Assembly: GCF_030506285.1 (NCBI RefSeq)
Contig: NZ_CP119422.1
Span: forward strand, 744,001 to 808,000
Direction of reading: 5' to 3'
Source: Catalinimonas niigatensis
GTDB lineage: Bacteria; Bacteroidota; Bacteroidia; Cytophagales; Cyclobacteriaceae
DNA: 64,000 nucleotides
Below, in pieces: positions 1 through 64,000 of this stretch. Numbering within the stretch: the stretch's first letter is position 1; each line of letters starts with the position of its first letter. Below the pieces are notes generated by a model. It was not told the DNA's origin. It searched no databases and saw only the letters and a list, made by a program, of their open reading frames with translations. Both the position numbers and the translations under genes were made by a program.

Positions 1-355
1 CTTTCGCATGATTAAGCTTAAACTGAAAATCATGATCGTCGGTATTGGGTCCAAAGCGGATTTCTTTAACCACTGTTTTCTGTGACTTTTGCTTGATCTC
101 TTTTTGCTTCTTCTTCTGTTCATATTTGAACTTAGAATAGTCAATGATCTTGCAAACGGGTGGGTCTGCTTTTGGTGAAATTTCTACAAGATCTAGATTT
201 TGCTCACGAGCCAATCTTCTGGCCTCATCAATATCATGGATCTCATTATCAGCGTTTTCACCAACAATCCGGACAAACTGTGTCCTAATTTTTTCGTTAA
301 TTCTATAGGGCTCTTCGGTCCTTCTGACGAATCCTTTTTTCTTAAATTTGCTAAT
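1..355 (-). CDS. infC: Translation initiation factor IF-3, N-terminal part (ATT start)
   Basis: IF-3 binds the 30S subunit and checks start-codon/initiator tRNA pairing. The 118 visible codons run off the left edge. They read as IF-3: an [14 protein letters not shown] start, then [15 protein letters not shown], then [16 protein letters not shown] and [15 protein letters not shown]. The start is the codon ATT at 355-353. It lies 5 nt after a perfect AGGAGGT (367-361), an in-frame TAG sits two codons upstream (361-359), and no ATG, GTG or TTG occurs in frame for the first 45 or so codons. A non-AUG start of infC is known in E. coli (AUU), where it allows IF-3 to repress its own translation. The gene follows thrS on the same strand, the conserved thrS-infC order. 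The C-terminal domain is outside the window. Confidence 0.95.
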
Positions 356-367
356 TTTCTACCTCCT
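353..367 (-). promoter_or_regulatory. Strong Shine-Dalgarno and ATT start of infC
   Basis: On the minus strand AGGAGGT (367-361) is followed by five bases and then ATT (355-353). Most Bacteroidota genes lack a Shine-Dalgarno sequence, so a full anti-SD match together with a rare start codon fits the translational self-control known for infC. Confidence 0.85.
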
Positions 368-411
368 TTTGTTCGTTAAAAATTTATTTCATACCCTATA
401 TCTGCCCCACA

Positions 412-430
412 ATAGCTGCAATGCAGCTGT
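412..430 (-). other. Short hairpin in the infC leader
   Basis: Eight pairs (one G-T) close a three-base loop: AGCTGC at 414-419 pairs with GCAGCT at 423-428, extended by one pair and a wobble. No T-run follows, so it is not an obvious terminator. It could be a leader structure or chance. Confidence 0.3.
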
Positions 431-445
431 CTTTTAATAATAGCA

Positions 446-476
446 CAAATATCTAGTAATATTTACTATAATCAAA
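446..476 (-). promoter_or_regulatory. Candidate Bacteroidota-type promoter of infC
   Basis: On the minus strand TTTG (476-473), a 19-base spacer and GATATTTG (453-446) resemble the Bacteroidota consensus TTTG-N19-21-TAnnTTTG, with two mismatches in the downstream box. It lies in the 208-bp gap between thrS and infC and would let infC be transcribed without thrS. Judged by eye only. Confidence 0.3.
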
Positions 477-563
477 AAGCATTATCTATAAAATAATACA
501 AAAAAACGGGAATAAAGTTTCAGATACACTGTTTAATGAGCAGCTTCTGGGGTCAATTGAAAC

Positions 564-2501
564 TTAATTTCTTTGAACCTGCTGTTGGAAGTACGCTATA
601 AAATCATCAAAAGCAAAACTACCCAGATCTCCCTCACCATGTTTTCGAGCTGAAACCGCCTGTTCTTCCTGTTCTTTCTCTCCAACAATCAGCATGTAAG
701 GTATTTTATTTACTTCAGCATCTCGTATTTTTCTACCGATTTTCTCATCTCTGTGATCAATTGAGCCTCTTATATCGTACTCAGCCATCTTTTGAAGTAC
801 CTGATCTGCATATTCAGCATATTTTTCAGATATAGGCAGTATAGCAACTTGTTCTGGAGCCAGCCATAATGGAAGATTACCACCAGTATGCTCCAGCAAA
901 ATCGCTACAAAACGTTCCATAGATCCAAATGGGGCACGATGAATCATCACAGGACGATGTTTTTGATTATCGGCACCTATGTAAGTCAGTTCAAAGCGCT
1001 CGGGCAAGGTGTAATCCACCTGTATTGTACCCAATTGCCATTGCCTTCCTAACGCATCTTTTACCATAAAATCCAGCTTTGGACCATAAAAAGCCGCTTC
1101 ACCGTATTCTGTCACTGTTTTTAAACCTTTTTCTTCTGCTGCTTCAATAATTGCCTGCTCTGAAATCTGCCAGTTTTCGTCACTTCCTATATACTTGGAA
1201 TGGTCTTCCTGATCACGAAGTGAGATCTGAGCGGTAAAATTTTCAAATCCTAACGAATCAAATACATATATTACTAGTTCTATCACCTTTTTGAACTCAT
1301 CCTTTACCTGATCCGGACGACAGAAAATATGTGCGTCATCCTGGGTAAAACCTCTTACACGTGTCAAACCATGTAATTCACCACTTTGCTCGTAACGATA
1401 CACAGTACCAAACTCAGCATAGCGTATGGGTAACTCTTTATACGAATGCGGCTTGCTCTTGTAGATTTCACAATGGTGAGGACAGTTCATCGGCTTGAGC
1501 AAGAACTCTTCATCCTCGTGGGGAGTATGTATAGGCTGAAAAGAATCTTTACCATACTTTTCATAATGACCGGAAGTAACGTAGAGTTGCTTCTGTCCTA
1601 TGTGCGGCGTAATCACCTGCTCATAGCCTGCTTTACGCTGGGCTTTTTTCAGAAAATTTTCCAGACGCTCGCGCAATAGTACGCCTTTGGGCAACCATAA
1701 AGGTAAACCCGCTCCTACTTTCTCAGAGAAAGTAAACAGTTCCAGTTCTTTGCCCAGCTTACGGTGGTCTCTTTTTTTGGCTTCTTCCAGCAGCTCCAGA
1801 TACTCTTTCAGTTCTTTTTGCTTGGGAAAAGTGATGCCGTAAATACGAGTCAACTGCTTATTCTTTTCATCTCCTCTCCAATAAGCTCCGGCAACATTCA
1901 GCAGTTTAACAGCTTTGATAAATCCGGTATTGGGTATATGAGGCCCACGGCAAAGGTCAGTAAAATTTCCCTGCTTATAGAAAGTGATGGTTCCGTCTTG
2001 TAATCTTTCCAGCAAATCCAGCTTGTATTCGTCGCCTTTTTCTTTGTAATAACTCACCGCCGAAGCCTTTTCCATAGGAATGCGCTGATATTCACTCTTC
2101 TCCCGAGCCAGTTCCAGCATTTTCTGCTCTATTTTTTCAAGGGCGTCTGAGCTGAACTCCATATCACCAAAATCCACATCATAATAGTAACCATGCTCTA
2201 TGGAGGGACCAATGCCTAATTTGATTCCGGGATAAAGCGCTTCAAGAGCTTCTGCCATAAGGTGGGCTGAAGAATGCCAGAACGTAGATTTACCTTCGGT
2301 ATCATTCCAGGTGAGCAACTGTACTTTTGCATTCCCTTCAATGGGACGAGTGGCATCCCACACTTCTCCATTTACTTTGGCAGCCAGCACATTGCGCGCC
2401 AGCCCTTCACTAATACTCTGGGCAATTTCCAATCCGCTAATCCCTTGTGCATAATTTCTCTCTGATCCGTCAGGTAGTGTAATCTTGATTTCTTTACTCA
2501 T
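564..2501 (-). CDS. thrS: Threonine--tRNA ligase
   Basis: Charges tRNA-Thr with threonine in the cytoplasm (class II synthetase). The 645 residues are the usual bacterial length. Order of domains: TGS (about 1-65), the editing domain with HSSAH at 76-80 and a distal Cys in DLCRGPH near 182, the class II core with MNCPHH near 340 whose Cys helps bind the catalytic zinc, and a C-terminal anticodon-binding domain beginning [10 protein letters not shown]. The ATG gives a full TGS domain. It precedes infC, the standard order, and starts 21 bp after the stop of the TPR lipoprotein gene, so co-transcription with that gene is possible. Nothing looks damaged. Confidence 0.98.
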
Positions 2502-2522
2502 AAAATAGCGCTCTTACAAAAT

Positions 2523-3680
2523 CTATTGTTCTTCAGGAGTGATTGGCTTTAATGGAGCCAATCCTTTTTTCATTTTATCAAACTCCTGTTCTTGCTTTCT
2601 TTGCCACAAATATGCAACTTTTCTCCGGAGATAGTCTAGTTCCTCGGCAGCTATTTTATGTATTGCTTCCTGCTGTAAGGAATCTTTTGCCAATATCTCC
2701 TCATACTTATTGATAGCCTGCTGATAACTACTCCTTTTATCATAAACCCTGGCTTCGGTGATTAGTGCTTCTTTATCACCAGGACGATAAGTTAGCATCT
2801 GCTGTGCATAGAGCTGAGCAGAATCATAACGATTTTTGCTATAGTACATATTCATCAGTTCTTTATGAACAGAAAACTGATCTACTTCACCATTGTCTTT
2901 AATCTTATACAAAATGGCTGCCGCACTGTCCGTATCACCCACTCTCCTAAGAATTTGCGCTTGCTGAAACAACATTCGGTCACTAGCTTTTTGCTTCTGC
3001 TGTGCAAGGTTTTTATCCATATACATACGCGCTTTCTGGTAGTTTTCGGTATTCATGTACATATCTACCAGCACTTCATAACTATCAGTAGCACGCCCCC
3101 CCAACGCCAACCCTTTCAGCAGTTGGGCTTCAGCAGTAGTAGTATCTTTTACAGCAGCAAGTGCCTTTCCTTTCATCAAATAATTATAGGGGTTTTTTGG
3201 TGCACGAGACAAGGCACTGTCACTATAAAGCAATGCATCTGTATAATAATTACTATTCAGACTGGCTTCTGCCAGAATTTCATAGAGTTCTACAGACGCT
3301 CCCCCAAGTTGCAAAGACTCTTTAGCCTCTTTAAATGCCTCACGATTCTGGCCTTTTTGCAAATGTGCCTTAGCACTTGTCAGATGGTACACCGGGTCTT
3401 CTTCGTCCAGTTCCAATGCTCTACGTATACTGGCCAGCGCATTGTTCGTTTTATTCTGCTCCAGTAAAAGTTCGGCTTTGCGATAATGCGCTTCGGCATT
3501 ATCTGGATCTTCACTAATTAATTCATCAACTACTGTTAAGCTGTAATCGTAGTAGGAAGGATCAAAGTCAGGAAGCTCCGGAATCTGATGCTGCTCTTGC
3601 TGCGCACATGATACCAATGAGCCGATGATAAAAGTAAAAAGCACTTGCTTTATAGATAATTGCTGAAGAAAAGAGATCAT
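2523..3680 (-). CDS. TPR-repeat lipoprotein
   Basis: A 385-residue lipoprotein of unknown role built from tetratricopeptide repeats. I chose the ATG at 3680 because it places a signal peptide (MISFLQQLSIKQVLFTF...) directly before a lipobox, LVSC, with the acylated Cys near residue 25. The longer frame would add 11 polar residues ahead of it. From about residue 45 onward there are at least six helical TPR-like pairs (for example NAEAHYRKAELLLEQNK and KNPYNYLMKGKALAA). TPR lipoproteins of this kind often act as scaffolds in the periplasm or at the outer membrane. It is the first gene of a possible run into thrS. Confidence 0.8.
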   Translation of the reverse strand: MISFLQQLSIKQVLFTFIIGSLVSCAQQEQHQIPELPDFDPSYYDYSLTVVDELISEDPDNAEAHYRKAELLLEQNKTNNALASIRRALELDEEDPVYHLTSAKAHLQKGQNREAFKEAKESLQLGGASVELYEILAEASLNSNYYTDALLYSDSALSRAPKNPYNYLMKGKALAAVKDTTTAEAQLLKGLALGGRATDSYEVLVDMYMNTENYQKARMYMDKNLAQQKQKASDRMLFQQAQILRRVGDTDSAAAILYKIKDNGEVDQFSVHKELMNMYYSKNRYDSAQLYAQQMLTYRPGDKEALITEARVYDKRSSYQQAINKYEEILAKDSLQQEAIHKIAAEELDYLRRKVAYLWQRKQEQEFDKMKKGLAPLKPITPEEQ

Positions 3681-3736
3681 CGTAAATTTTTGTTTGACGA
3701 TTTTATAACACAATTATCGTGGAAAACATTGGCATT

Positions 3737-4705
3737 TTAACGGAAAAAGCTGCCTACATCTGTCATGCCGTTTTTATCTTCAGCATACATGGCATAATCA
3801 AAGCCTTTGTGCAAAGCATAAGATCCTACTTCACCATTTTTACCGAGCGCCAGGAAACCTATCTGTATATCTTTGGCATTTTTTTGCTTGGAAATTCTTT
3901 TGATGGCTACTTCACAGGCTTCCTGAGGAGAATAGCCTTGCCGCATCAGTTCTACAATCAGGTGGGCACCGCATACTTTAATCACAGCCTCACCCATTCC
4001 TGTAGCAGTTGCCGCTCCTACTTCATTGTCTACGAACAAGCCCGCACCGATGATGGGAGAATCTCCTACCCTTCCATGCATTTTGTAAGCCAGGCCGCTG
4101 GTGGTACAGGCTCCTGAAAGATTTCCATCCTCATCCAGGGCCAGCATACCGATGGTATCGTGGTTCTCTATATTGATAATCGGTTTATATTCAGATTCTT
4201 TTAGCCATTCTTTCCAGGCTTTTTCTGCTTTCTCAGTAAGCAGGTTTTCTTTTTTAAACCCCTGATCTAGTGCAAATTGCTGAGCTCCTTCGCCTACCAG
4301 CATCACATGGGGCGTCTTTTCCATCACCATACGCGCCACCGAAATCGGATGCATAATCTCTTCCAGACATGCCACTGCACCACATTCACCATTTTCGTCC
4401 ATAATACAGGCGTCCAGGGTTACTCTACCTTCACGATCTGGCAATCCGCCATAACCCACACTCATATTATCTTCTGCTTCGGTCACTTTCACTCCGGCTT
4501 CCACAGCATCCAGGGCCCTGCCACCCTTGGAGAGAATCCTCCAGGCTGCATCATTAGCGGCCAAACCGTGACGCCAGGTAGAGACGACTACAGGCTTTCT
4601 GGGCTTGATGATAACTGGGTTACCAAACAGAGGCCTGAAAGTAGCCAGGTTGCCTACAAATGTGGCAGCAGAGATTTTCTTTAAAAACGATCTTCTTTGC
4701 GTCAT
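3737..4705 (-). CDS. N4-(beta-N-acetylglucosaminyl)-L-asparaginase (glycosylasparaginase)
   Basis: An Ntn-hydrolase that cleaves the GlcNAc-asparagine bond of degraded N-glycoproteins. The precursor cuts itself to expose the catalytic threonine. That residue is Thr184 in NHDTIGML, and the downstream substrate-binding stretch GRVGDSPIIGAGLFVD and GATATGMGE are present. At 322 residues it has the family length. The N-terminus carries a twin-arginine signal (RRSFLKK, then a hydrophobic stretch), so it is probably exported folded. It is divergent from the OmpA/PD40 gene across a 140-bp gap. Salvage of host or algal glycoprotein is a reasonable role, inferred from the family. Confidence 0.92.
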   Translation of the reverse strand: MTQRRSFLKKISAATFVGNLATFRPLFGNPVIIKPRKPVVVSTWRHGLAANDAAWRILSKGGRALDAVEAGVKVTEAEDNMSVGYGGLPDREGRVTLDACIMDENGECGAVACLEEIMHPISVARMVMEKTPHVMLVGEGAQQFALDQGFKKENLLTEKAEKAWKEWLKESEYKPIINIENHDTIGMLALDEDGNLSGACTTSGLAYKMHGRVGDSPIIGAGLFVDNEVGAATATGMGEAVIKVCGAHLIVELMRQGYSPQEACEVAIKRISKQKNAKDIQIGFLALGKNGEVGSYALHKGFDYAMYAEDKNGMTDVGSFFR

Positions 4706-4846
4706 GACAGTTTATGAGGTTAAATAAGTTGGGATTATGTAATTCAAGTACAAAGTTGCAAAAGCTTTAAAATTAGTTAATTCCTGGTGCTTTGGCACTG
4801 TTTGCATCTCAAAATCGTTGAAACCTTAAGCAATTTATGCCCAGCT

Positions 4847-6787
4847 ATGAAAAAAAGCCTGATTTTCACTTTTCTGATTTCTGTCTTTTCAGTAAGCCTA
4901 ATATCTGCCCAGGGATCTCAACAATATACGACCAAGTCAAAAAAGGCAATCAAATATTACGTTGAGTCTACCAATTATTTTATCCGCAGGCAGTATAATC
5001 CTGCCTTGGAATTGCTTCAGGCTGCGGTGAAAAAAGACGGAAGTTTTGCCGAAGCTCATTTAAGGATGAGCAAGATTTATATGGCGATGGGTGATGAAAG
5101 TCAGGTGCAACACCACTTGCAAAAGGTAGTCAAAGCACAATATAATAATCCGTCATTTTCAGAAGCACATGTCTTGCTTGCCGAAAAATACTTTGATCAG
5201 TCAGCCTACCAAGAAGCCCGAAAACTGGTCAATCACATCATAGGAATGGAAAAAGCCAACAGGCTGATGCAAGAGGAAGCCCGATACCTGTTGGCCAATA
5301 TAGATTTTACAGAAAAAAATATAGATAAGCCAGTTGAATTTAGTCCCAAACCTTTGGGTGGTGGTTTGAATCAGCTTGGCTTACAGTACTTTCCGGTGCT
5401 TACAGTAGATCAGCAAAGTATGATCTTTACCGGAAGAAGAGGCACTATGCCTCAATACGATGAAGATATTTATATCAGCAAAAAACAGCCTGACGGCCAG
5501 TGGTCGCGTCCTGAATCTTTATCCGACAATATCAATACCAGAGCCAATGAAGGTACCTGTACAGTTTCAGCAGATGGACGTACACTCATTTTCACCGCTT
5601 GCCAGGAAGGCAATGGCTTTGGCAGCTGCGATTTGTTTATCAGTTATAAAATAGGTGAGGAATGGTCTATGCCCAAAAACATGGGCAATAAAATAAATGG
5701 AAAGTCCTGGGAGTCACAACCTTCGCTTTCAGCGGATGGTAATACTCTGTATTTTGTTTCAGACCGTAAGGGAGGGCAAGGCCGCAGAGATATTTATGTG
5801 ACCTATCGCAACGAACAGGGTGAATGGTGTTCGGCTGAAAACCTGGGCAAAGACATTAATACACCCCGTGATGAAGTATCTCCTTTTATCCATGTCAATG
5901 GACAAACCTTGTATTTTGCTTCTGAAGGACTGCCCGGTTTTGGTAAGTTTGACCTCTATGTTTCAGAAAAGAATGGACAAAGCTGGACCAAACCCAAAAA
6001 CCTGGGCTATCCGATCAATACCAAAGAGGATCAGGCTTCTCTTTTTATTACTGCTGATGGTAAGGATGCCTATTATTCCCATGAGCAAAGACAGGGTGAC
6101 CATTACGCAAGCAGCATCATTTACACCTTTGTTATCCCTCAGGAAATTCGGGTGACTAACCGAAGCAGCTATGTGGAAGGTACTGTATATGATGCTGTGA
6201 CTAAGAAACCCTTGGGTGCCAAAGTGGAGTTGATGGACCTGAACCAGCAAAAGAAGATTTCGGATGTAAACTCCGACCCTAAAAACGGAGATTACCTGAT
6301 GGTACTGACTGAAGGCTCTGAGTACGCTTTGTACATTGATCGCGAAGGCTATCTGTTTCAAAGTCTGACATTTAACTATAGCGAGAAGAGTTTACAGAGT
6401 GTAGCAAAACCTCTGCATATTGATGTTTATCTGCAGCCCATCACCAAGGGAACAGAAACAGTGCTGAACAACATTTTCTTTGATGTGGATAAGTACGAGA
6501 TCAAAGAAATTTCCCAACCAGAGCTAAATAAGGTTGCTAGTTTTCTACGGGATAATCCTGAAATCCGTATTACCATCAACGGTCATACCGATAATCAGGG
6601 AAGTGCTGAGTATAACCTGGAACTCTCTTCCAAACGTGCCAAAGCTGTTTATGATTATTTGGTGCAGGCCGGAATTGATCAGGAGCGATTACAATCCAGA
6701 GGTTATGGTCAGTCCAAACCTGTTACCAGCAATGATACGGAAGAAGGAAGACAGAAAAATCGTCGTATTGCCTTTGAAATACTATAA
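4847..6787 (+). CDS. OmpA-family protein with TPR and PD40 repeats
   Basis: A 646-residue envelope protein. The ATG at 4847 gives a clean signal peptide (MKKSLIFTFLISVFSVSLISAQG). The domains in order are TPR-like helices (about 25-150), several WD40-like PD40 blades with the SADGxTLxF motif (about 190-440), a CarboxypepD-regulatory-like beta-sandwich (VEGTVYDAVTKKPLGAKVEL), and a C-terminal OmpA peptidoglycan-binding domain (FFDVDKYEI ... GHTDNQGSAEYNLELSSKRA). This layout is common in Bacteroidota and resembles PorE-type T9SS accessory proteins, but the position gives no T9SS neighbours, so I leave it unnamed. It ends at a shared terminator facing the Mn catalase. Confidence 0.88.
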   Translation: MKKSLIFTFLISVFSVSLISAQGSQQYTTKSKKAIKYYVESTNYFIRRQYNPALELLQAAVKKDGSFAEAHLRMSKIYMAMGDESQVQHHLQKVVKAQYNNPSFSEAHVLLAEKYFDQSAYQEARKLVNHIIGMEKANRLMQEEARYLLANIDFTEKNIDKPVEFSPKPLGGGLNQLGLQYFPVLTVDQQSMIFTGRRGTMPQYDEDIYISKKQPDGQWSRPESLSDNINTRANEGTCTVSADGRTLIFTACQEGNGFGSCDLFISYKIGEEWSMPKNMGNKINGKSWESQPSLSADGNTLYFVSDRKGGQGRRDIYVTYRNEQGEWCSAENLGKDINTPRDEVSPFIHVNGQTLYFASEGLPGFGKFDLYVSEKNGQSWTKPKNLGYPINTKEDQASLFITADGKDAYYSHEQRQGDHYASSIIYTFVIPQEIRVTNRSSYVEGTVYDAVTKKPLGAKVELMDLNQQKKISDVNSDPKNGDYLMVLTEGSEYALYIDREGYLFQSLTFNYSEKSLQSVAKPLHIDVYLQPITKGTETVLNNIFFDVDKYEIKEISQPELNKVASFLRDNPEIRITINGHTDNQGSAEYNLELSSKRAKAVYDYLVQAGIDQERLQSRGYGQSKPVTSNDTEEGRQKNRRIAFEIL

Positions 6788-6790
6788 AAA

Positions 6791-6814
6791 ATGCACCCTT
6801 AAAAAAGGGTGCAT
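6791..6814. terminator. Bidirectional terminator hairpin
   Basis: A perfect 10-bp stem (ATGCACCCTT / AAGGGTGCAT) with a four-base loop lies 3 bp after the OmpA/PD40 stop and 28 bp from the catalase stop. The minus-strand transcript runs into a T5 tract after the stem, so it suits the catalase best. The plus-strand tail is only weakly T-rich. Confidence 0.8.
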
Positions 6815-6841
6815 CTCATTTAAAATAGTTTTGGGTGGCTA

Positions 6842-7678
6842 TTATTTTCCATCCATTTGCTGAAGTTGAGCGTGTACTTCAGGTACTTTAGCCATTCCTA
6901 ATTCAGGTTCTTGACCATGAGGCTTACCCACGACAAAAGAAAATTCTCCTTTTCCATCTATTGACTTGCCAGTTGTCCAGCGGGCTTTAGGGTCTATGGC
7001 TTGAGACGCATCTTTCTTAGTAGATATAAAAGCATAGCTGAATTCCTGCTTTTCCAGTTTCTGTGGGAAGCTATTGGGAATCGGATGGGCCTCACCTAAT
7101 TCCTCCAGTACTGCCATCCACTGGTTCTGGTGCATGGTATCGCGGGCGATCAGAAAAGCCAGCATATCTTTCATGCCAGGATCATCGGTCATTTCATACA
7201 ATCGGGTTGCCAAAGCTCTTCCTCCAGCCTCAGCAGTAACATTAGAATGCATATCGGCAGCTATGTTGCCGGTACCCACTACATAGGCGCCACTAAAAGG
7301 CGTACCTGTACTGTCTACGGCCATGGCTCCCAGTCCTGAGGAAAGAATATGACGAGGGTTCATCCCTCCCAACACAGCTTCCACTACAGGATTTTCTCCC
7401 GCCAGCTTTTCTTTAAGCGCATAATCAGCCCCTTCCAGATTTAAAGCCACAGCGGTGCAGAGCATTTCTATATGTGCCATCTCCTCGGTACCTGTTTCAA
7501 GCAGCATATCACGGTATTTTTTGGGCCCTCGGGCATTCCAGGCCTGGAATAAATACTGCAAACAAACGCGGATCTCTCCTTCTATTCCTCCAATAGCCTG
7601 CTGCAGCATCTTAGCAAATATAGGATTAGGCTTATCGACCTTTACAGTGTACTGTAATTTACCATCATGATAAAACAT
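6842..7678 (-). CDS. Manganese catalase (non-haem)
   Basis: Breaks down hydrogen peroxide at a di-manganese centre. The ligands seen in the Lactobacillus plantarum enzyme are in place: Glu35 (GIEGEI), Glu66 and His69 (EEMAH), Glu150 (VTAEAGGRA) and His183 (DTMHQNQW). At 278 residues it is the family length and has no signal peptide. It is a single gene convergent with the OmpA/PD40 gene and upstream lies a 247-bp gap with an 8-bp inverted repeat (TTTGTCTA ... TAGACAAA). Identification is firm. Confidence 0.96.
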   Translation of the reverse strand: MFYHDGKLQYTVKVDKPNPIFAKMLQQAIGGIEGEIRVCLQYLFQAWNARGPKKYRDMLLETGTEEMAHIEMLCTAVALNLEGADYALKEKLAGENPVVEAVLGGMNPRHILSSGLGAMAVDSTGTPFSGAYVVGTGNIAADMHSNVTAEAGGRALATRLYEMTDDPGMKDMLAFLIARDTMHQNQWMAVLEELGEAHPIPNSFPQKLEKQEFSYAFISTKKDASQAIDPKARWTTGKSIDGKGEFSFVVGKPHGQEPELGMAKVPEVHAQLQQMDGK

Positions 7679-7739
7679 AAAAATTATAGGTTTATTGGTT
7701 AAAAAATGGATTACTGAATATAAAGAATATAAATCGTTC

Positions 7740-7784
7740 TTTGTCTAAATTAAGTTTACAATTGATGGCTATTGCCTAGACAAA
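7740..7784. promoter_or_regulatory. Inverted repeat upstream of the Mn catalase
   Basis: TTTGTCTA (7740-7747) and TAGACAAA (7777-7784) form a perfect 8-bp inverted repeat with a 29-bp gap, 62-106 bp upstream of the catalase start. It could be an operator or a stem in an untranslated leader. The rest of the 7679-7925 gap shows nothing else convincing. Confidence 0.3.
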
Positions 7785-7925
7785 TGAGAGAAGGGTCCTA
7801 TTTTTGGTAAATAAATTATGGAAAGATTTACCTAATAAGTCTATCAAAAAAGCGATCAGAAAGCTTTGATGGTGAAACAGGAATGAATGCATTGTCTAAT
7901 CACCCTAGGCAAGGGTTCCTCTAAG

Positions 7926-9281
7926 CTAAAAAGTCAAGGTAAAGACTGTAGCTTCACCTTTAACAGATTGTACACTGATGTTCCCTTTGTGCAGCCGCAT
8001 GATTTGTCGGGAAAGACTTAGCCCTATTCCAGAACCATTTTCTTTGGTGGTGAAGAAAGGAACAAAAATCTGGTCTATCAGGTCCTCCTCCATTCCTTTC
8101 CCATTATCCATGACCTGAATTACACGCTGGTTCTTGTCATTGACAAAAGCGTAAACACTGATCTTTGGCGCTTCAACCGTTTGCAGGGCATCCATGGCAT
8201 TATTCACCAGATTGATCAATATTTGTTCTATCAATTCAAAATCCGCTTTTATATGTAGATTTTCAGGATCAACGCACACTTTCCAGGCAATATTTTTTTC
8301 ATTCAGCTTTGTTTTTAAAAGCGCATGTAACCTTTTTAAAAGCGCTTGAACTTCCACAGTGCGAAACTGAGGCTGAGCAATCTGGGTAAGACTCTTATAG
8401 GCTTTTACAAAATTGATAAGGCCATTGGTTCTTTCCTCAATGGTTATCAGGCTGCCATGTAAATCTTCCAGATCATCCTCATCCAGATCATTCAGCTTCA
8501 GTTTATCTTCTTCATCTACCTTGATCAGCATCTGATTGACCATCGCAGTAAGGTTAGAAATAGGAATGACAGAGTTCATAATCTCGTGTGTCAGTACCCG
8601 GATGAGTTTCTGCCAGGAAGCTACTTCCTGTTCCTCCAGTTCAGTCCTCAAATCCTGCATGGAAAGCAGTTTGTAATACTTAGCCTGCATTTTAAATTCA
8701 GTTGCTTGTACTGACAGTTGTAATAGCTGTTGATGAATGATCACCCTGCTCATTGTTTTCTCGCCTGCGTTGAGGTATTTCAACGTTTGGTAGAATTCCT
8801 GATCAATGTCCTGTAAATCATCCAGCTTTCTGAGTACAGGCTTTCGCAAAAGCTCTTTGGCTGCCTGATTTACGAGTTGTACCTGTCCCTCTTGATCCAC
8901 ACAGACCAAGGCCACTGAGACCTGCTCCACGATATTTTGCAGGTAGAGATGATGGCTTTCTTTTTCCTGCCTCAGTCTTTGAAAAGTACCTACCAACTGA
9001 TTGAATACTTCGCTCAGCATATGGCCTTTCATGGTCGGACGTTGATAATAGGTATTTGAAAACTCACCCTGCCGAATGGCAATTACCAGATTTTCCATCT
9101 CCAGGTGAGTACGCTCTATATAGCGGATCAGTTCCAGAAAGAGCACCATCAAAAGTAGGCCCAGCCAAAGGGATACCAGCCAGAAGTGTGTCTCAGTCAG
9201 TACATATAATATGCTGAATCCCACTGCAATAATAAGCAGCAGCCGGATCAATATTTGTGTTCTGAAGATGGTATATCGCAT
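7926..9281 (-). CDS. Sensor histidine kinase (NtrB-like)
   Basis: A 451-residue membrane kinase, partner of the regulator encoded just upstream. Two membrane segments lie at about 8-28 and 32-52 with almost no periplasmic loop, so the signal is probably sensed in the membrane or cytoplasm. A HAMP-like linker and a PAS domain (about 115-200, VALVCVDQEGQVQLVNQAAKEL) follow. The phospho-acceptor is His232 in LTHEIMNSV. The ATPase domain has NLVNNAMDAL, DNGKGM, FFTTKENGSGIGL. This layout is typical of kinases paired with sigma54 activators in Bacteroidota. It is the last gene of the probable operon 12769-7926. Confidence 0.93.
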   Translation of the reverse strand: MRYTIFRTQILIRLLLIIAVGFSILYVLTETHFWLVSLWLGLLLMVLFLELIRYIERTHLEMENLVIAIRQGEFSNTYYQRPTMKGHMLSEVFNQLVGTFQRLRQEKESHHLYLQNIVEQVSVALVCVDQEGQVQLVNQAAKELLRKPVLRKLDDLQDIDQEFYQTLKYLNAGEKTMSRVIIHQQLLQLSVQATEFKMQAKYYKLLSMQDLRTELEEQEVASWQKLIRVLTHEIMNSVIPISNLTAMVNQMLIKVDEEDKLKLNDLDEDDLEDLHGSLITIEERTNGLINFVKAYKSLTQIAQPQFRTVEVQALLKRLHALLKTKLNEKNIAWKVCVDPENLHIKADFELIEQILINLVNNAMDALQTVEAPKISVYAFVNDKNQRVIQVMDNGKGMEEDLIDQIFVPFFTTKENGSGIGLSLSRQIMRLHKGNISVQSVKGEATVFTLTF

Positions 9282-9335
9282 AGAGTTTTGGGTGTTTACT
9301 GAGTTGAGAGAATGTGGTTACAATTTGTTTGCACA

Positions 9336-9372
9336 AGCACTATAACACTCTAGCACTAAGAACCATAACACT
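9336..9372. repeat. Short direct repeats between kinase and regulator genes
   Basis: AGCACTA occurs at 9336 and 9352, and ATAACACT at 9342 and 9365, giving two copies of an AGCACTA...ATAACACT unit in the 94-bp gap. The function is unknown. It may be a binding site or replication slippage. Confidence 0.4.
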
Positions 9373-9375
9373 ATT

Positions 9376-10755
9376 CTAAAGCCCGTACTTCTTCATTTTT
9401 CGGTAAAGCGTACTTCTGCCCATACCTAATTCTGACGCCGTCTGGCTTAGGTTTCCCTGGTGTTTGCGGATGGCCTCTGAGATGGTCTTTTTTTCTACCT
9501 CTTCCAGGTTATAGGAATTTCGGATATTTGATGTTGGTTGATGTTTCTTTGAAATTAAAAAATCATCGGCTTCCAGGCGATTGGAATTACTCATGATGAC
9601 TGCCCGCTCTACGGCGTGTTGCAGTTCCCGCACATTCCCCGGCCAGGCATATTGCTGTAGTTGCCTGATGATATGCTCACTGATTTCCAGTTTTCCTTTC
9701 TGGTACTTCTTACCAAACTGCTGTAGGTAGTAATACAAAAGTACAGGAATGTCTTCTACTCTTTCGCGCAGGGCAGGAAGTTGAATTTCTACGGTATTGA
9801 TACGATACAGTAAATCCTGACGAAATGTAGGTTTATCTTGATCAGCCATGTCATATAGCGGCATATTGGTAGCACAGATCAGCCTTACATCCATCTGAAT
9901 AGGCTTATTGGTTCCAACCCTCACGATCTGCTTGCTTTGAAGAGCCGTCAGCAGTTTGGCCTGCAAGGGCAAAGACAGGTTACCAATCTCATCCAGAAAG
10001 AGCGTGCCGTTAGAAGCAATCTCAAACCTTCCGGCTCTGTCCTCTACTGCCCCTGTAAATGCCCCTTTGGCATGACCAAATAATTCCGACTCAAAAAGTG
10101 TCTCGGTTACTGCTCCTAAATCTACCTTGATAAAAGGCTGGGTTGACCTTTGGGAGGCTCGGTGAATGGCCCGTGCTACCAGTTCCTTACCGGTTCCGTT
10201 CTCGCCCAGTATCAGCACATTGGCATCGGTAGCCGAAACTTTCATGATGGTATCAAAGACGCTTTCCATCGCAGCCGATTCACTCACAATCTCACTAAAC
10301 GGACTTTCCAGGTCCTGGCTCAGCGCCTGTTCTCTGTTTTTCAGTTGGCTGACTTCCTGCTGAGAGCGGTGTCTTTCGTAATGTGAGATGATCGTGGCCA
10401 CAAGTCTTTCTTTTTCCCAAGGCTTGGTCAGAAAATCCACGGCTCCTTCTTTCATGGCATTGACCGCCAGATCTATATCTCCATAAGCGGTAGTCACTAC
10501 AATCTGTGCCTCCTCATCTGCCTTCAGCATTTCTTTGATCCAGAATAAGCCCTCCTGTCCACTGGTTTTTCCCTGGGCAAAATTCATATCCAGGAGTATG
10601 ACATCAAAATGTTCTTTCTCCAGCAGGGGCATCACTTGGGAGGGATGACTTGCTGTTCTGATCTGGGTAAAAATCTGTTTTAGAATCATTTTGGCGGTGT
10701 ATAAGACTGCCTGATCATCGTCTATAATGAGAATTTTACCCTCTTTTTTGTCCAT
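9376..10755 (-). CDS. Sigma54-dependent response regulator (NtrC family)
   Basis: Activates RNA polymerase carrying sigma54 from upstream enhancer sites. The ATG at 10755 ([14 protein letters not shown]) is preferred to a TTG eight codons earlier because it starts at the receiver's first strand. The receiver has DDD and phospho-acceptor Asp56 (VILLDMNF). The AAA+ domain has [14 protein letters not shown] (sigma54 contact) and FLDEIGNL. A Fis-type helix-turn-helix ends the protein ([20 protein letters not shown]). At 459 residues it is full length. It lies 42 bp after the anti-sigma-like gene and 94 bp before its kinase. A sigma54 promoter precedes the FtsX array 6 kb away, its most likely target here. 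Confidence 0.95.
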
Positions 10756-10797
10756 GCCTGAAGGTAGAACTTGTTTCAATATGATACAACGAACTCC

Positions 10798-12183
10798 CTA
10801 CTTTTTGAATCTTACCCTCAGCTTCACTTCCTGTCCGATGGCTTGTTCGTTTCGGGTAGCGGCTTTCCAGGCGGGGCCTTCCTGTATCAGCCGTATGGCT
10901 TCCTGGTCCAGCCATGTACCAGCACTTTTTTCTATGGTAAAATCGGTCAGCTTGCCGTTAGGCTGCACAAAGAAGGAAAGTTTTACCACAGCTTTATCCT
11001 CATCCTTCCAGTCTTCAGGGAATCTTTGATTTTCGCTCAGGTACTGCTTGAATGCCCGCATACCCTCCTGAGGCTGTGCGGAAACAGTCGTATTTGCAAT
11101 CTCATTTTCTCCCACTGTACTCACACTTCCCGTTACATCGCGACGCTCCTGAACGCCATAACCTACCACCACTACTTCACTCAACATCTGTATATCCTGG
11201 TTTAAAGCGATCAGCATGGTATCTTCCTGACTTATCGTAGCTTCTGAGTTTTCATAACCGATAGAACTAATGAGCAGTTCTTTATGCTTTTCCGCTAAGG
11301 ATATACTGAAATTCCCGGCTACATCGGTGATAGCTCCTATTGCTGTTCCTTTCACCAGCACATTGGCCCCTGGTACCGCTTCCCCGCTTTCCTGATCTAT
11401 GACTTTTCCGCTGATCGTGTAGCCTTCTGTGTCAGGGGCCATCGCAAAGGGAGCAGTCGCTGCTTTGGAACGTGCACTATAAGCATCTGTCGGTAACTTT
11501 TGCTCTTCTGCTTTAGTAGCCTTCCGCTTGGCCAGCGTAAAGTTCTCATCAAAGCTTTCTTCCTCTACTTCTGATACAATCTGCGGTGCTTCATCTGCCT
11601 GAGCAGTGCTCCCCGCTGAGCTTTCCGTTATGCTTTCGGGTGCAGACTCATTTAACATCGCTGATGGAGACGCTATTTTTCTTGATGGTAATTGTACCAT
11701 CGCCAGTGACTGAGGAGACTGATCTTCATCCGGAGAGGGAGTATCTGCCAGATCCTGGGGAGGAAGTGCGCTGATGGGAGATAGTCCATTTGATACTTCA
11801 GCTGATTCTTCTGGCACTGAGGATGCAGAATTTGATTCCTTGCTGGTCAAAGCGGATATATCTGATGGCTGCACATAGGTATAGACTGCATAAAAAACGC
11901 CGATCAGGAGTACCAAAGAAGCTGCTACCGGAAGCCAGTACACGCTAAGGCTCTTTGTAGACCTGGTTCTCTGCTGGATACGGCCACGAAGTTCATCCAC
12001 ATCTTTGGCAAAAGCATTTCCATCCTTTACTTCAGCCATACCTTCCAAAGCATCGGCGATAAAAGGGTCCTGAGTCTGTAATGCATTTAAGCGTGCTTCT
12101 TCCTCAGCCGACAATGTGCCGTCCCGAAACTTCTTCATCAGTTCCATACTCAATCGGTCGCTATCGTGGTGTAGCTTACTCAT
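10798..12183 (-). CDS. Anti-sigma-like membrane protein with SusC-type module and TonB C-terminal domain
   Basis: A 461-residue mosaic. Residues 1-80 form a short acidic/helical zinc-less anti-sigma-like segment (MELMKKFRDGTLSAEEEARL). One membrane helix follows (YWLPVAASLVLLIGVFYAVY). A low-complexity Ser/Glu linker reaches to about residue 240. Next is a CarboxypepD-regulatory domain (ISGKVIDQESGEAVPGANVL), then SEVVVVGYGVQERRDVTGSV, the motif that opens the plug of SusC receptors, and last a TonB C-terminal domain (AVVKLSFFVQPNGKLTDF). The start overlaps the ECF sigma stop by 8 bp, so translation is coupled. An inner-membrane regulator reaching across the periplasm is the natural reading; the anti-sigma activity itself is inferred from position and topology. 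Confidence 0.8.
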   Translation of the reverse strand: MSKLHHDSDRLSMELMKKFRDGTLSAEEEARLNALQTQDPFIADALEGMAEVKDGNAFAKDVDELRGRIQQRTRSTKSLSVYWLPVAASLVLLIGVFYAVYTYVQPSDISALTSKESNSASSVPEESAEVSNGLSPISALPPQDLADTPSPDEDQSPQSLAMVQLPSRKIASPSAMLNESAPESITESSAGSTAQADEAPQIVSEVEEESFDENFTLAKRKATKAEEQKLPTDAYSARSKAATAPFAMAPDTEGYTISGKVIDQESGEAVPGANVLVKGTAIGAITDVAGNFSISLAEKHKELLISSIGYENSEATISQEDTMLIALNQDIQMLSEVVVVGYGVQERRDVTGSVSTVGENEIANTTVSAQPQEGMRAFKQYLSENQRFPEDWKDEDKAVVKLSFFVQPNGKLTDFTIEKSAGTWLDQEAIRLIQEGPAWKAATRNEQAIGQEVKLRVRFKK

Positions 12184-12769
12184 GGTTTTTCTCTACATAA
12201 ATTTTCAGATTGCGTTTGCCATTCTGCAGGTAACTCTTCACTTTCTTGAGTTCGTAGCCCGTCATCTCGGCTACTTCCTGATAGGATTTCTGTTCCAGGT
12301 AAAACAGGCGGATACATTGCTGTTGTTCCGCTGGCAAAGTAGGTAAGCCTTTTTCAATCAACGGCCAGTAGTCTGCCGACAGTTCTGCTCTCCCCTCCTC
12401 TTCCTGCAAAGCTAGCCCATTTAGTGTCGCATGACCATTTTCATGAGGATGATCAAGACTCATTTGTATATGCATCTGCTGAGTCCTCAACTGCATCAGG
12501 CAGTGATTCTTCACAACGGTATACAACCAGCCTTTAAATTCTTTTACCTCGGTCTTCATTAAACTTACCACCAGCTTCTCAAATATCTGCATCACTGCAT
12601 CCTTGCTGGCCTCTTCATCCTTCAGGTATTTCAGACATACGCCATACACCAGATGGGTGTAGCGATCGTATAAATCGCCCAGGAACACCAAATCACCCGT
12701 GCTTGCATACTTTCGCAGCAAACTAGCGTCATCGGGAGCCACACGTGAAGTAAGTCTTTTAAAAAACAT
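12176..12769 (-). CDS. ECF-type RNA polymerase sigma factor
   Basis: A 197-residue sigma70-family extracytoplasmic-function factor. Region 2 is at about 25-90 (YDRYTHLVYGVCLKYLKDEEASKDAVMQIF is split by a variable loop) and region 4 at about 135-190 (LPAEQQQCIRLFYLEQKSYQEVAEMTG). It is the first gene of a leftward run with the anti-sigma-like gene (8-bp overlap), the sigma54 activator and the kinase. Upstream lies TTTATGGAA-N14-GCATCTTA, repeated in front of the divergent vWA gene, which fits an autoregulated ECF factor. Confidence 0.93.
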   Translation of the reverse strand: MFFKRLTSRVAPDDASLLRKYASTGDLVFLGDLYDRYTHLVYGVCLKYLKDEEASKDAVMQIFEKLVVSLMKTEVKEFKGWLYTVVKNHCLMQLRTQQMHIQMSLDHPHENGHATLNGLALQEEEGRAELSADYWPLIEKGLPTLPAEQQQCIRLFYLEQKSYQEVAEMTGYELKKVKSYLQNGKRNLKIYVEKNHE

Positions 12770-12799
12770 GCTGGGTTAATATCCGCTGAGTATCACAAC

Positions 12800-12830
12800 T
12801 AAGATGCTACAACTTCCCATTTTCCATAAA
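12800..12830 (-). promoter_or_regulatory. Candidate ECF-sigma promoter of the sigma/anti-sigma operon
   Basis: On the minus strand TTTATGGAA (12830-12822), 14 bases, then GCATCTTA (12807-12800). This contains GGAA-N17-TCTTA, the spacing of classical ECF promoters (GGAAC -35, TC-type -10). It ends 30 bp before the sigma factor ATG. The same two blocks with the same 14-base gap stand before the divergent vWA gene. Confidence 0.75.
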
Positions 12831-12860
12831 GCGGACGAAAAAAATATTTTTTCCTGATGA

Positions 12861-12891
12861 TTTATGGAATCTCCCCTGCCCCGGCATCTTA
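12861..12891 (+). promoter_or_regulatory. Candidate ECF-sigma promoter of the vWA gene
   Basis: TTTATGGAA (12861-12869), 14 bases, GCATCTTA (12884-12891), ending 19 bp before the ATG at 12911. Seventeen positions match the opposite promoter while the 14-bp spacers differ (TCTCCCC.. versus AATGGGA..), as expected for two sites read by one sigma factor rather than a simple duplication. Confidence 0.75.
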
Positions 12892-12910
12892 CTATAAAAC
12901 CATTTATCTT

Positions 12911-14764
12911 ATGAAAAAGTATATATTTATATTCGCGGCTCTGATTCTGATGGCTTTTGTCAATCCCCTTAGCCATTCATTGACGGTGAGCGGAAAGGTT
13001 ACTTCTGCTGAAGACGGCAGTCCGCTGCCGGGCGTCAATGTCCTGATCAAAGGCACCCCAAAAGGAACCATCACTGATGTATCGGGAAAGTATCAACTGG
13101 AAGTGAGTACCGGCAAGGAAACCCTGGTGTTTAGTACCGTCGGCTTTGTCAGCCAGGAAGTGAAAGTAAAACAACAGCATGAAATCAATATCGTCATGCA
13201 GACTGATGTACAAAGCTTGTCTGAGATAGTCGTTGTAGGTTATGGTACACAGAAAAGGTCTGCTATGACTGGCAGTGTGATGATGACTGAGACTGAATAT
13301 GCGCCCTCTTTTTATGCACCTCAGGACGAAGCTTTGCCGCAGCACAATACCGAAAACTATGCGACCATCCATGAAAATGGTTTTCTGGAAGTAAAAAACA
13401 ATGCGCTATCTACCTTTTCTATTGATGTGGATGCCGCTTCTTACAGCAATATCCGTCGCTTCATTGATCAGGGACAAATGCCTCCCAAAGATGCGGTGCG
13501 CATTGAAGAGATGGTCAATTATTTCACTTACGACTATGCACAACCCAGCGATGATACGCCTTTTGCGATAGCGACTGAACTCTCTACCTGCCCCTGGAAT
13601 GAGGAGCATCAGCTGGTACATATTGGCTTGCAGGGCAAAGAGAATCCTACCGAAGACCTGCCTCCTTCCAATCTGATATTCCTGATAGATGTATCCGGTT
13701 CTATGGATGCGCCCAATAAACTGCCGCTGCTAAAAAGTGCTTTCCGTATGCTGGTCAACCAGATGCGTCCCGAAGACAGGGTAGCCATCGTGGTGTATGC
13801 CGGTGCTGCCGGGATGGTGCTGCCTTCTACCCCTGCCAGTGAGAAAGAGAAGATCATGCAGGCTTTGGAGGAGTTGCAGGCAGGCGGCTCTACTGCCGGA
13901 GGCGCTGGCATCAATCTGGCCTACAAAATTGCCAAGGAACACTTTCAGGAGGAAGGCAACAACCGGGTCATCCTGGCTACCGACGGTGATTTTAATATAG
14001 GAGAATCCAGCGATGCCGGGATGGAAAGACTCATTGAAGAGAAACGGGAAGATGGCGTATTTCTGACCGTACTGGGCTTTGGGATGGGCAACTATAAGGA
14101 CTCCAAAATGGAAATCCTGGCGGATAAAGGCAATGGCAACTATGCCTACATTGACAATATACAGGAAGCCAAGAAGGTGCTGGTCAGTGAATTTGGTGGA
14201 ACACTTTTCACCATCGCGAAGGATGTGAAGCTACAAGTGGAATTTAATCCTACCAAAGTAAAAGCTTACCGCCTCATTGGCTACGAAAACCGTGCGCTTA
14301 AGAATGAAGACTTCAACAATGACAAGAAAGATGCCGGTGAACTGGGTTCCGGCCATACCGTGACCGCCATGTATGAGATCATTCCTGCCGATAGTGAAGA
14401 AGCAGTATCTTCCATAGATGCCTTGAAATACCAGGAGCAGAAAGTAAAATCTACTGCCCGACAATCGGATGAGCTGCTGACTTTGAAGCTGCGCTACAAA
14501 AGTCCGAAGGGCAGCAAAAGCCAGCTGACAGAACAGTCCTTGCTAAATCGTGCGGTACGCTTAGACAAAACCAGCAATAACTTTCGTTTTGCTGCGGCGG
14601 TCGCCGGATTTGGGATGCTGCTGCGGGATTCAGAACACAAAGGAGACCTGACTTACGATGCAGTTGCCACGCTGGCACGGGATGCCAGAGGGGAAGACAA
14701 GGAAGGCTATCGCCAGGAGTTTATCCGCATGGTAGAGTCCTGTAACCTGATGGCAAGTAAGTAA
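12911..14764 (+). CDS. von Willebrand factor A protein with CarboxypepD-regulatory domain (YfbK-like)
   Basis: A 617-residue exported protein. The ATG at 12911 starts a signal peptide (MKKYIFIFAALILMAFVN). A CarboxypepD-regulatory domain follows (VSGKVTSAEDGSPLPGVNVL), then SLSEIVVVGYGTQKRSAMTGSV, the SusC plug-opening motif, although no TonB barrel follows. A conserved vWA-associated N-terminal domain (about 120-235) leads to the vWA domain with its metal site DVSGS near residue 258 and TDGDFNIG, and the C-terminus is the DUF3520-like tail of the YfbK family. The same CarboxypepD/plug module occurs in the divergent anti-sigma-like protein. A shared promoter element ties the gene to the ECF sigma factor. 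Its role is unknown; protein-protein contact at the envelope is likely. Confidence 0.88.
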   Translation: MKKYIFIFAALILMAFVNPLSHSLTVSGKVTSAEDGSPLPGVNVLIKGTPKGTITDVSGKYQLEVSTGKETLVFSTVGFVSQEVKVKQQHEINIVMQTDVQSLSEIVVVGYGTQKRSAMTGSVMMTETEYAPSFYAPQDEALPQHNTENYATIHENGFLEVKNNALSTFSIDVDAASYSNIRRFIDQGQMPPKDAVRIEEMVNYFTYDYAQPSDDTPFAIATELSTCPWNEEHQLVHIGLQGKENPTEDLPPSNLIFLIDVSGSMDAPNKLPLLKSAFRMLVNQMRPEDRVAIVVYAGAAGMVLPSTPASEKEKIMQALEELQAGGSTAGGAGINLAYKIAKEHFQEEGNNRVILATDGDFNIGESSDAGMERLIEEKREDGVFLTVLGFGMGNYKDSKMEILADKGNGNYAYIDNIQEAKKVLVSEFGGTLFTIAKDVKLQVEFNPTKVKAYRLIGYENRALKNEDFNNDKKDAGELGSGHTVTAMYEIIPADSEEAVSSIDALKYQEQKVKSTARQSDELLTLKLRYKSPKGSKSQLTEQSLLNRAVRLDKTSNNFRFAAAVAGFGMLLRDSEHKGDLTYDAVATLARDARGEDKEGYRQEFIRMVESCNLMASK

Positions 14765-14779
14765 GGCTCCCTTCTTATA

Positions 14780-14820
14780 TATATCTGCCAACCCTGATTT
14801 GTTCAAGGTTGGCAGATATA
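14780..14820 (+). terminator. Terminator after the vWA gene
   Basis: A perfect 14-bp stem (TATATCTGCCAACC / GGTTGGCAGATATA) with a 13-base loop starts 15 bp after the vWA stop; a pyrimidine-rich tail (CTCATTTCTTCTTTT) follows. Confidence 0.8.
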
Positions 14821-14879
14821 CTCATTTCTTCTTTTCCAAAAAGTATATATGAAATCCTGTCTCACTGCGTTTCAATAGA

Positions 14880-16453
14880 ATGATGCATCACAGGATGATA
14901 AACATTTGCTGCCTGGCAGGACTTTCCTTGCTCGGATTAGGCTGTAGTTCTCAGATCAAAAATGAGCTAACGATTAGGAAAGCCTCAGATGCTTATCCTA
15001 ACGGACAAAAGAAGTTTGATGGCAAATTCTTGGAGTGCGTCAGAAATGATACCTATGTTCCGGAACTGCTCATCTTTGAAAAGAAAAAGTTTGGCAAATG
15101 GACAGCTTACAACGAAGACGGAAGCATCCTGGAGACCAGAGAATATACTTCAAATGTAGAGGACTGTCAGACAGCCATTTTAAAACAGGGAGCCTGGAAG
15201 TACTTCAATCATGAAGGTATCCTTTATCTAACGGAACATTACCGGAATGATACCCTTATGCAGGCTGAGTGGGAGATGTACGAAGGCAATAGCCCCATAG
15301 GAACAGTCTTCAAAAGCGATATTCATGTAGACTCCATGGTTTATCTTCATGACAAGCACACCGGATCTCTGCTGAACAATGCTTCCTTTGATCAGTATTT
15401 TTTCAAGCCCATTCTTATTGTCAATGATGGGCAGGATCAGATTCAATCCTTGATTCCCTTCTGGTACTCACCCGATGGTGCTACCCCTGATTATTACCAT
15501 CCGTACCGTTCTGTTGAGGATGTACCTCAGCATTTTCGTCAGGACAGTTCATTCCATGCGTTGAATGGTCAGGTTGGACTGGTCTTATTTCTGGATGTCC
15601 TGAAAGAAAAGTATCAATCTTCCAATGTAACTACCAATACGGACGTAGACTATACAGAAGCCATACAAAGCAGGCTTAATCAGCCCTTGGAAGAGGGACA
15701 ACATTATTGCTTTCACGTTGACATTCGCCTGTCCGAACATGCAGGCTGCTCCATCAATCAATTTGGAGCACTCCTTACGCAAGAAGCCGTATCATTTGAT
15801 AGAGCTTCCACTTTGAGTACCAAAAGTATTTCTTTTGAAAGGCCTTTACGGAACACCGACCATTGGGAAACCTTATGTTCAACCTATACGGCCCGGGGTG
15901 GAGAAATGTACCTGACATTGGGAAGGCTTACTGATGTATCAGACACTAAAGTCATTCGTCGTGAGCCAAAGTCAAATAGTAGCCTGGATGTCAACAGAGC
16001 GGCCTACTATTTAATTGATCATGTAGAACTTTACCCTATTAGCTTAGTGATTGTCATTGTAATGAGCCTGCCATAAGGGAAGAAAATGCTCAGGATAGTT
16101 TATGGACAAAAATAGCGGAAGGGGATACATTGGTACTTCGTGATCTTCATTTTAGCTTTGACAGTGATGCGTTGGAAACTGCTTACTCGGATGATCTCTC
16201 CAAACTGTCACACTTCTTGACAGTCCATCCAGAGCAAAACATAAGCATTCAGGGACACAGTTCTGATGAAGGTACGGATGCCTATAACCTTGACCTGTCA
16301 TACAAAAGAGCGCAGGCAGTAGGAGAATGGCTTGTTGGAGAAGGTATTACCCCTGAGAGATTGCGATTTGAAGCCTATGGTAGCAGCAGGCCTATTTCTG
16401 AGCTAAGTCAGAAAGCCAACCGACGGGTTGAAGTTATTCTGCTCAAGGAATGA
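14880..16453 (+). pseudogene. OmpA-family lipoprotein, split by a frameshift
   Basis: Two frames make one gene. Frame one (14880-16076, 398 codons) has a lipoprotein signal with lipobox LGLGC, MORN-like strands (AYPNGQKKFDGKF, GKWTAYNEDGSI, GAWKYFNHEG) and a middle domain ending DHVELYPI. It then closes with LVIVIVMSLP, unlike any domain end. The downstream frame (-1 relative) reads LSDCHCNEPAIREENAQDSLW from 16043, continuing into a complete OmpA domain (FSFDSD ... GHSSDEGTDAYNLDLSYKRA) to 16453. An in-frame TAG at 16040-16042 in the second frame puts the shift between 16043 and 16073. No slippery heptamer is visible, so a one-base insertion or sequencing error is likelier than programmed frameshifting. 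The OmpA part has no ATG (only TTG at 16130). Confidence 0.75.
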
Positions 16454-16562
16454 GTTGGTGATCGCATAGAATGAGGAGTCCTCTGGTATAGGTTCATCTC
16501 AGATCATCTCTCTGGCCTTACATCCTGATATATCGTAAGCAAGGGCCAAACCCCAGGGAAAT

Positions 16563-16800
16563 TACGTAAAGACACGCTTTGCTTACGTAGAAATCCACGG
16601 ACGTAGCCTTGTTACTACCTTACTTCTTCATGCCCTCGGGTGACGTCGCCTCTAAACCTTACGGCTGTTACGTAATTCCTGCGGAGGCCGCCCTTACCCT
16701 ACGCTGTTTATACGTAGAATTCGGTGGACGGCGTGCTTGAACAGTGTCGTTTTGCCATCCAATCTTCTGTGGCAATGCTAACATCTCGTAAATTTACGTA
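16563..16800. repeat. Cluster of five TACGTA palindromes in a GC-richer gene-less gap
   Basis: The gap 16454-17134 holds no convincing gene. Its first half carries TACGTA at 16563, 16584, 16669, 16711 and 16795, five copies in 238 bp where chance predicts far less than one. Two of them start a longer diverged repeat (TACGTAGAAATCC.. at 16584 and TACGTAGAATTCGG.. at 16711, both running into GGACG). The base composition looks unlike the neighbouring genes. A decayed mobile or structured element is possible. Confidence 0.6.
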
Positions 16801-16909
16801 CCTCCCCTTCGGGCGTGAAGGTCAGATCTGAACTCCGCTCCTCTCCTCCGCCTGCTTGCATGCTCATACAGGACCGTTTTTGCTCCACATTCGCTGAGCA
16901 ATGCTAGCA
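16748..16909. repeat. Diverged direct repeat with covarying hairpin arms
   Basis: Two related 35-36 bp copies lie at 16748-16783 and 16875-16909 (CGTTTT...GCAATGCTARCA). Each folds into a six-pair hairpin. In copy one the arms are TTGCCA (16752-16757) and TGGCAA (16770-16775); in copy two TTGCTC (16880-16885) and GAGCAA (16896-16901). Two base pairs differ between the copies and are compensated in both arms, so the fold rather than the sequence seems to have been kept. Confidence 0.55.
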
Positions 16910-16931
16910 ATCCCTCTTTCTTTCTATTCCC

Positions 16932-16947
16932 GCTTAGCTACCTAAGC
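16932..16947. promoter_or_regulatory. Candidate enhancer dyad for the sigma54 activator
   Basis: GCTTAG-CTAC-CTAAGC is a perfect 6-bp inverted repeat. Its centre is about 115 bp upstream of the sigma54 -12 box at 17054, the usual distance for an NtrC-type upstream activating site. Binding by the regulator encoded at 9376-10755 is inferred. Confidence 0.4.
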
Positions 16948-17042
16948 TATCAATTGTTGCACTGTCCTATTCTGAAGCAGCGGATGTGCCATAATGAAAC
17001 AGCTTTCCTTTCAGAAACCCCTTAAAACCGCTTAAAAGCCAC

Positions 17043-17059
17043 TGGCATAGCCCTTGCAT
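17043..17059 (+). promoter_or_regulatory. Sigma54 (-24/-12) promoter of the FtsX array
   Basis: TGGCAT-AGCCC-TTGCAT matches the sigma54 consensus TGGCAC-N5-TTGCW with one mismatch, and the invariant GG and GC are exactly 10 bases apart. It lies 76 bp before the first permease ATG. A 13-bp palindrome (GTGTAGACTACAC, 17119-17131) and an ATCATCC-N7-GGATGAT inverted repeat (17077-17097) lie between promoter and start. Confidence 0.75.
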
Positions 17060-17134
17060 TTCATGGGTCAGCATGTATCATCCGTATGATGGATGATCCT
17101 GACGCATCATTTTATATAGTGTAGACTACACATT

Positions 17135-19657
17135 ATGCTCAAAAATTACCTGATCATTGCTTACCGCAACCTGTTGAAAAACAAAGTCTTTAGCCTGATC
17201 AATATCCTGGGTCTGGCAATAGGCATGGCTGCTTGTCTGCTGGTTCTGCAGTATGTAAACTTTGAATTGAGCTATGATAATTTTCATGACAAGAGTAAGC
17301 GGATGTATCGGGCGGCTCTCTATCAATATAAAGAGGGAACTCTGGATGTTAAATCAGCCCTGACTTTTCCTACCATTGGCAGAGAACTCCAGGAGAATTT
17401 TCCTGAAACAGTAGCGTCTTTTGTAAGAATGCATCATCAATCGGGTGTTTTCTCCAGAACTGACACCGATCAAGCTGAATATTTTGATGAAGAAAGGGTG
17501 TATTATGTGGATAATTCATTCTTTGAGGTATTTTCCTTCCCTTTGTTGATGGGAAATGTTAAACAAGCTTTAACCAATCCCAATGCAGTAGTAATCACTC
17601 GCTCCGCAGCCGAAAAGTATTTCGGAGAAGACTGGCGTGAAGTAAATCCGATCGGGAAAACCCTGCGAGAAAGGTCTCGCTCTGGAGGGACCGACTTATC
17701 TATTACTGGCGTGGCTGACAATCCTCCCGGAAATTCACATCTCAAATTTGACTTTCTGATATCCTATACCACAATGTATGCCTGGCAAAGTGTAGGTGCT
17801 GATTATCGATACGATACGGAAGAGAGCTGGTACTGGGATGAAGTGTATACTTATCTGGTACTAAAAGCGGGGCAAGACCCTCAACAATTAGAAGAAGCGT
17901 TCGCTCCAATCGTAAACCAGCGTACCCGCACACGGGACGAACAAGGATTTACCTTCCGTACGGTGTTGCAACCCCTAAAAGAAATTCATTTACACTCTGC
18001 ACTGATGGATGAAATGGAAGTAGGAGGAAATATCCGAACCGTCTACATATTATTTATCGTTGCAGTATGCATCTTGATTATAGCCTGGGTTAACTTCGTC
18101 AATCTTTCCGTGATCAAGGCTATTGAGCGAGGGAAGGAAATGGGCTTACGAAAAGTGTTAGGAGCGAAAAGAATTCAGTTGGTAAAACAACATCTACTAG
18201 AGTCGGCTCTTCTAAATGGTCTAGGGATATTGGTGGCATTTACACTATTTCAACTGAGTCTCCCTTACTTTGAGCATTTTGTCGGCATCACAATGGATCA
18301 TACCTCGCTTACTCAAGGGATAGGCATAGTGGTAACAGGCGTACTGCTCGTAGCCGGTACCATTCTGAGTAGTTTGTATCCGGCAGCAGTACTTTCGGCC
18401 TTCCATCCGGCTAGGGTACTTAGAGGAAAGCTAACACATTCGCGACAAGGAAGTCAATTAAGACAAGGGCTGGTAGTCTTCCAGTTTGCTGCAGCCACGG
18501 TGTTTATCATCATCGTTTTTGTCGTGAGTCAGCAGCTATCTTTCATGAGGAATTACGAATTAGGTGTCAACATTGATCAAAAACTTGTCATTGAGGCCCC
18601 TATGTTTGCTAACAGTGTAGAAGAGGCACGGGCCAATGCCTTAGCCTACAAAACAGCACTAAAAAGACATAGCTCTGTACAACATGCTACCTTGTCCCGC
18701 AATGTACCCGCTACCGAAATAAGAGGCAACAATTATGTCCGGCAGCTAGGTAAACCCGAAGAAGCTAAGTTTTATCATGTGATGGGAGTAGACTACGATT
18801 ACATGGCTACGTTTGGCTTACAACTGGTAGCCGGAAGATTCTTTGACGAAGCTCAGCCCTTAAGCAACGCGAAGATCGTCCAAAACAATGAAAATGCTCC
18901 AGACTTCGGTACTAACGATCATTCGGTCATGGTGAATGAAACTGCAATCAATAAGTTAGGCTTTTCATCAGCAGAAGAAGCCATTGATCAACAGATATTC
19001 GTATTCGGGGGAGTGAAACAGATCGTTGGAGTAGTCAAAGACTATCACCACAAATCACTAAAAAGTAGCTTTGAACCTATCATCTTCTATTTACAGCCTT
19101 CCGATTGGGAATTCATTACACTAGACATAACCCTAGCGGATGGTTCTTCAGTACAGGTTGACGAAATCATTACTTATGCCAAACAGCAATGGGAACAAAT
19201 CTACCCGGATGAACCTTTTCACTATTTCTTTTTAGACGATCTGTTTAACCAGCAATACCAGGCTGACCAACGGTTTCATCTACTGTTCAATCTATTTTCC
19301 GGACTGATCATCTTTATTTCCTGTATGGGCTTGTTTGGGCTATCCTCATACTCGACTATACAAAAGACCAAGGAGATAGGAGTTCGTAAAGTATTGGGGG
19401 CTTCCGTGCAAAGCATTGTAGCCTTACTCTCCAGAGAATTTATCCGGCTCGTACTCTTGTCAAGTATTTTAGCCTTGCCATTCGCTTATTGGGCCGCTCA
19501 GCATTGGCTAAAGAACTATGCCTTACGCATTGACGTCAGTTGGTGGCTACTACTGTCTCCCATTGCTATTGTGTTGTTCATTGCCCTGCTTACCATCAGT
19601 TTCCAAACGATCAAAGCAGCCCTGGCCAATCCTGTGGACGCTTTAAAGTATGAATAA
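17135..19657 (+). CDS. FtsX/MacB-type ABC transporter permease 1
   Basis: An 840-residue membrane protein of the MacB/FtsX permease group. It begins with the family signature (MLKNYLIIAYRNLLKNKVFSLINI) including the first membrane helix, has a large periplasmic MacB-PCD domain (about 45-275), a three-helix FtsX block, a second periplasmic domain (about 470-680), and a final FtsX block with CMGLFGLSSY...TKEIGVRKVLGAS. The doubled FtsX layout is typical of Bacteroidota. No ATP-binding subunit is encoded nearby, so it either borrows one or works as a mechanotransmitter part. First of four tandem copies, behind a sigma54 promoter, hence probably controlled by the two-component pair at 7.9-10.8 kb. 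Confidence 0.93.
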   Translation: MLKNYLIIAYRNLLKNKVFSLINILGLAIGMAACLLVLQYVNFELSYDNFHDKSKRMYRAALYQYKEGTLDVKSALTFPTIGRELQENFPETVASFVRMHHQSGVFSRTDTDQAEYFDEERVYYVDNSFFEVFSFPLLMGNVKQALTNPNAVVITRSAAEKYFGEDWREVNPIGKTLRERSRSGGTDLSITGVADNPPGNSHLKFDFLISYTTMYAWQSVGADYRYDTEESWYWDEVYTYLVLKAGQDPQQLEEAFAPIVNQRTRTRDEQGFTFRTVLQPLKEIHLHSALMDEMEVGGNIRTVYILFIVAVCILIIAWVNFVNLSVIKAIERGKEMGLRKVLGAKRIQLVKQHLLESALLNGLGILVAFTLFQLSLPYFEHFVGITMDHTSLTQGIGIVVTGVLLVAGTILSSLYPAAVLSAFHPARVLRGKLTHSRQGSQLRQGLVVFQFAAATVFIIIVFVVSQQLSFMRNYELGVNIDQKLVIEAPMFANSVEEARANALAYKTALKRHSSVQHATLSRNVPATEIRGNNYVRQLGKPEEAKFYHVMGVDYDYMATFGLQLVAGRFFDEAQPLSNAKIVQNNENAPDFGTNDHSVMVNETAINKLGFSSAEEAIDQQIFVFGGVKQIVGVVKDYHHKSLKSSFEPIIFYLQPSDWEFITLDITLADGSSVQVDEIITYAKQQWEQIYPDEPFHYFFLDDLFNQQYQADQRFHLLFNLFSGLIIFISCMGLFGLSSYSTIQKTKEIGVRKVLGASVQSIVALLSREFIRLVLLSSILALPFAYWAAQHWLKNYALRIDVSWWLLLSPIAIVLFIALLTISFQTIKAALANPVDALKYE

Positions 19658-19681
19658 ACTAATCATTAGTCACTACACATT

Positions 19682-22081
19682 ATGCTCAGAAACTACCTTA
19701 AAATAGCTTTTCGCAACCTGCTGAAGAACAAAGTTTTTTCTATTGTGAACCTTACGGGATTTTCCTTAGGCTTCATCGCCGTCATCTTCATTGCTTTGTT
19801 TGTTATTGACGAACTTAGTTTTGATCAGTACCACAGCCAAGCTGACCGTATCTATCGGGTAACGGAAACCCTTCATGATGAAAATGGAGAAAGGCAGGTG
19901 GCAAGAACAGCTTCCCGAGTCGCTCCCGCAGCCATAGAAAATTTTCAGGAAGTAGAAAGTGCGGTCAGGTTGACAGCATTAGGAAGACGCACCATGGGAT
20001 ACAAGGAATTCCGTGATTATGAAGACTTCCTGTTGACGGACTCTACTTTCTTCCGGATCTTTGACTGCCAGTTTATGGAAGGAGATCAGGAGACTTCCTT
20101 GAATGAGCCTTATAGCGTGGTATTGACCGAAACCATTGCCAAGAAGTATTTTGGCGATGAGTCTCCGGTAGGCAAAAGCATGTCCGTCAGTTGGTCTGAA
20201 CAGGAAATGACGGTGACAGCGCTCATTAAAGATTTTCCGTCCAATGCGCACTTCAGACCGGTGATGCTTTTTTCCATGTCTACCTTGTATACAAATGAGA
20301 ACTTTAGAGCCTCTGCAGAAAGTGATTGGAGTTCCAATGGGTTTGTTACCTATCTCCTACTTGGTAAAGAGGCTCAAGCAGATGCCATTGCAGATCAACT
20401 GACTGCTCTGGCCAATGCAAACAGAACAGCTGAGTATCAGCAAAACGAATATAGCTTACAGCCACTCACCGATATACATTTTCATTCACAGCATCTGGAA
20501 AATGATTATATATTACATGCTGAAATAGCTTATATATATGTCTTCGCAGGGATAGGCATATTAATTTTACTGGTGGCATTCATTAATTATATCAACCTCT
20601 CTACCGCCCGTGCCATGAAGCGTTTTAAAGAGGTAGGCTTGCGCAAGACCGTGGGTGCCAGCCGTAAGCAGCTGATGTATCAGTTTATTGGAGAATCCAT
20701 TCTCATTGTATTAATCACGCTGGTCCTGGCTGTCACTATGGTACAACTTCTGATGCCCAGCTTTAATGATTTAGCCGAGAAAACGCTTGAACTCAATCTT
20801 TTCAACAGTTCCATACTGCTTATCTTACTGGCAGTAGGCATTGTTTCAGGCATAGTAGCCGGAGCTTATCCTGCCTTCTATTTGTCGCGGATCAAGCCCT
20901 CCTTAATACTGAAACAATATTCGGCCTCACGCGAAAACACTTCTCTGCGCCAGATTCTCGTGGTAGGTCAGTTTGCCTTTGCCATCCTCATGATCACCAT
21001 TACGATCGTCAATTACCGGCAAATGAATTTTATACGGAATACCGACCTGGGCTATGAGCGTGAACAGTTGGTTACGGTGGATATTAACAGCCAGATTCTG
21101 AGGGAAAAGTACGAAACTGTCAAAGCTGCCTTCCAAAAGTTACCCAATGTCCAGAGTGTAACTGCCACGACGAGAGTGCCCGGCGAGTGGAAGGGCATTG
21201 ACAGGGCTGGAGTGAAAAATGAAAATGGGCTGCTTGAATTCCTGTACTTCGCCGGTGATGAAGATTTCTTGCCTACGTACGATATTCAATTGGTAAATGG
21301 CAGGAACTTCCGACATGCTACTGCTGATTCCGCCAAAATTCTGATTAACGAAACAGCCGTGAAAGCGATGGGCCTGGCTGATCCTATTGGTGAAACCATT
21401 GAAGTTACGCATTACGATCAGAATGAATTGACCACACCTTTTGTGGCAGAGATCATTGGCGTATTCAAAGATGTGCATTTTGAGACTGTTCATCAGAAGG
21501 TAGCGCCCACCATGATTACTTATTATCGGAATCCATTTTACCCGATTGATTATTATACCCTGAAAATTAGCACACAGGATGTACAGCAAACCATCGCATC
21601 CATAGAAGAAATGACTCAGCAATTTGATCCGGCCAACCCACTGGAATACCACTTTCTGGACGATAAATTTGAAGAGCTTTACCGTTTAGATTCCAAAGCA
21701 GGCGAGATCATCAGTATAGCAGCCTTTCTAGCGATCATCATTGCCTGTATGGGTTTATTTGGACTGGCTAACCTTTCAGTGGAGCAAAGAATCAAAGAAG
21801 TAGGTATTCGCAAGGCGTTGGGTGCCGATGTAAGCCAAATCACCTGGCTCATTTCCCGCCGATTTATCAGATTAGTAGGGATTGCTTTCCTGGTAGCCGC
21901 TCCTTTTGCCTGGTGGATAGCACATGAATGGCTCAGCGTTTTCGCTTATCATTTTAATGTATCTTTTGATTTACTTCTGATTTCAGGAGGTATCGTGCTG
22001 TTGGTTGCAGTCTTCACCATCAGCTTTCAGACGGTCAAAGCAGCCATGGCCAATCCTACAGAATCGCTGAGGTATGAGTAA
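19682..22081 (+). CDS. FtsX/MacB-type ABC transporter permease 2
   Basis: A 799-residue paralogue of the preceding gene, 24 bp downstream and probably co-transcribed. It has the same layout: N-terminal helix after MLRNYLKIAFRNLLKNKVFS, MacB-like periplasmic domain, FtsX block with MKRFKEVGLRKTVGASRKQL, second periplasmic domain, and CMGLFGLANLSVEQRIKEVGIRKALGAD near the end. It is the most diverged of the four copies (it lacks the GxxCLLxxxYVxFELSYDxFH stretch of copies 1, 3 and 4). The short spacer repeats the sequence CACTACACATTATGCTC found at the start of copy 1. Confidence 0.93.
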   Translation: MLRNYLKIAFRNLLKNKVFSIVNLTGFSLGFIAVIFIALFVIDELSFDQYHSQADRIYRVTETLHDENGERQVARTASRVAPAAIENFQEVESAVRLTALGRRTMGYKEFRDYEDFLLTDSTFFRIFDCQFMEGDQETSLNEPYSVVLTETIAKKYFGDESPVGKSMSVSWSEQEMTVTALIKDFPSNAHFRPVMLFSMSTLYTNENFRASAESDWSSNGFVTYLLLGKEAQADAIADQLTALANANRTAEYQQNEYSLQPLTDIHFHSQHLENDYILHAEIAYIYVFAGIGILILLVAFINYINLSTARAMKRFKEVGLRKTVGASRKQLMYQFIGESILIVLITLVLAVTMVQLLMPSFNDLAEKTLELNLFNSSILLILLAVGIVSGIVAGAYPAFYLSRIKPSLILKQYSASRENTSLRQILVVGQFAFAILMITITIVNYRQMNFIRNTDLGYEREQLVTVDINSQILREKYETVKAAFQKLPNVQSVTATTRVPGEWKGIDRAGVKNENGLLEFLYFAGDEDFLPTYDIQLVNGRNFRHATADSAKILINETAVKAMGLADPIGETIEVTHYDQNELTTPFVAEIIGVFKDVHFETVHQKVAPTMITYYRNPFYPIDYYTLKISTQDVQQTIASIEEMTQQFDPANPLEYHFLDDKFEELYRLDSKAGEIISIAAFLAIIIACMGLFGLANLSVEQRIKEVGIRKALGADVSQITWLISRRFIRLVGIAFLVAAPFAWWIAHEWLSVFAYHFNVSFDLLLISGGIVLLVAVFTISFQTVKAAMANPTESLRYE

Positions 22082-22178
22082 ATTTTAATGATTGATGAGG
22101 AATGACTAATGATCCATGCGAATTTCTCTTCAATAGATACCATCAGTCCGCACCAAGTCGGCAATAATCATTAACCCT

Positions 22179-24581
22179 ATGCTTCAAAACTATTTCAAGA
22201 TCGCCTATCGCAACCTGCTTAAAAACAAAGTATTCGGCCTGATCAACATATTGGGCTTGGCGATAGGCATAGCGGCCTGCCTGCTCATCATCCATTATGT
22301 GCGCTTTGAGCTGAGCTACGAAGATTTTCATCAAAATGCCGACAACACCTATCGGGTAACGCTGGACCTTTACAACGGATCGGAATATGTGGTGACCGAT
22401 TGTGAAACCTACGGACCTTTAGGGCCTATGCTGAAAGCTCAGATGCCCGAAGTACTGGATTTCGTCCGCATGTATCACAACGAATCGCGTGAGGTAAAAG
22501 TCGGTACGCATCAGTTTTTTGAAAACCGCATTTACTTTGCAGATTCCTCCGCTTTAAAGGTCTTTACCTACGATGTGCTGCATGGCAATCCCACTACCGC
22601 TCTTTCTTATCCTTTCCAGACGATACTTACGGCTTCTATGGCCAACAAATACTTCGGCAGGCTCAATGTGGTAGGAGAATCCATTGAAATTGATGATGAT
22701 TTGTACAAAATATCGGCTGTTATTGCTGACCTTCCTCCCAATACCCATTTAAAATTTGACTTCCTGCTCTCTCATACCACCATCCAAAAGATGTGGAGCT
22801 GGTATGAAGAATATGCCTGGAATGGAAATAATGAATATACCTATCTGCTGATGTCGCCCAGAACAGACCTGGCTGAATTCAACTAAAAGCTAACGAAGCT
22901 ATCCATTGAACTGAAAGATAAAATTGGGGAAGACCGCTTTGTGGCTGAACCGATTAATGATATCCATCTTTATTCTCATAAAACCTTTGAGCCGGAAGTG
23001 AATGGGAATGCCAAAGTGGTGTATTTTCTGCTGGTGATTGCCATCTTCATTCTTCTCATTGCCTGGGTGAATTATATCAATCTTTCTACTGCCCGAGCTG
23101 TGGAGCGAGCTAAGGAAGTAGGCATTCGCAAAGTGATGGGGTCGGCCAGAGGGCAGCTTATCTTTCAGTTTTTACTGGAGTCAGCTATGGTCATCATACT
23201 GTCTGCGGGCTTTGCCCTGACTCTATTACAGATCAGCTTACCGCTTTTTCGGGACATCAGCGGTCAGCCTTTGCCGCTTGCCCTGATCAGCGATCCAGTA
23301 TTCTGGTACATGCTGGCCTCACTGCTGCTTGCAGGAGCCCTATTGTCTGGTTTGTATCCCGCTTTTGTGCTGTCTTCTTTTCAGCCTACTACGGTGCTGA
23401 AAGGGAAGCTTAGCACTTCCTCTCACGGACACTGGCTGCGCAAGGGTCTGGTCATCTTTCAGTTTGCCTCTGCTGTCATACTCATTGCCTGCACCTGTAC
23501 GGTGTACCTTCAAATCCAGCATTTGCGCCATCAGGATATGGGTATGCATCTGGAGCAGGTACTTGCCATTCATGCGCCCAGCCTGGATATGCCTGACTCC
23601 CTGCGTCAGGAAAGCTCAGAAAGTTTTAAAAACCAGTTGCTGCAACATACTGCGGTGCAAAGCGTCGCCCGCTCGGAATCCCTGCCAGGCTTGAGTCTGC
23701 ACGAACTTAGCACTTCTACCGGTATCAAACGAGTGGGTGAGGATGAAAGCGGAAGGGGTTATAACTATTATATTATCCGCATGGATGAAGACTTTATTCC
23801 TACCATGGGCATGGAACTCATAGCAGGCCGTAATTTTGATCCAATGGCTCATCCCAGTCAGGTGATACTCAATGAAGAGGCAGTACGCTTATTGGGCTTT
23901 GCCAGTGCAGAAGCTGCGCTGGGAGAACAAATCACATATTACTGGCAAGATAAGCCCTCCACGGTCATTGGCGTTATCAGAAACTTTCACCAGCAGTCGC
24001 CCAAGGAAGCCCATATCCCCATGATCTTTCCCTTCATCGTCCACGAAAGTTATTATACCATTCGGCTGAATACGGAACAGATTCGTGAAAGTGTGGACTT
24101 GCTCCAGACCAGTTGGGAAAGCAGTTTTCCGAACAGTGCCTTTGACTACTTCTTTCTAAATGAAACCTATGATCTGCAGTATCGCAGCGATACACAATTT
24201 GGTCAGGTGGTAGGTATTTTTTCTACTCTCGCCATCTTCATTGCCTGTATGGGCTTGTTTGGGCTATCTTCCTTTACCATCGTACAGCGAACCAAAGAAA
24301 TCGGCATTCGCAAGGTGCTGGGGGCTTCCATAAGTCAGATTGTCCGACTCCTCTCCCGGGACTTTATCCGTCTGGTATTCGTTGCCAGTATCGTGGCGAT
24401 ACCCGTTGCCTATTTCGCAATGAAGGAATGGCTGAATGGATATGCCACCCGGATCAGCCTGAGCTGGTGGATATTTGCATTTCCCCTATGTACGATTTTG
24501 TTGATTGCTTTACTCACTGTAAGTTTTCAGACTATCAGAGCTGCCATAGCCAATCCAGCAAAATCGCTTCGCTATGAATAA
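22179..24581 (+). pseudogene. FtsX/MacB-type permease 3, interrupted by an in-frame stop
   Basis: One reading frame of 801 codons is broken by a single TAA at codon 236 (22884-22886). Translation on both sides stays in the same frame and matches the family without a gap: ...LAEFN, stop, KLTKLSIELKDKIGEDRF, then the FtsX block (VERAKEVGIRKVMGSARGQL) and the final FGLSSFTIVQRTKEIGIRKVLGAS. The break falls inside the first periplasmic domain. A single base change (for example CAA to TAA) explains it. The part after the stop could restart at the GTG at 22941, but that product would lack the first helix and most of the periplasmic domain. Either a recent mutation or a sequencing error. Confidence 0.85.
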
Positions 24582-24648
24582 AATTTAATAACTGATGAGG
24601 AATAAGTAATGATTAATCGTTCATCATCCATCACTAATCATTGACACC

Positions 24649-27078
24649 ATGCTCAGAAACTATCTTACCATCGCCTACCGCCACTTACTCAAGAATAAAG
24701 TTTTTTCCTTTATCAATATCCTGGGACTGTCCATTGGCATGGCAGCCAGTTTCTTCATCTTACAGTATGTGAGCTTTGAATTGAGTTATGATGATTTTCA
24801 TAGCCATGCTCAAGATACCTATCGGGTAACGATGGATATTTACAAAAATGGGGAACAGGAAGTTCAGTCAGCACGGGTGGCGCCAGGTGTGGCTGCTGCC
24901 TTTGAGACTGAGTTTTCTGAGATTGAAAACTACACCCGCTTGCTTATTCTCGGGCCGGATGCTGTGCTTACCTACCAAGATCGCTATGTCGGAGAAGAAG
25001 GCGTCTACCTGGCGGACTCGGCTTTCTTTGAAGTATTTTCTTATGATTTGCTTTATGGGAATGAGGAGACTGCATTAAGCGAACCCTTTTCTGTGATCAT
25101 AACCCAAAGCACCGCTCAGATGCTGTTTGAAGACGAGAATCCGGTGGGACAGGAAATTGTGATGAATGCTTCTAATTTTGATGGTAATTCAATACCGTTC
25201 AAAGTGAGCGGAGTGATTAAGGATTTTCCTGCCAATACACATTTAAAGCCAGCAGTACTTATCTCTTACCCTACGCTCTTTGAATTTGTAGGCCATCAGT
25301 TTGACGAATCCTGGACCTGGAACGAAACTTATACCTACTTTAAGCTACAGCCTAGTACTGATCCTCAAGTATTATCGGCTGAATTTCCGGAAGTAGTACA
25401 TCGTTTCAACAAAGCTCAGTTGGACGAGCAGAAACTGGACTGGCAATATCAGCTTCAACCCATCACGGATATCCATCTGTATTCGGATTTACAACATGAG
25501 TTAGCCTTTACTGATGCCGTGAATGGCAGCGCTTTCTATGTCTATTTTCTGGCAGTGGTAGGCCTGATGATCATCCTGATTGCTTACATTAACTTTATCA
25601 ATCTGGTGACGGTAAAAGCATTGAACAGAGCCAAGGAAGTAGGCATCAGAAAAGTATCGGGTGCTCATCATAGCCAATTGATCTTTCAATTTTTCCTGGA
25701 ATCACTGCTAGTTAATGTCATTGCCATTATCTTGAGTGTTACCCTTTTACAGCTGGGGACTCCGTACTTTTCAGCGCTATTTGATGTAAAGCTTACGCTT
25801 GTTACAGATAGCCATCCACTCCTTCTGGCTAGCTTTGGAATCTTCGTCTTACTACTGGTTTTGGGCAGTGGTTTTTATCCAGCATTTGTGCTTGCCCGTT
25901 ACCAGCCTGACAAGGTGCTGAAAGGCAGTATCAGCAAAGGAAAATCCGGGGCAAAGCTTAGAAAGTTGCTGGTCACCGCACAGTTTGCTATCGCTATAGT
26001 ATTAATTGCCCTCACACTGACAGCAGGGCTACAGATTCGCTACATGCAGCAGCAGTCTCTGGGATTTGAACCTGAACAGATGGTGGTTGTGAAAGGTCCC
26101 AAGGCTTATGATTATGGTTATGAGAATAATTTCTCTGCTTTTCAAAACAAGCTAAGCTCTCTAGCGCAAGTGAATAGCGTTTCGGGTGCTATTGTAGTAC
26201 CGGGGCAGGAGATTTATCACTATAACGCTCAGGTCATGCTCAACGGTGAACAGACTTCCGGTGTATTTGCGCTCAATTTTGTGGCTCCGAATTACTTTTC
26301 ACATTACGGAATTCCTCTGGTGGGCGGTCGTGTCTTCAGAGAAGAAGAAGCAGGCCAACCCAAGTGGGTGATCAATGAAGCAGCCATGAAACTTCTGGGG
26401 TTTGACAAAGCGGAAGAAGCACTTATGCAAACGATTGATAGAAATGGGCAAAAAGGAGAAATCATCGGAGTGGTCAAAGATTTTCATCACCAGAGCCTGA
26501 AAGAGGCGATCAGCCCTACACTGTTTTATTGCAGCAGGGAGCATAATTACTATTCCGTAAAAGTTGAAAATGGGCAATTGCCAGAGACTTTAAAGCAGGT
26601 ACAAGCTACCTATATGGATTTGTTTCCCGGCAGTCCTTACGAATATTTCTTTCTAGATGAGTTTTTCAACCGGCAGTACCAGGCTGAGCAGCAGTTCAAC
26701 ATCTTCTTTCGTATCTTTTCTGGTCTGGCCATTTTTATTGCCTGCTTAGGTTTATTCGGGCTCTCTGCCTTTATGGCTACCCAAAGAACCAAAGAGATAG
26801 GCATTAGAAAAGTACTGGGTGCTTCGGTGAGTAATATTCTTGGCTTGCTTTCCAGAGATTTTATGAAACTGGTATTGATTGCCGGTATTCCTGCCCTGCC
26901 CCTTGCCTACTGGGCGATGCATGAGTGGCTGCAAAACTATGCTTTTCGCATTGACATCAGTTGGTGGCTGCTGGCAATACCTTTGGCATTGGTACTGTTT
27001 CTGGCACTGATCACAGTATCGGTACATACCCTGAAAGCAGCGTATACCAATCCGTCAAAATCGCTGAGATATGAATGA
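24649..27078 (+). CDS. FtsX/MacB-type ABC transporter permease 4
   Basis: An 809-residue intact paralogue. It opens with MLRNYLTIAYRHLLKNKVFSFIN and has both FtsX blocks (NRAKEVGIRKVSGAHHSQL and FGLSAFMATQRTKEIGIRKVLGAS) and two periplasmic domains. The 67-bp spacer before it repeats the spacer before copy 3 (TGATGAGGAATNANTAATGAT), so copies 3 and 4 probably arose by a duplication that included the spacer. It ends the array; no terminator is obvious in the next 148 bp. Confidence 0.93.
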   Translation: MLRNYLTIAYRHLLKNKVFSFINILGLSIGMAASFFILQYVSFELSYDDFHSHAQDTYRVTMDIYKNGEQEVQSARVAPGVAAAFETEFSEIENYTRLLILGPDAVLTYQDRYVGEEGVYLADSAFFEVFSYDLLYGNEETALSEPFSVIITQSTAQMLFEDENPVGQEIVMNASNFDGNSIPFKVSGVIKDFPANTHLKPAVLISYPTLFEFVGHQFDESWTWNETYTYFKLQPSTDPQVLSAEFPEVVHRFNKAQLDEQKLDWQYQLQPITDIHLYSDLQHELAFTDAVNGSAFYVYFLAVVGLMIILIAYINFINLVTVKALNRAKEVGIRKVSGAHHSQLIFQFFLESLLVNVIAIILSVTLLQLGTPYFSALFDVKLTLVTDSHPLLLASFGIFVLLLVLGSGFYPAFVLARYQPDKVLKGSISKGKSGAKLRKLLVTAQFAIAIVLIALTLTAGLQIRYMQQQSLGFEPEQMVVVKGPKAYDYGYENNFSAFQNKLSSLAQVNSVSGAIVVPGQEIYHYNAQVMLNGEQTSGVFALNFVAPNYFSHYGIPLVGGRVFREEEAGQPKWVINEAAMKLLGFDKAEEALMQTIDRNGQKGEIIGVVKDFHHQSLKEAISPTLFYCSREHNYYSVKVENGQLPETLKQVQATYMDLFPGSPYEYFFLDEFFNRQYQAEQQFNIFFRIFSGLAIFIACLGLFGLSAFMATQRTKEIGIRKVLGASVSNILGLLSRDFMKLVLIAGIPALPLAYWAMHEWLQNYAFRIDISWWLLAIPLALVLFLALITVSVHTLKAAYTNPSKSLRYE

Positions 27079-27226
27079 TTGATGATAAGCCAGGATGGGT
27101 AATGAAGACAATCTACATGTACATTTTTCATTCAACATTTGTCAATATGGATGAATCGTCCGAATATTGGATAAACGCCCAAACAGATCGCAGATGACTT
27201 GCGTTCAACTAAGAAACTATCAACAT

Positions 27227-27595
27227 ATGCAGCGATTTTTCTTATTGACTTTACTGGTGCTTTTTTTCAGTGCTTGTCAGGAATTTGACTCTACCAAAAT
27301 TATAGAACCTACAGATTTCCAGATTGAAGCGGTGAGTCTCAACCTCAGCGAAGGGGTACTGGCTACCAATGTAGCGGCTCAAAAAGTAGAGGAAGATACA
27401 CAGTTTACTATTGTGGGCGCTACCCTGCGGCATGAAGGAAAGGAAACAGTAGGGATTTGGCTGTTTGACGAGCAAAACCCCTCTTCCATTAAAAGTGTCA
27501 ATGAAGCTGCGCTGGCATTCTCGCCCTTTCCGGAGCAACATCAGCTAAAGGTTACGAGTGAAGCCCGTAACCTTTCCGCTTTTCTTCAGCGTTAA
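27227..27595 (+). CDS. Small lipoprotein of unknown function
   Basis: A 122-residue protein. The ATG at 27227 starts a lipoprotein signal (MQRFFLLTLLVLFFSAC) with the lipobox FSAC, while the longer frame would put 20 unrelated residues ahead. The mature part has alternating beta-like strands and resembles the LEA-2/immunoglobulin-like fold of small lipoproteins (IEAVSLNLSEGVLATNVAAQKVEEDTQF is one continuous stretch). I do not recognise the family. It follows the FtsX array by 148 bp and converges on the metalloprotease with only 6 bp between stops. Confidence 0.65.
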   Translation: MQRFFLLTLLVLFFSACQEFDSTKIIEPTDFQIEAVSLNLSEGVLATNVAAQKVEEDTQFTIVGATLRHEGKETVGIWLFDEQNPSSIKSVNEAALAFSPFPEQHQLKVTSEARNLSAFLQR

Positions 27596-27601
27596 GAGAA
27601 T

Positions 27602-30103
27602 TTATTCTTCTATTTTCAAAATCTGATCTATGCGATACAGGGCGTCGTCCAGATGTAGTCTCGTATTTCTGTTAGAATTCCGGCGTAGGGCGTTGCCAAT
27701 ATCTTCCTTGAGCATATTCAGTTCTTCCCTAGCGATAGCTCTGATATCAGATTGGCTTACATCTACCTCTGTCCAGCCGTAATATTCCTTGTAGTTATCT
27801 GACATGCTACTGAGTTCTGTGTCCAGCAGATATTCCATTCTTTCCAGATAAGCTCTCTGCAGGTTTCTGCGGTAAGGATCAATATTTCTTCCCTGATATA
27901 TCTCAGACCAGACGCCTTCTCTCAGGTCATCCATCATGGCAAGAGCCGTATACGTATCCTCACCATACAATGCCTCTGCTTCTAATTGACGAGCCAGGCG
28001 CTGCGGATGCAGGAGATCGTTCAGCACATTTTCCTGAAATTTTCTGATCCTGTCCAACGCTCCGGCATGCTCTATCCTGCTTAGAATTTCAGTGTCAAGC
28101 ATCCACTCCGGGGTAGCAAAAGCATTTTGTACCAGAAAATTCATCGCCTTTTGCTGATCTTCTTCTGACACTACTTCATACACTCCCCCTTCCTGATCAT
28201 AAGTTTTATAGTTTTCATATACTCCACCTACGTTTTTGGTCACATGGCCCATGTAACGGTACCATTGCACAATCACCTGCTCGTAAATCTCAGCCAGTTC
28301 ATCATAGTGCTCATTTTCCCGGAAAGTCCACTCCATCAGCTTTGGCATAACTCTTTTGAGGTTAGCCAAACCATATTCACTGGCTTTTACTGCATCGTCT
28401 CCCAGATCTTCATTTTGAGAACGGGGATCAATCTTGGCACCCGACTGCCTTCCGTAGAAATACACCGGATCATCCGCACGCTCTTTGATCCATTCATCCA
28501 GGATTTCCTCGGTTTCTTCAGGAGAATCACTTTCCGGGAAATAGGTGTAGCCCCATTTGATCGCCCACTCATCATATTCCCCAATTCTTGGATAGAAATT
28601 AGTGACTCCATCTTCAGGCTGGGCAATGTAATTAAATCGCGCATAGTCCATGATAGAGGGTGCAGAGCCATGGCTAGCTGTGAAGCTGGGTGAACGCAGA
28701 GAATCTACCGGATAGGCGTAGCTGGAACCCCAGTTGTGCGGTAATCCCAATGTATGTCCTACTTCGTGAGCTGCCACAAAGCGGATAAGCTCTCCCATCA
28801 GTTCTGTAGTGAATTCTACATTTCTGGCCTCCGGATTAGAAGCCGCTGTCTGGATCAGGTACCAGTTGCGCAGCAGGTTCATTACATTGTGATACCATAA
28901 AATATCACTTTCAAGAATTTCACCAGTGCGAGGGTCATGCACATGAGGTCCCTGCGCATTCTGTATGGGCGTGGTAATATAGCGAATGACCGAATAGCGT
29001 ACATCTTCGGGTGAAAACTCAGGGTCTTCTTCCTGACTAGGTGGATCTTTGGCGATGATGGCATTTTTAAAACCGGCGGCCTCAAAAGCTTTCTGCCAGT
29101 CTTCAATCCCCTGCTTCAGGTAAGGCCTCCATTCCAGAGGGGTTGCCGGGTCCAGATAATATACTATCTGTTTTTTGGGTTCTACCAACTCTCCTCTGGC
29201 ATAGGCTTCCTCGTCTTTGGGCACAAGTTTCCAGCGGGTAATCAGTTCCTGCTGAAAAGCCTTTTGCTTGTCCAAACCATAATCATACTGCTCAATGCTA
29301 AAATACCCCACACGATTGTCAGCCAGACGGGGTCTCATGGGGTCTTCAGGCAATACAATCATAGACTGGTTCATTTCCAAAGACAGCGTACCTGACTCTG
29401 CATCATCCGGAGGTGAGTCAGCTTCATAAGTCAGCACATGGCGTACTTCTACATTTCGCGGGTAGCTATGGATGTGTTGTACAAAACTACGGCTTCCATC
29501 CAGTTTTTTTACTTTGAAATTTTTGCGCTGATCATCATCCAGCGCGCTGATGAGCGGAATATCGGAAGTAAAAAAATTGTCTACCTGTATCACCAAAGCA
29601 CTGGAATCCTCACTGAGTGCCTGAATCTTAAAGCTCTGGATGACGGGTTCAAAATTATTATTCTTTACCGACTGATAAATCGGTTTTTCCATGTCGGCCA
29701 CATTGGTATAAGATACATGACGCATCAATATCTGCTTGTCTTTCCGCTGAAAACGGATGACCTGCTGAGAACGAGCCTTCATACCGGCTCCACCAAAACT
29801 CAGGTTGGGCGTCACGCCTGAAATTCTACTCACAAGCAGAATTTCTCGTTCCAAAAGCGAGTCAGGCAGCTCAAAATAATAGCTATCGTCAACTTTGTGG
29901 ACGACAAAAAGCCCACTGTCAGTTTCTGCTTCTTCGGTGATCACTTCATCATAAGCCGTAAAATCACCTTTTTTCTCGTCTTCCTTAGCAGAGGCATCTC
30001 CATTGTCAGCCCCCTTTTTAGAAGATGACTGGTTAAATACCGAGCAACTTGCCAGGAAAACACAAACCATCAAGGTTAAGTAGTTAATACTTTTTCTGTT
30101 CAT
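27602..30103 (-). CDS. Zinc-dependent metalloprotease lipoprotein (metzincin, DUF5117-type)
   Basis: An 833-residue secreted lipoprotein: signal peptide and lipobox LASC (MNRKSINYLTLMVCVFLASC), an acidic linker, a DUF5118/DUF5117-like N-terminal region (about 60-330), and a metzincin domain with HEVGHTLGLPHN, the extended zinc site HExxHxxGxxH, then a C-terminal helical domain. This family is widespread in Bacteroidota and is often annotated as zinc-dependent metalloprotease. Its start lies 275 bp from the BlaI gene on the other strand, so the BlaI operators at 30257-30329 sit in its upstream region too. The substrate is unknown. Confidence 0.92.
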   Translation of the reverse strand: MNRKSINYLTLMVCVFLASCSVFNQSSSKKGADNGDASAKEDEKKGDFTAYDEVITEEAETDSGLFVVHKVDDSYYFELPDSLLEREILLVSRISGVTPNLSFGGAGMKARSQQVIRFQRKDKQILMRHVSYTNVADMEKPIYQSVKNNNFEPVIQSFKIQALSEDSSALVIQVDNFFTSDIPLISALDDDQRKNFKVKKLDGSRSFVQHIHSYPRNVEVRHVLTYEADSPPDDAESGTLSLEMNQSMIVLPEDPMRPRLADNRVGYFSIEQYDYGLDKQKAFQQELITRWKLVPKDEEAYARGELVEPKKQIVYYLDPATPLEWRPYLKQGIEDWQKAFEAAGFKNAIIAKDPPSQEEDPEFSPEDVRYSVIRYITTPIQNAQGPHVHDPRTGEILESDILWYHNVMNLLRNWYLIQTAASNPEARNVEFTTELMGELIRFVAAHEVGHTLGLPHNWGSSYAYPVDSLRSPSFTASHGSAPSIMDYARFNYIAQPEDGVTNFYPRIGEYDEWAIKWGYTYFPESDSPEETEEILDEWIKERADDPVYFYGRQSGAKIDPRSQNEDLGDDAVKASEYGLANLKRVMPKLMEWTFRENEHYDELAEIYEQVIVQWYRYMGHVTKNVGGVYENYKTYDQEGGVYEVVSEEDQQKAMNFLVQNAFATPEWMLDTEILSRIEHAGALDRIRKFQENVLNDLLHPQRLARQLEAEALYGEDTYTALAMMDDLREGVWSEIYQGRNIDPYRRNLQRAYLERMEYLLDTELSSMSDNYKEYYGWTEVDVSQSDIRAIAREELNMLKEDIGNALRRNSNRNTRLHLDDALYRIDQILKIEE

Positions 30104-30256
30104 TATTCACTAAAAGGTTAATCAATTGTCGTTGATAAGCCTTGAGTAGACAAGGCATTTTTTTCCATCCTGCGAATTAAACCAATTATCTAAAAGATAC
30201 CAACAAATAATTAATCTACTCATTTTCAAATATTTGTGGGGGTTGAAAAGACTATG

Positions 30257-30329
30257 TACGAAAATAATCGTAGCATCATTTGCAATTACGATAAAGATCG
30301 TATATCATTGAAGTACGATGTAAATCGTA
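30257..30329. promoter_or_regulatory. Three BlaI-type operator dyads
   Basis: TACGA-N6-TCGTA occurs three times: 30257-30272, 30287-30302 and 30314-30329, centres 30 and 27 bp apart, near three helical turns. The arms are identical in all copies, while the six middle bases vary. BlaI/MecI repressors bind dyads with TACA/TGTA arms and usually control their own gene, so these are the best candidates for the operator of the BlaI-like repressor whose ATG lies 48 bp downstream. The metalloprotease promoter may also be covered. Confidence 0.8.
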
Positions 30330-30377
30330 GCAATTTTATGAATTGTTCTAAGGCTTTTGACATTCAATATTCTACCC

Positions 30378-30767
30378 ATGAAAGAAAATAACATTCCCAA
30401 ACCTACCGAAGCCGAACTAGAGATTTTACAGGTTTTGTGGCAATCCGGTCCTGCTACTGTAAGAGAAGTACATGATCAACTGGCTGAAAAGCGGGATATC
30501 GGCTACACCACTACGCTCAAAAATATGCAGAACATGGTACAGAAAGGTATGCTCAGACGCGATGAAGAGAGTCGGAGTCATATTTATCATCCACAGCTGA
30601 AACAAAAACAAACCCAACAGATGCTGCTGGATCGTTTTACCGAAAGTGCATTTGGCGGATCAGCCATGAACCTGGTAATGCAGGCGTTGGGTAATCGTAA
30701 AACGTCCAAAGAGGATTTGCAGAAAATTAAAGATCTCATACAAAAACTAGAAGGAGGTGAACAATGA
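30378..30767 (+). CDS. BlaI/MecI/CopY-family transcriptional repressor
   Basis: A 129-residue winged-helix repressor (PTEAELEILQVLWQSGPATVREVHDQL, then a wing with KRDIGYTTTLKNMQNMVQKGML), followed by the helical dimerisation tail. The ATG at 30378 is chosen over a TTG at 30357 because the protein then starts at the family's usual N-terminus. The stop overlaps the M56 peptidase start by 4 bp. In the classical system the M56 partner cleaves the repressor when a ligand is sensed. Three dyads upstream are the likely targets. Confidence 0.93.
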   Translation: MKENNIPKPTEAELEILQVLWQSGPATVREVHDQLAEKRDIGYTTTLKNMQNMVQKGMLRRDEESRSHIYHPQLKQKQTQQMLLDRFTESAFGGSAMNLVMQALGNRKTSKEDLQKIKDLIQKLEGGEQ

Positions 30768-32959
30768 AAGAAGCAAGCTTAGACCACCTGATGCAATCGC
30801 TGGGCTGGACCCTGCTACACAGCCTTTGGCAAACTGCCCTGATAGCCGCAGCCCTTTATGTGGTGCTGGCTTTTTCCCAACAATTGAGTCCCAATGTCAG
30901 GTATATCCTGGGTGTAGCTGCCTTGCTCTTTACCGGACTTCTGGCGACCACTACATTTTTAGACCTTTACTTTCATCATCAGCCAGCATTGGAAGAACTA
31001 CACAAAGATATCTATGCAAGAGGCGTCAGTGCCCAGCCTTTCCAGATTACTTATACCCAAACTGAGCAGACGGCTGATCAAAGCATGTATGCGCAGGCTC
31101 TGCAAATCTTTGATGAGCTCAAATCCTACATCAATCATAACCTACAGTGGGTTGTGGCATTGTGGATGGGGGGCGTACTGCTTTTGTCCCTTAGGTTTGC
31201 CGGCTCGCTATTTTACATTTTCAAACTTAAAAGACGACTGACAACGACTGTAGCTGAGCAGTGGCAGAACAAAATGAAACAGATGGCAGCGCTACTCCAG
31301 ATCAGTCAGCCGATTAAAATTTTATCCTCAGGTGTAGCACAGGTTCCAATGATGATAGGACACCTCAAGCCTGTCATTCTGATTCCTGCTGCGATGATGA
31401 GCGGCTTGCCGGAAGATCAGCTGGAAGCCATTATTGCCCATGAAGTTGCTCATATTTATCGTAAAGATTACTGGATCAATATCATTCAGTCCTTGTTTGA
31501 AATCATTTTCTTCTTTCATCCTGCCATCTGGTGGATATCTTCCGTGATTCGGGAAGAAAGAGAAAAATGCTGCGACGATCTGGCGATCGTACTGTGCGGC
31601 AGTTCCCTGACTTATGCCAAAGCGCTGGCCAGTGTGGAAGAAGTGAAGCTACAACATAGCCCACTGGCTTTGGCAATGAATGGCGGAAAAAGCAGCCTTT
31701 TTCAGAGAATTGAGCGCATCCTGGAACCTGGAAAAAGCGCAGGCAACCAGCGAGCGCGTTTTGTATCCGCTAGCCTGGCGATTGTGATCATCCTGCTGCT
31801 AAGTACGAGCGGAGATAGCATCGCTTACCGCTATGGAGAAGAGAAAGTAGATGAGGCATTGAAGTGGATCGTACTTACATCTTCATATTCCAGGCAAGAT
31901 ACTTCCATTAATCTGGATATAGAAAATGAAGTGGATATACAGCTTAATAAAGACATTGAATTTTCCAAGGATATTGAAATAGATACTGATGTAGAGGTAA
32001 ATCCTGAAATTGACGTTGACCTGGATATGGATGATGTTTATACAGATACATTTCCAAATACATACACCTCTGTTTCAGCGGTATTAGCTCGGGTAAATTA
32101 TCTGAATGACAGCCTTATGGCACCTGCAAAGCTGGCTACTGTTTTTGTAAATGGACAAAAATTCACTCCAAAAGTAAACTTTGTACATCGTGTTGATACT
32201 TTTCCGAATTTTGTGATCGTTGCCCCCTCTCATCCTGACAGCCTTCATAACTTCAATTTTTCATTTAAAATGGATAGTAGTGCGGTGTTTGATATTAGGG
32301 GAATCAAAGCTTTAGACTTTGATTCATTGTCAAGCCTGATGCTGCTTTCTCAAACTTTAAAGCCTGCTCTGGCTCTGGCAGATTCCTCACTCAGGAAATT
32401 GCAAACTTATTCCAATGCTTATCAATTCCATATGCAGGATACCTCTATTGAGAGAAGACTGCGGGAACTGGAAGCATCCATGAGGGAAAAAGAAAGAGAA
32501 TTTGAAAAGCTAATGCGTGAAAAAGAAGAAGTAATCCAGGAGTTGCTCCGCGAAAAAGAGTTGGAGATGGAAGAACATGAAGAAGAATTTGAACAGGAGA
32601 TGCGTGAACAGGAAAGAATGTTAGAAGAGCAAATGCAAGCGCATGAAGAGCAGATGAGAATGCAGGAAGAACAGATGGAAATACAGGAGGAGCAAATGAG
32701 AGTACAGGAAGAAATGCTACGTGAACAGGAAAGCCGTTTTGATGAAGCCAATGCCGATCTGGAAGAACAATTGCTGGAAGACGGCCTGATTAAGAATGGA
32801 GAAAGATATACTTTCAAGTTGTCTACCGAAGGACTTTTTATCAATGACAAAAGAATGGCAGAAAACTATTATAAAAAATACCTGAAGTGGATGCAGGAAA
32901 ACGAAGTTTTCAGTTTTGAGGAAGGTTCAACCCTTAGCATTTCCAGAAAAGTAGAATAG
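30764..32959 (+). CDS. BlaR1-type M56 metallopeptidase with coiled-coil tail
   Basis: A 731-residue membrane metallopeptidase. Helices at about 15-37 and 45-65, another near 130-152, the HExxH site HEVAH at 226-230 and the third ligand region EREKCCDD near 266 identify the M56 domain; a last membrane helix lies near 330-350. The C-terminal 370 residues hold no penicillin-binding sensor domain as in BlaR1. They contain an Asp/Glu-rich segment and a long coiled coil (about 563-670) with repeats like EEQMRMQEEQMEIQ. A perfect AAGGAGGT precedes the ATG by 5 bp. It overlaps blaI by 4 bp. The signal is probably not a beta-lactam. Confidence 0.9.
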   Translation: MKEASLDHLMQSLGWTLLHSLWQTALIAAALYVVLAFSQQLSPNVRYILGVAALLFTGLLATTTFLDLYFHHQPALEELHKDIYARGVSAQPFQITYTQTEQTADQSMYAQALQIFDELKSYINHNLQWVVALWMGGVLLLSLRFAGSLFYIFKLKRRLTTTVAEQWQNKMKQMAALLQISQPIKILSSGVAQVPMMIGHLKPVILIPAAMMSGLPEDQLEAIIAHEVAHIYRKDYWINIIQSLFEIIFFFHPAIWWISSVIREEREKCCDDLAIVLCGSSLTYAKALASVEEVKLQHSPLALAMNGGKSSLFQRIERILEPGKSAGNQRARFVSASLAIVIILLLSTSGDSIAYRYGEEKVDEALKWIVLTSSYSRQDTSINLDIENEVDIQLNKDIEFSKDIEIDTDVEVNPEIDVDLDMDDVYTDTFPNTYTSVSAVLARVNYLNDSLMAPAKLATVFVNGQKFTPKVNFVHRVDTFPNFVIVAPSHPDSLHNFNFSFKMDSSAVFDIRGIKALDFDSLSSLMLLSQTLKPALALADSSLRKLQTYSNAYQFHMQDTSIERRLRELEASMREKEREFEKLMREKEEVIQELLREKELEMEEHEEEFEQEMREQERMLEEQMQAHEEQMRMQEEQMEIQEEQMRVQEEMLREQESRFDEANADLEEQLLEDGLIKNGERYTFKLSTEGLFINDKRMAENYYKKYLKWMQENEVFSFEEGSTLSISRKVE

Positions 32960-32982
32960 GTAGTATATTTGTTTCCTATTTT

Positions 32983-33016
32983 AAAAGAAGCAGCTTAATA
33001 TTAAGCTGCTTCTTTT
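32983..33016. terminator. Perfect palindromic terminator after the M56 gene
   Basis: A perfect inverted repeat of 34 bp (17-bp arms, centre between AAT and ATT) lies 24 bp after the stop. The right arm ends in TCTTTT, so it can act as an intrinsic terminator, probably in both directions. Confidence 0.75.
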
Positions 33017-33129
33017 ATATTATTCAAAATAAAAATACATTGAGTTTAAATTCAAAATGCATTAAATTGGTTATATAACAACATCGTACATTTTATTTAA
33101 AGAAGTTTTTAATAATTGTAGAGAGGAAA

Positions 33130-33390
33130 ATGACAAGCACTGAGTTTGAGCAATTATCAAGAGAAAGTAAATGTAAGTATGTATGGAACCGTTGCAATTT
33201 TCTGGCAACACGTTTTCATTATGAGCAATCACGCCGGTTTAGGATCAACCTATATCACAATGGTAGATTTTTTGTTGAAATCTGGTACAATAGTAAATAT
33301 GATTATATAGGTGACATCATATCCTTTACTGATACCAAACTACTTGACCCTTATTTATCTGAAATTAATTTCAGAGCATTTCATGCCTGA
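33130..33390 (+). CDS. Small hypothetical protein (86 aa)
   Basis: An 86-residue soluble protein of unknown function, rich in aromatic residues (FLATRFHYEQ, YHNGRFFVEIWYNSKYDYIG). The reading frame is open, starts at ATG and is preceded by GAGAGGAAA, a weak ribosome site, and it sits on its own strand between two genes on opposite strands. Beta-strand propensity is high. Composition and the ribosome site favour a real gene, but I recognise no family. Confidence 0.6.
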   Translation: MTSTEFEQLSRESKCKYVWNRCNFLATRFHYEQSRRFRINLYHNGRFFVEIWYNSKYDYIGDIISFTDTKLLDPYLSEINFRAFHA

Positions 33391-33406
33391 TTTTAGAAAT
33401 TAGTTC

Positions 33407-36025
33407 TTATCCCTTCACCTGTTTTTTTGTAATAGCTTTAGCGATAAAAGATAACACAGCTACTGAGGCCAGCGCAATTCCTATAGCCATCCATTCTCTG
33501 GCACCTAACATTTCTAATTCAAAAATTTCTCTCATAGCGGGTACATAAATCAATATAGCCTGCAAGATAAGGCTGGTTGCCACTCCTATCCATAGCCATT
33601 TGTTGGTAAATACGGGAATTGAGAAATAGCTTCTTACTGCAAACAGAAGGACAAACTCGGAAATGACCACGAAGGTGAAAGTAGTAGTTTGTGCGAGTTG
33701 AAACTGTTCCTCTTCATTTCCACCTGTCCAGTAGAAAAGAACCAAAGCACCAATGGTAGAAATCACTGCAAGTACACAGGTAAGGATCAGTTCTGGTTTG
33801 GGCAAGATACTGCTGCCTCCCTTTTTTGGTTTGCGCTCCATAATATCCTCACCGTAAGGATCAACCGCCAGTGCAAGAGCAGGTGCACCATCAGAAATCA
33901 GGTTGATCCAGAGTAGCATGATCGCTGTCAGGGGTAGGTTCCAACCTAGTAAGGTAGCGACAAAGATGATCAGCACCTCTGATAAGTTGCCGGAAAGCAG
34001 GTGCATGATGGCTTTTTGAATATTATCATAGATACCTCTTCCCTCCTCTACTGCGTGCACAATATTGGTAAAAGAGTCATCCATCAGCACAAAGTCAGAA
34101 GCTTCTTTGGCTACATCAGTTCCCGAACCCACTGCCACGCCAATATTAGCTTTTTTGAGAGCAGGAGCGTCATTCACCCCATCGCCTGTCATGGCTACTA
34201 CATTGCCTTTTCGTTGCAAGGCTGCAATAATTCTTTGTTTATGTTCCGGTACTACTCTTGCGAACACGTTGGCACCTTTTTCCAGATGCTCTTCCAATTC
34301 TTCATCAGACATATTACCCAACTCTGTACCCGTAAGGGCTTCACCCTCTATGCCTACATCTCCACCAATGGCGCTGGCCGTTTCCTTATAGTCACCAGTA
34401 ATCATAATGACTCTGATACCTGCCTTTTTGGTAATGCTGATAGAATCTACCACATCCGGGCGCGGAGGATCTATCATGGCCTGCAGACCTACAAAGGTAA
34501 GTCCATCTTCCTTGAATTCACCATTTTTTTCTTTGTAGGCAAAAGCAAGTACTCTTAGTGCCTGTTGAGAAAAGTTATCTACCTGATCCTGAATTTTATT
34601 TCTCAGTTCATCACTCATCTCTACAGTATCCTCTCCCTGCATCACATGGCTACATACTTCCAATATCTGATCGGGTGCCCCTTTGGTATAGATCAGTTCT
34701 TTGCCTTCACTTTTTACCAGCACGCTCATGCGTTTTCGGTCAGAATTGAAAGGAATTTCGTCCAGACGCTCTGCTTCACCATTTACACCCGCTTTTTGTG
34801 CTGATACCAGCAGAGCCGCCTCCGTAGGATCTCCGGATATTTTCCACTCCCCTTCCTCTTTTCCTACAGAAGAGTTATTGCATACTTTTCCAATTTCAAA
34901 CAACAGCGATGACACATAATCTTTTATTTCTCCTTCCGGTTCATAGCCAGATCCTTCTATCTCTGCTTCACTTTCCAACGTCCAGGCCTTTTTTACCGTC
35001 ATCTGGTTTTGGGTAATGGTACCTGTCTTGTCAGAGCAGATGACGTTACAAGAACCTAAAGTTTCTACCGAAGCCAGTTCCCGCACCAGTGCTTTACGCT
35101 TCAGGAGCTTCTTAACGCCTGCACTTAGGGCAATGGTGACAACTGCTGGTAAGCCGGAAGGTACTGCTGCTACTGCCAAAGCTGCCGCCACCAGCAATGC
35201 ATCCAGTACTACTTCCCAGGAAAAACCATTCTCAAGATAATCTCTAACTCCAATGACAAGCAGAACGATTAAACAGATTCCAATAACAGCATAGCCTAGC
35301 CGTTTGCCAAAATGATCCAGTCTTTTTTGTAATGGCGTAAGTTGTTTTTCGGCGGTTTTTACCATTTCGGTAATCTTACCAATTTCTGTTTCCATACCGG
35401 TCTTGACCACCACTGCCCATGCGGTACCGCGTTGGATATTGGTAGAAGAAAACACCATATTAGACTGATCTCCAATCTGAGCTTCTTTTTCTAAAGGATC
35501 TGCATTTTTTTCTACTGCCAGACTTTCTCCGGTGAGGGCAGACTCTTCTATATTTAGTTCAGTGGATTTGAAGATACGCGCATCAGCGGGTACTTTGTCA
35601 CCAGCATCCAGATAAATCACATCTCCTTTCACCAGATATTTGGAATCTATTTCTTTGGTATTACCATCTCGCACCACTTTTGCCTTCACTACTCCCATTT
35701 CCTTGAGGGCCTGCATGGATTTCTGGGCACTTAGCTCCTGATAGTAGCCTATGATGGCATTGGCAATCAGAATTGCAGCGATTACGATTGCATCAGAATA
35801 TTCACCTAGTATTAAAGATAACACCAATGCAAAAAGCATGATGTAAATAATGAAAGACTTAAACTGCCTGATAAACAGTTTAAGTTTATTGATTTTAGTC
35901 TCGGTTTCTAATTCATTCAGGCCATCACGCTCCTGTCGCTGTTTAGCCTCATTTTCCGAAAGACCATCTGCTGATGAGTTTAGCGTTTCAAATATCTTTT
36001 CGGAAGGCTGCTGGTAATATTCCAA
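33407..36025 (-). CDS. P-type calcium-transporting ATPase
   Basis: A plasma-membrane P2-type cation pump of 872 residues. It has an N-terminal cation-ATPase domain, the A-domain motif TGES (EESALTGESLAVEK), the phosphorylated Asp in CSDKTGTITQNQM near residue 334, KGAPDQ in the nucleotide-binding domain, TGDGVNDAPALKKANIGVAVG in the P-domain, and ten membrane helices in the usual layout, with LWINLISDGAPALAL near the ion site. The PSGLPA stretch of helix M4 fits calcium-type pumps. The start is TTG, since an in-frame stop lies six codons upstream and no ATG is available. Confidence 0.92.
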   Translation of the reverse strand: MEYYQQPSEKIFETLNSSADGLSENEAKQRQERDGLNELETETKINKLKLFIRQFKSFIIYIMLFALVLSLILGEYSDAIVIAAILIANAIIGYYQELSAQKSMQALKEMGVVKAKVVRDGNTKEIDSKYLVKGDVIYLDAGDKVPADARIFKSTELNIEESALTGESLAVEKNADPLEKEAQIGDQSNMVFSSTNIQRGTAWAVVVKTGMETEIGKITEMVKTAEKQLTPLQKRLDHFGKRLGYAVIGICLIVLLVIGVRDYLENGFSWEVVLDALLVAAALAVAAVPSGLPAVVTIALSAGVKKLLKRKALVRELASVETLGSCNVICSDKTGTITQNQMTVKKAWTLESEAEIEGSGYEPEGEIKDYVSSLLFEIGKVCNNSSVGKEEGEWKISGDPTEAALLVSAQKAGVNGEAERLDEIPFNSDRKRMSVLVKSEGKELIYTKGAPDQILEVCSHVMQGEDTVEMSDELRNKIQDQVDNFSQQALRVLAFAYKEKNGEFKEDGLTFVGLQAMIDPPRPDVVDSISITKKAGIRVIMITGDYKETASAIGGDVGIEGEALTGTELGNMSDEELEEHLEKGANVFARVVPEHKQRIIAALQRKGNVVAMTGDGVNDAPALKKANIGVAVGSGTDVAKEASDFVLMDDSFTNIVHAVEEGRGIYDNIQKAIMHLLSGNLSEVLIIFVATLLGWNLPLTAIMLLWINLISDGAPALALAVDPYGEDIMERKPKKGGSSILPKPELILTCVLAVISTIGALVLFYWTGGNEEEQFQLAQTTTFTFVVISEFVLLFAVRSYFSIPVFTNKWLWIGVATSLILQAILIYVPAMREIFELEMLGAREWMAIGIALASVAVLSFIAKAITKKQVKG

Positions 36026-36110
36026 AGTATTGAGGTTAAAAAATTATTGGATAAAAAAAGTAATGAAACTAAGTATTAACTGGTAAGTAGCCTCAAGTGT
36101 TTGATTAATT

Positions 36111-36740
36111 TCAGTCAATTTCTTTCATGATGAAGAGCAATTCACTAAGCATCATGGCGGTAGCTCCCCAAATGGTTTTGCCCTGGATTTGAAAAGAAGG
36201 AGCTTTCAGCAAGCTACCATTAAATACTTGGATTTCTTTAATTAGATAATTTTCAGGATGTTGCAAATCATAAATACTTACCTCTGTGATTCCTGCTACT
36301 TCGTTTGGGTCAGGATAATAGCGAGGAACTTGTGAGCAAATGGCCAACACGGGAGTAACGGTGATATTACTGGGAGGAATATACAAATCTGATAATACAC
36401 CAACCACCTGATCACGGTCAACCCTAACACCAATTTCTTCATAAGTTTCACGAAGCGCTGTTGCTATCAAATCCTGATCTTCCGGTTCTACTTTACCTCC
36501 TGGCAGGGCCATTTGCCCGCTATGTACTCCATCGTAGGTCGGCCGCAGGATCAAGGGCAGCCACCATTCATCCTGATTAGGAAATAACAATATAAGGACT
36601 GCTGCCTTCCTGGTACGCTGGGGAGGGCTTATCCTGGCATTTTGATGCACACTGGTAGACATCCTGAGGTGTGCCTGCCATCCCGGCAAACCTTTATCCA
36701 GCCTGTTTTTTAATGCATTCTTAATTCCTTTCAAATTCAT
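36111..36740 (-). CDS. NUDIX hydrolase (CoA diphosphatase-like)
   Basis: A 209-residue soluble NUDIX enzyme. The Nudix box GGKVEPEDQDLIATALRETYEEIGV shows the full Gx5Ex7REUxEExGU pattern, and the preceding LPGG region (GQMALPGGKV) matches CoA pyrophosphatases. It likely cleaves coenzyme A or a related dinucleotide to a phosphopantetheine product; the exact substrate cannot be told. It follows the calcium pump on the same strand (85-bp gap), with no clear functional link. Confidence 0.9.
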   Translation of the reverse strand: MNLKGIKNALKNRLDKGLPGWQAHLRMSTSVHQNARISPPQRTRKAAVLILLFPNQDEWWLPLILRPTYDGVHSGQMALPGGKVEPEDQDLIATALRETYEEIGVRVDRDQVVGVLSDLYIPPSNITVTPVLAICSQVPRYYPDPNEVAGITEVSIYDLQHPENYLIKEIQVFNGSLLKAPSFQIQGKTIWGATAMMLSELLFIMKEID

Positions 36741-37208
36741 AAACTTTTCCCTATCACTATAAATTTCTAAAGGTCAGTGGTTGTCTAACAATCAGAGGAT
36801 TCTTCCAAAATTTTATACCTAAACTTTCAACGTTTTTTTTCTCTTTTTGATTGCTTTAGTGGATTGGATCTAGGTAAAGGTTATTCTGTTTTCTAAAAGT
36901 ATATAATCACATGACCAACCCTTTAATAAGCTACAGTAGAAGAAATCAACCTGACTCTTGACGATAGTCATATTTCCAAGCCTTTTGCTACCGATAACTT
37001 ATAAGAAAGCTGAACAGATGGCTGGCAACTCATCATTGCTAATACCATGAAACCTTTAGCTTAATAAAAAATCGGAATGTTGAAGTAGAGATTACGTGAT
37101 ATGCTGGACATTGAACATAAAAAAACTGCCTGTCATAGTTAAATGTCAGGCAGCCAATTGTTCTTTTTTTATTAAACTGTTCACCATTGATGGTATGCAA
37201 AAAATTAT
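36741..37208. other. Gene-less interval upstream of the NUDIX gene
   Basis: 468 bp without a convincing reading frame. The only clear structure is the hslV terminator at 37126-37153; the rest looks AT-rich and featureless by eye. Confidence 0.6.
37126..37153 (-). terminator. Terminator of hslV
   Basis: CTGCCTG (37126-37132) pairs with CAGGCAG (37147-37153), extended by CAT/ATG after a single mismatch. On the minus strand a T7 tract follows the stem (37125-37119), so it ends transcripts coming from hslV. Confidence 0.75.
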
Positions 37209-37751
37209 TTACTCTACCTCTTCAATGATAAGATTGTGATTGGTATAAATACAAATGTCTGCTGCAATGTGGAGTGCATCGGTGACAATTTCTTTTGCAG
37301 ATAGTTGCGGTGCATGTTTTTTCATAGCCATCGCAGCGGATTGGGCAAACATGCTCCCTGAACCGATAGCCGCTATTCCATTGTCCGGCTCCAACACATC
37401 GCCATTGCCAGAAATGATCAGGATTTCATCCTGATCACAAACGATCATCATGGCTTCTAATCTGCGCAGATAACGATCTGTGCGCCAATCTTTGGCCAGT
37501 TCAATGGCAGCCCTTTTCATGTTTCCATGATAAGTGCCTAGCTTTTCATCAAAACGGCCTATCAAAGTAAAAGCATCAGCCGTTGAACCGGCAAAACCTG
37601 TAATGACTTTACCATCCTGAAGCTTTCTGATTTTTTTAACATTTCCTTTTGCTACTGTATTACCCATGGTAGCCTGACCGTCAGCGCCTATAGCTACTTT
37701 ACCGTTGTGGATGACCGCTAATACCGTAGTTGATTTTACTTTTGGCATCAT
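37209..37751 (-). CDS. hslV: HslV, proteasome-like threonine protease
   Basis: Catalytic subunit of the HslUV (ClpQY) protease. The 180 residues have the family core: [36 protein letters not shown], and DAIxxxG-like [11 protein letters not shown]. The catalytic threonine is the first T in TTVLAV, about residue 8-9, so a short propeptide (MMPKVKS) must be removed rather than just the Met. Two ATGs are adjacent (37751 and 37748). hslU is not in this window and hence not in the usual hslVU arrangement here. Confidence 0.93.
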
Positions 37752-37775
37752 AAAAAATAGTAATTAAATAATAAA

Positions 37776-37807
37776 AAAAGCCATGCAAGGGTTTGCAAAG
37801 CCTTTCT
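37776..37807 (-). terminator. Weak terminator of the E2 gene
   Basis: On the minus strand an imperfect hairpin built on TGCAA/TTGCA (37784-37797) with mismatched flanking pairs is followed by a T7 tract (37779-37773). It lies directly after the acetyltransferase stop. Confidence 0.35.
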
Positions 37808-37819
37808 AGTCGTATCAAT

Positions 37820-39523
37820 TTATATCAGAATCCGAATCGGATCTTCCATATAAGATTTAAAAGTTTGTAGGAAAGCTGCGCCCAAAGCACCATCTACGGC
37901 ACGGTGATCACAGGAAAGGGTGACTTTCATTACGTTTCCAGGTACAATCTGACCATCTTTCACCACCGGGGTTTCTTTGATCCCTCCTACTGCCATAATA
38001 CAGGCATCGGGTGGATTGATGATGGCTGTGAACTCCTCAATACCAAACATCCCCAGGTTAGAAATAGTAAAGGTACTTCCTTCCCAATCCTTAGGTTGTA
38101 GCTGCTTATTCTTGGCTTTACCCGCCAGTTCTTTCACTTCAACAGAAATATGGGAAAGGGTTTTATTATCGGCAAAACGGATTACCGGCACCAGCAAACC
38201 TTCGTCTACTGCTACCGCTATCCCTATATGGATATGCTGATTGAAGCGCATTTTATCACCTCTCCAGGAGACATTCACTTTAGGATGCTGGCGCAATGCC
38301 GCTGCTGCTGCTTTTACGACTATATCATTGAATGAAATCTTGACGGGGGCAATCTGGTTCATACTTTCACGTGCAGCAATCGCCTTCTCCATGTTAATCT
38401 CCATGGTCAGATAAAAATGCGGAGCCGTAAACTTACTCTCTGCAAGGCGGCGGGCAATGGTCTTACGCATTTGAGATACATTGACCTCTTCATAGCGTTC
38501 TTCTCCTACCACTTCAGGCAGTTTCACTGGAGCAGCTTGTTTTGCGGTGTCTTTCTGAGTGGCAGCCGGTTGTTCTACAGGTTGAGCAGATGGTTTATAA
38601 CTCTCAATATCTTTTTTGACAATCCTTCCATTTTCACCGGAACCAGGTATTTTGGCAATATCAAAACCCTTGTCTTCTGCCATTTTACGGGCAAGAGGCG
38701 AAGCTTTGATGCGTCCGCCATCGCTGCTGGAAGAACTTGCTGTTTCCGCGTGGGTTGGGGTATAAGCAGGTGCGTCTTTGCTTGCAGTCTGACTATCCGC
38801 AGAAGCTTTATCCTGACCGTTTGCTGAACTGCTTTCACTTTTGCTTTCCTGGGCTTCTGCTCCGCTTTTCTTGGATTTCCTGGCTTTGAGTAGTTTTTCG
38901 TAATCCGCCCCTTCTTCACCAATGACAGCAATTACGCCATCAATCTCTACCGAACCACCTTCTTCAACCCCTACATACAATAAAGTACCATCCTCATAAG
39001 ATTCCAGTTCCATAGTGGCCTTATCAGTTTCTACTTCAGCAAGTATATCACCTGACTCCACTTTATCACCTACCTTTTTTAGCCAAGATGCGATCACACC
39101 TTCCGTCATGGTATCGCTCATCTTCGGCATAGTGACTACCGTCGCCTTGACATCAGAAGCATCTACTAATTCACTTTCTTTATTTTCTTTCTTATCCTCA
39201 GTTTGCTCTGATTTCTCCTCCTCTTTATCTTTTGAAGGTGAATCGCCATTTTCAATTTGCTTTAAGAGACTGTCAATATCTTCACCTTCCTCCCCTATAA
39301 TCGCAATAACTCCATCTACCGGAACAGCTTCATTCTCTTTGACACCTATATATAGCAATGTACCATCCTCAAAAGATTCCAGTTCCATTGTAGCTTTATC
39401 TGTTTCTACTTCAGCGAGAATGTCACCTGACTCGACTTTATCGCCTACTTTTTTCTGCCAGGATGCGATCACACCTTCTTCCATGGTATCGCTCATCTTG
39501 GGCATTCTTATTACTTCTGCCAT
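37820..39523 (-). CDS. Dihydrolipoamide acetyltransferase (pyruvate dehydrogenase E2)
   Basis: The E2 core of the 2-oxoacid dehydrogenase complex; it moves the acetyl group from lipoamide to CoA. The ATG at 39523 (MAEVIRMPKMSDTMEEG) starts at the first lipoyl domain; the earlier frame adds 19 unlikely residues. Two lipoyl domains in tandem carry the lipoylated Lys in ETDKATMELES (about 40 and 190), joined by Ala/Ser/Glu-rich linkers. A peripheral-subunit-binding domain (ASPLARKMAEDKGFDIAKIPGSG) and the catalytic domain with DHRAVDGA near residue 535 follow, 567 residues in all. The lipoyl motif and MPKMSD start fit pyruvate-type E2 (aceF/pdhC). E1 is not adjacent. Confidence 0.94.
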   Translation of the reverse strand: MAEVIRMPKMSDTMEEGVIASWQKKVGDKVESGDILAEVETDKATMELESFEDGTLLYIGVKENEAVPVDGVIAIIGEEGEDIDSLLKQIENGDSPSKDKEEEKSEQTEDKKENKESELVDASDVKATVVTMPKMSDTMTEGVIASWLKKVGDKVESGDILAEVETDKATMELESYEDGTLLYVGVEEGGSVEIDGVIAVIGEEGADYEKLLKARKSKKSGAEAQESKSESSSANGQDKASADSQTASKDAPAYTPTHAETASSSSSDGGRIKASPLARKMAEDKGFDIAKIPGSGENGRIVKKDIESYKPSAQPVEQPAATQKDTAKQAAPVKLPEVVGEERYEEVNVSQMRKTIARRLAESKFTAPHFYLTMEINMEKAIAARESMNQIAPVKISFNDIVVKAAAAALRQHPKVNVSWRGDKMRFNQHIHIGIAVAVDEGLLVPVIRFADNKTLSHISVEVKELAGKAKNKQLQPKDWEGSTFTISNLGMFGIEEFTAIINPPDACIMAVGGIKETPVVKDGQIVPGNVMKVTLSCDHRAVDGALGAAFLQTFKSYMEDPIRILI

Positions 39524-39714
39524 AGATTTAGTTAGGAATAATTGTTTGCCTAAAATAATTTCATTTAAAGCACGCTGCAATATGCAAAAAACAAAGCCAA
39601 ATTACAGATGATAATATATTATATCAATGGAAGGCGACGAATTTGTTTGAAGAGTGGCTTTTTTTGAGAATATCATAAGTTCTCAAGAAGCGACTAGACT
39701 ACTTGTTATATTCA

Positions 39715-41661
39715 TTATTCATTCAATATTATAATTTGAGTGGTAAATTCTGAGGTGCTTCTTATTTTACATTTACAATAAATCACAGAAGTAGGCTCTT
39801 TAATTTGAAAAGAGGGTGAATACCATCCTAGGATAGGCTTGGTACTTCCTTTGATCACTTCACAAGTCAAAGCCTCCGGCAAATAAAGCTCAACTTTTCT
39901 TGCTTTGGGATGCATTAATAAAAAGTGATGACTATTTAACTGTTCTACTGAGACTGACGGATGTAAATGCAGAGGCATCTCTATTTGGTGTTGATTACTC
40001 CTTTTTAATAATAATTCATCAGTTACTATCAACTGATCCATCTCTTTATCAAACTGAAGTTTTCTGTGATGCATTACTCCTAGTTTTTTATATCCATTGT
40101 GACTGGCATAAATCATATCCTGATTGGAGGTTTTCTCCTGTCCTAATAGTTTTGTTTGAAAATGATTAAGCCACATGGTGGGGCCGGCACTCATAGCCTG
40201 ATCTGTTTCGTCCACACGGATGGTATTATGGGCTAAAGCACCTAAAAAATACTTACGCCACTCCGCTTCGGTATGGTAAGTATATGTTCCGGAATCTATA
40301 ATGATAGGATAGCCATCTATATGCAGTATAAAGGATAATGCATCGGAATGGCCGTGGGCAGCAATAGATAAAAAACCTAGTGGCGCAGCATCAAAATGGA
40401 TAAAGACTTCTTTATTTTCCTCTCTGTTTTGTTTCCTGAGAATAAAATGTCCTTCCGACAGGTAAAATTTAGAAGTATTATTTTCATTGCTTGTCTCAAT
40501 TTGATCATACTTGCTTTTTCCTTCCTCGCCAAATAGTATGGCATTCTTGGTATCAAAGCCATTATCCTGCTGTTTCCATTGAGCATTTTTAAAGAGGATA
40601 ACACCTGAAGTCAGGATTGATTTGAAATTATCAGCGTGAAGATCAGTATTTAAAATTACTACTTTTCCATCATCTTCATCTCCATAATAAACAATATTGC
40701 CCTTCAGATCCATCATTTGGAAAATATAGTCGCAGATATTTTCCAGTTGGTCACGATAGCTAACGGAAAAATGATGCCCGCTATGCTGCCCGACCACATA
40801 GGGAATCAGGAAAAAGTCAGTGATAAACTGAATATATTCGGCTGCTTCTTCCTTATTTACTCCCTGCTTTGAGTGTTGCAGTATAATCTCCTGCTCTAAA
40901 CCTTCTTGTGCATGTACTCTCCAGTGGTCAGACTCCTCAAAATGCCAGAAGCAGGATGCTATAAAGAGTCCGGCATGCTCACTGATCAGATGATTATTGG
41001 CAGAAGAATACTTGGAAGGATTCTGAAAACTGTACTGCATATGCAGATAAATACAAGGCAGCCATTTTTTTTCTACAAAACTTTTGAAGTCAGCTCTACT
41101 TTCCATCAACTGATTAACATCCAATAGTTCCCAGCAGAAAAACCAAACAATCAGCCTTATATTCACTTCAATATTGCTGTACCAGTTTACTCCCTGAAGG
41201 TAAGGGTTAGCATCTATCCAGGAAGTCATGATTTCCTGAAATTGTTCCAGATATTTTTCTTCTTTATTCTGCCGGTATTGCAAAGCAATCAAGGTAAGAA
41301 ACTGCATCCGGTTTACTTCCCACACATGCTTGGCACTTCCAAACTCTTCTGTACGAATATTAATGTCTTTGGAAAAAGACATGGGAAATCTTTTACCAGA
41401 GGAAATGTCCAAATGCCAATCTATGGGCTGGTCATACTGAAAATGCTGCCCAAAAATATCTATGTATTGCTCTGCAACTTCAGCTTTTACTTCAGAGTGC
41501 GGAAGAATTCTGGGAACTGGCTGAATAAGCTTAACCTCCGGAGGATAAAAGTCCACGAGATTTTTCTTTTCTTTTCTCTTTTGTAAGAACTGTTGAGCAC
41601 GAAACCCAATTTCAGGAAGAGACATGGTACGCAGTCGGTAATAATACCAGGAAAGAGACAT
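39715..41661 (-). CDS. Heparinase II/III family protein
   Basis: A 648-residue protein with the alginate-lyase/heparinase II-III layout: an alpha/alpha-toroid N-terminal part (about 50-330, with NWYSNIEVNIRLI and NNHLISEHAGLF) and a beta-sandwich heparinase domain with AAHGHSDALSFILHIDGYP and IIDSGTYTYHTEAEWRKYF. No signal peptide is visible, which is unusual for a lyase acting outside. In Bacteroidota such signal-less members lie in exopolysaccharide loci, where they are thought to trim or remodel the polymer. The CapK-type ligase gene upstream supports this. Substrate unknown. Confidence 0.87.
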   Translation of the reverse strand: MSLSWYYYRLRTMSLPEIGFRAQQFLQKRKEKKNLVDFYPPEVKLIQPVPRILPHSEVKAEVAEQYIDIFGQHFQYDQPIDWHLDISSGKRFPMSFSKDINIRTEEFGSAKHVWEVNRMQFLTLIALQYRQNKEEKYLEQFQEIMTSWIDANPYLQGVNWYSNIEVNIRLIVWFFCWELLDVNQLMESRADFKSFVEKKWLPCIYLHMQYSFQNPSKYSSANNHLISEHAGLFIASCFWHFEESDHWRVHAQEGLEQEIILQHSKQGVNKEEAAEYIQFITDFFLIPYVVGQHSGHHFSVSYRDQLENICDYIFQMMDLKGNIVYYGDEDDGKVVILNTDLHADNFKSILTSGVILFKNAQWKQQDNGFDTKNAILFGEEGKSKYDQIETSNENNTSKFYLSEGHFILRKQNREENKEVFIHFDAAPLGFLSIAAHGHSDALSFILHIDGYPIIIDSGTYTYHTEAEWRKYFLGALAHNTIRVDETDQAMSAGPTMWLNHFQTKLLGQEKTSNQDMIYASHNGYKKLGVMHHRKLQFDKEMDQLIVTDELLLKRSNQHQIEMPLHLHPSVSVEQLNSHHFLLMHPKARKVELYLPEALTCEVIKGSTKPILGWYSPSFQIKEPTSVIYCKCKIRSTSEFTTQIIILNE

Positions 41662-41932
41662 GAGGAATTTTATTGATTTGAAATTTCTGCAAAATAGAAA
41701 TTTTTTGTTATCAAAAAGCCAGTAGCCTCTATAACATACTGATTATTTTTTGACTGTTTTCTGATACGAATAGTCAAAATTGGAAGTAGAAAAAATTGAT
41801 AAATAATTAGCAAACGGTAAATCAGCGGAATATAGTTCACTTTACATTATAAGGGCTACACTGGTCTGATTTATCAAAAAGAAGAGGCAGAAGGGTTAGT
41901 ATTTTATTTCTGATAGGTTTTACCAAAGAAGA

Positions 41933-43237
41933 TTAGCTGTCTTTTTCTTCTGTTTGAAAAGTCTTTTCGGTTTTTCTATTATAAAAATTATTCACAATCA
42001 ATTTATACTTACCTGCTTTTGTCCTGATAATTTCTGATTCACTGACTTTATTTACACTGAACGGAACTTCACCTACTTTACTGCTTATTTTCTTTACTAA
42101 GAGTTCTTCATCCTGCTGATTATACCCCTGAGAAGGAACAACATTCACTACAAAAAAAGAGGGATCATTCTGGACAAATTGAGTATACTTGATATGATTA
42201 ACGCCTTTCAGCGTACCACTCATGCGGCCTATCTTAGTACCATCAGAGAAAACGAGAAAGTCATCTTTACGGCCTTGTATGCTAATAATTTTTTGATTCT
42301 GAGATATAGATGAATCGTCTATCTGTACTACGTCTTCAACTTCGTATCTAATCAAAGGAAAAATACTGTTTAAAAAACTTGTCGTATAGATATGATCCGG
42401 AAAGTATTCATTAAAAGAATAAAGAGGGGCTTCTATATAAGTTTCATCACTTAATTGTTCTAAGGCAATACTACGCTCTGCATTACCATACCAATCTACT
42501 ATTTTTGCACCTAATACTTTTTTTACTTTTTCTCTCTGAAAGTCATAAACCGTTTCAGAAGAAGTAAAAACATAAGGAATATCTAACTTATAATTTCTGG
42601 TCTCAAGTAAATTACACAAAGCCTCAATCGAACTAGGATAACTAAAGATTGCATTAGGTTTAAAGCGTGCAATTCTCTTAAAGTACCATTCTGTGTTTTC
42701 TTCACGAAGTTGATAACTGGATAAATATAATGTACAAGTAAATGGATCATAACCCTCTAAAGTATTCGCATCCAGATCTCCTCTAAGTGAAATTGATTTC
42801 ATCTTAGGTTGGTGTCCAGTAAGAAAACGGTGCGCCCAGAGGTAAGCATTTTCTTCTAAAATAGCGCCTGGATTTCTGTATACCACTAAAGGTGTTCCAG
42901 AAGTTCCGCTAGTATATCCTTTTAATTTTGTAAATGAATCTCTGGTGAGTATGTCTTTACTACGCTTTCTCACCTGCTCTTTATTGATGGATGGCAGCAA
43001 AGTGATGTCCTGTAAAGACTTGATACTATTGATATTGACTCCATGCTGATTATAAAGATCTCTATAAAACAGAGAATTCTGGTATGCATGTTTTACCGTA
43101 TTCACGAATTTTTTATTTTTTTCATTTTCTATGCGCTCAGATGCCCACTCGTGGTAATCTAATATTTTTTCCAGTTTTTTCTTGAAAAAATAATTGTGCC
43201 TGGAAAGGTAATTATATAGAAAATGAATTTTTTTCAT
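41933..43237 (-). CDS. CapK/PaaK-family adenylate-forming ligase
   Basis: A 434-residue enzyme of the phenylacetate-CoA ligase/CapK group. The AMP-binding signature is YTSGTSGTPLVVYRN and a YGNAERSIALEQ segment lies in the core. CapK-type members occur in capsular and exopolysaccharide clusters and may activate an acid for transfer to sugar. The C-terminal domain (about 330-434) is short. It is followed by a heparinase-family gene (271-bp gap) on the same strand. The upstream side is a long AT-rich gap, and codon use looks more AT-biased than in the housekeeping genes. Confidence 0.85.
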   Translation of the reverse strand: MKKIHFLYNYLSRHNYFFKKKLEKILDYHEWASERIENEKNKKFVNTVKHAYQNSLFYRDLYNQHGVNINSIKSLQDITLLPSINKEQVRKRSKDILTRDSFTKLKGYTSGTSGTPLVVYRNPGAILEENAYLWAHRFLTGHQPKMKSISLRGDLDANTLEGYDPFTCTLYLSSYQLREENTEWYFKRIARFKPNAIFSYPSSIEALCNLLETRNYKLDIPYVFTSSETVYDFQREKVKKVLGAKIVDWYGNAERSIALEQLSDETYIEAPLYSFNEYFPDHIYTTSFLNSIFPLIRYEVEDVVQIDDSSISQNQKIISIQGRKDDFLVFSDGTKIGRMSGTLKGVNHIKYTQFVQNDPSFFVVNVVPSQGYNQQDEELLVKKISSKVGEVPFSVNKVSESEIIRTKAGKYKLIVNNFYNRKTEKTFQTEEKDS

Positions 43238-44853
43238 GCTCTAATATCAAAATACAATTGACAAGAATGTCTCTCTAAACGATACTGTATATTATTATGA
43301 ATAGGCTATTGAATATTTTGTTCACTGAGTGGATAAGGGAAATAATTGTATCCACCAACCTAACTTTATGTTTCATCAAAGATTAGCTATTTATTTTAAA
43401 AAAAATCAACATCATTTATAACTAGTTGATCCTCAAGTCTATTCTTTTTCAAGATATATAAATAACATTATATACTCTTTACTTTTGAAAAGAATGAATC
43501 GAGGAAAGTTACTGATTTCTAGCATATCAAAGTTATAAATCAATAGCTTTCTAAGAAAAATACTATTTTCTTGATTAAGTGTTTTACTAAAGAGTTTTAA
43601 ATATAGAGTTTATTAAAAAGAAATTATAGTCATATGCTTAATATGACATTTTATTTTAAAAAAATAACTATTTAAAGTTATAAAATGTTTTCTTTTTAAA
43701 ATTTAACTATGCTTTCTTGTTTGAACTATTATTATCAAGTACTAAAATACTAGATTTCAATCTTTACTGAAAAAATTATCAAGTGATTGATATCAAAAAA
43801 AGCAACAAAATTTAATTATCGTTTTAGCTTCTAAGTTACGAACTCTTTATTATTATCAGATTTCAGTTGCTTCAATATTTTCAGACCCTACCTCAACTTA
43901 AGAATGAAAATCTTATTTTCTTTTGATTGTATTCTATCAAAAAAAAGAATTATAGAATTATGAATGGTTAAGGTGCGATAGTAACCTCTATTTTTTTCTT
44001 TGGTGTAAAATGATAAATAATCAAGTGAAAAGATTTGCATTTACATTTCTAAAAGCAAGGAAATACTGAGTATGTACTTGCCTAAATGCAAATAACTATT
44101 TACTTTTTGTCATTTTGCAATACCCGAAGCAGGGTGTCGTAGAATTCTATTGACCAAGATGATTCTGATTTATTTATGAGATTTTAATAAAAATACATTG
44201 CATTACCTTCCATATGAAGCATTCCATTTCATTAATGCGTATCAAAGATTTCGGCCTGGAGGGCTTTACCAGGTAGTTCTCTATAAAAGAATTAGCTGAT
44301 TTTCTTGAGTGTTATTACGAAATGCCCATATGGAGAAGTAAAATACTCCTCAAGTGATTTATTTACAGTCATACCCTTGCAAGCTGGATAATCTGACAGC
44401 TTATTTTTTCTCTCACTCTTATCGGCTGTTGTAAAAAAATTGGAATACTGTCTATTCTATACTTCCATAATCAGCATATCGCTATTTCTCGATAAACCCA
44501 GAGAGTAGTAAGGTACTCTATTTCTGAATATTAAGAGAAGACATAAAAAATTTCTCTTCAAATTAAAAAAGTGTGAGCCAACGATTAAAGCAATCCATAC
44601 ATAACAATAATATGATAAAAATTGAATCATATTGAGATAAAGCAAAAATAAATGATGTAATGCATTTTCAAATTGATAAGTAACTACAAATTTGTTAAAA
44701 TTTATAGATAAACCTACCTATCTACCTCCATAAATATTTTCATCAGCCCGTATTTGTTACATTCCTTAGGTTTCCAGTGCTATATAAGAAAAATATAATT
44801 TTAAAGTATCGGTTTTTGATTGACATGCCTGTAAAAGTTAAATATAAACAGGC
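43238..44853. other. AT-rich gene-less interval of 1.6 kb
   Basis: No reading frame above 62 codons and no family match. The sequence is strongly AT-rich by eye compared with both flanks. It could be a decayed region, a long regulatory leader for the surface protein, or a recombination site between polysaccharide and surface genes. A short stretch at 44225-44302 reads through without stops (HFINAYQRFRPGGLYQ), but too briefly to call. Confidence 0.6.
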
Positions 44854-47800
44854 ATGGATATGAGAAGAGAATTTACGAAGAGCAAAAGGTTTGATAAAGC
44901 TTTTATCCTAGAAAGGATAGTGTATATCTATTATAGTTGCATTTCATATCAAAAAAACACAAATAATCTCAAAAAACTTTATAGTTTACTTATATTGATA
45001 TTATCTTTTTTCTTAATATCAAATCTACCTTCTTATGGGTATAATTATAATTACAAAAAGAATGAAGAAATGAGAATAATGCATAAAGATGCAAATTCAA
45101 GTTTAGTAATTCTTAATGTTTCTTCCCAAACTTATAACATTCCCTTAGTCAATGGGGAATATCAGATTCAATTTATTTTTCTTAATCAACTGAACAGTAC
45201 GCAATCTACTGCAAACATCTCAGTGGAAGGGAAAGTCCTTGTACAAGGGCTTGGAAGTTATATTATAGATAAAAAGGCACCTTCTTTTAGTATTACAAAG
45301 AGTGTGGAGGTTAAAGATGGTGGCCTCACGATTGCTTATTCTTCTTCTCTTGAAAATGTTCAGCAAGCTGTATTTCTTAAATATGGAAAAGGCGACTATT
45401 CTTCTGAGCCTTCTCCAATGCCAAATCAACAACCTGTGGTCAGCCTGAGTATGCAGCAGACTGAGTACGAATTAGGAAAAGAAATGATCCTTAGTGCCTC
45501 AGCCAAAGATGTAGATGGAAAAGTGGATAGGGTTTTATTTTATGCTAATAGAAACAAAATAGGGGAAATAGCTACCCTTGGAAAAGAGACAATGACCTTT
45601 TCCTGGAAACCAAGTAGTTCAGGAGAGTATCTCTTATATGCTAAAGCAATAGACAATGAAGGCGCTGAAAGCATAAGTGAGGAAGTCAAAGTTTTAGTCA
45701 GTTCGCCTACTCCATCACCTTCACCAGAGCCTGAACCTTCTCCCTCCCCTACTCCTACAGGCAGTGTCATAGAGATCATAGCAGCAGGTAATATGGGAGA
45801 TGAAATTATGGGACTCAGCATCGGCAGCCAGCAGGCCACCCAGTGGACAGTGGGCAGCGGGGCTAAGGATGGACAGTTCCATAGCTTTGTCTATGAGCAT
45901 GACCAGATTATCTCTGATGTCTCTTCCCTGCAAATCCATTTCAAAGGTGGACATAGTGGGGCCAGTGACCTCAGAGTAGATAAGCTTATCCTGGATGGGA
46001 ATGTCTTTGAAACCGAAGCTAACGATACTTACAGCACCGGTACCTGGGAGAGCGGTAACACCATTCTGCCCGGATACAAGCAAAGTGAATGGCTCCATGC
46101 CTTGGGGTACTTCCAGTACAAACTCGGGGCTCATCCCGCACCAGTACCCAACCAGCTTCCTGTGGTCAGCCTGGTACTTGATCAACTCCAATACGAAGAA
46201 GGACAACCCATCCTGTTGAAAGCAGTCGCCAGCGATGAGGATGGAACAGTAACTCAACTGGACTTCCTGGTCAATGGTAACAAAGTACATACGCTTGCCC
46301 CTGTTCAGGATACTGTGAGCTTTGTCTGGCAGCAGGCAACAGCAGGAACTTACATCATCCAGGCCGTTGCCACTGACAACGAGGGAGAAGAAGCAAGCGC
46401 TGATGCAGTGGAAGTCATTGTTGAGCTTCCTCAACCCAAAGGCAGTGTCATAGAGATCATAGCAGCAGGTAATATGGGAGATGAAATTATGGGACTCAGC
46501 ATCGGCAGCCAGCAGGCCACCCAGTGGACAGTGGGCAGCGGGGCTAAGGATGGACAGTTCCATAGCTTTGTCTATGAGCATGACCAGATTATCTCTGATG
46601 TCTCTTCCCTGCAAATCCATTTCAAAGGTGGACATAGTGGGGCTAGTGACCTCAGGGTAGATAAGCTTATCCTGGATGGGAAGGTCTTTGAAACCGAAGC
46701 TAACGATACTTACAGCACCGGTACCTGGGAGAGCGGTAACACCATTCTGCCCGGATACAAGCAAAGTGAATGGCTCCATGCCTTGGGGTACTTCCAGTAC
46801 AAACTCGGGGCTCATCCCGCACCAGTACCCAACCAGCTTCCTGTGGTCAGCCTGGTACTTGATCAACTCCAATACGAAGAAGGACAACCCATCCTGTTGA
46901 AAGCAGTCGCCAGCGATGAGGATGGAACAGTAACTCAACTGGACTTCCTGGTCAATGGTAACAAAGTACATACGCTTGCCCCTGTTCAGGATACTGTGAG
47001 CTTTGTCTGGCAGCAGGCAACAGCAGGAACTTACATCATCCAGGCCGTTGCCACTGACAACGAGGGAGAAGAAGCAAGCGCTGATGCAGTGGAAGTCATT
47101 GTTGAGCTTCCTCAACCCAAAGGCAGTGTCATAGAGATCATAGCAGCAGGTAATATGGGAGATGAAATTATGGGACTCAGCATCGGCAGCCAGCAGGCCA
47201 CCCAGTGGACAGTGGGCAGCGGGGCTAAGGATGGACAGTTCCATAGCTTTGTCTATGAGCATGACCAGATTATCTCTGATGTCTCTTCCCTGCAAATCCA
47301 TTTCAAAGGTGGACATAGTGGGGCCAGTGACCTCAGAGTAGATAAGCTTATCCTGGATGGGAATGTCTTTGAAACCGAAGCTAACGATACTTACAGCACC
47401 GGTACCTGGGAGAGCGGTAACACCATTCTGCCCGGATACAAGCAAAGTGAATGGCTCCATGCCTTGGGGTACTTCCAGTACAAACTCGGGGCTCATCCCG
47501 CACCAGTACCCAACCAGCTTCCTGTGGTCAGCCTGGTACTTGATCAACTCCAATACGAAGAAGGACAACCCATCCTGTTGAAAGCAGTCGCCAGCGATGA
47601 GGATGGAACAGTAACTCAACTGGACTTCCTGGTCAATGGTAACAAAGTACATACGCTTGCCCCTGTTCAGGATACTGTGAGCTTTGTCTGGCAGCAGGCA
47701 ACAGCAGGAACTTACATCATCCAGGCCGTTGCCACTGACAACGAGGGAGAAGAAGCAAGCGCTGATGCAGTGGAAGTCATTGTTGAGCTTCCTCAACCCA

Positions 47801-48489
47801 AAGGCAGTGTCATAGAGATCATAGCAGCAGGTAATATGGGAGATGAAATTATGGGACTCAGCATCGGCAGCCAGCAGGCCACCCAGTGGACAGTGGGCAG
47901 CGGGGCCAAGGATGGACAGTTCCATAGCTTTGTCTATGAGCATGACCAGATTATCTCTGATGTCTCTTCCCTGCAAATCCATTTCAAAGGTGGACATAGT
48001 GGGGCTAGTGACCTCAGGGTAGATAAGCTTATCCTGGATGGGAAGGTCTTTGAAACCGAAGCTAACGATACTTACAGCACCGGTACCTGGGAGAGCGGTA
48101 ACACCATTCTGCCCGGATACAAGCAAAGTGAATGGCTCCATGCCTTGGGGTACTTCCAGTACAAACTCGGGGCTGAAACAAGTACAGCGCGTATTCTTTC
48201 CAGCACTGATCATGTAGAAGGCCTCAACTATAGTTCATTCAATATTTTTCCAAATCCTATCGTAAACGAATTTTCTTTAACAGTTCCTGAATATGTAGAT
48301 GTAGACAACATACAAATTTATAATCTTTATGGAGTCTTGGTTTACAGTAAAGATTTTTCACAAAGCAGTAATGTTTTTCAGATAGACATCTCAAATTACA
48401 ATCTCCCAGAAGGAAGATACGCACTGGTTGTCATTCTGAAAGATGGTACTACCAAGAAATTCAATATACTCAAGAAAGAGCCTATGTAA
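44854..48489 (+). CDS. Large secreted repeat protein with CBM-like and Ig-like domains and a T9SS sorting domain
   Basis: 1211 residues. A hydrophobic stretch at about 41-62 (LYSLLILILSFFLISNLPSYG) is the likely signal, with an unusually long 40-residue lead; the real start may be later. Domains: a malectin-like fold (about 85-185), one Ig-like domain (about 190-285), a Pro/Ser/Glu linker, then four copies of a calcium-dependent xylan-binding CBM36/60-like domain (from residues 303, 530, 757 and 984; GNMGDEIMGLSIG ... SEWLHALGYFQY) alternating with three Ig-like domains, and a type IX secretion C-terminal domain (FNIFPNPIVNEFSLTV ... KKFNILKK). The sugar-binding calls come from motif resemblance only. 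Likely an adhesin or glycan-binding surface protein. Confidence 0.82.
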   Translation: MDMRREFTKSKRFDKAFILERIVYIYYSCISYQKNTNNLKKLYSLLILILSFFLISNLPSYGYNYNYKKNEEMRIMHKDANSSLVILNVSSQTYNIPLVNGEYQIQFIFLNQLNSTQSTANISVEGKVLVQGLGSYIIDKKAPSFSITKSVEVKDGGLTIAYSSSLENVQQAVFLKYGKGDYSSEPSPMPNQQPVVSLSMQQTEYELGKEMILSASAKDVDGKVDRVLFYANRNKIGEIATLGKETMTFSWKPSSSGEYLLYAKAIDNEGAESISEEVKVLVSSPTPSPSPEPEPSPSPTPTGSVIEIIAAGNMGDEIMGLSIGSQQATQWTVGSGAKDGQFHSFVYEHDQIISDVSSLQIHFKGGHSGASDLRVDKLILDGNVFETEANDTYSTGTWESGNTILPGYKQSEWLHALGYFQYKLGAHPAPVPNQLPVVSLVLDQLQYEEGQPILLKAVASDEDGTVTQLDFLVNGNKVHTLAPVQDTVSFVWQQATAGTYIIQAVATDNEGEEASADAVEVIVELPQPKGSVIEIIAAGNMGDEIMGLSIGSQQATQWTVGSGAKDGQFHSFVYEHDQIISDVSSLQIHFKGGHSGASDLRVDKLILDGKVFETEANDTYSTGTWESGNTILPGYKQSEWLHALGYFQYKLGAHPAPVPNQLPVVSLVLDQLQYEEGQPILLKAVASDEDGTVTQLDFLVNGNKVHTLAPVQDTVSFVWQQATAGTYIIQAVATDNEGEEASADAVEVIVELPQPKGSVIEIIAAGNMGDEIMGLSIGSQQATQWTVGSGAKDGQFHSFVYEHDQIISDVSSLQIHFKGGHSGASDLRVDKLILDGNVFETEANDTYSTGTWESGNTILPGYKQSEWLHALGYFQYKLGAHPAPVPNQLPVVSLVLDQLQYEEGQPILLKAVASDEDGTVTQLDFLVNGNKVHTLAPVQDTVSFVWQQATAGTYIIQAVATDNEGEEASADAVEVIVELPQPKGSVIEIIAAGNMGDEIMGLSIGSQQATQWTVGSGAKDGQFHSFVYEHDQIISDVSSLQIHFKGGHSGASDLRVDKLILDGKVFETEANDTYSTGTWESGNTILPGYKQSEWLHALGYFQYKLGAETSTARILSSTDHVEGLNYSSFNIFPNPIVNEFSLTVPEYVDVDNIQIYNLYGVLVYSKDFSQSSNVFQIDISNYNLPEGRYALVVILKDGTTKKFNILKKEPM
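45760..48174 (+). repeat. 681-bp tandem repeats in A-B-A-B order
   Basis: Three full units of exactly 681 bp (45760-46440, 46441-47121, 47122-47802) and a fourth of 372 bp that ends after the CBM-like domain (47803-48174). All are nearly identical. Units 1 and 3 share GCC, AGA and AAT at three informative codons where units 2 and 4 have GCT, AGG and AAG (Asn to Lys in DGNVFETE / DGKVFETE). Unit 4 also has one private silent change. The pattern says a two-unit block of 1362 bp was duplicated. Confidence 0.92.
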
Positions 48490-48540
48490 AATACATCAAT
48501 GTATCGGTTGTTATTTTGGCAGATTGTAGCTGAATAAATA

Positions 48541-48577
48541 AAAAAGGTCCGAGGCATAAAACTCGGGCCTTTTTTTA
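48541..48577 (+). terminator. Terminator of the surface protein gene
   Basis: AAAAAGGTCCGAG pairs with CTCGGGCCTTTTT (one G-T) around a nine-base loop, followed by more T; 52 bp after the stop. The rest of the 354-bp gap to 48843 shows nothing clear. Confidence 0.85.
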
Positions 48578-48843
48578 TTTTCCTCTAAAAAAACTTTGGA
48601 TATTGTTTAAGACCTTTAGTGTAAATTTTTTCTTGTGGGCAAAGCTCTGGATCTCTGAACAAAACTATTTTCTTATTAAACAAACGCCTCCTGGATAATT
48701 TTCATAGTCCAAACCAATTTGACAAACTCTTATCTGCAAAGAAAATAAGCATATGATAGGATTTCTCACCAATTCAAGTGATCAAGGTTTTCAAAGTGGA
48801 TCAAGAAGAAAACTTCTCCCATTGATCTTTTTTTACAAAATAT

Positions 48844-49452
48844 TTATGCTTTCTTAAGCAACTTTTCCTCCAATGGTTTTGTGATTTTGAACATTGCTTT
48901 CGTGCCAAACAAAGGGTCTGGATTATACAGTGCCTGAAACCAACTCAAGCTACTTGCAAAGCAGGTCCAAAGCGTTAAAGGTATATAAGTAATGGCCAGT
49001 TTCTTGTCCGTGCTTTGTGCTGCTAATTTTAAGCTTCGTGTAGCAATAATAGCATCACCCTGCGTCCAGATCAGCGCAAGAATAGGGCTTTTGAGACGAA
49101 AATAGGCATATCCGAAAGTAATAAAATCCAGCCAATGGATGCCCTGCAAAGTAAGTAAAGAACGGCGGTAAGGAAAATGTTTGCGGGTATTAAGCAGGCG
49201 GCGTCCGCCCCAGACTAAAAAAATATTGTTCAATAGCCAGGCTGGACCAAATAGCCAGGCAGGCGGCGACCATTTTGGTTTAATTTCATCCTTGTACAGC
49301 TCTTTAGGTTCTTGCTTTGATGACACACTGGAAATCCTTCCTAGAACAGACACTCCAATTAGGAAAAACCCTGCCTGCCACCATGTGATAACAGGCGCAC
49401 GCTTACTTGTTTTATACTTCAAGTAATTCAGAATTAGCTTACTTTTTTTCAT
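48844..49452 (-). CDS. TspO/MBR-like membrane protein (divergent)
   Basis: A 202-residue protein with five likely membrane helices. The segment KPKWSPPAWLFGPAWLLNN matches the TspO/MBR motif (KPxWxPPxxxFGPxW), and the rest is Trp-rich. TspO proteins bind porphyrins or sterols in the outer or inner membrane; the divergence here keeps the exact role open. The ATG at 49452 (MKKSKLILNYLKYK) is the likeliest start; a further Met lies ten codons upstream. It is longer than typical TspO (about 160 residues). Confidence 0.7.
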   Translation of the reverse strand: MKKSKLILNYLKYKTSKRAPVITWWQAGFFLIGVSVLGRISSVSSKQEPKELYKDEIKPKWSPPAWLFGPAWLLNNIFLVWGGRRLLNTRKHFPYRRSLLTLQGIHWLDFITFGYAYFRLKSPILALIWTQGDAIIATRSLKLAAQSTDKKLAITYIPLTLWTCFASSLSWFQALYNPDPLFGTKAMFKITKPLEEKLLKKA

Positions 49453-49748
49453 AATCATTATATTTTGAGTTGAAAAAATCAATGATCAAATATCTAGTGT
49501 TAAAAAGCTTTATGACGAATTTTTGTTTTTAAATATGTTTGACTATTCTGATGCTGACTCTTTACGACATTTCAGTTAGCAACTGAATACTATGAGCTTG
49601 CTTGCCAACTTCATTTGCATAAGCTCAGTCTATACCAATACTAGCCTTCAGTAACAGCAGGCGGTATAAATCTAACTCGCACTTATCTATTGCTAAGTAA
49701 AAAATGATATCTTGTACAAATACCTATCATGCTACTAATATGTAAAAA

Positions 49749-51068
49749 ATGAGACACCTATTATTTTTTTTAATGATCTTGAGTAGTAGCTTTATTTCCT
49801 TCGCTCAGCAATTTGACCGGGTAAAAATGGACAGCCTGTTCAGGCTTATAGAAGAACATGAACAGGGGATGGGCAGTGTTTCTCTTTATCAGAACGGTGA
49901 GGAAGTGTACCATCGTGCTTTTGGTTTTGCTGATGCGGAAAACAACATCAGGGCTACTGAAAAGACCAGATACAGAATAGGATCAATCTCAAAGACCTTT
50001 ACCGCAACTCTCATCATGCAATTGGTGGAAGAGGGAAAACTCAGCCTGGATACTCCGCTGTATTCTTTCTTCCCGGAATTACCCAATGCAGACAAAATCA
50101 CCATAAAGCACCTGCTCCGGCACAGAAGCGGACTATATAATTTCACCAACAAGCCGGATTATCGAAACTGGATGGATCAACCCAAAACTCAAGAAGAGCT
50201 ACTGAACATCTTCCTGGAAAATGGAGCTGAGTTTGAACCCGGAGAAAAGTTTGCCTACTCCAATACCAATTATGTACTACTTTCTTTCATCGCAGAAAAA
50301 GTAGCGAATAAACCCTTTGCGGACATACTTCAAAGTCAGATCACTGAACCTTTACAACTTAAACATACCTATTTCGGGAAAAAAATTGATAGCAACAAAG
50401 AAGAAGCCCTATCCTATTACAAAATAGAAAAGTGGGAGGTCGCTACAGAAACAGACATGAGCATACCTATGGGAGCAGGAGGTATTGTTTCTACCCCTGC
50501 CGATCTGAATACCTTTCTTGTACATCTATTATCTGGCAAACTGGTGAGCCAATCGTCACTTGAACAGATGACAACCCTGATAGATGGCTATGGTCTTGGG
50601 CTCATACAAATGCCTTTTTATGAGAAGAAATCTTATGGACACAATGGAAGAATTGATGAATTTTATGCGATGTCCGGTTATTTTCCCGAAGAAAAATTTT
50701 CTATTGCTTACATTTCCAACGGTATAGGAATGCCTGTAAATGACATCATGATCGCTGCATTAAGTATTTATTTTGGAAAGGAATATGACTTTCCGGAATT
50801 TAAACCAGCTCTTACACTCAGCCCGGAATTGCTGGATCAGTATCTGGGCACTTATGGCAATGATAGCTTTCCGTTGAAAGTTACCATCAGCCGGGAAGAA
50901 AACACTTTGATTGGCCAAGCTACGGGACAAGCTTCCTTTAGGCTCGAAGCTATTGAAGAAAATGTGTTTCAATTTCAGCAAGCAGGTCTGGAACTGGAGT
51001 TTCTACCCGAAGAAAAGGTCATGATGCTCAGGCAAGCTGGTACAGTGCACCATTTGAAAAGGGAGTAA
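49749..51068 (+). CDS. Beta-lactamase-family serine hydrolase
   Basis: A 439-residue exported class C-like serine hydrolase (a signal peptide MRHLLFFLMILSSSFISFAQ is present). The catalytic motifs are SxxK in RIGSISKTFTATL, YxN in YSNTNYVLLSF, and HNG in SYGHNGRIDEF. A C-terminal lipocalin-like or DUF3471-like beta domain starts near residue 355. Family members include esterases, D-aminopeptidases and penicillin-binding-related enzymes, so the substrate is open. It stands alone. Confidence 0.9.
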   Translation: MRHLLFFLMILSSSFISFAQQFDRVKMDSLFRLIEEHEQGMGSVSLYQNGEEVYHRAFGFADAENNIRATEKTRYRIGSISKTFTATLIMQLVEEGKLSLDTPLYSFFPELPNADKITIKHLLRHRSGLYNFTNKPDYRNWMDQPKTQEELLNIFLENGAEFEPGEKFAYSNTNYVLLSFIAEKVANKPFADILQSQITEPLQLKHTYFGKKIDSNKEEALSYYKIEKWEVATETDMSIPMGAGGIVSTPADLNTFLVHLLSGKLVSQSSLEQMTTLIDGYGLGLIQMPFYEKKSYGHNGRIDEFYAMSGYFPEEKFSIAYISNGIGMPVNDIMIAALSIYFGKEYDFPEFKPALTLSPELLDQYLGTYGNDSFPLKVTISREENTLIGQATGQASFRLEAIEENVFQFQQAGLELEFLPEEKVMMLRQAGTVHHLKRE

Positions 51069-51212
51069 TTAGTGTCCATAGCTGTACAACACCGAACTAA
51101 TACTGTACGAATCAGGACATTTTTATGCATGAATCATATCACAGTATACTCATAATCAGCTATTTTTGACTTTGGTCGGACCTTTGCTAGTCTTATGCAA
51201 ACGAACAGCAAT

Positions 51213-51413
51213 ATGAGAACATTCATCGCACTTATCCTTTGGTGTATATTACTGGCCCTCTGCTGGCCCCTGGCTCTGGTCATGCTTTTTCTCTTCCCTC
51301 TTGTCTGGTTGATTCTGCTTCCATTCCGAATTGTGGGCCTTACTTTAGATGTTCTTTTCAATCTCATCAAAGCTATACTTCTCTTTCCCTTCCGGGTATT
51401 ACGAACAAATTAG
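51213..51413 (+). CDS. Small hydrophobic membrane protein (66 aa)
   Basis: MRTFIALILWCILLALCWPLALV begins a protein with two hydrophobic segments (about 3-30 and 34-58) and a basic end (PFRVLRTN). The Met at 51213 is preferred to the one six codons earlier because the first segment then starts directly. Small proteins of this pattern occur widely in Bacteroidota, function unknown. No strong ribosome site. Confidence 0.55.
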   Translation: MRTFIALILWCILLALCWPLALVMLFLFPLVWLILLPFRIVGLTLDVLFNLIKAILLFPFRVLRTN

Positions 51414-51567
51414 CAGGTTTATCTTTATTGAAGGACTGACAGAATCAGGCTATTTTTTTTATTGTTGCAGCAACTTTTTTTCTCCTCTAAAGTTATTGGC
51501 TGTGGTAGCATTGCGTCAGAATCCTCTGTTCATATTTCGCATTGAAATAGCCCAAAATACCAACATC

Positions 51568-52380
51568 ATGAAAACAGCCATAACCACATTCAACTTTGCT
51601 TTCCTGTTTCTTGTCATCTCTGCCTGCCAGCCTCCTACTAAGTCTGATAACACAGAAGATATAGCAGCAAGTACGCACAACAATGCAAATGCTCTGGACT
51701 GGAGCGGTAGCTATATAGGCACCCTTCCCTGTGCAGATTGTGCCGGTATTGAGACACGCCTTACCCTCCATGAAGATCTTTCATATCTTATCCAAACTAC
51801 CTATCTGGGTAAAGAGGATAATGCTTTTGAACAAGAGGGCTCTTTCAGTTGGAATGCTGATGGCAACACCATTACCCTCAGCAAGATGGTGGATGGCCCC
51901 CGTCAGTATTTTGTTGGTGAAAATACTTTAACACAACTGGATCAGGAGGGAAACAGAATTACAGGAGATTTAGCCCAAAAGTATGTACTTATAAAAACTA
52001 CTGCTTCCAAAGGAGAGGTATCTCTTGATAGGTCAATCACCGATACGCGTTGGAAACTAGTAGAACTCATGGGTCAGCAGGTGGATATCACTGTCAATAA
52101 CAAAGAGCCCTTTATCATGCTCAGTTCAGCTGACAAACGTGTGCAGGGCAACGGAGGATGCAATACCATCGCGGGGATTTATACTTTCAAAGAAGGGAAT
52201 CGTGTTACTTTCTCACAAATGATTTCTACCAGGATGGCTTGCCCGAATATGGAGATAGAATCTCAATTACTGAATGCTTTAGAAACCGCTGACAACTATA
52301 GTCTGAATGGCAATCAACTGACACTCAATAAAGCCAGAATGGCTCCGCTGGCCCGGTTTGAAGCCGTACTCTCAGAATAA
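51568..52380 (+). CDS. Lipoprotein with NlpE and META (HslJ) domains
   Basis: 270 residues from the ATG at 51568, which opens a lipoprotein signal (MKTAITTFNFAFLFLVISAC, lipobox ISAC). An NlpE N-terminal-like domain follows with the CxxC motif LPCADCAGIETRL (about 50-150), then a META/HslJ domain (TRWKLVELMGQQ, GNGGCNTIAGIYTF, STRMACPNMEIE). NlpE relates to copper and envelope stress, and HslJ to heat and antibiotic resistance. A combined NlpE-META lipoprotein is a known Bacteroidota layout. Longer upstream frames lack a signal. Confidence 0.9.
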   Translation: MKTAITTFNFAFLFLVISACQPPTKSDNTEDIAASTHNNANALDWSGSYIGTLPCADCAGIETRLTLHEDLSYLIQTTYLGKEDNAFEQEGSFSWNADGNTITLSKMVDGPRQYFVGENTLTQLDQEGNRITGDLAQKYVLIKTTASKGEVSLDRSITDTRWKLVELMGQQVDITVNNKEPFIMLSSADKRVQGNGGCNTIAGIYTFKEGNRVTFSQMISTRMACPNMEIESQLLNALETADNYSLNGNQLTLNKARMAPLARFEAVLSE

Positions 52381-52400
52381 AATGCTCTTTCATCTTTTAA

Positions 52401-53360
52401 TTGAAAAGTTTGAATTTAAATCAGGATTTCAACTATCAAACCCTTGAACTACCCGATGATTATGAGGGAAAAGTAACAGCAACGCTCATAGCAGCGCATG
52501 CCAACCAGGGAAAGCGCAGAAGTGTGCTGTATGTACATGGTTTTATTGACTACTTTTTTCATCCGCACATGGCAGCGCAGTTTTTAGCACATGGATACGA
52601 CTTCTATGCGCTGGAATTGAGAAAATACGGACGTGCCCTGATGGCGCACCAGCATCCCAATTACTGCCGTTCTATGGAAGAATATTTTCCTGAGATGACG
52701 CTGGCACTCCGGCAAATTTACCAGGAAAGCCAACATGCTATTATACTGATGGGGCACTCCACCGGAGGATTAAGCAGCAGTTTGTACATGAACGACGGAG
52801 CGGAAAAAAAGCTGGTCAATGCACTGGTGTTAAACTCTCCTTTTCTGGCACTTAATAAAAACGCACTATTACGTACATTCGCTGCTCCCCTTGCCAAAGT
52901 AGCTTCCAGCCTGTCGCCTTTTTCTAAATTAGACGGCGCCATTTCTCCAGTATATGGTCAGAGTGTCCATAAAAACCATCATGGCGAGTGGGATTTTAAC
53001 CTGGACTGGAAACCCATTGCAGGCTTTCCTGCCTACTTTGCCTGGACAAAGGCGGTATTAGAAGCACAGCTCCGCTTGAAAACACACTCAACCATTGAAG
53101 TCCCGGTCTTGGTCATGCATGCTTCCCGATCTTTTGTTCCCAAAGAATTCACCAGAGAAACGCTTACTGCCGATACCGTACTGAACGTGAAAGATATCGC
53201 TCGCATCGGACCCAAACTGGGCCGGCAGGTGACCATGCTACAGATCAAGGATGCCATGCATGATATTTTCCTGTCCAAAAAAGAAGTCAGAGAATATGCC
53301 TTTAAGGAAATGTTTCGCTGGCTGGATAAAGCAGTGTATACAAAGGCGGCATATACATAA
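52401..53360 (+). CDS. Alpha/beta hydrolase (monoglyceride lipase-like)
   Basis: A 319-residue cytoplasmic hydrolase. The nucleophile elbow is GHSTGG, with ILMGHSTGGLSSSLYMN around it; a cap region, AWTKAVLEAQLRLKTHSTIEVPVLVMHASRSFVP with the acid loop and MHDIFLS with the catalytic His complete the triad pattern. It resembles the serine aminopeptidase/lysophospholipase group. The start is TTG with no ribosome site seen; it lies 20 bp after the NlpE-META gene. Confidence 0.86.
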   Translation: MKSLNLNQDFNYQTLELPDDYEGKVTATLIAAHANQGKRRSVLYVHGFIDYFFHPHMAAQFLAHGYDFYALELRKYGRALMAHQHPNYCRSMEEYFPEMTLALRQIYQESQHAIILMGHSTGGLSSSLYMNDGAEKKLVNALVLNSPFLALNKNALLRTFAAPLAKVASSLSPFSKLDGAISPVYGQSVHKNHHGEWDFNLDWKPIAGFPAYFAWTKAVLEAQLRLKTHSTIEVPVLVMHASRSFVPKEFTRETLTADTVLNVKDIARIGPKLGRQVTMLQIKDAMHDIFLSKKEVREYAFKEMFRWLDKAVYTKAAYT

Positions 53361-53446
53361 ATACAAAATCTATTATCCCTGCTGACATAAGGTTGTCAGT
53401 CTCACGGCTTTCTTTGTATGATCTTAAAAAAAATACACATGATAGC

Positions 53447-54070
53447 ATGGAAAAGATTGATCTCACCAAACAATACAAAGCCTATTATACCGCCAAGCTT
53501 CAGCCGGAATTGGTAGAGGTAGCACCTGCACAATTCCTTTCAATCACCGGAAAAGGAGACCCTTCTTCCACCACGTTCGCAGAAGATATACAGGCGCTTT
53601 ATACCACGGCTTATGCGCTAAAATTTCACTACAAATCCAGAGAAAAAGATTTTGTGGTCGCTAAGCTGGAAGGCTTGTGGTGGTACGATGAGCAAGTGTA
53701 CCAAAACTTCAGTCTGGAACAAGCCCCTCTCCAAGTACCCAGAAGTGCCTGGGAATACCGGCTATTGATCCGTATGCCTGACTTTGTAGGAGAAGAAGAA
53801 GTCAGGCTGGCGTTTCAGCAAGTGATTTCTAAAAAACAGCTTGCCCTGGCTGAAGGAGTTACACTTTACCCCATGTCTGAAGGCAAGGTAGTACAAATGC
53901 TGCATACAGGTCCTTTTGATCAGGAAGTACGCACTTTACTGAAAATGCAGGACTTTATCGCTGCTCATCAGTTTCAACGCAACGGACTTCATCATGAAAT
54001 CTACCTCTCCGACTTCCGTAAAACGCCTCCCGAAAAACTGAAAACCATTCTGAGAGAGCCCGTTAGATAG
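53447..54070 (+). CDS. GyrI-like small-molecule-binding domain protein
   Basis: 207 residues. The ATG at 53447 (MEKIDLTKQYKAYY) is favoured over an earlier ATG, since the family starts there. The AraC effector-binding/GyrI-like fold (SOUL-like) is seen in PAQFLSITGKGDPSST, GLWWYDE, and EGKVVQMLHTGPFDQE. No DNA-binding domain is present, so it is a stand-alone ligand-binding protein. It follows the hydrolase by 86 bp. Confidence 0.85.
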   Translation: MEKIDLTKQYKAYYTAKLQPELVEVAPAQFLSITGKGDPSSTTFAEDIQALYTTAYALKFHYKSREKDFVVAKLEGLWWYDEQVYQNFSLEQAPLQVPRSAWEYRLLIRMPDFVGEEEVRLAFQQVISKKQLALAEGVTLYPMSEGKVVQMLHTGPFDQEVRTLLKMQDFIAAHQFQRNGLHHEIYLSDFRKTPPEKLKTILREPVR

Positions 54071-54112
54071 CTGTCCTGTTGAATGTTTTATCATAAGTTC
54101 ATCATGGTTTTT

Positions 54113-55078
54113 TTATTTGCTATACCTCCATTTCCAATGCTTACCTGACTTCTCTGCTTTGCCTAGTCCCGGAAAATCAAAATGAAAAGCCTGTACATTC
54201 ATGTCTTCACTGTAGGCGAGTTCCAGCAGTTTTTTTCTGGAAGCTTTCGCTACTTCATGGTCCTGATCATAATTGGTTTGCCACTTCAGGTGTTCAATAT
54301 GGAGTGGGTGCAGAAAGGCATCTGAAATGTAAAGCAATTTGTCCTTGCCCGATATAATACTTAGCGCAACTTGTCCCGGCGTATGACCTGGAGTTTGGAT
54401 TGCCACAATACCCGGCAGAATCTCTTTCTCTTTCCCTTTGATCAACTCCAGTTGCTGATTTTTCAGCCCTGATACATGCTTCTCAATAAAGTAGCCGAAG
54501 AGAGGAGGCTGGTTGGCAGCCTTAGAAGAATGCCAGTAGTTCCATTCGTCTTCATGGACGATAAATTTTGCATTTGGAAAGTTAAGCTGTCCGGACTCGT
54601 TATAAATGCCACCAATGTGATCAGGATGAAAATGGGTAAGAATAACATGTGTGATCTCATTTTTATTCACACCTTCTTTTTCCAGTATCTCCATAAGGCT
54701 TCCCTGAAACTGATAGGTATGGCCTCTGAAGTTCAAAGGTTCTTTGGCATATCCAATCCCGGTATCTATCAGTATCTTTTCTTTTTCGTGTTCCAGCAAA
54801 AAGGCAATAAAGGGTGAAGGGATATGATCTGTTTTCTGGTGATACCTATGCAATTCTTCGTTTACTTCACCTTCTGTTGCGTTGATGAAGTAATCTTTAC
54901 CCTGATACTTGAACATCAGGTCTTTAAAGATGGTACACGCATATTGTCCGAGCTTAAAGCAGTAGGTGTCGTAATCCTTTATCTTAGCTTGAGTAATTGC
55001 AGAATTGAGCAGGGAAGGAGCAAAAGAAACAGAAAACACCTTTCCTCCTTTAATTTTTATGAATTCTCTTCTTTTCAT
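54113..55078 (-). CDS. MBL-fold metallo-hydrolase, probably exported
   Basis: 321 residues with a metallo-beta-lactamase fold: the zinc motif HFHPDHIGG near residue 150, a downstream His in TPGHTPGQVAL, and an Asp in ISDAFLHPLHIEH. The N-terminus starts MKRREFIKIKGGKVFS, a twin-arginine-like pattern with weak hydrophobicity. Members of this group act on lactones, glyoxalase-type thioesters or other esters, and the substrate cannot be told. Convergent with the GyrI-like gene. Confidence 0.87.
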   Translation of the reverse strand: MKRREFIKIKGGKVFSVSFAPSLLNSAITQAKIKDYDTYCFKLGQYACTIFKDLMFKYQGKDYFINATEGEVNEELHRYHQKTDHIPSPFIAFLLEHEKEKILIDTGIGYAKEPLNFRGHTYQFQGSLMEILEKEGVNKNEITHVILTHFHPDHIGGIYNESGQLNFPNAKFIVHEDEWNYWHSSKAANQPPLFGYFIEKHVSGLKNQQLELIKGKEKEILPGIVAIQTPGHTPGQVALSIISGKDKLLYISDAFLHPLHIEHLKWQTNYDQDHEVAKASRKKLLELAYSEDMNVQAFHFDFPGLGKAEKSGKHWKWRYSK

Positions 55079-55270
55079 CGCTACAATGATTGTGTGTGTG
55101 CCTTACTCAAACAAAGCTTTGTTGCATCATGAAGCCGAAACCTTCACAAAAAATCCAATCTCTTGGCCTGAATTAGGAGTAGGATTTACTCATTAGTACA
55201 GCCTATATTATTGACCCAAGAGGGATAGATGCTCGAAAGTTGATTTGGGAAAGTTTAGAAATGACTGCTT

Positions 55271-55322
55271 AAGGCTGCCTTTTCACATGCAGGTAATTTA
55301 AACAGAGAAGAAAGACAGCCTT
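55271..55322 (-). terminator. Hairpin after the SnoaL-like gene
   Basis: AAGGCTG (55271-55277) and CAGCCTT (55316-55322) pair perfectly, and a mismatch followed by further pairs (CTTT/AAAAG) extends the stem. It is located 28 bp after the minus-strand stop at 55350. No T-run follows, so the call is weak. Confidence 0.35.
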
Positions 55323-55349
55323 ATCTCAACGAAAACAGAAATCTGACAT

Positions 55350-55739
55350 TTAATGCCTGTCGGACTCAACAGGCATAGCCCCGATTTGCTGCATCAGAGC
55401 TACAGAGTCAGCCTGCATCCAGTGGTTCACGATTATATTGTCTGCCAGTTCATAAATGATGATACCGTCAACTTTGACTTTGCGTCCTGTAGGAGCCACT
55501 CCAAATAGTTCTCCTTTGTGTTCTGCTTCTGCAACAAAACGGACAGTTACCTTATTGCCCTCTGCGATGATATCCTGAGGAATAACTTGGTAATTAGGCA
55601 AACCGGCTTCAAAGATAACAATGTGAGCTTTCAGGTGCTGGTCGGCAACATATTTGTCAATGGTAATTTCAGATTTGTCTTGGCACATTGCATCAAAGTA
55701 CTCTTTGATAAACTTGCGGCTTTGTTCTGTGGTCATCAT
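55350..55739 (-). CDS. SnoaL-like ester cyclase-family protein
   Basis: A 129-residue NTF2-fold protein (TTEQSRKFIKEYFDAMCQDK, GLPNYQVIPQDIIAEGNKVTVRF, ELADNIIVNHWMQAD). SnoaL-like proteins range from polyketide cyclases to proteins of unknown role; no substrate can be told. A good ribosome site, AAGGAGG, precedes the ATG by 8 bp. It is near the MBL-fold and AraC genes but in no clear operon. Confidence 0.85.
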   Translation of the reverse strand: MMTTEQSRKFIKEYFDAMCQDKSEITIDKYVADQHLKAHIVIFEAGLPNYQVIPQDIIAEGNKVTVRFVAEAEHKGELFGVAPTGRKVKVDGIIIYELADNIIVNHWMQADSVALMQQIGAMPVESDRH

Positions 55740-55835
55740 AGTGTGTTCCTCCTTATAGTTTAGTTGATAAATGAATAATATGACCTAAAGCTAATTTTGA
55801 ATCTGTAATAAGTATTGTAAAAAAGAGACATGAAC

Positions 55836-56645
55836 TCATCCCTCCATCATATGAGAAAGTTTGCGCTTATAATTCATAAATTCTGAAGGATTTTTTCCCG
55901 AAAACTCACAAAAATCCCTAATGAAATGAGATTGATCATAATATCCACCTTCAAACACCACATCCAGCCATTCATTGGAATCTGCTAACACTAATTGTGA
56001 GATGTAGTTGAACCGCTTGATCCGCGCAAAGCGTTTGGGTGTAATTCCTACCTTCTCGGTAAAACGGCGGCAAAACTGCCGGGAACTAATATGCAAATCA
56101 TCTGACAACTGGCGAATGGATAATATCCCTCTTTGGTCAAGGATCGTTTTAACTGCACAATCCACAATGTCCAGAGAAGGCGAAACCTGATACAGCTTGT
56201 GCAAAAGATATTGCTCCAGAATTCGGATACGGGATAGAGGATGCTCACATGCAAGAATTTGCTGCCGTAGTATTTCAGCCTCATGGCCTATGATCAGGCT
56301 TAGATCCACCCGCTTCTCTGTAAATTCAATCATAGGTATACCAAACAAACGAGGCAGAGCAGCGGGCCAGAACACTACTCCTAGCATACCTACCTTTCCC
56401 TTTAGTTGTAAACTGTAGTTTCTTTTAAATTGTCCTGCTATGAAGCAATGCGGCACTTGTGTGCTTTTTCCATTAGCATGCAAAACCCAGGCAGCATCTT
56501 CATAATTGAATACCAGGCCAGCCAATCCGGAGGGAGGTAAGTGAAGTTCTACAGCATCGGATATGTAATGACTATGTTCAAGGATATAATAGCACATCAC
56601 GTAAGGCTGTAAGGCAGCGGCAGGTTGAAACTTTTCATAAATCAT
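55836..56645 (-). CDS. AraC-family transcriptional regulator
   Basis: 269 residues from the ATG at 56645 (MIYEKFQPAAALQPYV); other Mets lie 8 and 19 codons upstream. The N-terminal part is a DUF6597-like sensing domain (AAALQPYVMCYYILEH, HLPPSGLAGLVFNYED), and the C-terminal AraC domain has ISIRQLSDDLHISSRQFCRRF and GKNPSEFMNYKRKL. Probable target: the SnoaL-like gene on the same strand 96 bp away, a guess based on position. Confidence 0.9.
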   Translation of the reverse strand: MIYEKFQPAAALQPYVMCYYILEHSHYISDAVELHLPPSGLAGLVFNYEDAAWVLHANGKSTQVPHCFIAGQFKRNYSLQLKGKVGMLGVVFWPAALPRLFGIPMIEFTEKRVDLSLIIGHEAEILRQQILACEHPLSRIRILEQYLLHKLYQVSPSLDIVDCAVKTILDQRGILSIRQLSDDLHISSRQFCRRFTEKVGITPKRFARIKRFNYISQLVLADSNEWLDVVFEGGYYDQSHFIRDFCEFSGKNPSEFMNYKRKLSHMMEG

Positions 56646-56852
56646 AGCAGAAATGATTGGGTTACCCATAAAAAAGATAATGATAAATTTTAGATTTTCC
56701 ATCTAAAATAGAAGAGATATCACTTGGCTACTCCTTATTTTCTCTGCTGTAATACTCCTTAAACTGACCGCATCCGTGCAATAAGTGCTCGGATATGAAC
56801 ATTCATAAATTTACCGGAGGCGTACTGGACACATCAGCGTAGGTTTTATACA

Positions 56853-56868
56853 TGGCACATGGATTGGG
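56853..56868 (+). promoter_or_regulatory. Sigma54-like site before the fifth FtsX gene
   Basis: TGGCAC-ATGGA-TTGGG has a perfect -24 box, right spacing, and TTGG instead of TTGC at -12. It lies 39 bp before the ATG of the permease gene. It could be a weak or altered sigma54 promoter. Confidence 0.45.
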
Positions 56869-56907
56869 AAAGTAATATCATTCGACTCTTGATAAATAAT
56901 AGACTTT

Positions 56908-59301
56908 ATGTTCCGACACCAACTACTCCTTATTTATCGCAATTTTCAGCGTTTCAGAAGTACCTTCCTGATCAATCTGATTGGCTTATCCTCTGGCTTG
57001 TGCTGCGTACTCTTAATTTATCTCTGGGTAAATGATGAGCTTAGCGTAGATAAGTTTCATGAAAAAGACAGTAAGCTTTATCAGGTCATAGAACACCAGC
57101 AACACGCTGAGAATATCATTACCACTGAAGGTACTGCCGGCCTGCTGGCAGCATCTCTGGCAGAAGATATGCCTGAAGTGGAGTACGCTACCGTAGTTAC
57201 TCCTTCCTCCTGGTTCGGAAATTTCACTTTGTCGGTGGAGAACTCCGGTGAAATCAAAAATATCAAAGCTCCCGGACAGTTTGTAGGTAAAGATTTCTTC
57301 ACTGTCTTTTCTTATCACCTCAAAGAAGGCGAAGAAAGCCAGGTACTTGCCGATAAAAATTCCATCGTGATTTCTGAAGATTTAGCGCGGCGTTTGTTTA
57401 ATACTACCGAAAATGTAGTGGGCAAAACCTTGGAATGGCACCTGTTGCATTTCACCAAACAGGTCACTATTACCGGCCTCTTTGAAGGCACACCCCCTCA
57501 ATCCTCAGCTCAGTTTGACTTTGCTTTATCCTTTGACGTCTTCAGGGAGATCAATCCTTCTATAGCAGAATGGGGCAATCATGGACCTCATACTTATCTT
57601 GTTTTACAGGAGGGCACAGATATAAAGGCTTTCAACGATAAGATTGAAGGCTATATGAACAGTAAAACTGACTTTAACACTTTCCGTACCTTGTTTGCCA
57701 GGCCTTATTCGGAAGGTTACCTGTACGGAACCTATGAAAACGGTAAGCAGGCCGGTGGACGTATAGAATATGTGAGGCTATTCTCTATCATTGCTATCTT
57801 CATTCTACTCATTGCCTGTATTAACTTCATGAATCTTTCTACGGCCAAAGCTTCCCGGAGAATCAAGGAGGTGGGAATCAAAAAAGCCATAGGGGCCGGA
57901 CGTTCTACGCTTATCTCTCAGTACCTGGGAGAGTCATTGCTCATGACCTTTGTATCCTTACTCACTGCTATTGTTCTGGTTGCGCTCTTACTTCCCCAAT
58001 TCAATATCATCACAGGAAAGCAATTGTCCTTTGATTTTGAGTTACCCATTATTCTGACGTTTTTAGGAATCACGCTCATCACCGGACTGATTGCCGGAAG
58101 TTATCCGGCATTGTATCTCTCAGGCTTTAATCCGGCGACAGTGCTGAAAGGTGGAGGTACTGGAAAATTCGGTGGTTCGGTGGGAGAAGTATGGGCCCGC
58201 AAAGGCTTGGTAGTGTTTCAGTTTGTATTGTCTGTCGTATTGATCGTATCCGTGTGGGTTGTCTATCAGCAAATCTCTTTCGTGCAGAACAAAAACCTGG
58301 GCTATGATAAGAAAAACGTAGTTTCGTTTTCTTTAGAGGGTAAAGTGGCCGAAAATCCTGAGACTTTTCTTGGAGAAATGAAGAGGATTCCGGGAGTGAT
58401 CAATGCTTCTATCATGCAGCAAAATATTGTGGGAAATACCAGTACAACAGTTGGGCTCAACTGGGAAGGAAAGAATCCTGAGGATGTGATCAAATTCCAG
58501 AACTTCAGTGCCGGTTATGATATGATTGAAACCTTAGGATTAGAAATGGCCAGCGGACGCAGCTTTTCGCATGCTTTTAGTTCTGATAGTACCGCTCTTA
58601 TTTTTAACGAAGCTGCCATCGAAGTGATGGGATTAAGCGATCCTATCGGTGCGACCGTGAATCTATGGGGACAGGACCGGCAAATCATAGGCATCGTTAA
58701 AGACTTTCACTTTGAATCGCTGCACGAAGAGGTGAAGCCCATGTATATTAAATTGGGTGGACCTTATATGACGGCCATTGCCAAAGTGGAAGCAGGAAAA
58801 GAACAGGAGACATTAGCAAGCATGCAGAACTTCTATCAAAGTTTTAATCCAGGCTATTCTTTTGACTATCAGTTTGTAGACGCTGATTACCAGGCACTTT
58901 ATGCTGCCGAACAGCGCGTATCTACCCTTTCCAAATACTTCGCCGGCCTGGCTATTCTGATCTCCTGCCTGGGTCTCTTCGGGCTGGCAGCCTTCACTGC
59001 CGAGAGGAGATTAAAAGAAATAGGCATCAGGAAAATTCTGGGTTCCAGCAATTTTGGCATTGTCCGCCTGTTATCGGGTGATTTTACCAAAATGGTGTTT
59101 ACCGCTATTCTGATTGCCCTTCCCTTGAGTTATGTCATTGCTCAGCAGTGGCTAGAGAGCTTTGCTTTCCAGATTGATCTGGCGTGGTGGTACTTTGCCG
59201 GTGCAGGATGCATTGCCCTGCTGATTGCCTGGTTTACGGTAGGACTACAAACCGTAAAAGCAGCCATGATCAATCCGGCACAATGCCTGAAGGATGAGTA
59301 G
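56908..59301 (+). CDS. FtsX/MacB-type ABC transporter permease 5
   Basis: 797 residues, the same double-FtsX layout as the array at 17.1-27.1 kb but the most distant in sequence (MFRHQLLLIYRNFQRFRSTFLIN, then SRRIKEVGIKKAIGAGRSTL, and CLGLFGLAAF...ERRLKEIGIRKILGSS). It is a separate single copy, 54 bp before the GIN-domain gene and possibly co-transcribed with it. A sigma54-like site lies 39 bp upstream. Confidence 0.93.
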   Translation: MFRHQLLLIYRNFQRFRSTFLINLIGLSSGLCCVLLIYLWVNDELSVDKFHEKDSKLYQVIEHQQHAENIITTEGTAGLLAASLAEDMPEVEYATVVTPSSWFGNFTLSVENSGEIKNIKAPGQFVGKDFFTVFSYHLKEGEESQVLADKNSIVISEDLARRLFNTTENVVGKTLEWHLLHFTKQVTITGLFEGTPPQSSAQFDFALSFDVFREINPSIAEWGNHGPHTYLVLQEGTDIKAFNDKIEGYMNSKTDFNTFRTLFARPYSEGYLYGTYENGKQAGGRIEYVRLFSIIAIFILLIACINFMNLSTAKASRRIKEVGIKKAIGAGRSTLISQYLGESLLMTFVSLLTAIVLVALLLPQFNIITGKQLSFDFELPIILTFLGITLITGLIAGSYPALYLSGFNPATVLKGGGTGKFGGSVGEVWARKGLVVFQFVLSVVLIVSVWVVYQQISFVQNKNLGYDKKNVVSFSLEGKVAENPETFLGEMKRIPGVINASIMQQNIVGNTSTTVGLNWEGKNPEDVIKFQNFSAGYDMIETLGLEMASGRSFSHAFSSDSTALIFNEAAIEVMGLSDPIGATVNLWGQDRQIIGIVKDFHFESLHEEVKPMYIKLGGPYMTAIAKVEAGKEQETLASMQNFYQSFNPGYSFDYQFVDADYQALYAAEQRVSTLSKYFAGLAILISCLGLFGLAAFTAERRLKEIGIRKILGSSNFGIVRLLSGDFTKMVFTAILIALPLSYVIAQQWLESFAFQIDLAWWYFAGAGCIALLIAWFTVGLQTVKAAMINPAQCLKDE

Positions 59302-59355
59302 GAGCTTTAAAAGTTTATCAAAAAATCATATAGAACTAACCTAAATAAACATACT

Positions 59356-60048
59356 ATGAAACTTATGAGACTCGCGACACTGATTATTTTGCTTTCTTCG
59401 TTTTCAATAGTAGCTCAGGCTCAGAATGAAGAAACCCGATCGCTTGCATCTTTTACTGTATTGGAAACCGGCGGTAGCTGGGATGTCATTCTGGAAAAAG
59501 GAGATAAAGAAGAAGTTAGGCTGGAAGGCAGCAATATTGATCTGGACAAAGTAATCACGGAAGTAAAAAACAATGAGCTTCACATTTATCTGGAAAAAGG
59601 CAACTACAACAATATCAGATTAAAGGTTTATGTCACTTATCAGAATCTGGAGGAAATCCATAAGTCAGGATCAGGCAATCTTATCAATAAATCAGACTTA
59701 AGTGCTTCCGATTTTGAGTTACATCTGAGTGGCTCCGGCAATGCAGACCTCCGAAATATTGATGCAGAAAACCTGCTGGTCAATTTATCCGGTTCGGGCA
59801 ATCTATCAATGACGGGTGGCCGTGCCCAAAAATTAGCGATTGAGCAATCGGGTTCAGGCAATGTCAACGCAATGGGTTTGCAGATAGATGATTGTGCTGT
59901 AAATAAATCCGGATCAGGCAATGTGGAGATTAGCGTGAGCCAATCTTTGGAGGTGGTTTCCAGTGGATCAGGTAATATCAAATACAAAGGCTCTCCTTCC
60001 ATCAACAAAGTGGAATTTTCAGGTTCTGGTAAGCTGGTGAAAAGTTAA
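59356..60048 (+). CDS. GIN-domain (DUF2807) exported protein
   Basis: 230 residues with a signal peptide (MKLMRLATLIILLSSFSIVAQAQ). The DUF2807 'head GIN' fold repeats the pattern SGSGN six times plus one SGSGK at about 20-residue steps (KSGSGNLI, LSGSGNAD, LSGSGNLS, QSGSGNVN, KSGSGNVE, SSGSGNIK, FSGSGKLV), expected to form a right-handed beta-helix. The family is called a putative autotransporter adhesin; evidence for adhesion is thin. It follows the fifth FtsX gene by 54 bp and ends at a shared terminator. Confidence 0.9.
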   Translation: MKLMRLATLIILLSSFSIVAQAQNEETRSLASFTVLETGGSWDVILEKGDKEEVRLEGSNIDLDKVITEVKNNELHIYLEKGNYNNIRLKVYVTYQNLEEIHKSGSGNLINKSDLSASDFELHLSGSGNADLRNIDAENLLVNLSGSGNLSMTGGRAQKLAIEQSGSGNVNAMGLQIDDCAVNKSGSGNVEISVSQSLEVVSSGSGNIKYKGSPSINKVEFSGSGKLVKS

Positions 60049-60091
60049 GGATAAGATCATTACATGTTTTTGAAAAGTTTAATATGGGAAT

Positions 60092-60117
60092 ACACTGCCA
60101 GTTCGGGCTGGCAGTGT
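60092..60117. terminator. Bidirectional terminator between the GIN and PepSY genes
   Basis: A perfect 10-bp stem (ACACTGCCAG / CTGGCAGTGT) with a six-base loop TTCGGG lies in the 83-bp gap between converging genes. Tails are only weakly T-rich. Confidence 0.65.
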
Positions 60118-60131
60118 TTCGAGATAGGAGA

Positions 60132-60584
60132 TCAATAGTCTATCCTCAGGAAATTACTGCTCTTATCAAACTTTAGCTCGGTGCCATTGTCAATCATCAC
60201 CTCCTGCTCATTGTCATCCCGTTCCCAGCTGATAATGAAATTGTCGGCGTAGCTTTGATTAACATATTCCAGTATCTTTTCAGGAATTACACTGTCTGGC
60301 AGTTCGGTATTTCCTTCAATACTGCTGCACTCTCCTTTTCTGTTGAATTCCAGCTGAACGCCATTTTCCAGGATCACTTCATAGTCCACCGATAAGCCGT
60401 CTCTGTCTTTAATGACCTGGCTGATACTCTGGTCAGGGAAATGCAGTGAAATAAAGCCCTGGGCATCATCTGGCAGTTTGCCTTCCGGCACTACACTTTC
60501 TTTTTCACAGGCAGATAAGATGACCATGGCAGATAAAAAAGTCAGAAGCATAGCGAAAGGCTTTCTGTGCATTAAATTTTTCAT
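60132..60584 (-). CDS. PepSY-like lipoprotein
   Basis: 150 residues from the ATG at 60584, giving a lipoprotein signal (MKNLMHRKPFAMLLTFLSAMVILSAC, split here by its length) with lipobox LSAC. The mature part has two PepSY-like units (LPDDAQGFISLHFPDQSISQV and LPDSVIPEKILEYVNQSYADN), each followed by beta strands. Bacteroidota PepSY-like proteins of this type are known for their fold, not their function. Divergent from the ECF sigma gene, so sharing its promoter region. Confidence 0.82.
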   Translation of the reverse strand: MKNLMHRKPFAMLLTFLSAMVILSACEKESVVPEGKLPDDAQGFISLHFPDQSISQVIKDRDGLSVDYEVILENGVQLEFNRKGECSSIEGNTELPDSVIPEKILEYVNQSYADNFIISWERDDNEQEVMIDNGTELKFDKSSNFLRIDY

Positions 60585-60766
60585 GAATGTAAAGTTTAAT
60601 TGTTGATAAATGATTTCTGTGTTTTTTGCCATCACGCAGAAAAATTTCTAAACGTTGGTTGAGCGATGAAAAAAAGTTTGAAAAGGGTTCAAAAAAAAAT
60701 AAATACACTTCTTCCGGAAAAGGAACCAACCCTTTGCTTCATCCTTGCGTGTTGACCATAATTACT

Positions 60767-61327
60767 ATGGAAGAGGACAAACATTTTTATCGCCTGATCG
60801 CCGACTGTAGGAAGGGAAAGCGTGCTGCCCAGGACGAACTCTATTTGGGATTTTATCATTATGCTATGAGCATAGGGCTCAGGTATTCCCGCGACCGGGA
60901 AGAAGCCATTGAAATCGTCAATGATGCCTTTTATAAGATACTGACCAGCCTGGATAAATACACCCAGGGCTTATCGTTCAAAGGATGGCTCCGTAAAATC
61001 GTCATCAACGCTGCGATAGACTACTACCGAAGGAATGAGAAGCACTACCACGGGGTGGATATCTCCTACGCAAGGCACGAGAGCATGCATGAGGATGTGA
61101 TAGATGAAATGTCTGAAAAAGAGATCGTCGTGCTGATCCAGGATCTTCCTCCCTCCTACCGTATTGTTTTCAACCTACATGTGATAGAAGGCTTTAAGCA
61201 TGAAGAGATTGCACAGAAACTAAACATCAGCGTGGGTACGTCCAAATCCAACCTCTCCATTGCCCGGACAAAGTTACAACTGGCCATCTACAAATTAAGA
61301 GATATTAAAGATCAACAACATGGATGA
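60767..61327 (+). CDS. ECF-type RNA polymerase sigma factor 2
   Basis: 186 residues from the ATG at 60767. Region 2 at about 25-95 (LRYSRDREEAIEIVNDAFYKILTSL), region 4 at about 120-180 (LPPSYRIVFNLHVIEGFKHEEIAQKL, NISVGTSKSNLSIARTKL). An earlier in-frame ATG at 60626 would add 47 charged residues with no counterpart in the family. Upstream GGAA (60722-60725) with TCCTT 16 bp later is a possible ECF promoter, weaker than the one at 12.8 kb. The stop overlaps the next gene by 8 bp. Confidence 0.92.
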   Translation: MEEDKHFYRLIADCRKGKRAAQDELYLGFYHYAMSIGLRYSRDREEAIEIVNDAFYKILTSLDKYTQGLSFKGWLRKIVINAAIDYYRRNEKHYHGVDISYARHESMHEDVIDEMSEKEIVVLIQDLPPSYRIVFNLHVIEGFKHEEIAQKLNISVGTSKSNLSIARTKLQLAIYKLRDIKDQQHG

Positions 61328-62534
61328 TCATCAATTTGATAAACGTATAAAAGACAAAGCTGAGCATTATCAGGACACAGGTGCTGATGAAGCCGGAGCG
61401 CTTGCAGGTCTGCATGCTAAGTTGGCAGGCTTTACGTACGTTCCCTGGTATGTGCGCTACCAAAAGACAATCGGATATACAGCGGCGGTGCTCTGCATAA
61501 GCCTGCTGAACTTTGGGGTATTTAGCTACCTGCAAAACCAGCATGACGAAACCCTTCAGTCTACTCAGCATGCGTTGAAAGATCAACAAATGGCATATGA
61601 TAGTCTTAAACTAGCATTTGAAACCCTCAAAGAGACCAAAACAGATACAGTGTATATTGTGAATACCATAGAAATCCCTGCGGCCAATGGGCAGGCGATT
61701 GCTTCTACCGACGGTGAGCAGAGCATTTACTTTAGCACGATCTACAGACCAACAACTCCTTTCCTTTCGGGAAATGGATACCATAGCTTGGGCATCAGGC
61801 AACTGTCGGAAGTACGTACTGAGCCTCTAAAGGTCAAAATGGCAAGCCAAAAGGAGAAAGTAAAGAAGAAAAGCAGCCAACGCGTACCAGCCAAAGTGCT
61901 GAGAGCCATTGAAAAGCACAATATGCAGGGCATAGGCTTTCAGTACGGGCCAACGCTGAGGGGTTTCCAGCTTCTTACCGATGAAGTAGCCGGTGATCCA
62001 GGCTGGGCTGCTGGCATGATGGCAGAATTTATCCTGTCACCTGCCTGGAGCATAGAAACAGGAATCCAGTATGCTAATAGTAGTTACGAACTTGATGATG
62101 CTCCTCTTTTGGGAGAGAATGTTGCCGGCTATCCGGGTATTGACGATGCATTGGGTGAATTGGAGCAGATAGAGCAGACAACGCATGCGCTTATCGTCCC
62201 AGTCCATCTCAAGTATCATCATCCTATCAGCAAAAACAGGTACCTTTTTGCTTCTGCGGGTATATCACCGCATTATTATGCCCTGCAGCGGTTTGAATAT
62301 GAGTATGAAGATGAACTCAATGCTACCGAAGCAGAATCATCCATCAAAACAGACAAGGGCAGCTGGTATCCCGGCACTTATGATTTGAACCTGGGCTTTG
62401 AGCAAAAGCTGAACAATAAATCCCTGCTCCAATTCTCTGTTTTCTATAACCATGCTATCCAACCCATGGGGGTTGAGGGACGTACGCTTCGTATGATCGG
62501 TCTGAACTCCGCATTTAAGTTCAGGGTCAAATAA
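61320..62534 (+). CDS. Sigma-coupled protein with one membrane helix and an outer-membrane barrel-like domain
   Basis: 404 residues. The N-terminal 45 residues are charged and cytoplasmic, like anti-sigma segments (MDDHQFDKRIKDKAEHYQDTG). One membrane helix follows (IGYTAAVLCISLLNFGVFSY, 51-70). A Gln/Lys-rich coiled coil (75-110) and a basic linker lead to a C-terminal region (about 200-404) that reads like a PorT-type beta-barrel: alternating strands ending in an aromatic or basic residue, such as GIGFQYGPTLRGF, AWSIETGIQYANSSYEL, NSAFKFRVK. The gene overlaps the ECF gene by 8 bp, so it is probably the cognate anti-sigma. A single protein with inner-membrane helix and barrel domain is odd. 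Confidence 0.78.
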   Translation: MDDHQFDKRIKDKAEHYQDTGADEAGALAGLHAKLAGFTYVPWYVRYQKTIGYTAAVLCISLLNFGVFSYLQNQHDETLQSTQHALKDQQMAYDSLKLAFETLKETKTDTVYIVNTIEIPAANGQAIASTDGEQSIYFSTIYRPTTPFLSGNGYHSLGIRQLSEVRTEPLKVKMASQKEKVKKKSSQRVPAKVLRAIEKHNMQGIGFQYGPTLRGFQLLTDEVAGDPGWAAGMMAEFILSPAWSIETGIQYANSSYELDDAPLLGENVAGYPGIDDALGELEQIEQTTHALIVPVHLKYHHPISKNRYLFASAGISPHYYALQRFEYEYEDELNATEAESSIKTDKGSWYPGTYDLNLGFEQKLNNKSLLQFSVFYNHAIQPMGVEGRTLRMIGLNSAFKFRVK

Positions 62535-62600
62535 GCATTGCATCCCTCTGCCTTCATCTCATGTACTTGGGTGAGGAATTTCATTTTTTCCTCAAAAATC

Positions 62601-63527
62601 TCAACCCAGGCTGTCGTATTCGGCTTTGCGCTTTTCTACAAAAGCGGCTAAGCCTTCGCGCCCTTCGGCATGGTTGGCGCTCTGTACTATGGACTCCTGT
62701 TCTGCTGCTAATTGTTCTCCCAGACTTCGGTCAAAGGACTCATTCATCAGCCGTTTCACTCTTCCCAGGGTCTGTACTGCTTTTTGCTTGAGTTGGAAAG
62801 CCAGCAATTCCGCTTCTATCGCTAGCATGGAATCAGGCACTACCTGGCTCACCATTCCCAGCTTATGTGCTGTAAAGGAATCCACCGGCTGATCAAGCAT
62901 CACCATTTCCAGGGCTCGTCCCATGCCCAGCAGTCGGGGCAGGAAATACGTGCCCCCCGCTGGCAAAGATAATCCATAAGATGTATTGGACTGCTTGAGA
63001 TATGCCCGGCGGGACATGATGCGCAGGTCGCAGGCCAGGGCCAGAAATAAACCTGCTCCTGCTGCAGGCCCGTTGATGGCGGCTACTACCGGCTTGTCCA
63101 TGCTGCGGATCAGCTTGATGCAATCATGCAAAACAGTAGTCAGTGCCAGGAAAGAATTTCCCGGCTGATCGGGATGAGCATGCAGGGCAAACTTCAAATC
63201 GCCGCCGGAGCAAAAAGCCCGGCCCCTTCCGCTGATGATCAATGCCCGGACATCAGAATCATGTGCTGCTTTAAGCAAAACCTCCCTCAGCGCTTCTGCC
63301 ATTTCCATATCCAGGGCATTGAGTACTGCCGGGCGGTTCAGGTAAATGGTCAGCACATTGTTTTTTCTGGATGTCTGTAAAGTAGATGCGCCGGAATTGA
63401 TCTGCACTTGCTCCGAATTTTTGTCAGGATGTGTTGATTCACTGGTCTTGCTGATGCGGGGAGTCATGCGCTTACTGCTCTTCCCTGGCTTTTTCAGGTG
63501 CATGAGTGCGGTCTGTAAAATTTTCAT
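62601..63527 (-). CDS. Enoyl-CoA hydratase/isomerase family protein
   Basis: 308 residues of the crotonase superfamily: NRPAVLNALDMEMAEAL, SGRGRAFCSGGDLKF (oxyanion-hole glycines), KPVVAAINGPAAGAGLFLALACDLRIMS, SNTSYGLSLPAGGTYFLPRLLG. The first 50 or so residues are a basic/serine-rich extension not found in the family, and a start closer to residue 51 is possible though no obvious ATG exists. The likely reaction is hydration or isomerisation of an enoyl-CoA in fatty-acid or aromatic breakdown; the substrate is unknown. Transcribed alone. Confidence 0.9.
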   Translation of the reverse strand: MKILQTALMHLKKPGKSSKRMTPRISKTSESTHPDKNSEQVQINSGASTLQTSRKNNVLTIYLNRPAVLNALDMEMAEALREVLLKAAHDSDVRALIISGRGRAFCSGGDLKFALHAHPDQPGNSFLALTTVLHDCIKLIRSMDKPVVAAINGPAAGAGLFLALACDLRIMSRRAYLKQSNTSYGLSLPAGGTYFLPRLLGMGRALEMVMLDQPVDSFTAHKLGMVSQVVPDSMLAIEAELLAFQLKQKAVQTLGRVKRLMNESFDRSLGEQLAAEQESIVQSANHAEGREGLAAFVEKRKAEYDSLG

Positions 63528-63748
63528 CTCGTCATAGGGTTAATGAATAGGAGCAGTCCTTCATTTTTACACCTGCCCTGTCAAAACCCTCCGATGCCTG
63601 ATATGTATCTCTGGAATGGCAGAAAAACAAATGGATTGATTTTCACCCTTACCCAGCTTAGGTAGCCGGTACCTGGGGCCTTGATTTCTTGGTGTAAACT
63701 GTTGGCTTCTCCAATAATCCGACAAAGCTAAGCTGAGCTAGCACGATT

Positions 63749-63825
63749 CTAAAGTATAGAGGGTGAACAAGAGGTGTACCTCCCGGCAGAGCGGGTATAC
63801 TTTAGGTAAACAAGGGTAGTTTACC
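63749..63825. other. Structured intergenic patch with nested inverted repeats
   Basis: In the gene-less 63528-63897 gap, CTAAAGTATA (63749-63758) and TATACTTTAG (63796-63805) form a perfect 10-bp inverted repeat with 37 bp between them. The middle has GAGGT-GT-ACCTC (63771-63782), and directly after comes GGTAAAC-N7-GTTTACC (63805-63825). Together they could form a structured RNA, an attachment site or a decayed element end. No ORF spans it. Confidence 0.45.
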
Positions 63826-63897
63826 GGAGATTTCTGGAGGAGGGTCAGCTAAACCAGGAAAAAAGCAAGGATGCACAGATGGCACCCTTGGGTTGTA

Positions 63898-64000
63898 TTA
63901 TGCTTTCACGACGATACCCAACGCTTCCATCTGCTGAGGCTCAGCATCCAGGGCAAGGCGGGCTACCTTGATGAATTTACGGTACCAATGCTCAGTCAGT
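63898..64000 (-). CDS. Unknown protein, C-terminal end only
   Basis: The last 34 codons of a minus-strand frame that leaves the window at its right edge, ending in TAA at 63898-63900. The residues read LTEHWYRKFIKVARLAL and DAEPQQMEALGIVVKA. The sequence looks coding (helical, good codon mix), but I recognise no family from this tail. Confidence 0.5.
   Translation of the reverse strand, partial: LTEHWYRKFIKVARLALDAEPQQMEALGIVVKA

Follow-up and report, generated by a model that had tools for sequence, protein, structure and literature searches.

A putative ECF sigma-factor promoter that lies within the sigma gene in most relatives appears to have moved upstream in the lineage of Catalinimonas niigatensis

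The window analysed here, 64,000 nucleotides of the Catalinimonas niigatensis genome, contains a gene for an ECF sigma factor of 197 aa (12176..12769, minus strand), in which Pfam recognises the sigma-2 and sigma-4 regions as Sigma70_r2 (residues 33-98) and Sigma70_r4_2 (140-188) and, beyond these, only Sigma70_r4 at E<=0.001; its profile finds SigK, SigW and other ECF sigma factors of solved structure. The stop codon of this gene is overlapped by the gene for a protein with N-terminal helices, a membrane helix, a CarboxypepD_reg and a TonB_C domain (10798..12183, minus strand), and the membrane helix is present in 92 of the 96 relatives found. The structural model of the protein, of moderate quality (pLDDT 70.4, pTM 0.46), places helices ahead of the membrane helix, and 17 of its 26 fold matches are anti-sigma chains, none of them significant (best E-value 2.6); a PDB profile search with the same protein matched no anti-sigma factor. 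We refer to it as anti-sigma-like and regard it as a candidate anti-sigma factor. Directly after it, on the same strand, follow genes for an NtrC-type response regulator and a histidine kinase (7926-10779). Divergently from the sigma gene lies the proposed target, a vWA/YfbK protein with the Pfam domains YfbK_C, vWF_A, VWA and CarbopepD_reg_2 (12911..14764, plus strand). Its reading frame has an alternative in-frame ATG at 12857, but the start at 12911 is preferred because a stretch begins there that, by inspection, is signal-peptide-like. One part of the vWA protein, and likewise one part of the anti-sigma-like protein, is similar to the N-terminal region of SusC/RagA receptors (partial TIGR04056 matches); in each protein this part ends in VVVGYG, a motif present in 17 of 101 vWA N-termini and in 38 of 96 relatives of the anti-sigma-like protein.

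The ECF start (ATG, first base 12769, minus strand) and the vWA start (ATG at 12911, plus strand) are separated by 141 bp, and this gap carries two exact copies of the element TTTATGGAA-N14-GCATCTTA, one facing the vWA/YfbK gene (12861..12891, plus strand) and ending 19 bp before it, the other facing the sigma gene (12800..12830, minus strand) and ending 30 bp before it. An initial annotation of this DNA had described the same pair, and its coordinates agree with ours, as does its observation that 17 bases and the spacing are common to both copies while the 14-base spacers are unlike in sequence. We propose the first copy as a candidate ECF-dependent promoter with GGAA as the -35 and GCATC as the -10 element, and the second as a candidate autoregulatory promoter for the sigma and anti-sigma-like genes. 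The distance from GGAA to TC is 17 bases, and the consensus has a T after GGAA; GGAA(T) and GCATC thus stand where classical ECF promoters have AAC at -35 and CGT at -10, as given in the available part of PMC8103513. Between the two -35 elements lie 15 bp of A/T only (12838..12852), which, read from the sequence, might form a shared UP-like element. In the relatives described below, a block rich in A/T recurs about 11-20 bp ahead of the -35; it is seen in 96 vWA-facing sites, in 52 remote sites and, less strongly, in 98 in-gene sites. At up to three mismatches the window holds three sites compared with a mean of 0.38 in 100 shuffles, two of which also reached three, and in the whole genome of 7,134,482 bases (7.13 Mb) the exact element occurs twice, both times in this gap and back to back. 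A scan for sigma-70-type promoters and terminators, which does not cover Bacteroidota promoters, remained at shuffle level.

Among 196 genomes of the family, an ortholog of the sigma factor was found in 114 at E<=1e-25, a number that is possibly low because at most 16 candidates were scored per genome. Loci with partial genes (G059, G134, G144 and G161) were omitted, as were second copies present in a few genomes, leaving 110 family loci; 101 of these have the divergent vWA/YfbK gene in the fetched flank, and in the remaining nine the flank had no vWA gene or the contig ended. The vWA-facing element is present at up to three mismatches in 98 of the 101 loci and in 9 of 505 shuffled regions, although this is not a blind test, since the consensus was first noticed in those same loci. 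Scored against TTTATGGAAT-N13-GCATC, where any spacing different from 13 cost one mismatch, the best site has 0, 1, 2, 3 or more mismatches in 43, 35, 14, 6 and 3 loci, respectively; the family counts are not independent because the rows are related. A second, named set consists of the best 80 of 564 confirmed stretches from several families (Pedobacter, Chitinophaga, Mucilaginibacter, Pontibacter, Hymenobacter, Olivibacter and other genera), at least five of which duplicate family proteins, and 44 of these best 80 have a vWA-facing-type site within 350 bp at up to two mismatches, the neighbour being presumed to be the vWA gene. In the joint set, from which five rows with identical proteins were removed, 140 of 184 loci have a vWA-facing copy at up to one mismatch. 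Conversely, a vWA relative (E<=1e-60) was absent from 29 of the 30 near-complete genomes tested among the 82 without the sigma factor. The twin elements are thus predicted to be a real pair of ECF-type promoters, and the proposal of divergent promoters made in the initial annotation is supported by the conservation of the vWA-facing copy. One 99%-complete genome of the window's own genus (G002) has neither an ECF ortholog (E<=1e-25) nor a vWA relative (E<=1e-60), and the unit is therefore variable even inside the genus.

The initial annotation had further suggested a single operon, in which transcription from the sigma-facing promoter would extend to the two-component pair. The response-regulator frame does start 18 bp past the anti-sigma-like stop on the same strand, as such an operon would have it, but among 165 loci a close response regulator homolog occurs only in the same-genus locus L350 (82% identity), where it lies some 2.4 kb past the anti-sigma-like gene, with a weak partial match in L282; kinase homologs are likewise limited to one in L350 and weak partial matches in three other loci. 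Judged by this comparison, the two-component pair is outside the conserved unit, and we consider its control by the sigma-facing promoter unlikely.

In most relatives a further copy of the element lies inside the sigma gene itself. An exact family-wide search returned 14 sites within the ECF gene, every one of them in frame and at approximately the same place. When the core TATGGAA-N14-GCATC was searched on the sense strand of the 110 family ECF genes, 76 matched exactly and 22, 5 and 7 had one, two or more mismatches; 98 of 110 genes thus carry it at 0-1 mismatches compared with 766 of 2200 synonymous shuffles, of which 187 were exact and 579 had one mismatch. On the antisense strand none of the 110 genes has the core at up to two mismatches. 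In the named set (best 80 of 564), 73 of 80 loci have it at 0-1 mismatches, mostly as TGTGGAA, compared with 279 of 1600 shuffles, and in the joint set an in-gene copy facing the anti-sigma-like gene is found for 172 of 185 distinct sigma proteins. The 23 other ECF genes of the window's genome do not have the core at up to two mismatches in the parts matched (0/23). The copy is also absent from the window's ECF gene and from L065-L070 and L081. The corresponding position in the window lies at approximately 12390..12430 (minus strand), in the linker between sigma-2 and sigma-4, an uncertain placement given the gappy alignment (A1), and the best core match of the window's ECF frame has four mismatches and lies away from it. 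An element within the sigma gene, as in sigH/rshA of Corynebacterium glutamicum, is hence a feature of the relatives and not of the window.

The in-gene copy could be the by-product of a conserved linker peptide (xME-x5-H) with no promoter role of its own, in which case only the vWA-facing element would matter. The peptide is indeed present in 161 of the 172 proteins with an in-gene copy, many Pedobacter slots encode near-identical peptides, and the shuffles that yield 766 of 2200 near matches preserve the protein. However, within the slot pattern x-M/V-E-x5-H the synonymous positions do not change, although the amino acids do. Compared with expectations computed from codon use, the first codon ends in T in 97 of 98 family slots (47.8 expected), even though the residue encoded may be F, L, I, V, S, H, N or others, and the codon preceding the histidine ends in G in 79 of 85 (29.1 expected). 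The glutamates are encoded by GAA in 93 of 93 cases, the third base at this position being A in 93 of 98 slots (expected 60.8), and all 98 codons at the histidine position have T as their last base (expected 66.7). The slots of the named set (best 80 of 564) behave in the same way, with T in 62 of 65 (expected 32.6), G in 47 of 59 (expected 19.5), A in 63 of 65 (expected 40.5) and, at the histidine position, T in 62 of 65 (expected 39.4). The two positions with variable residues reach z values of 11.2 and 11.9, whereas flanking codons reach at most 6.3, kinship inflating all of these values. In these counts identical slots were counted once, 10 family and 7 named loci had no recognisable slot, and a spurious match brought in L065; when more than one slot fitted, the choice fell on the one closest to TATGGAA, which favours the first three codons and not the G or CAT positions. 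The bases fixed beside ATG and CAT despite varying residues speak against a mere peptide by-product, as do the spacing, which is that of the intergenic sites, the weak A/T block and the loss of the peptide from all 11 proteins whose genes have only an upstream copy. We therefore regard a by-product as quite unlikely and favour a promoter within the sigma gene.

The sigma-facing upstream copy seen in the window is much rarer. It was found at up to two mismatches in 12 of 101 family loci (0 of 505 shuffles) and, within 350 bp, in 4 of the 80 named loci (best 80 of 564). With the arrangement scored at up to one mismatch and with TATGGAA or TGTGGAA accepted, 16 of the 184 distinct loci that could be scored have an upstream copy, and 11 of these 16 have no in-gene copy. 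The 185 distinct ECF proteins divide into 166 with the in-gene copy only, 5 with both, 11 with the upstream copy only (L031, which is the window, L065-L070, L081, L270, L272 and L329), 2 with neither (L083 and L084) and 1 with an in-gene copy and an upstream sequence too short to score. Loss of the in-gene copy is associated with gain of the upstream copy in Fisher's test (p 8e-10), which ignores ancestry, whereas a tree-aware sign test was not significant (p 0.5). Parsimony requires four changes of the in-gene state on a tree built from all columns and six on a tree without the linker, so that the number of relocations is uncertain, approximately 2-4, and the association rests on about this many events. 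Since synonymous positions are fixed in the relatives and the 23 other ECF genes have no core, the twin promoters look relocated, and the sigma-facing promoter of the window looks like an upstream replacement of the element that is in-gene in most relatives. The claim of the initial annotation that the ECF factor drives itself would accordingly apply to the window's lineage and a few others (upstream copy alone in 11 and both copies in 5 of 185) and not to most relatives; its picture left out the overlapping anti-sigma-like gene as well as the in-gene copy and distant sites of the relatives.

The genome scan that had been proposed for finding the whole regulon was carried out and gave no further sites above control in the window's genome. 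At up to three mismatches there are 42 sites compared with 32 for a reversed-pattern control, and the sites other than the two exact copies therefore look like background; the core TATGGAA-N13..15-GCATC gives 4 sites compared with 3. A regulon elsewhere in this genome was rejected on these counts, and its vWA paralog (L056) was rejected as a target since no element was visible by eye. Across the 196 family genomes, by contrast with 5 matches of the reversed pattern, 133 exact sites were found: 45 vWA-facing, 1 sigma-facing, 14 in-gene, 62 elsewhere in the 114 genomes with the ECF gene and 11 in the 82 without it. Of the 62, 53 lie outside ORFs of at least 150 aa, whereas 9 of the 11 lie inside. 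A downstream ORF follows 55 of the 62, in 43 cases at 9-37 bp, and its Pfam domains include CarboxypepD_reg_2 (25), DUF4139 (12), DUF4140 (12), MG2 (6), SIMPL (4), SQHop_cyclase_C (3), YfbK_C, VIT and TonB_C (2 each) and several singles. Exact copies stand before DUF4139/DUF4140, macroglobulin (MG2), SIMPL, VIT, TonB and CarboxypepD genes at L174-L233, L244 and L245. These distant sites suggest an envelope regulon in the relatives. Two sites of the ECF-less group are counter-examples that resemble real targets, namely L246, whose genome is 60% complete and which precedes a vWA gene, and L237, which precedes a CarboxypepD gene.

Given the positions, conservation and synonymous-position constraint of the elements and their co-occurrence with the ECF gene, all of which were computed directly, we think it quite probable that the adjacent ECF sigma factor recognises the twin elements as promoters and that their arrangement arose by relocation. 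Sigma-factor recognition, the transcription starts and the anti-sigma activity we infer from this comparison. In the proposed mechanism, the membrane-bound anti-sigma-like protein would let go of the sigma factor, which would become active and transcribe the vWA/YfbK gene and, in the arrangement of the window, the sigma gene along with the anti-sigma-like gene that overlaps it. In most relatives the element lies between the sigma-2 and sigma-4 coding parts, so that only the anti-sigma-like gene would be raised, giving a shut-off feedback; with the in-gene copy lost and an upstream copy present instead, the window's lineage would have added positive autoregulation. The relocation would then look like a change from a sigma factor that raises its inhibitor to one that raises both its own expression and that of the inhibitor; which way the element moved and what this did to the feedback are read from the comparison. 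In general terms, it is probable that in several Bacteroidota families an in-gene target promoter constrains codons and linker peptide and raises the inhibitor, and that in the window's lineage and a few others it has been replaced by an upstream copy, with co-induction and positive autoregulation. Several findings count against this explanation: the GCATC -10 unlike the classical CGT, the 17 bases from GGAA to TC, the lower recovery of vWA-facing copies under the stricter scoring (140 of 184 and 44 of 80 loci), the non-significant tree-aware test, the lack of significant fold or sequence matches for the anti-sigma function, the target-like sites of the ECF-less group and the absence of the in-gene copy from the window. 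Alternatively, the element could be the operator of another DNA-binding regulator, with the ECF factor merely travelling along; its tie to the sigma factor is comparative, and its -10 and spacing are not classical for ECF promoters. Yet the element is bipartite with GGAA first and almost always a 14-base spacing, keeps to one side of the start, mostly 20-40 bp ahead of the ATG, and is linked to the presence of the ECF gene, which makes an operator very improbable. The inverted pair was rejected as a single dimer operator because most relatives have one intergenic element, and a sigma-54 site, in which GG and GC are 10 bases apart, was rejected because here the distance is 16.

The preferred reading, promoters served by the adjacent ECF factor, has its closest parallel in C. 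glutamicum, where, according to the available part of PMC3489674, the SigH-dependent promoter PrshA within sigH was shown experimentally to drive rshA alone, with rapid shut-off as its proposed role. Common to both are an ECF gene followed by an anti-sigma or anti-sigma-like gene, an in-gene promoter (here a putative one, in the relatives) and a GGAA-type -35. However, the sigH/rshA system is actinobacterial, with a -10 of the TGTTAAA type, a zinc anti-sigma factor and a description from one species (PMC3489674, available part), whereas the present one, predicted from sequence, belongs to Bacteroidota, has GCATC as the -10, shows conservation of synonymous positions over many genera and, in the window's lineage, has the in-gene element replaced by an upstream copy. 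Autoregulated ECF operons, as outlined in the accessible portion of PMC8103513, resemble the locus in the sigma-2/sigma-4 protein, the adjoining anti-sigma (here anti-sigma-like) gene and, for the window, the predicted positive autoregulation, but differ in the AAC/CGT elements, and most relatives here would drive the anti-sigma-like and not the sigma gene. A class I anti-sigma factor is rarely encoded next to Bacteroidetes ECFs, as stated in the excerpt of PMC7406223. The SM6 motif of Flavobacterium psychrophilum is likewise a proposed Bacteroidota ECF promoter motif that includes one ECF/anti-sigma pair, but in the available text its -10 is a CGT box and its targets are those of type IX secretion (PMC9723704). 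In Caulobacter vibrioides, sigV is also served by a promoter within a coding sequence, that of the neighbouring cabp, although this promoter, as described in the accessible part of PMC13171946, lies in another gene and drives the sigma and not the anti-sigma gene. The literature searched, mostly outside subscription journals, contained no report of an in-gene anti-sigma promoter in Bacteroidota. If the proposal holds, a widespread ECF group of Bacteroidota, for which that literature offered neither, would gain a target promoter and a candidate envelope regulon, and natural species pairs that differ in the place of one promoter would allow two feedback designs to be compared directly. Promoter searches restricted to the regions upstream of sigma genes would overlook the in-gene copy.

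Two further places in the window may contain interrupted genes. At 22179-24581 (plus strand) a permease-like protein, similar to its neighbours of 799-840 aa, is divided over two successive ORFs (235 and 546 aa) and is possibly interrupted, and at 14880-16453 (plus strand) a 398-aa ORF with no Pfam match is followed by a 107-aa OmpA-domain ORF, which may represent one interrupted gene or two.
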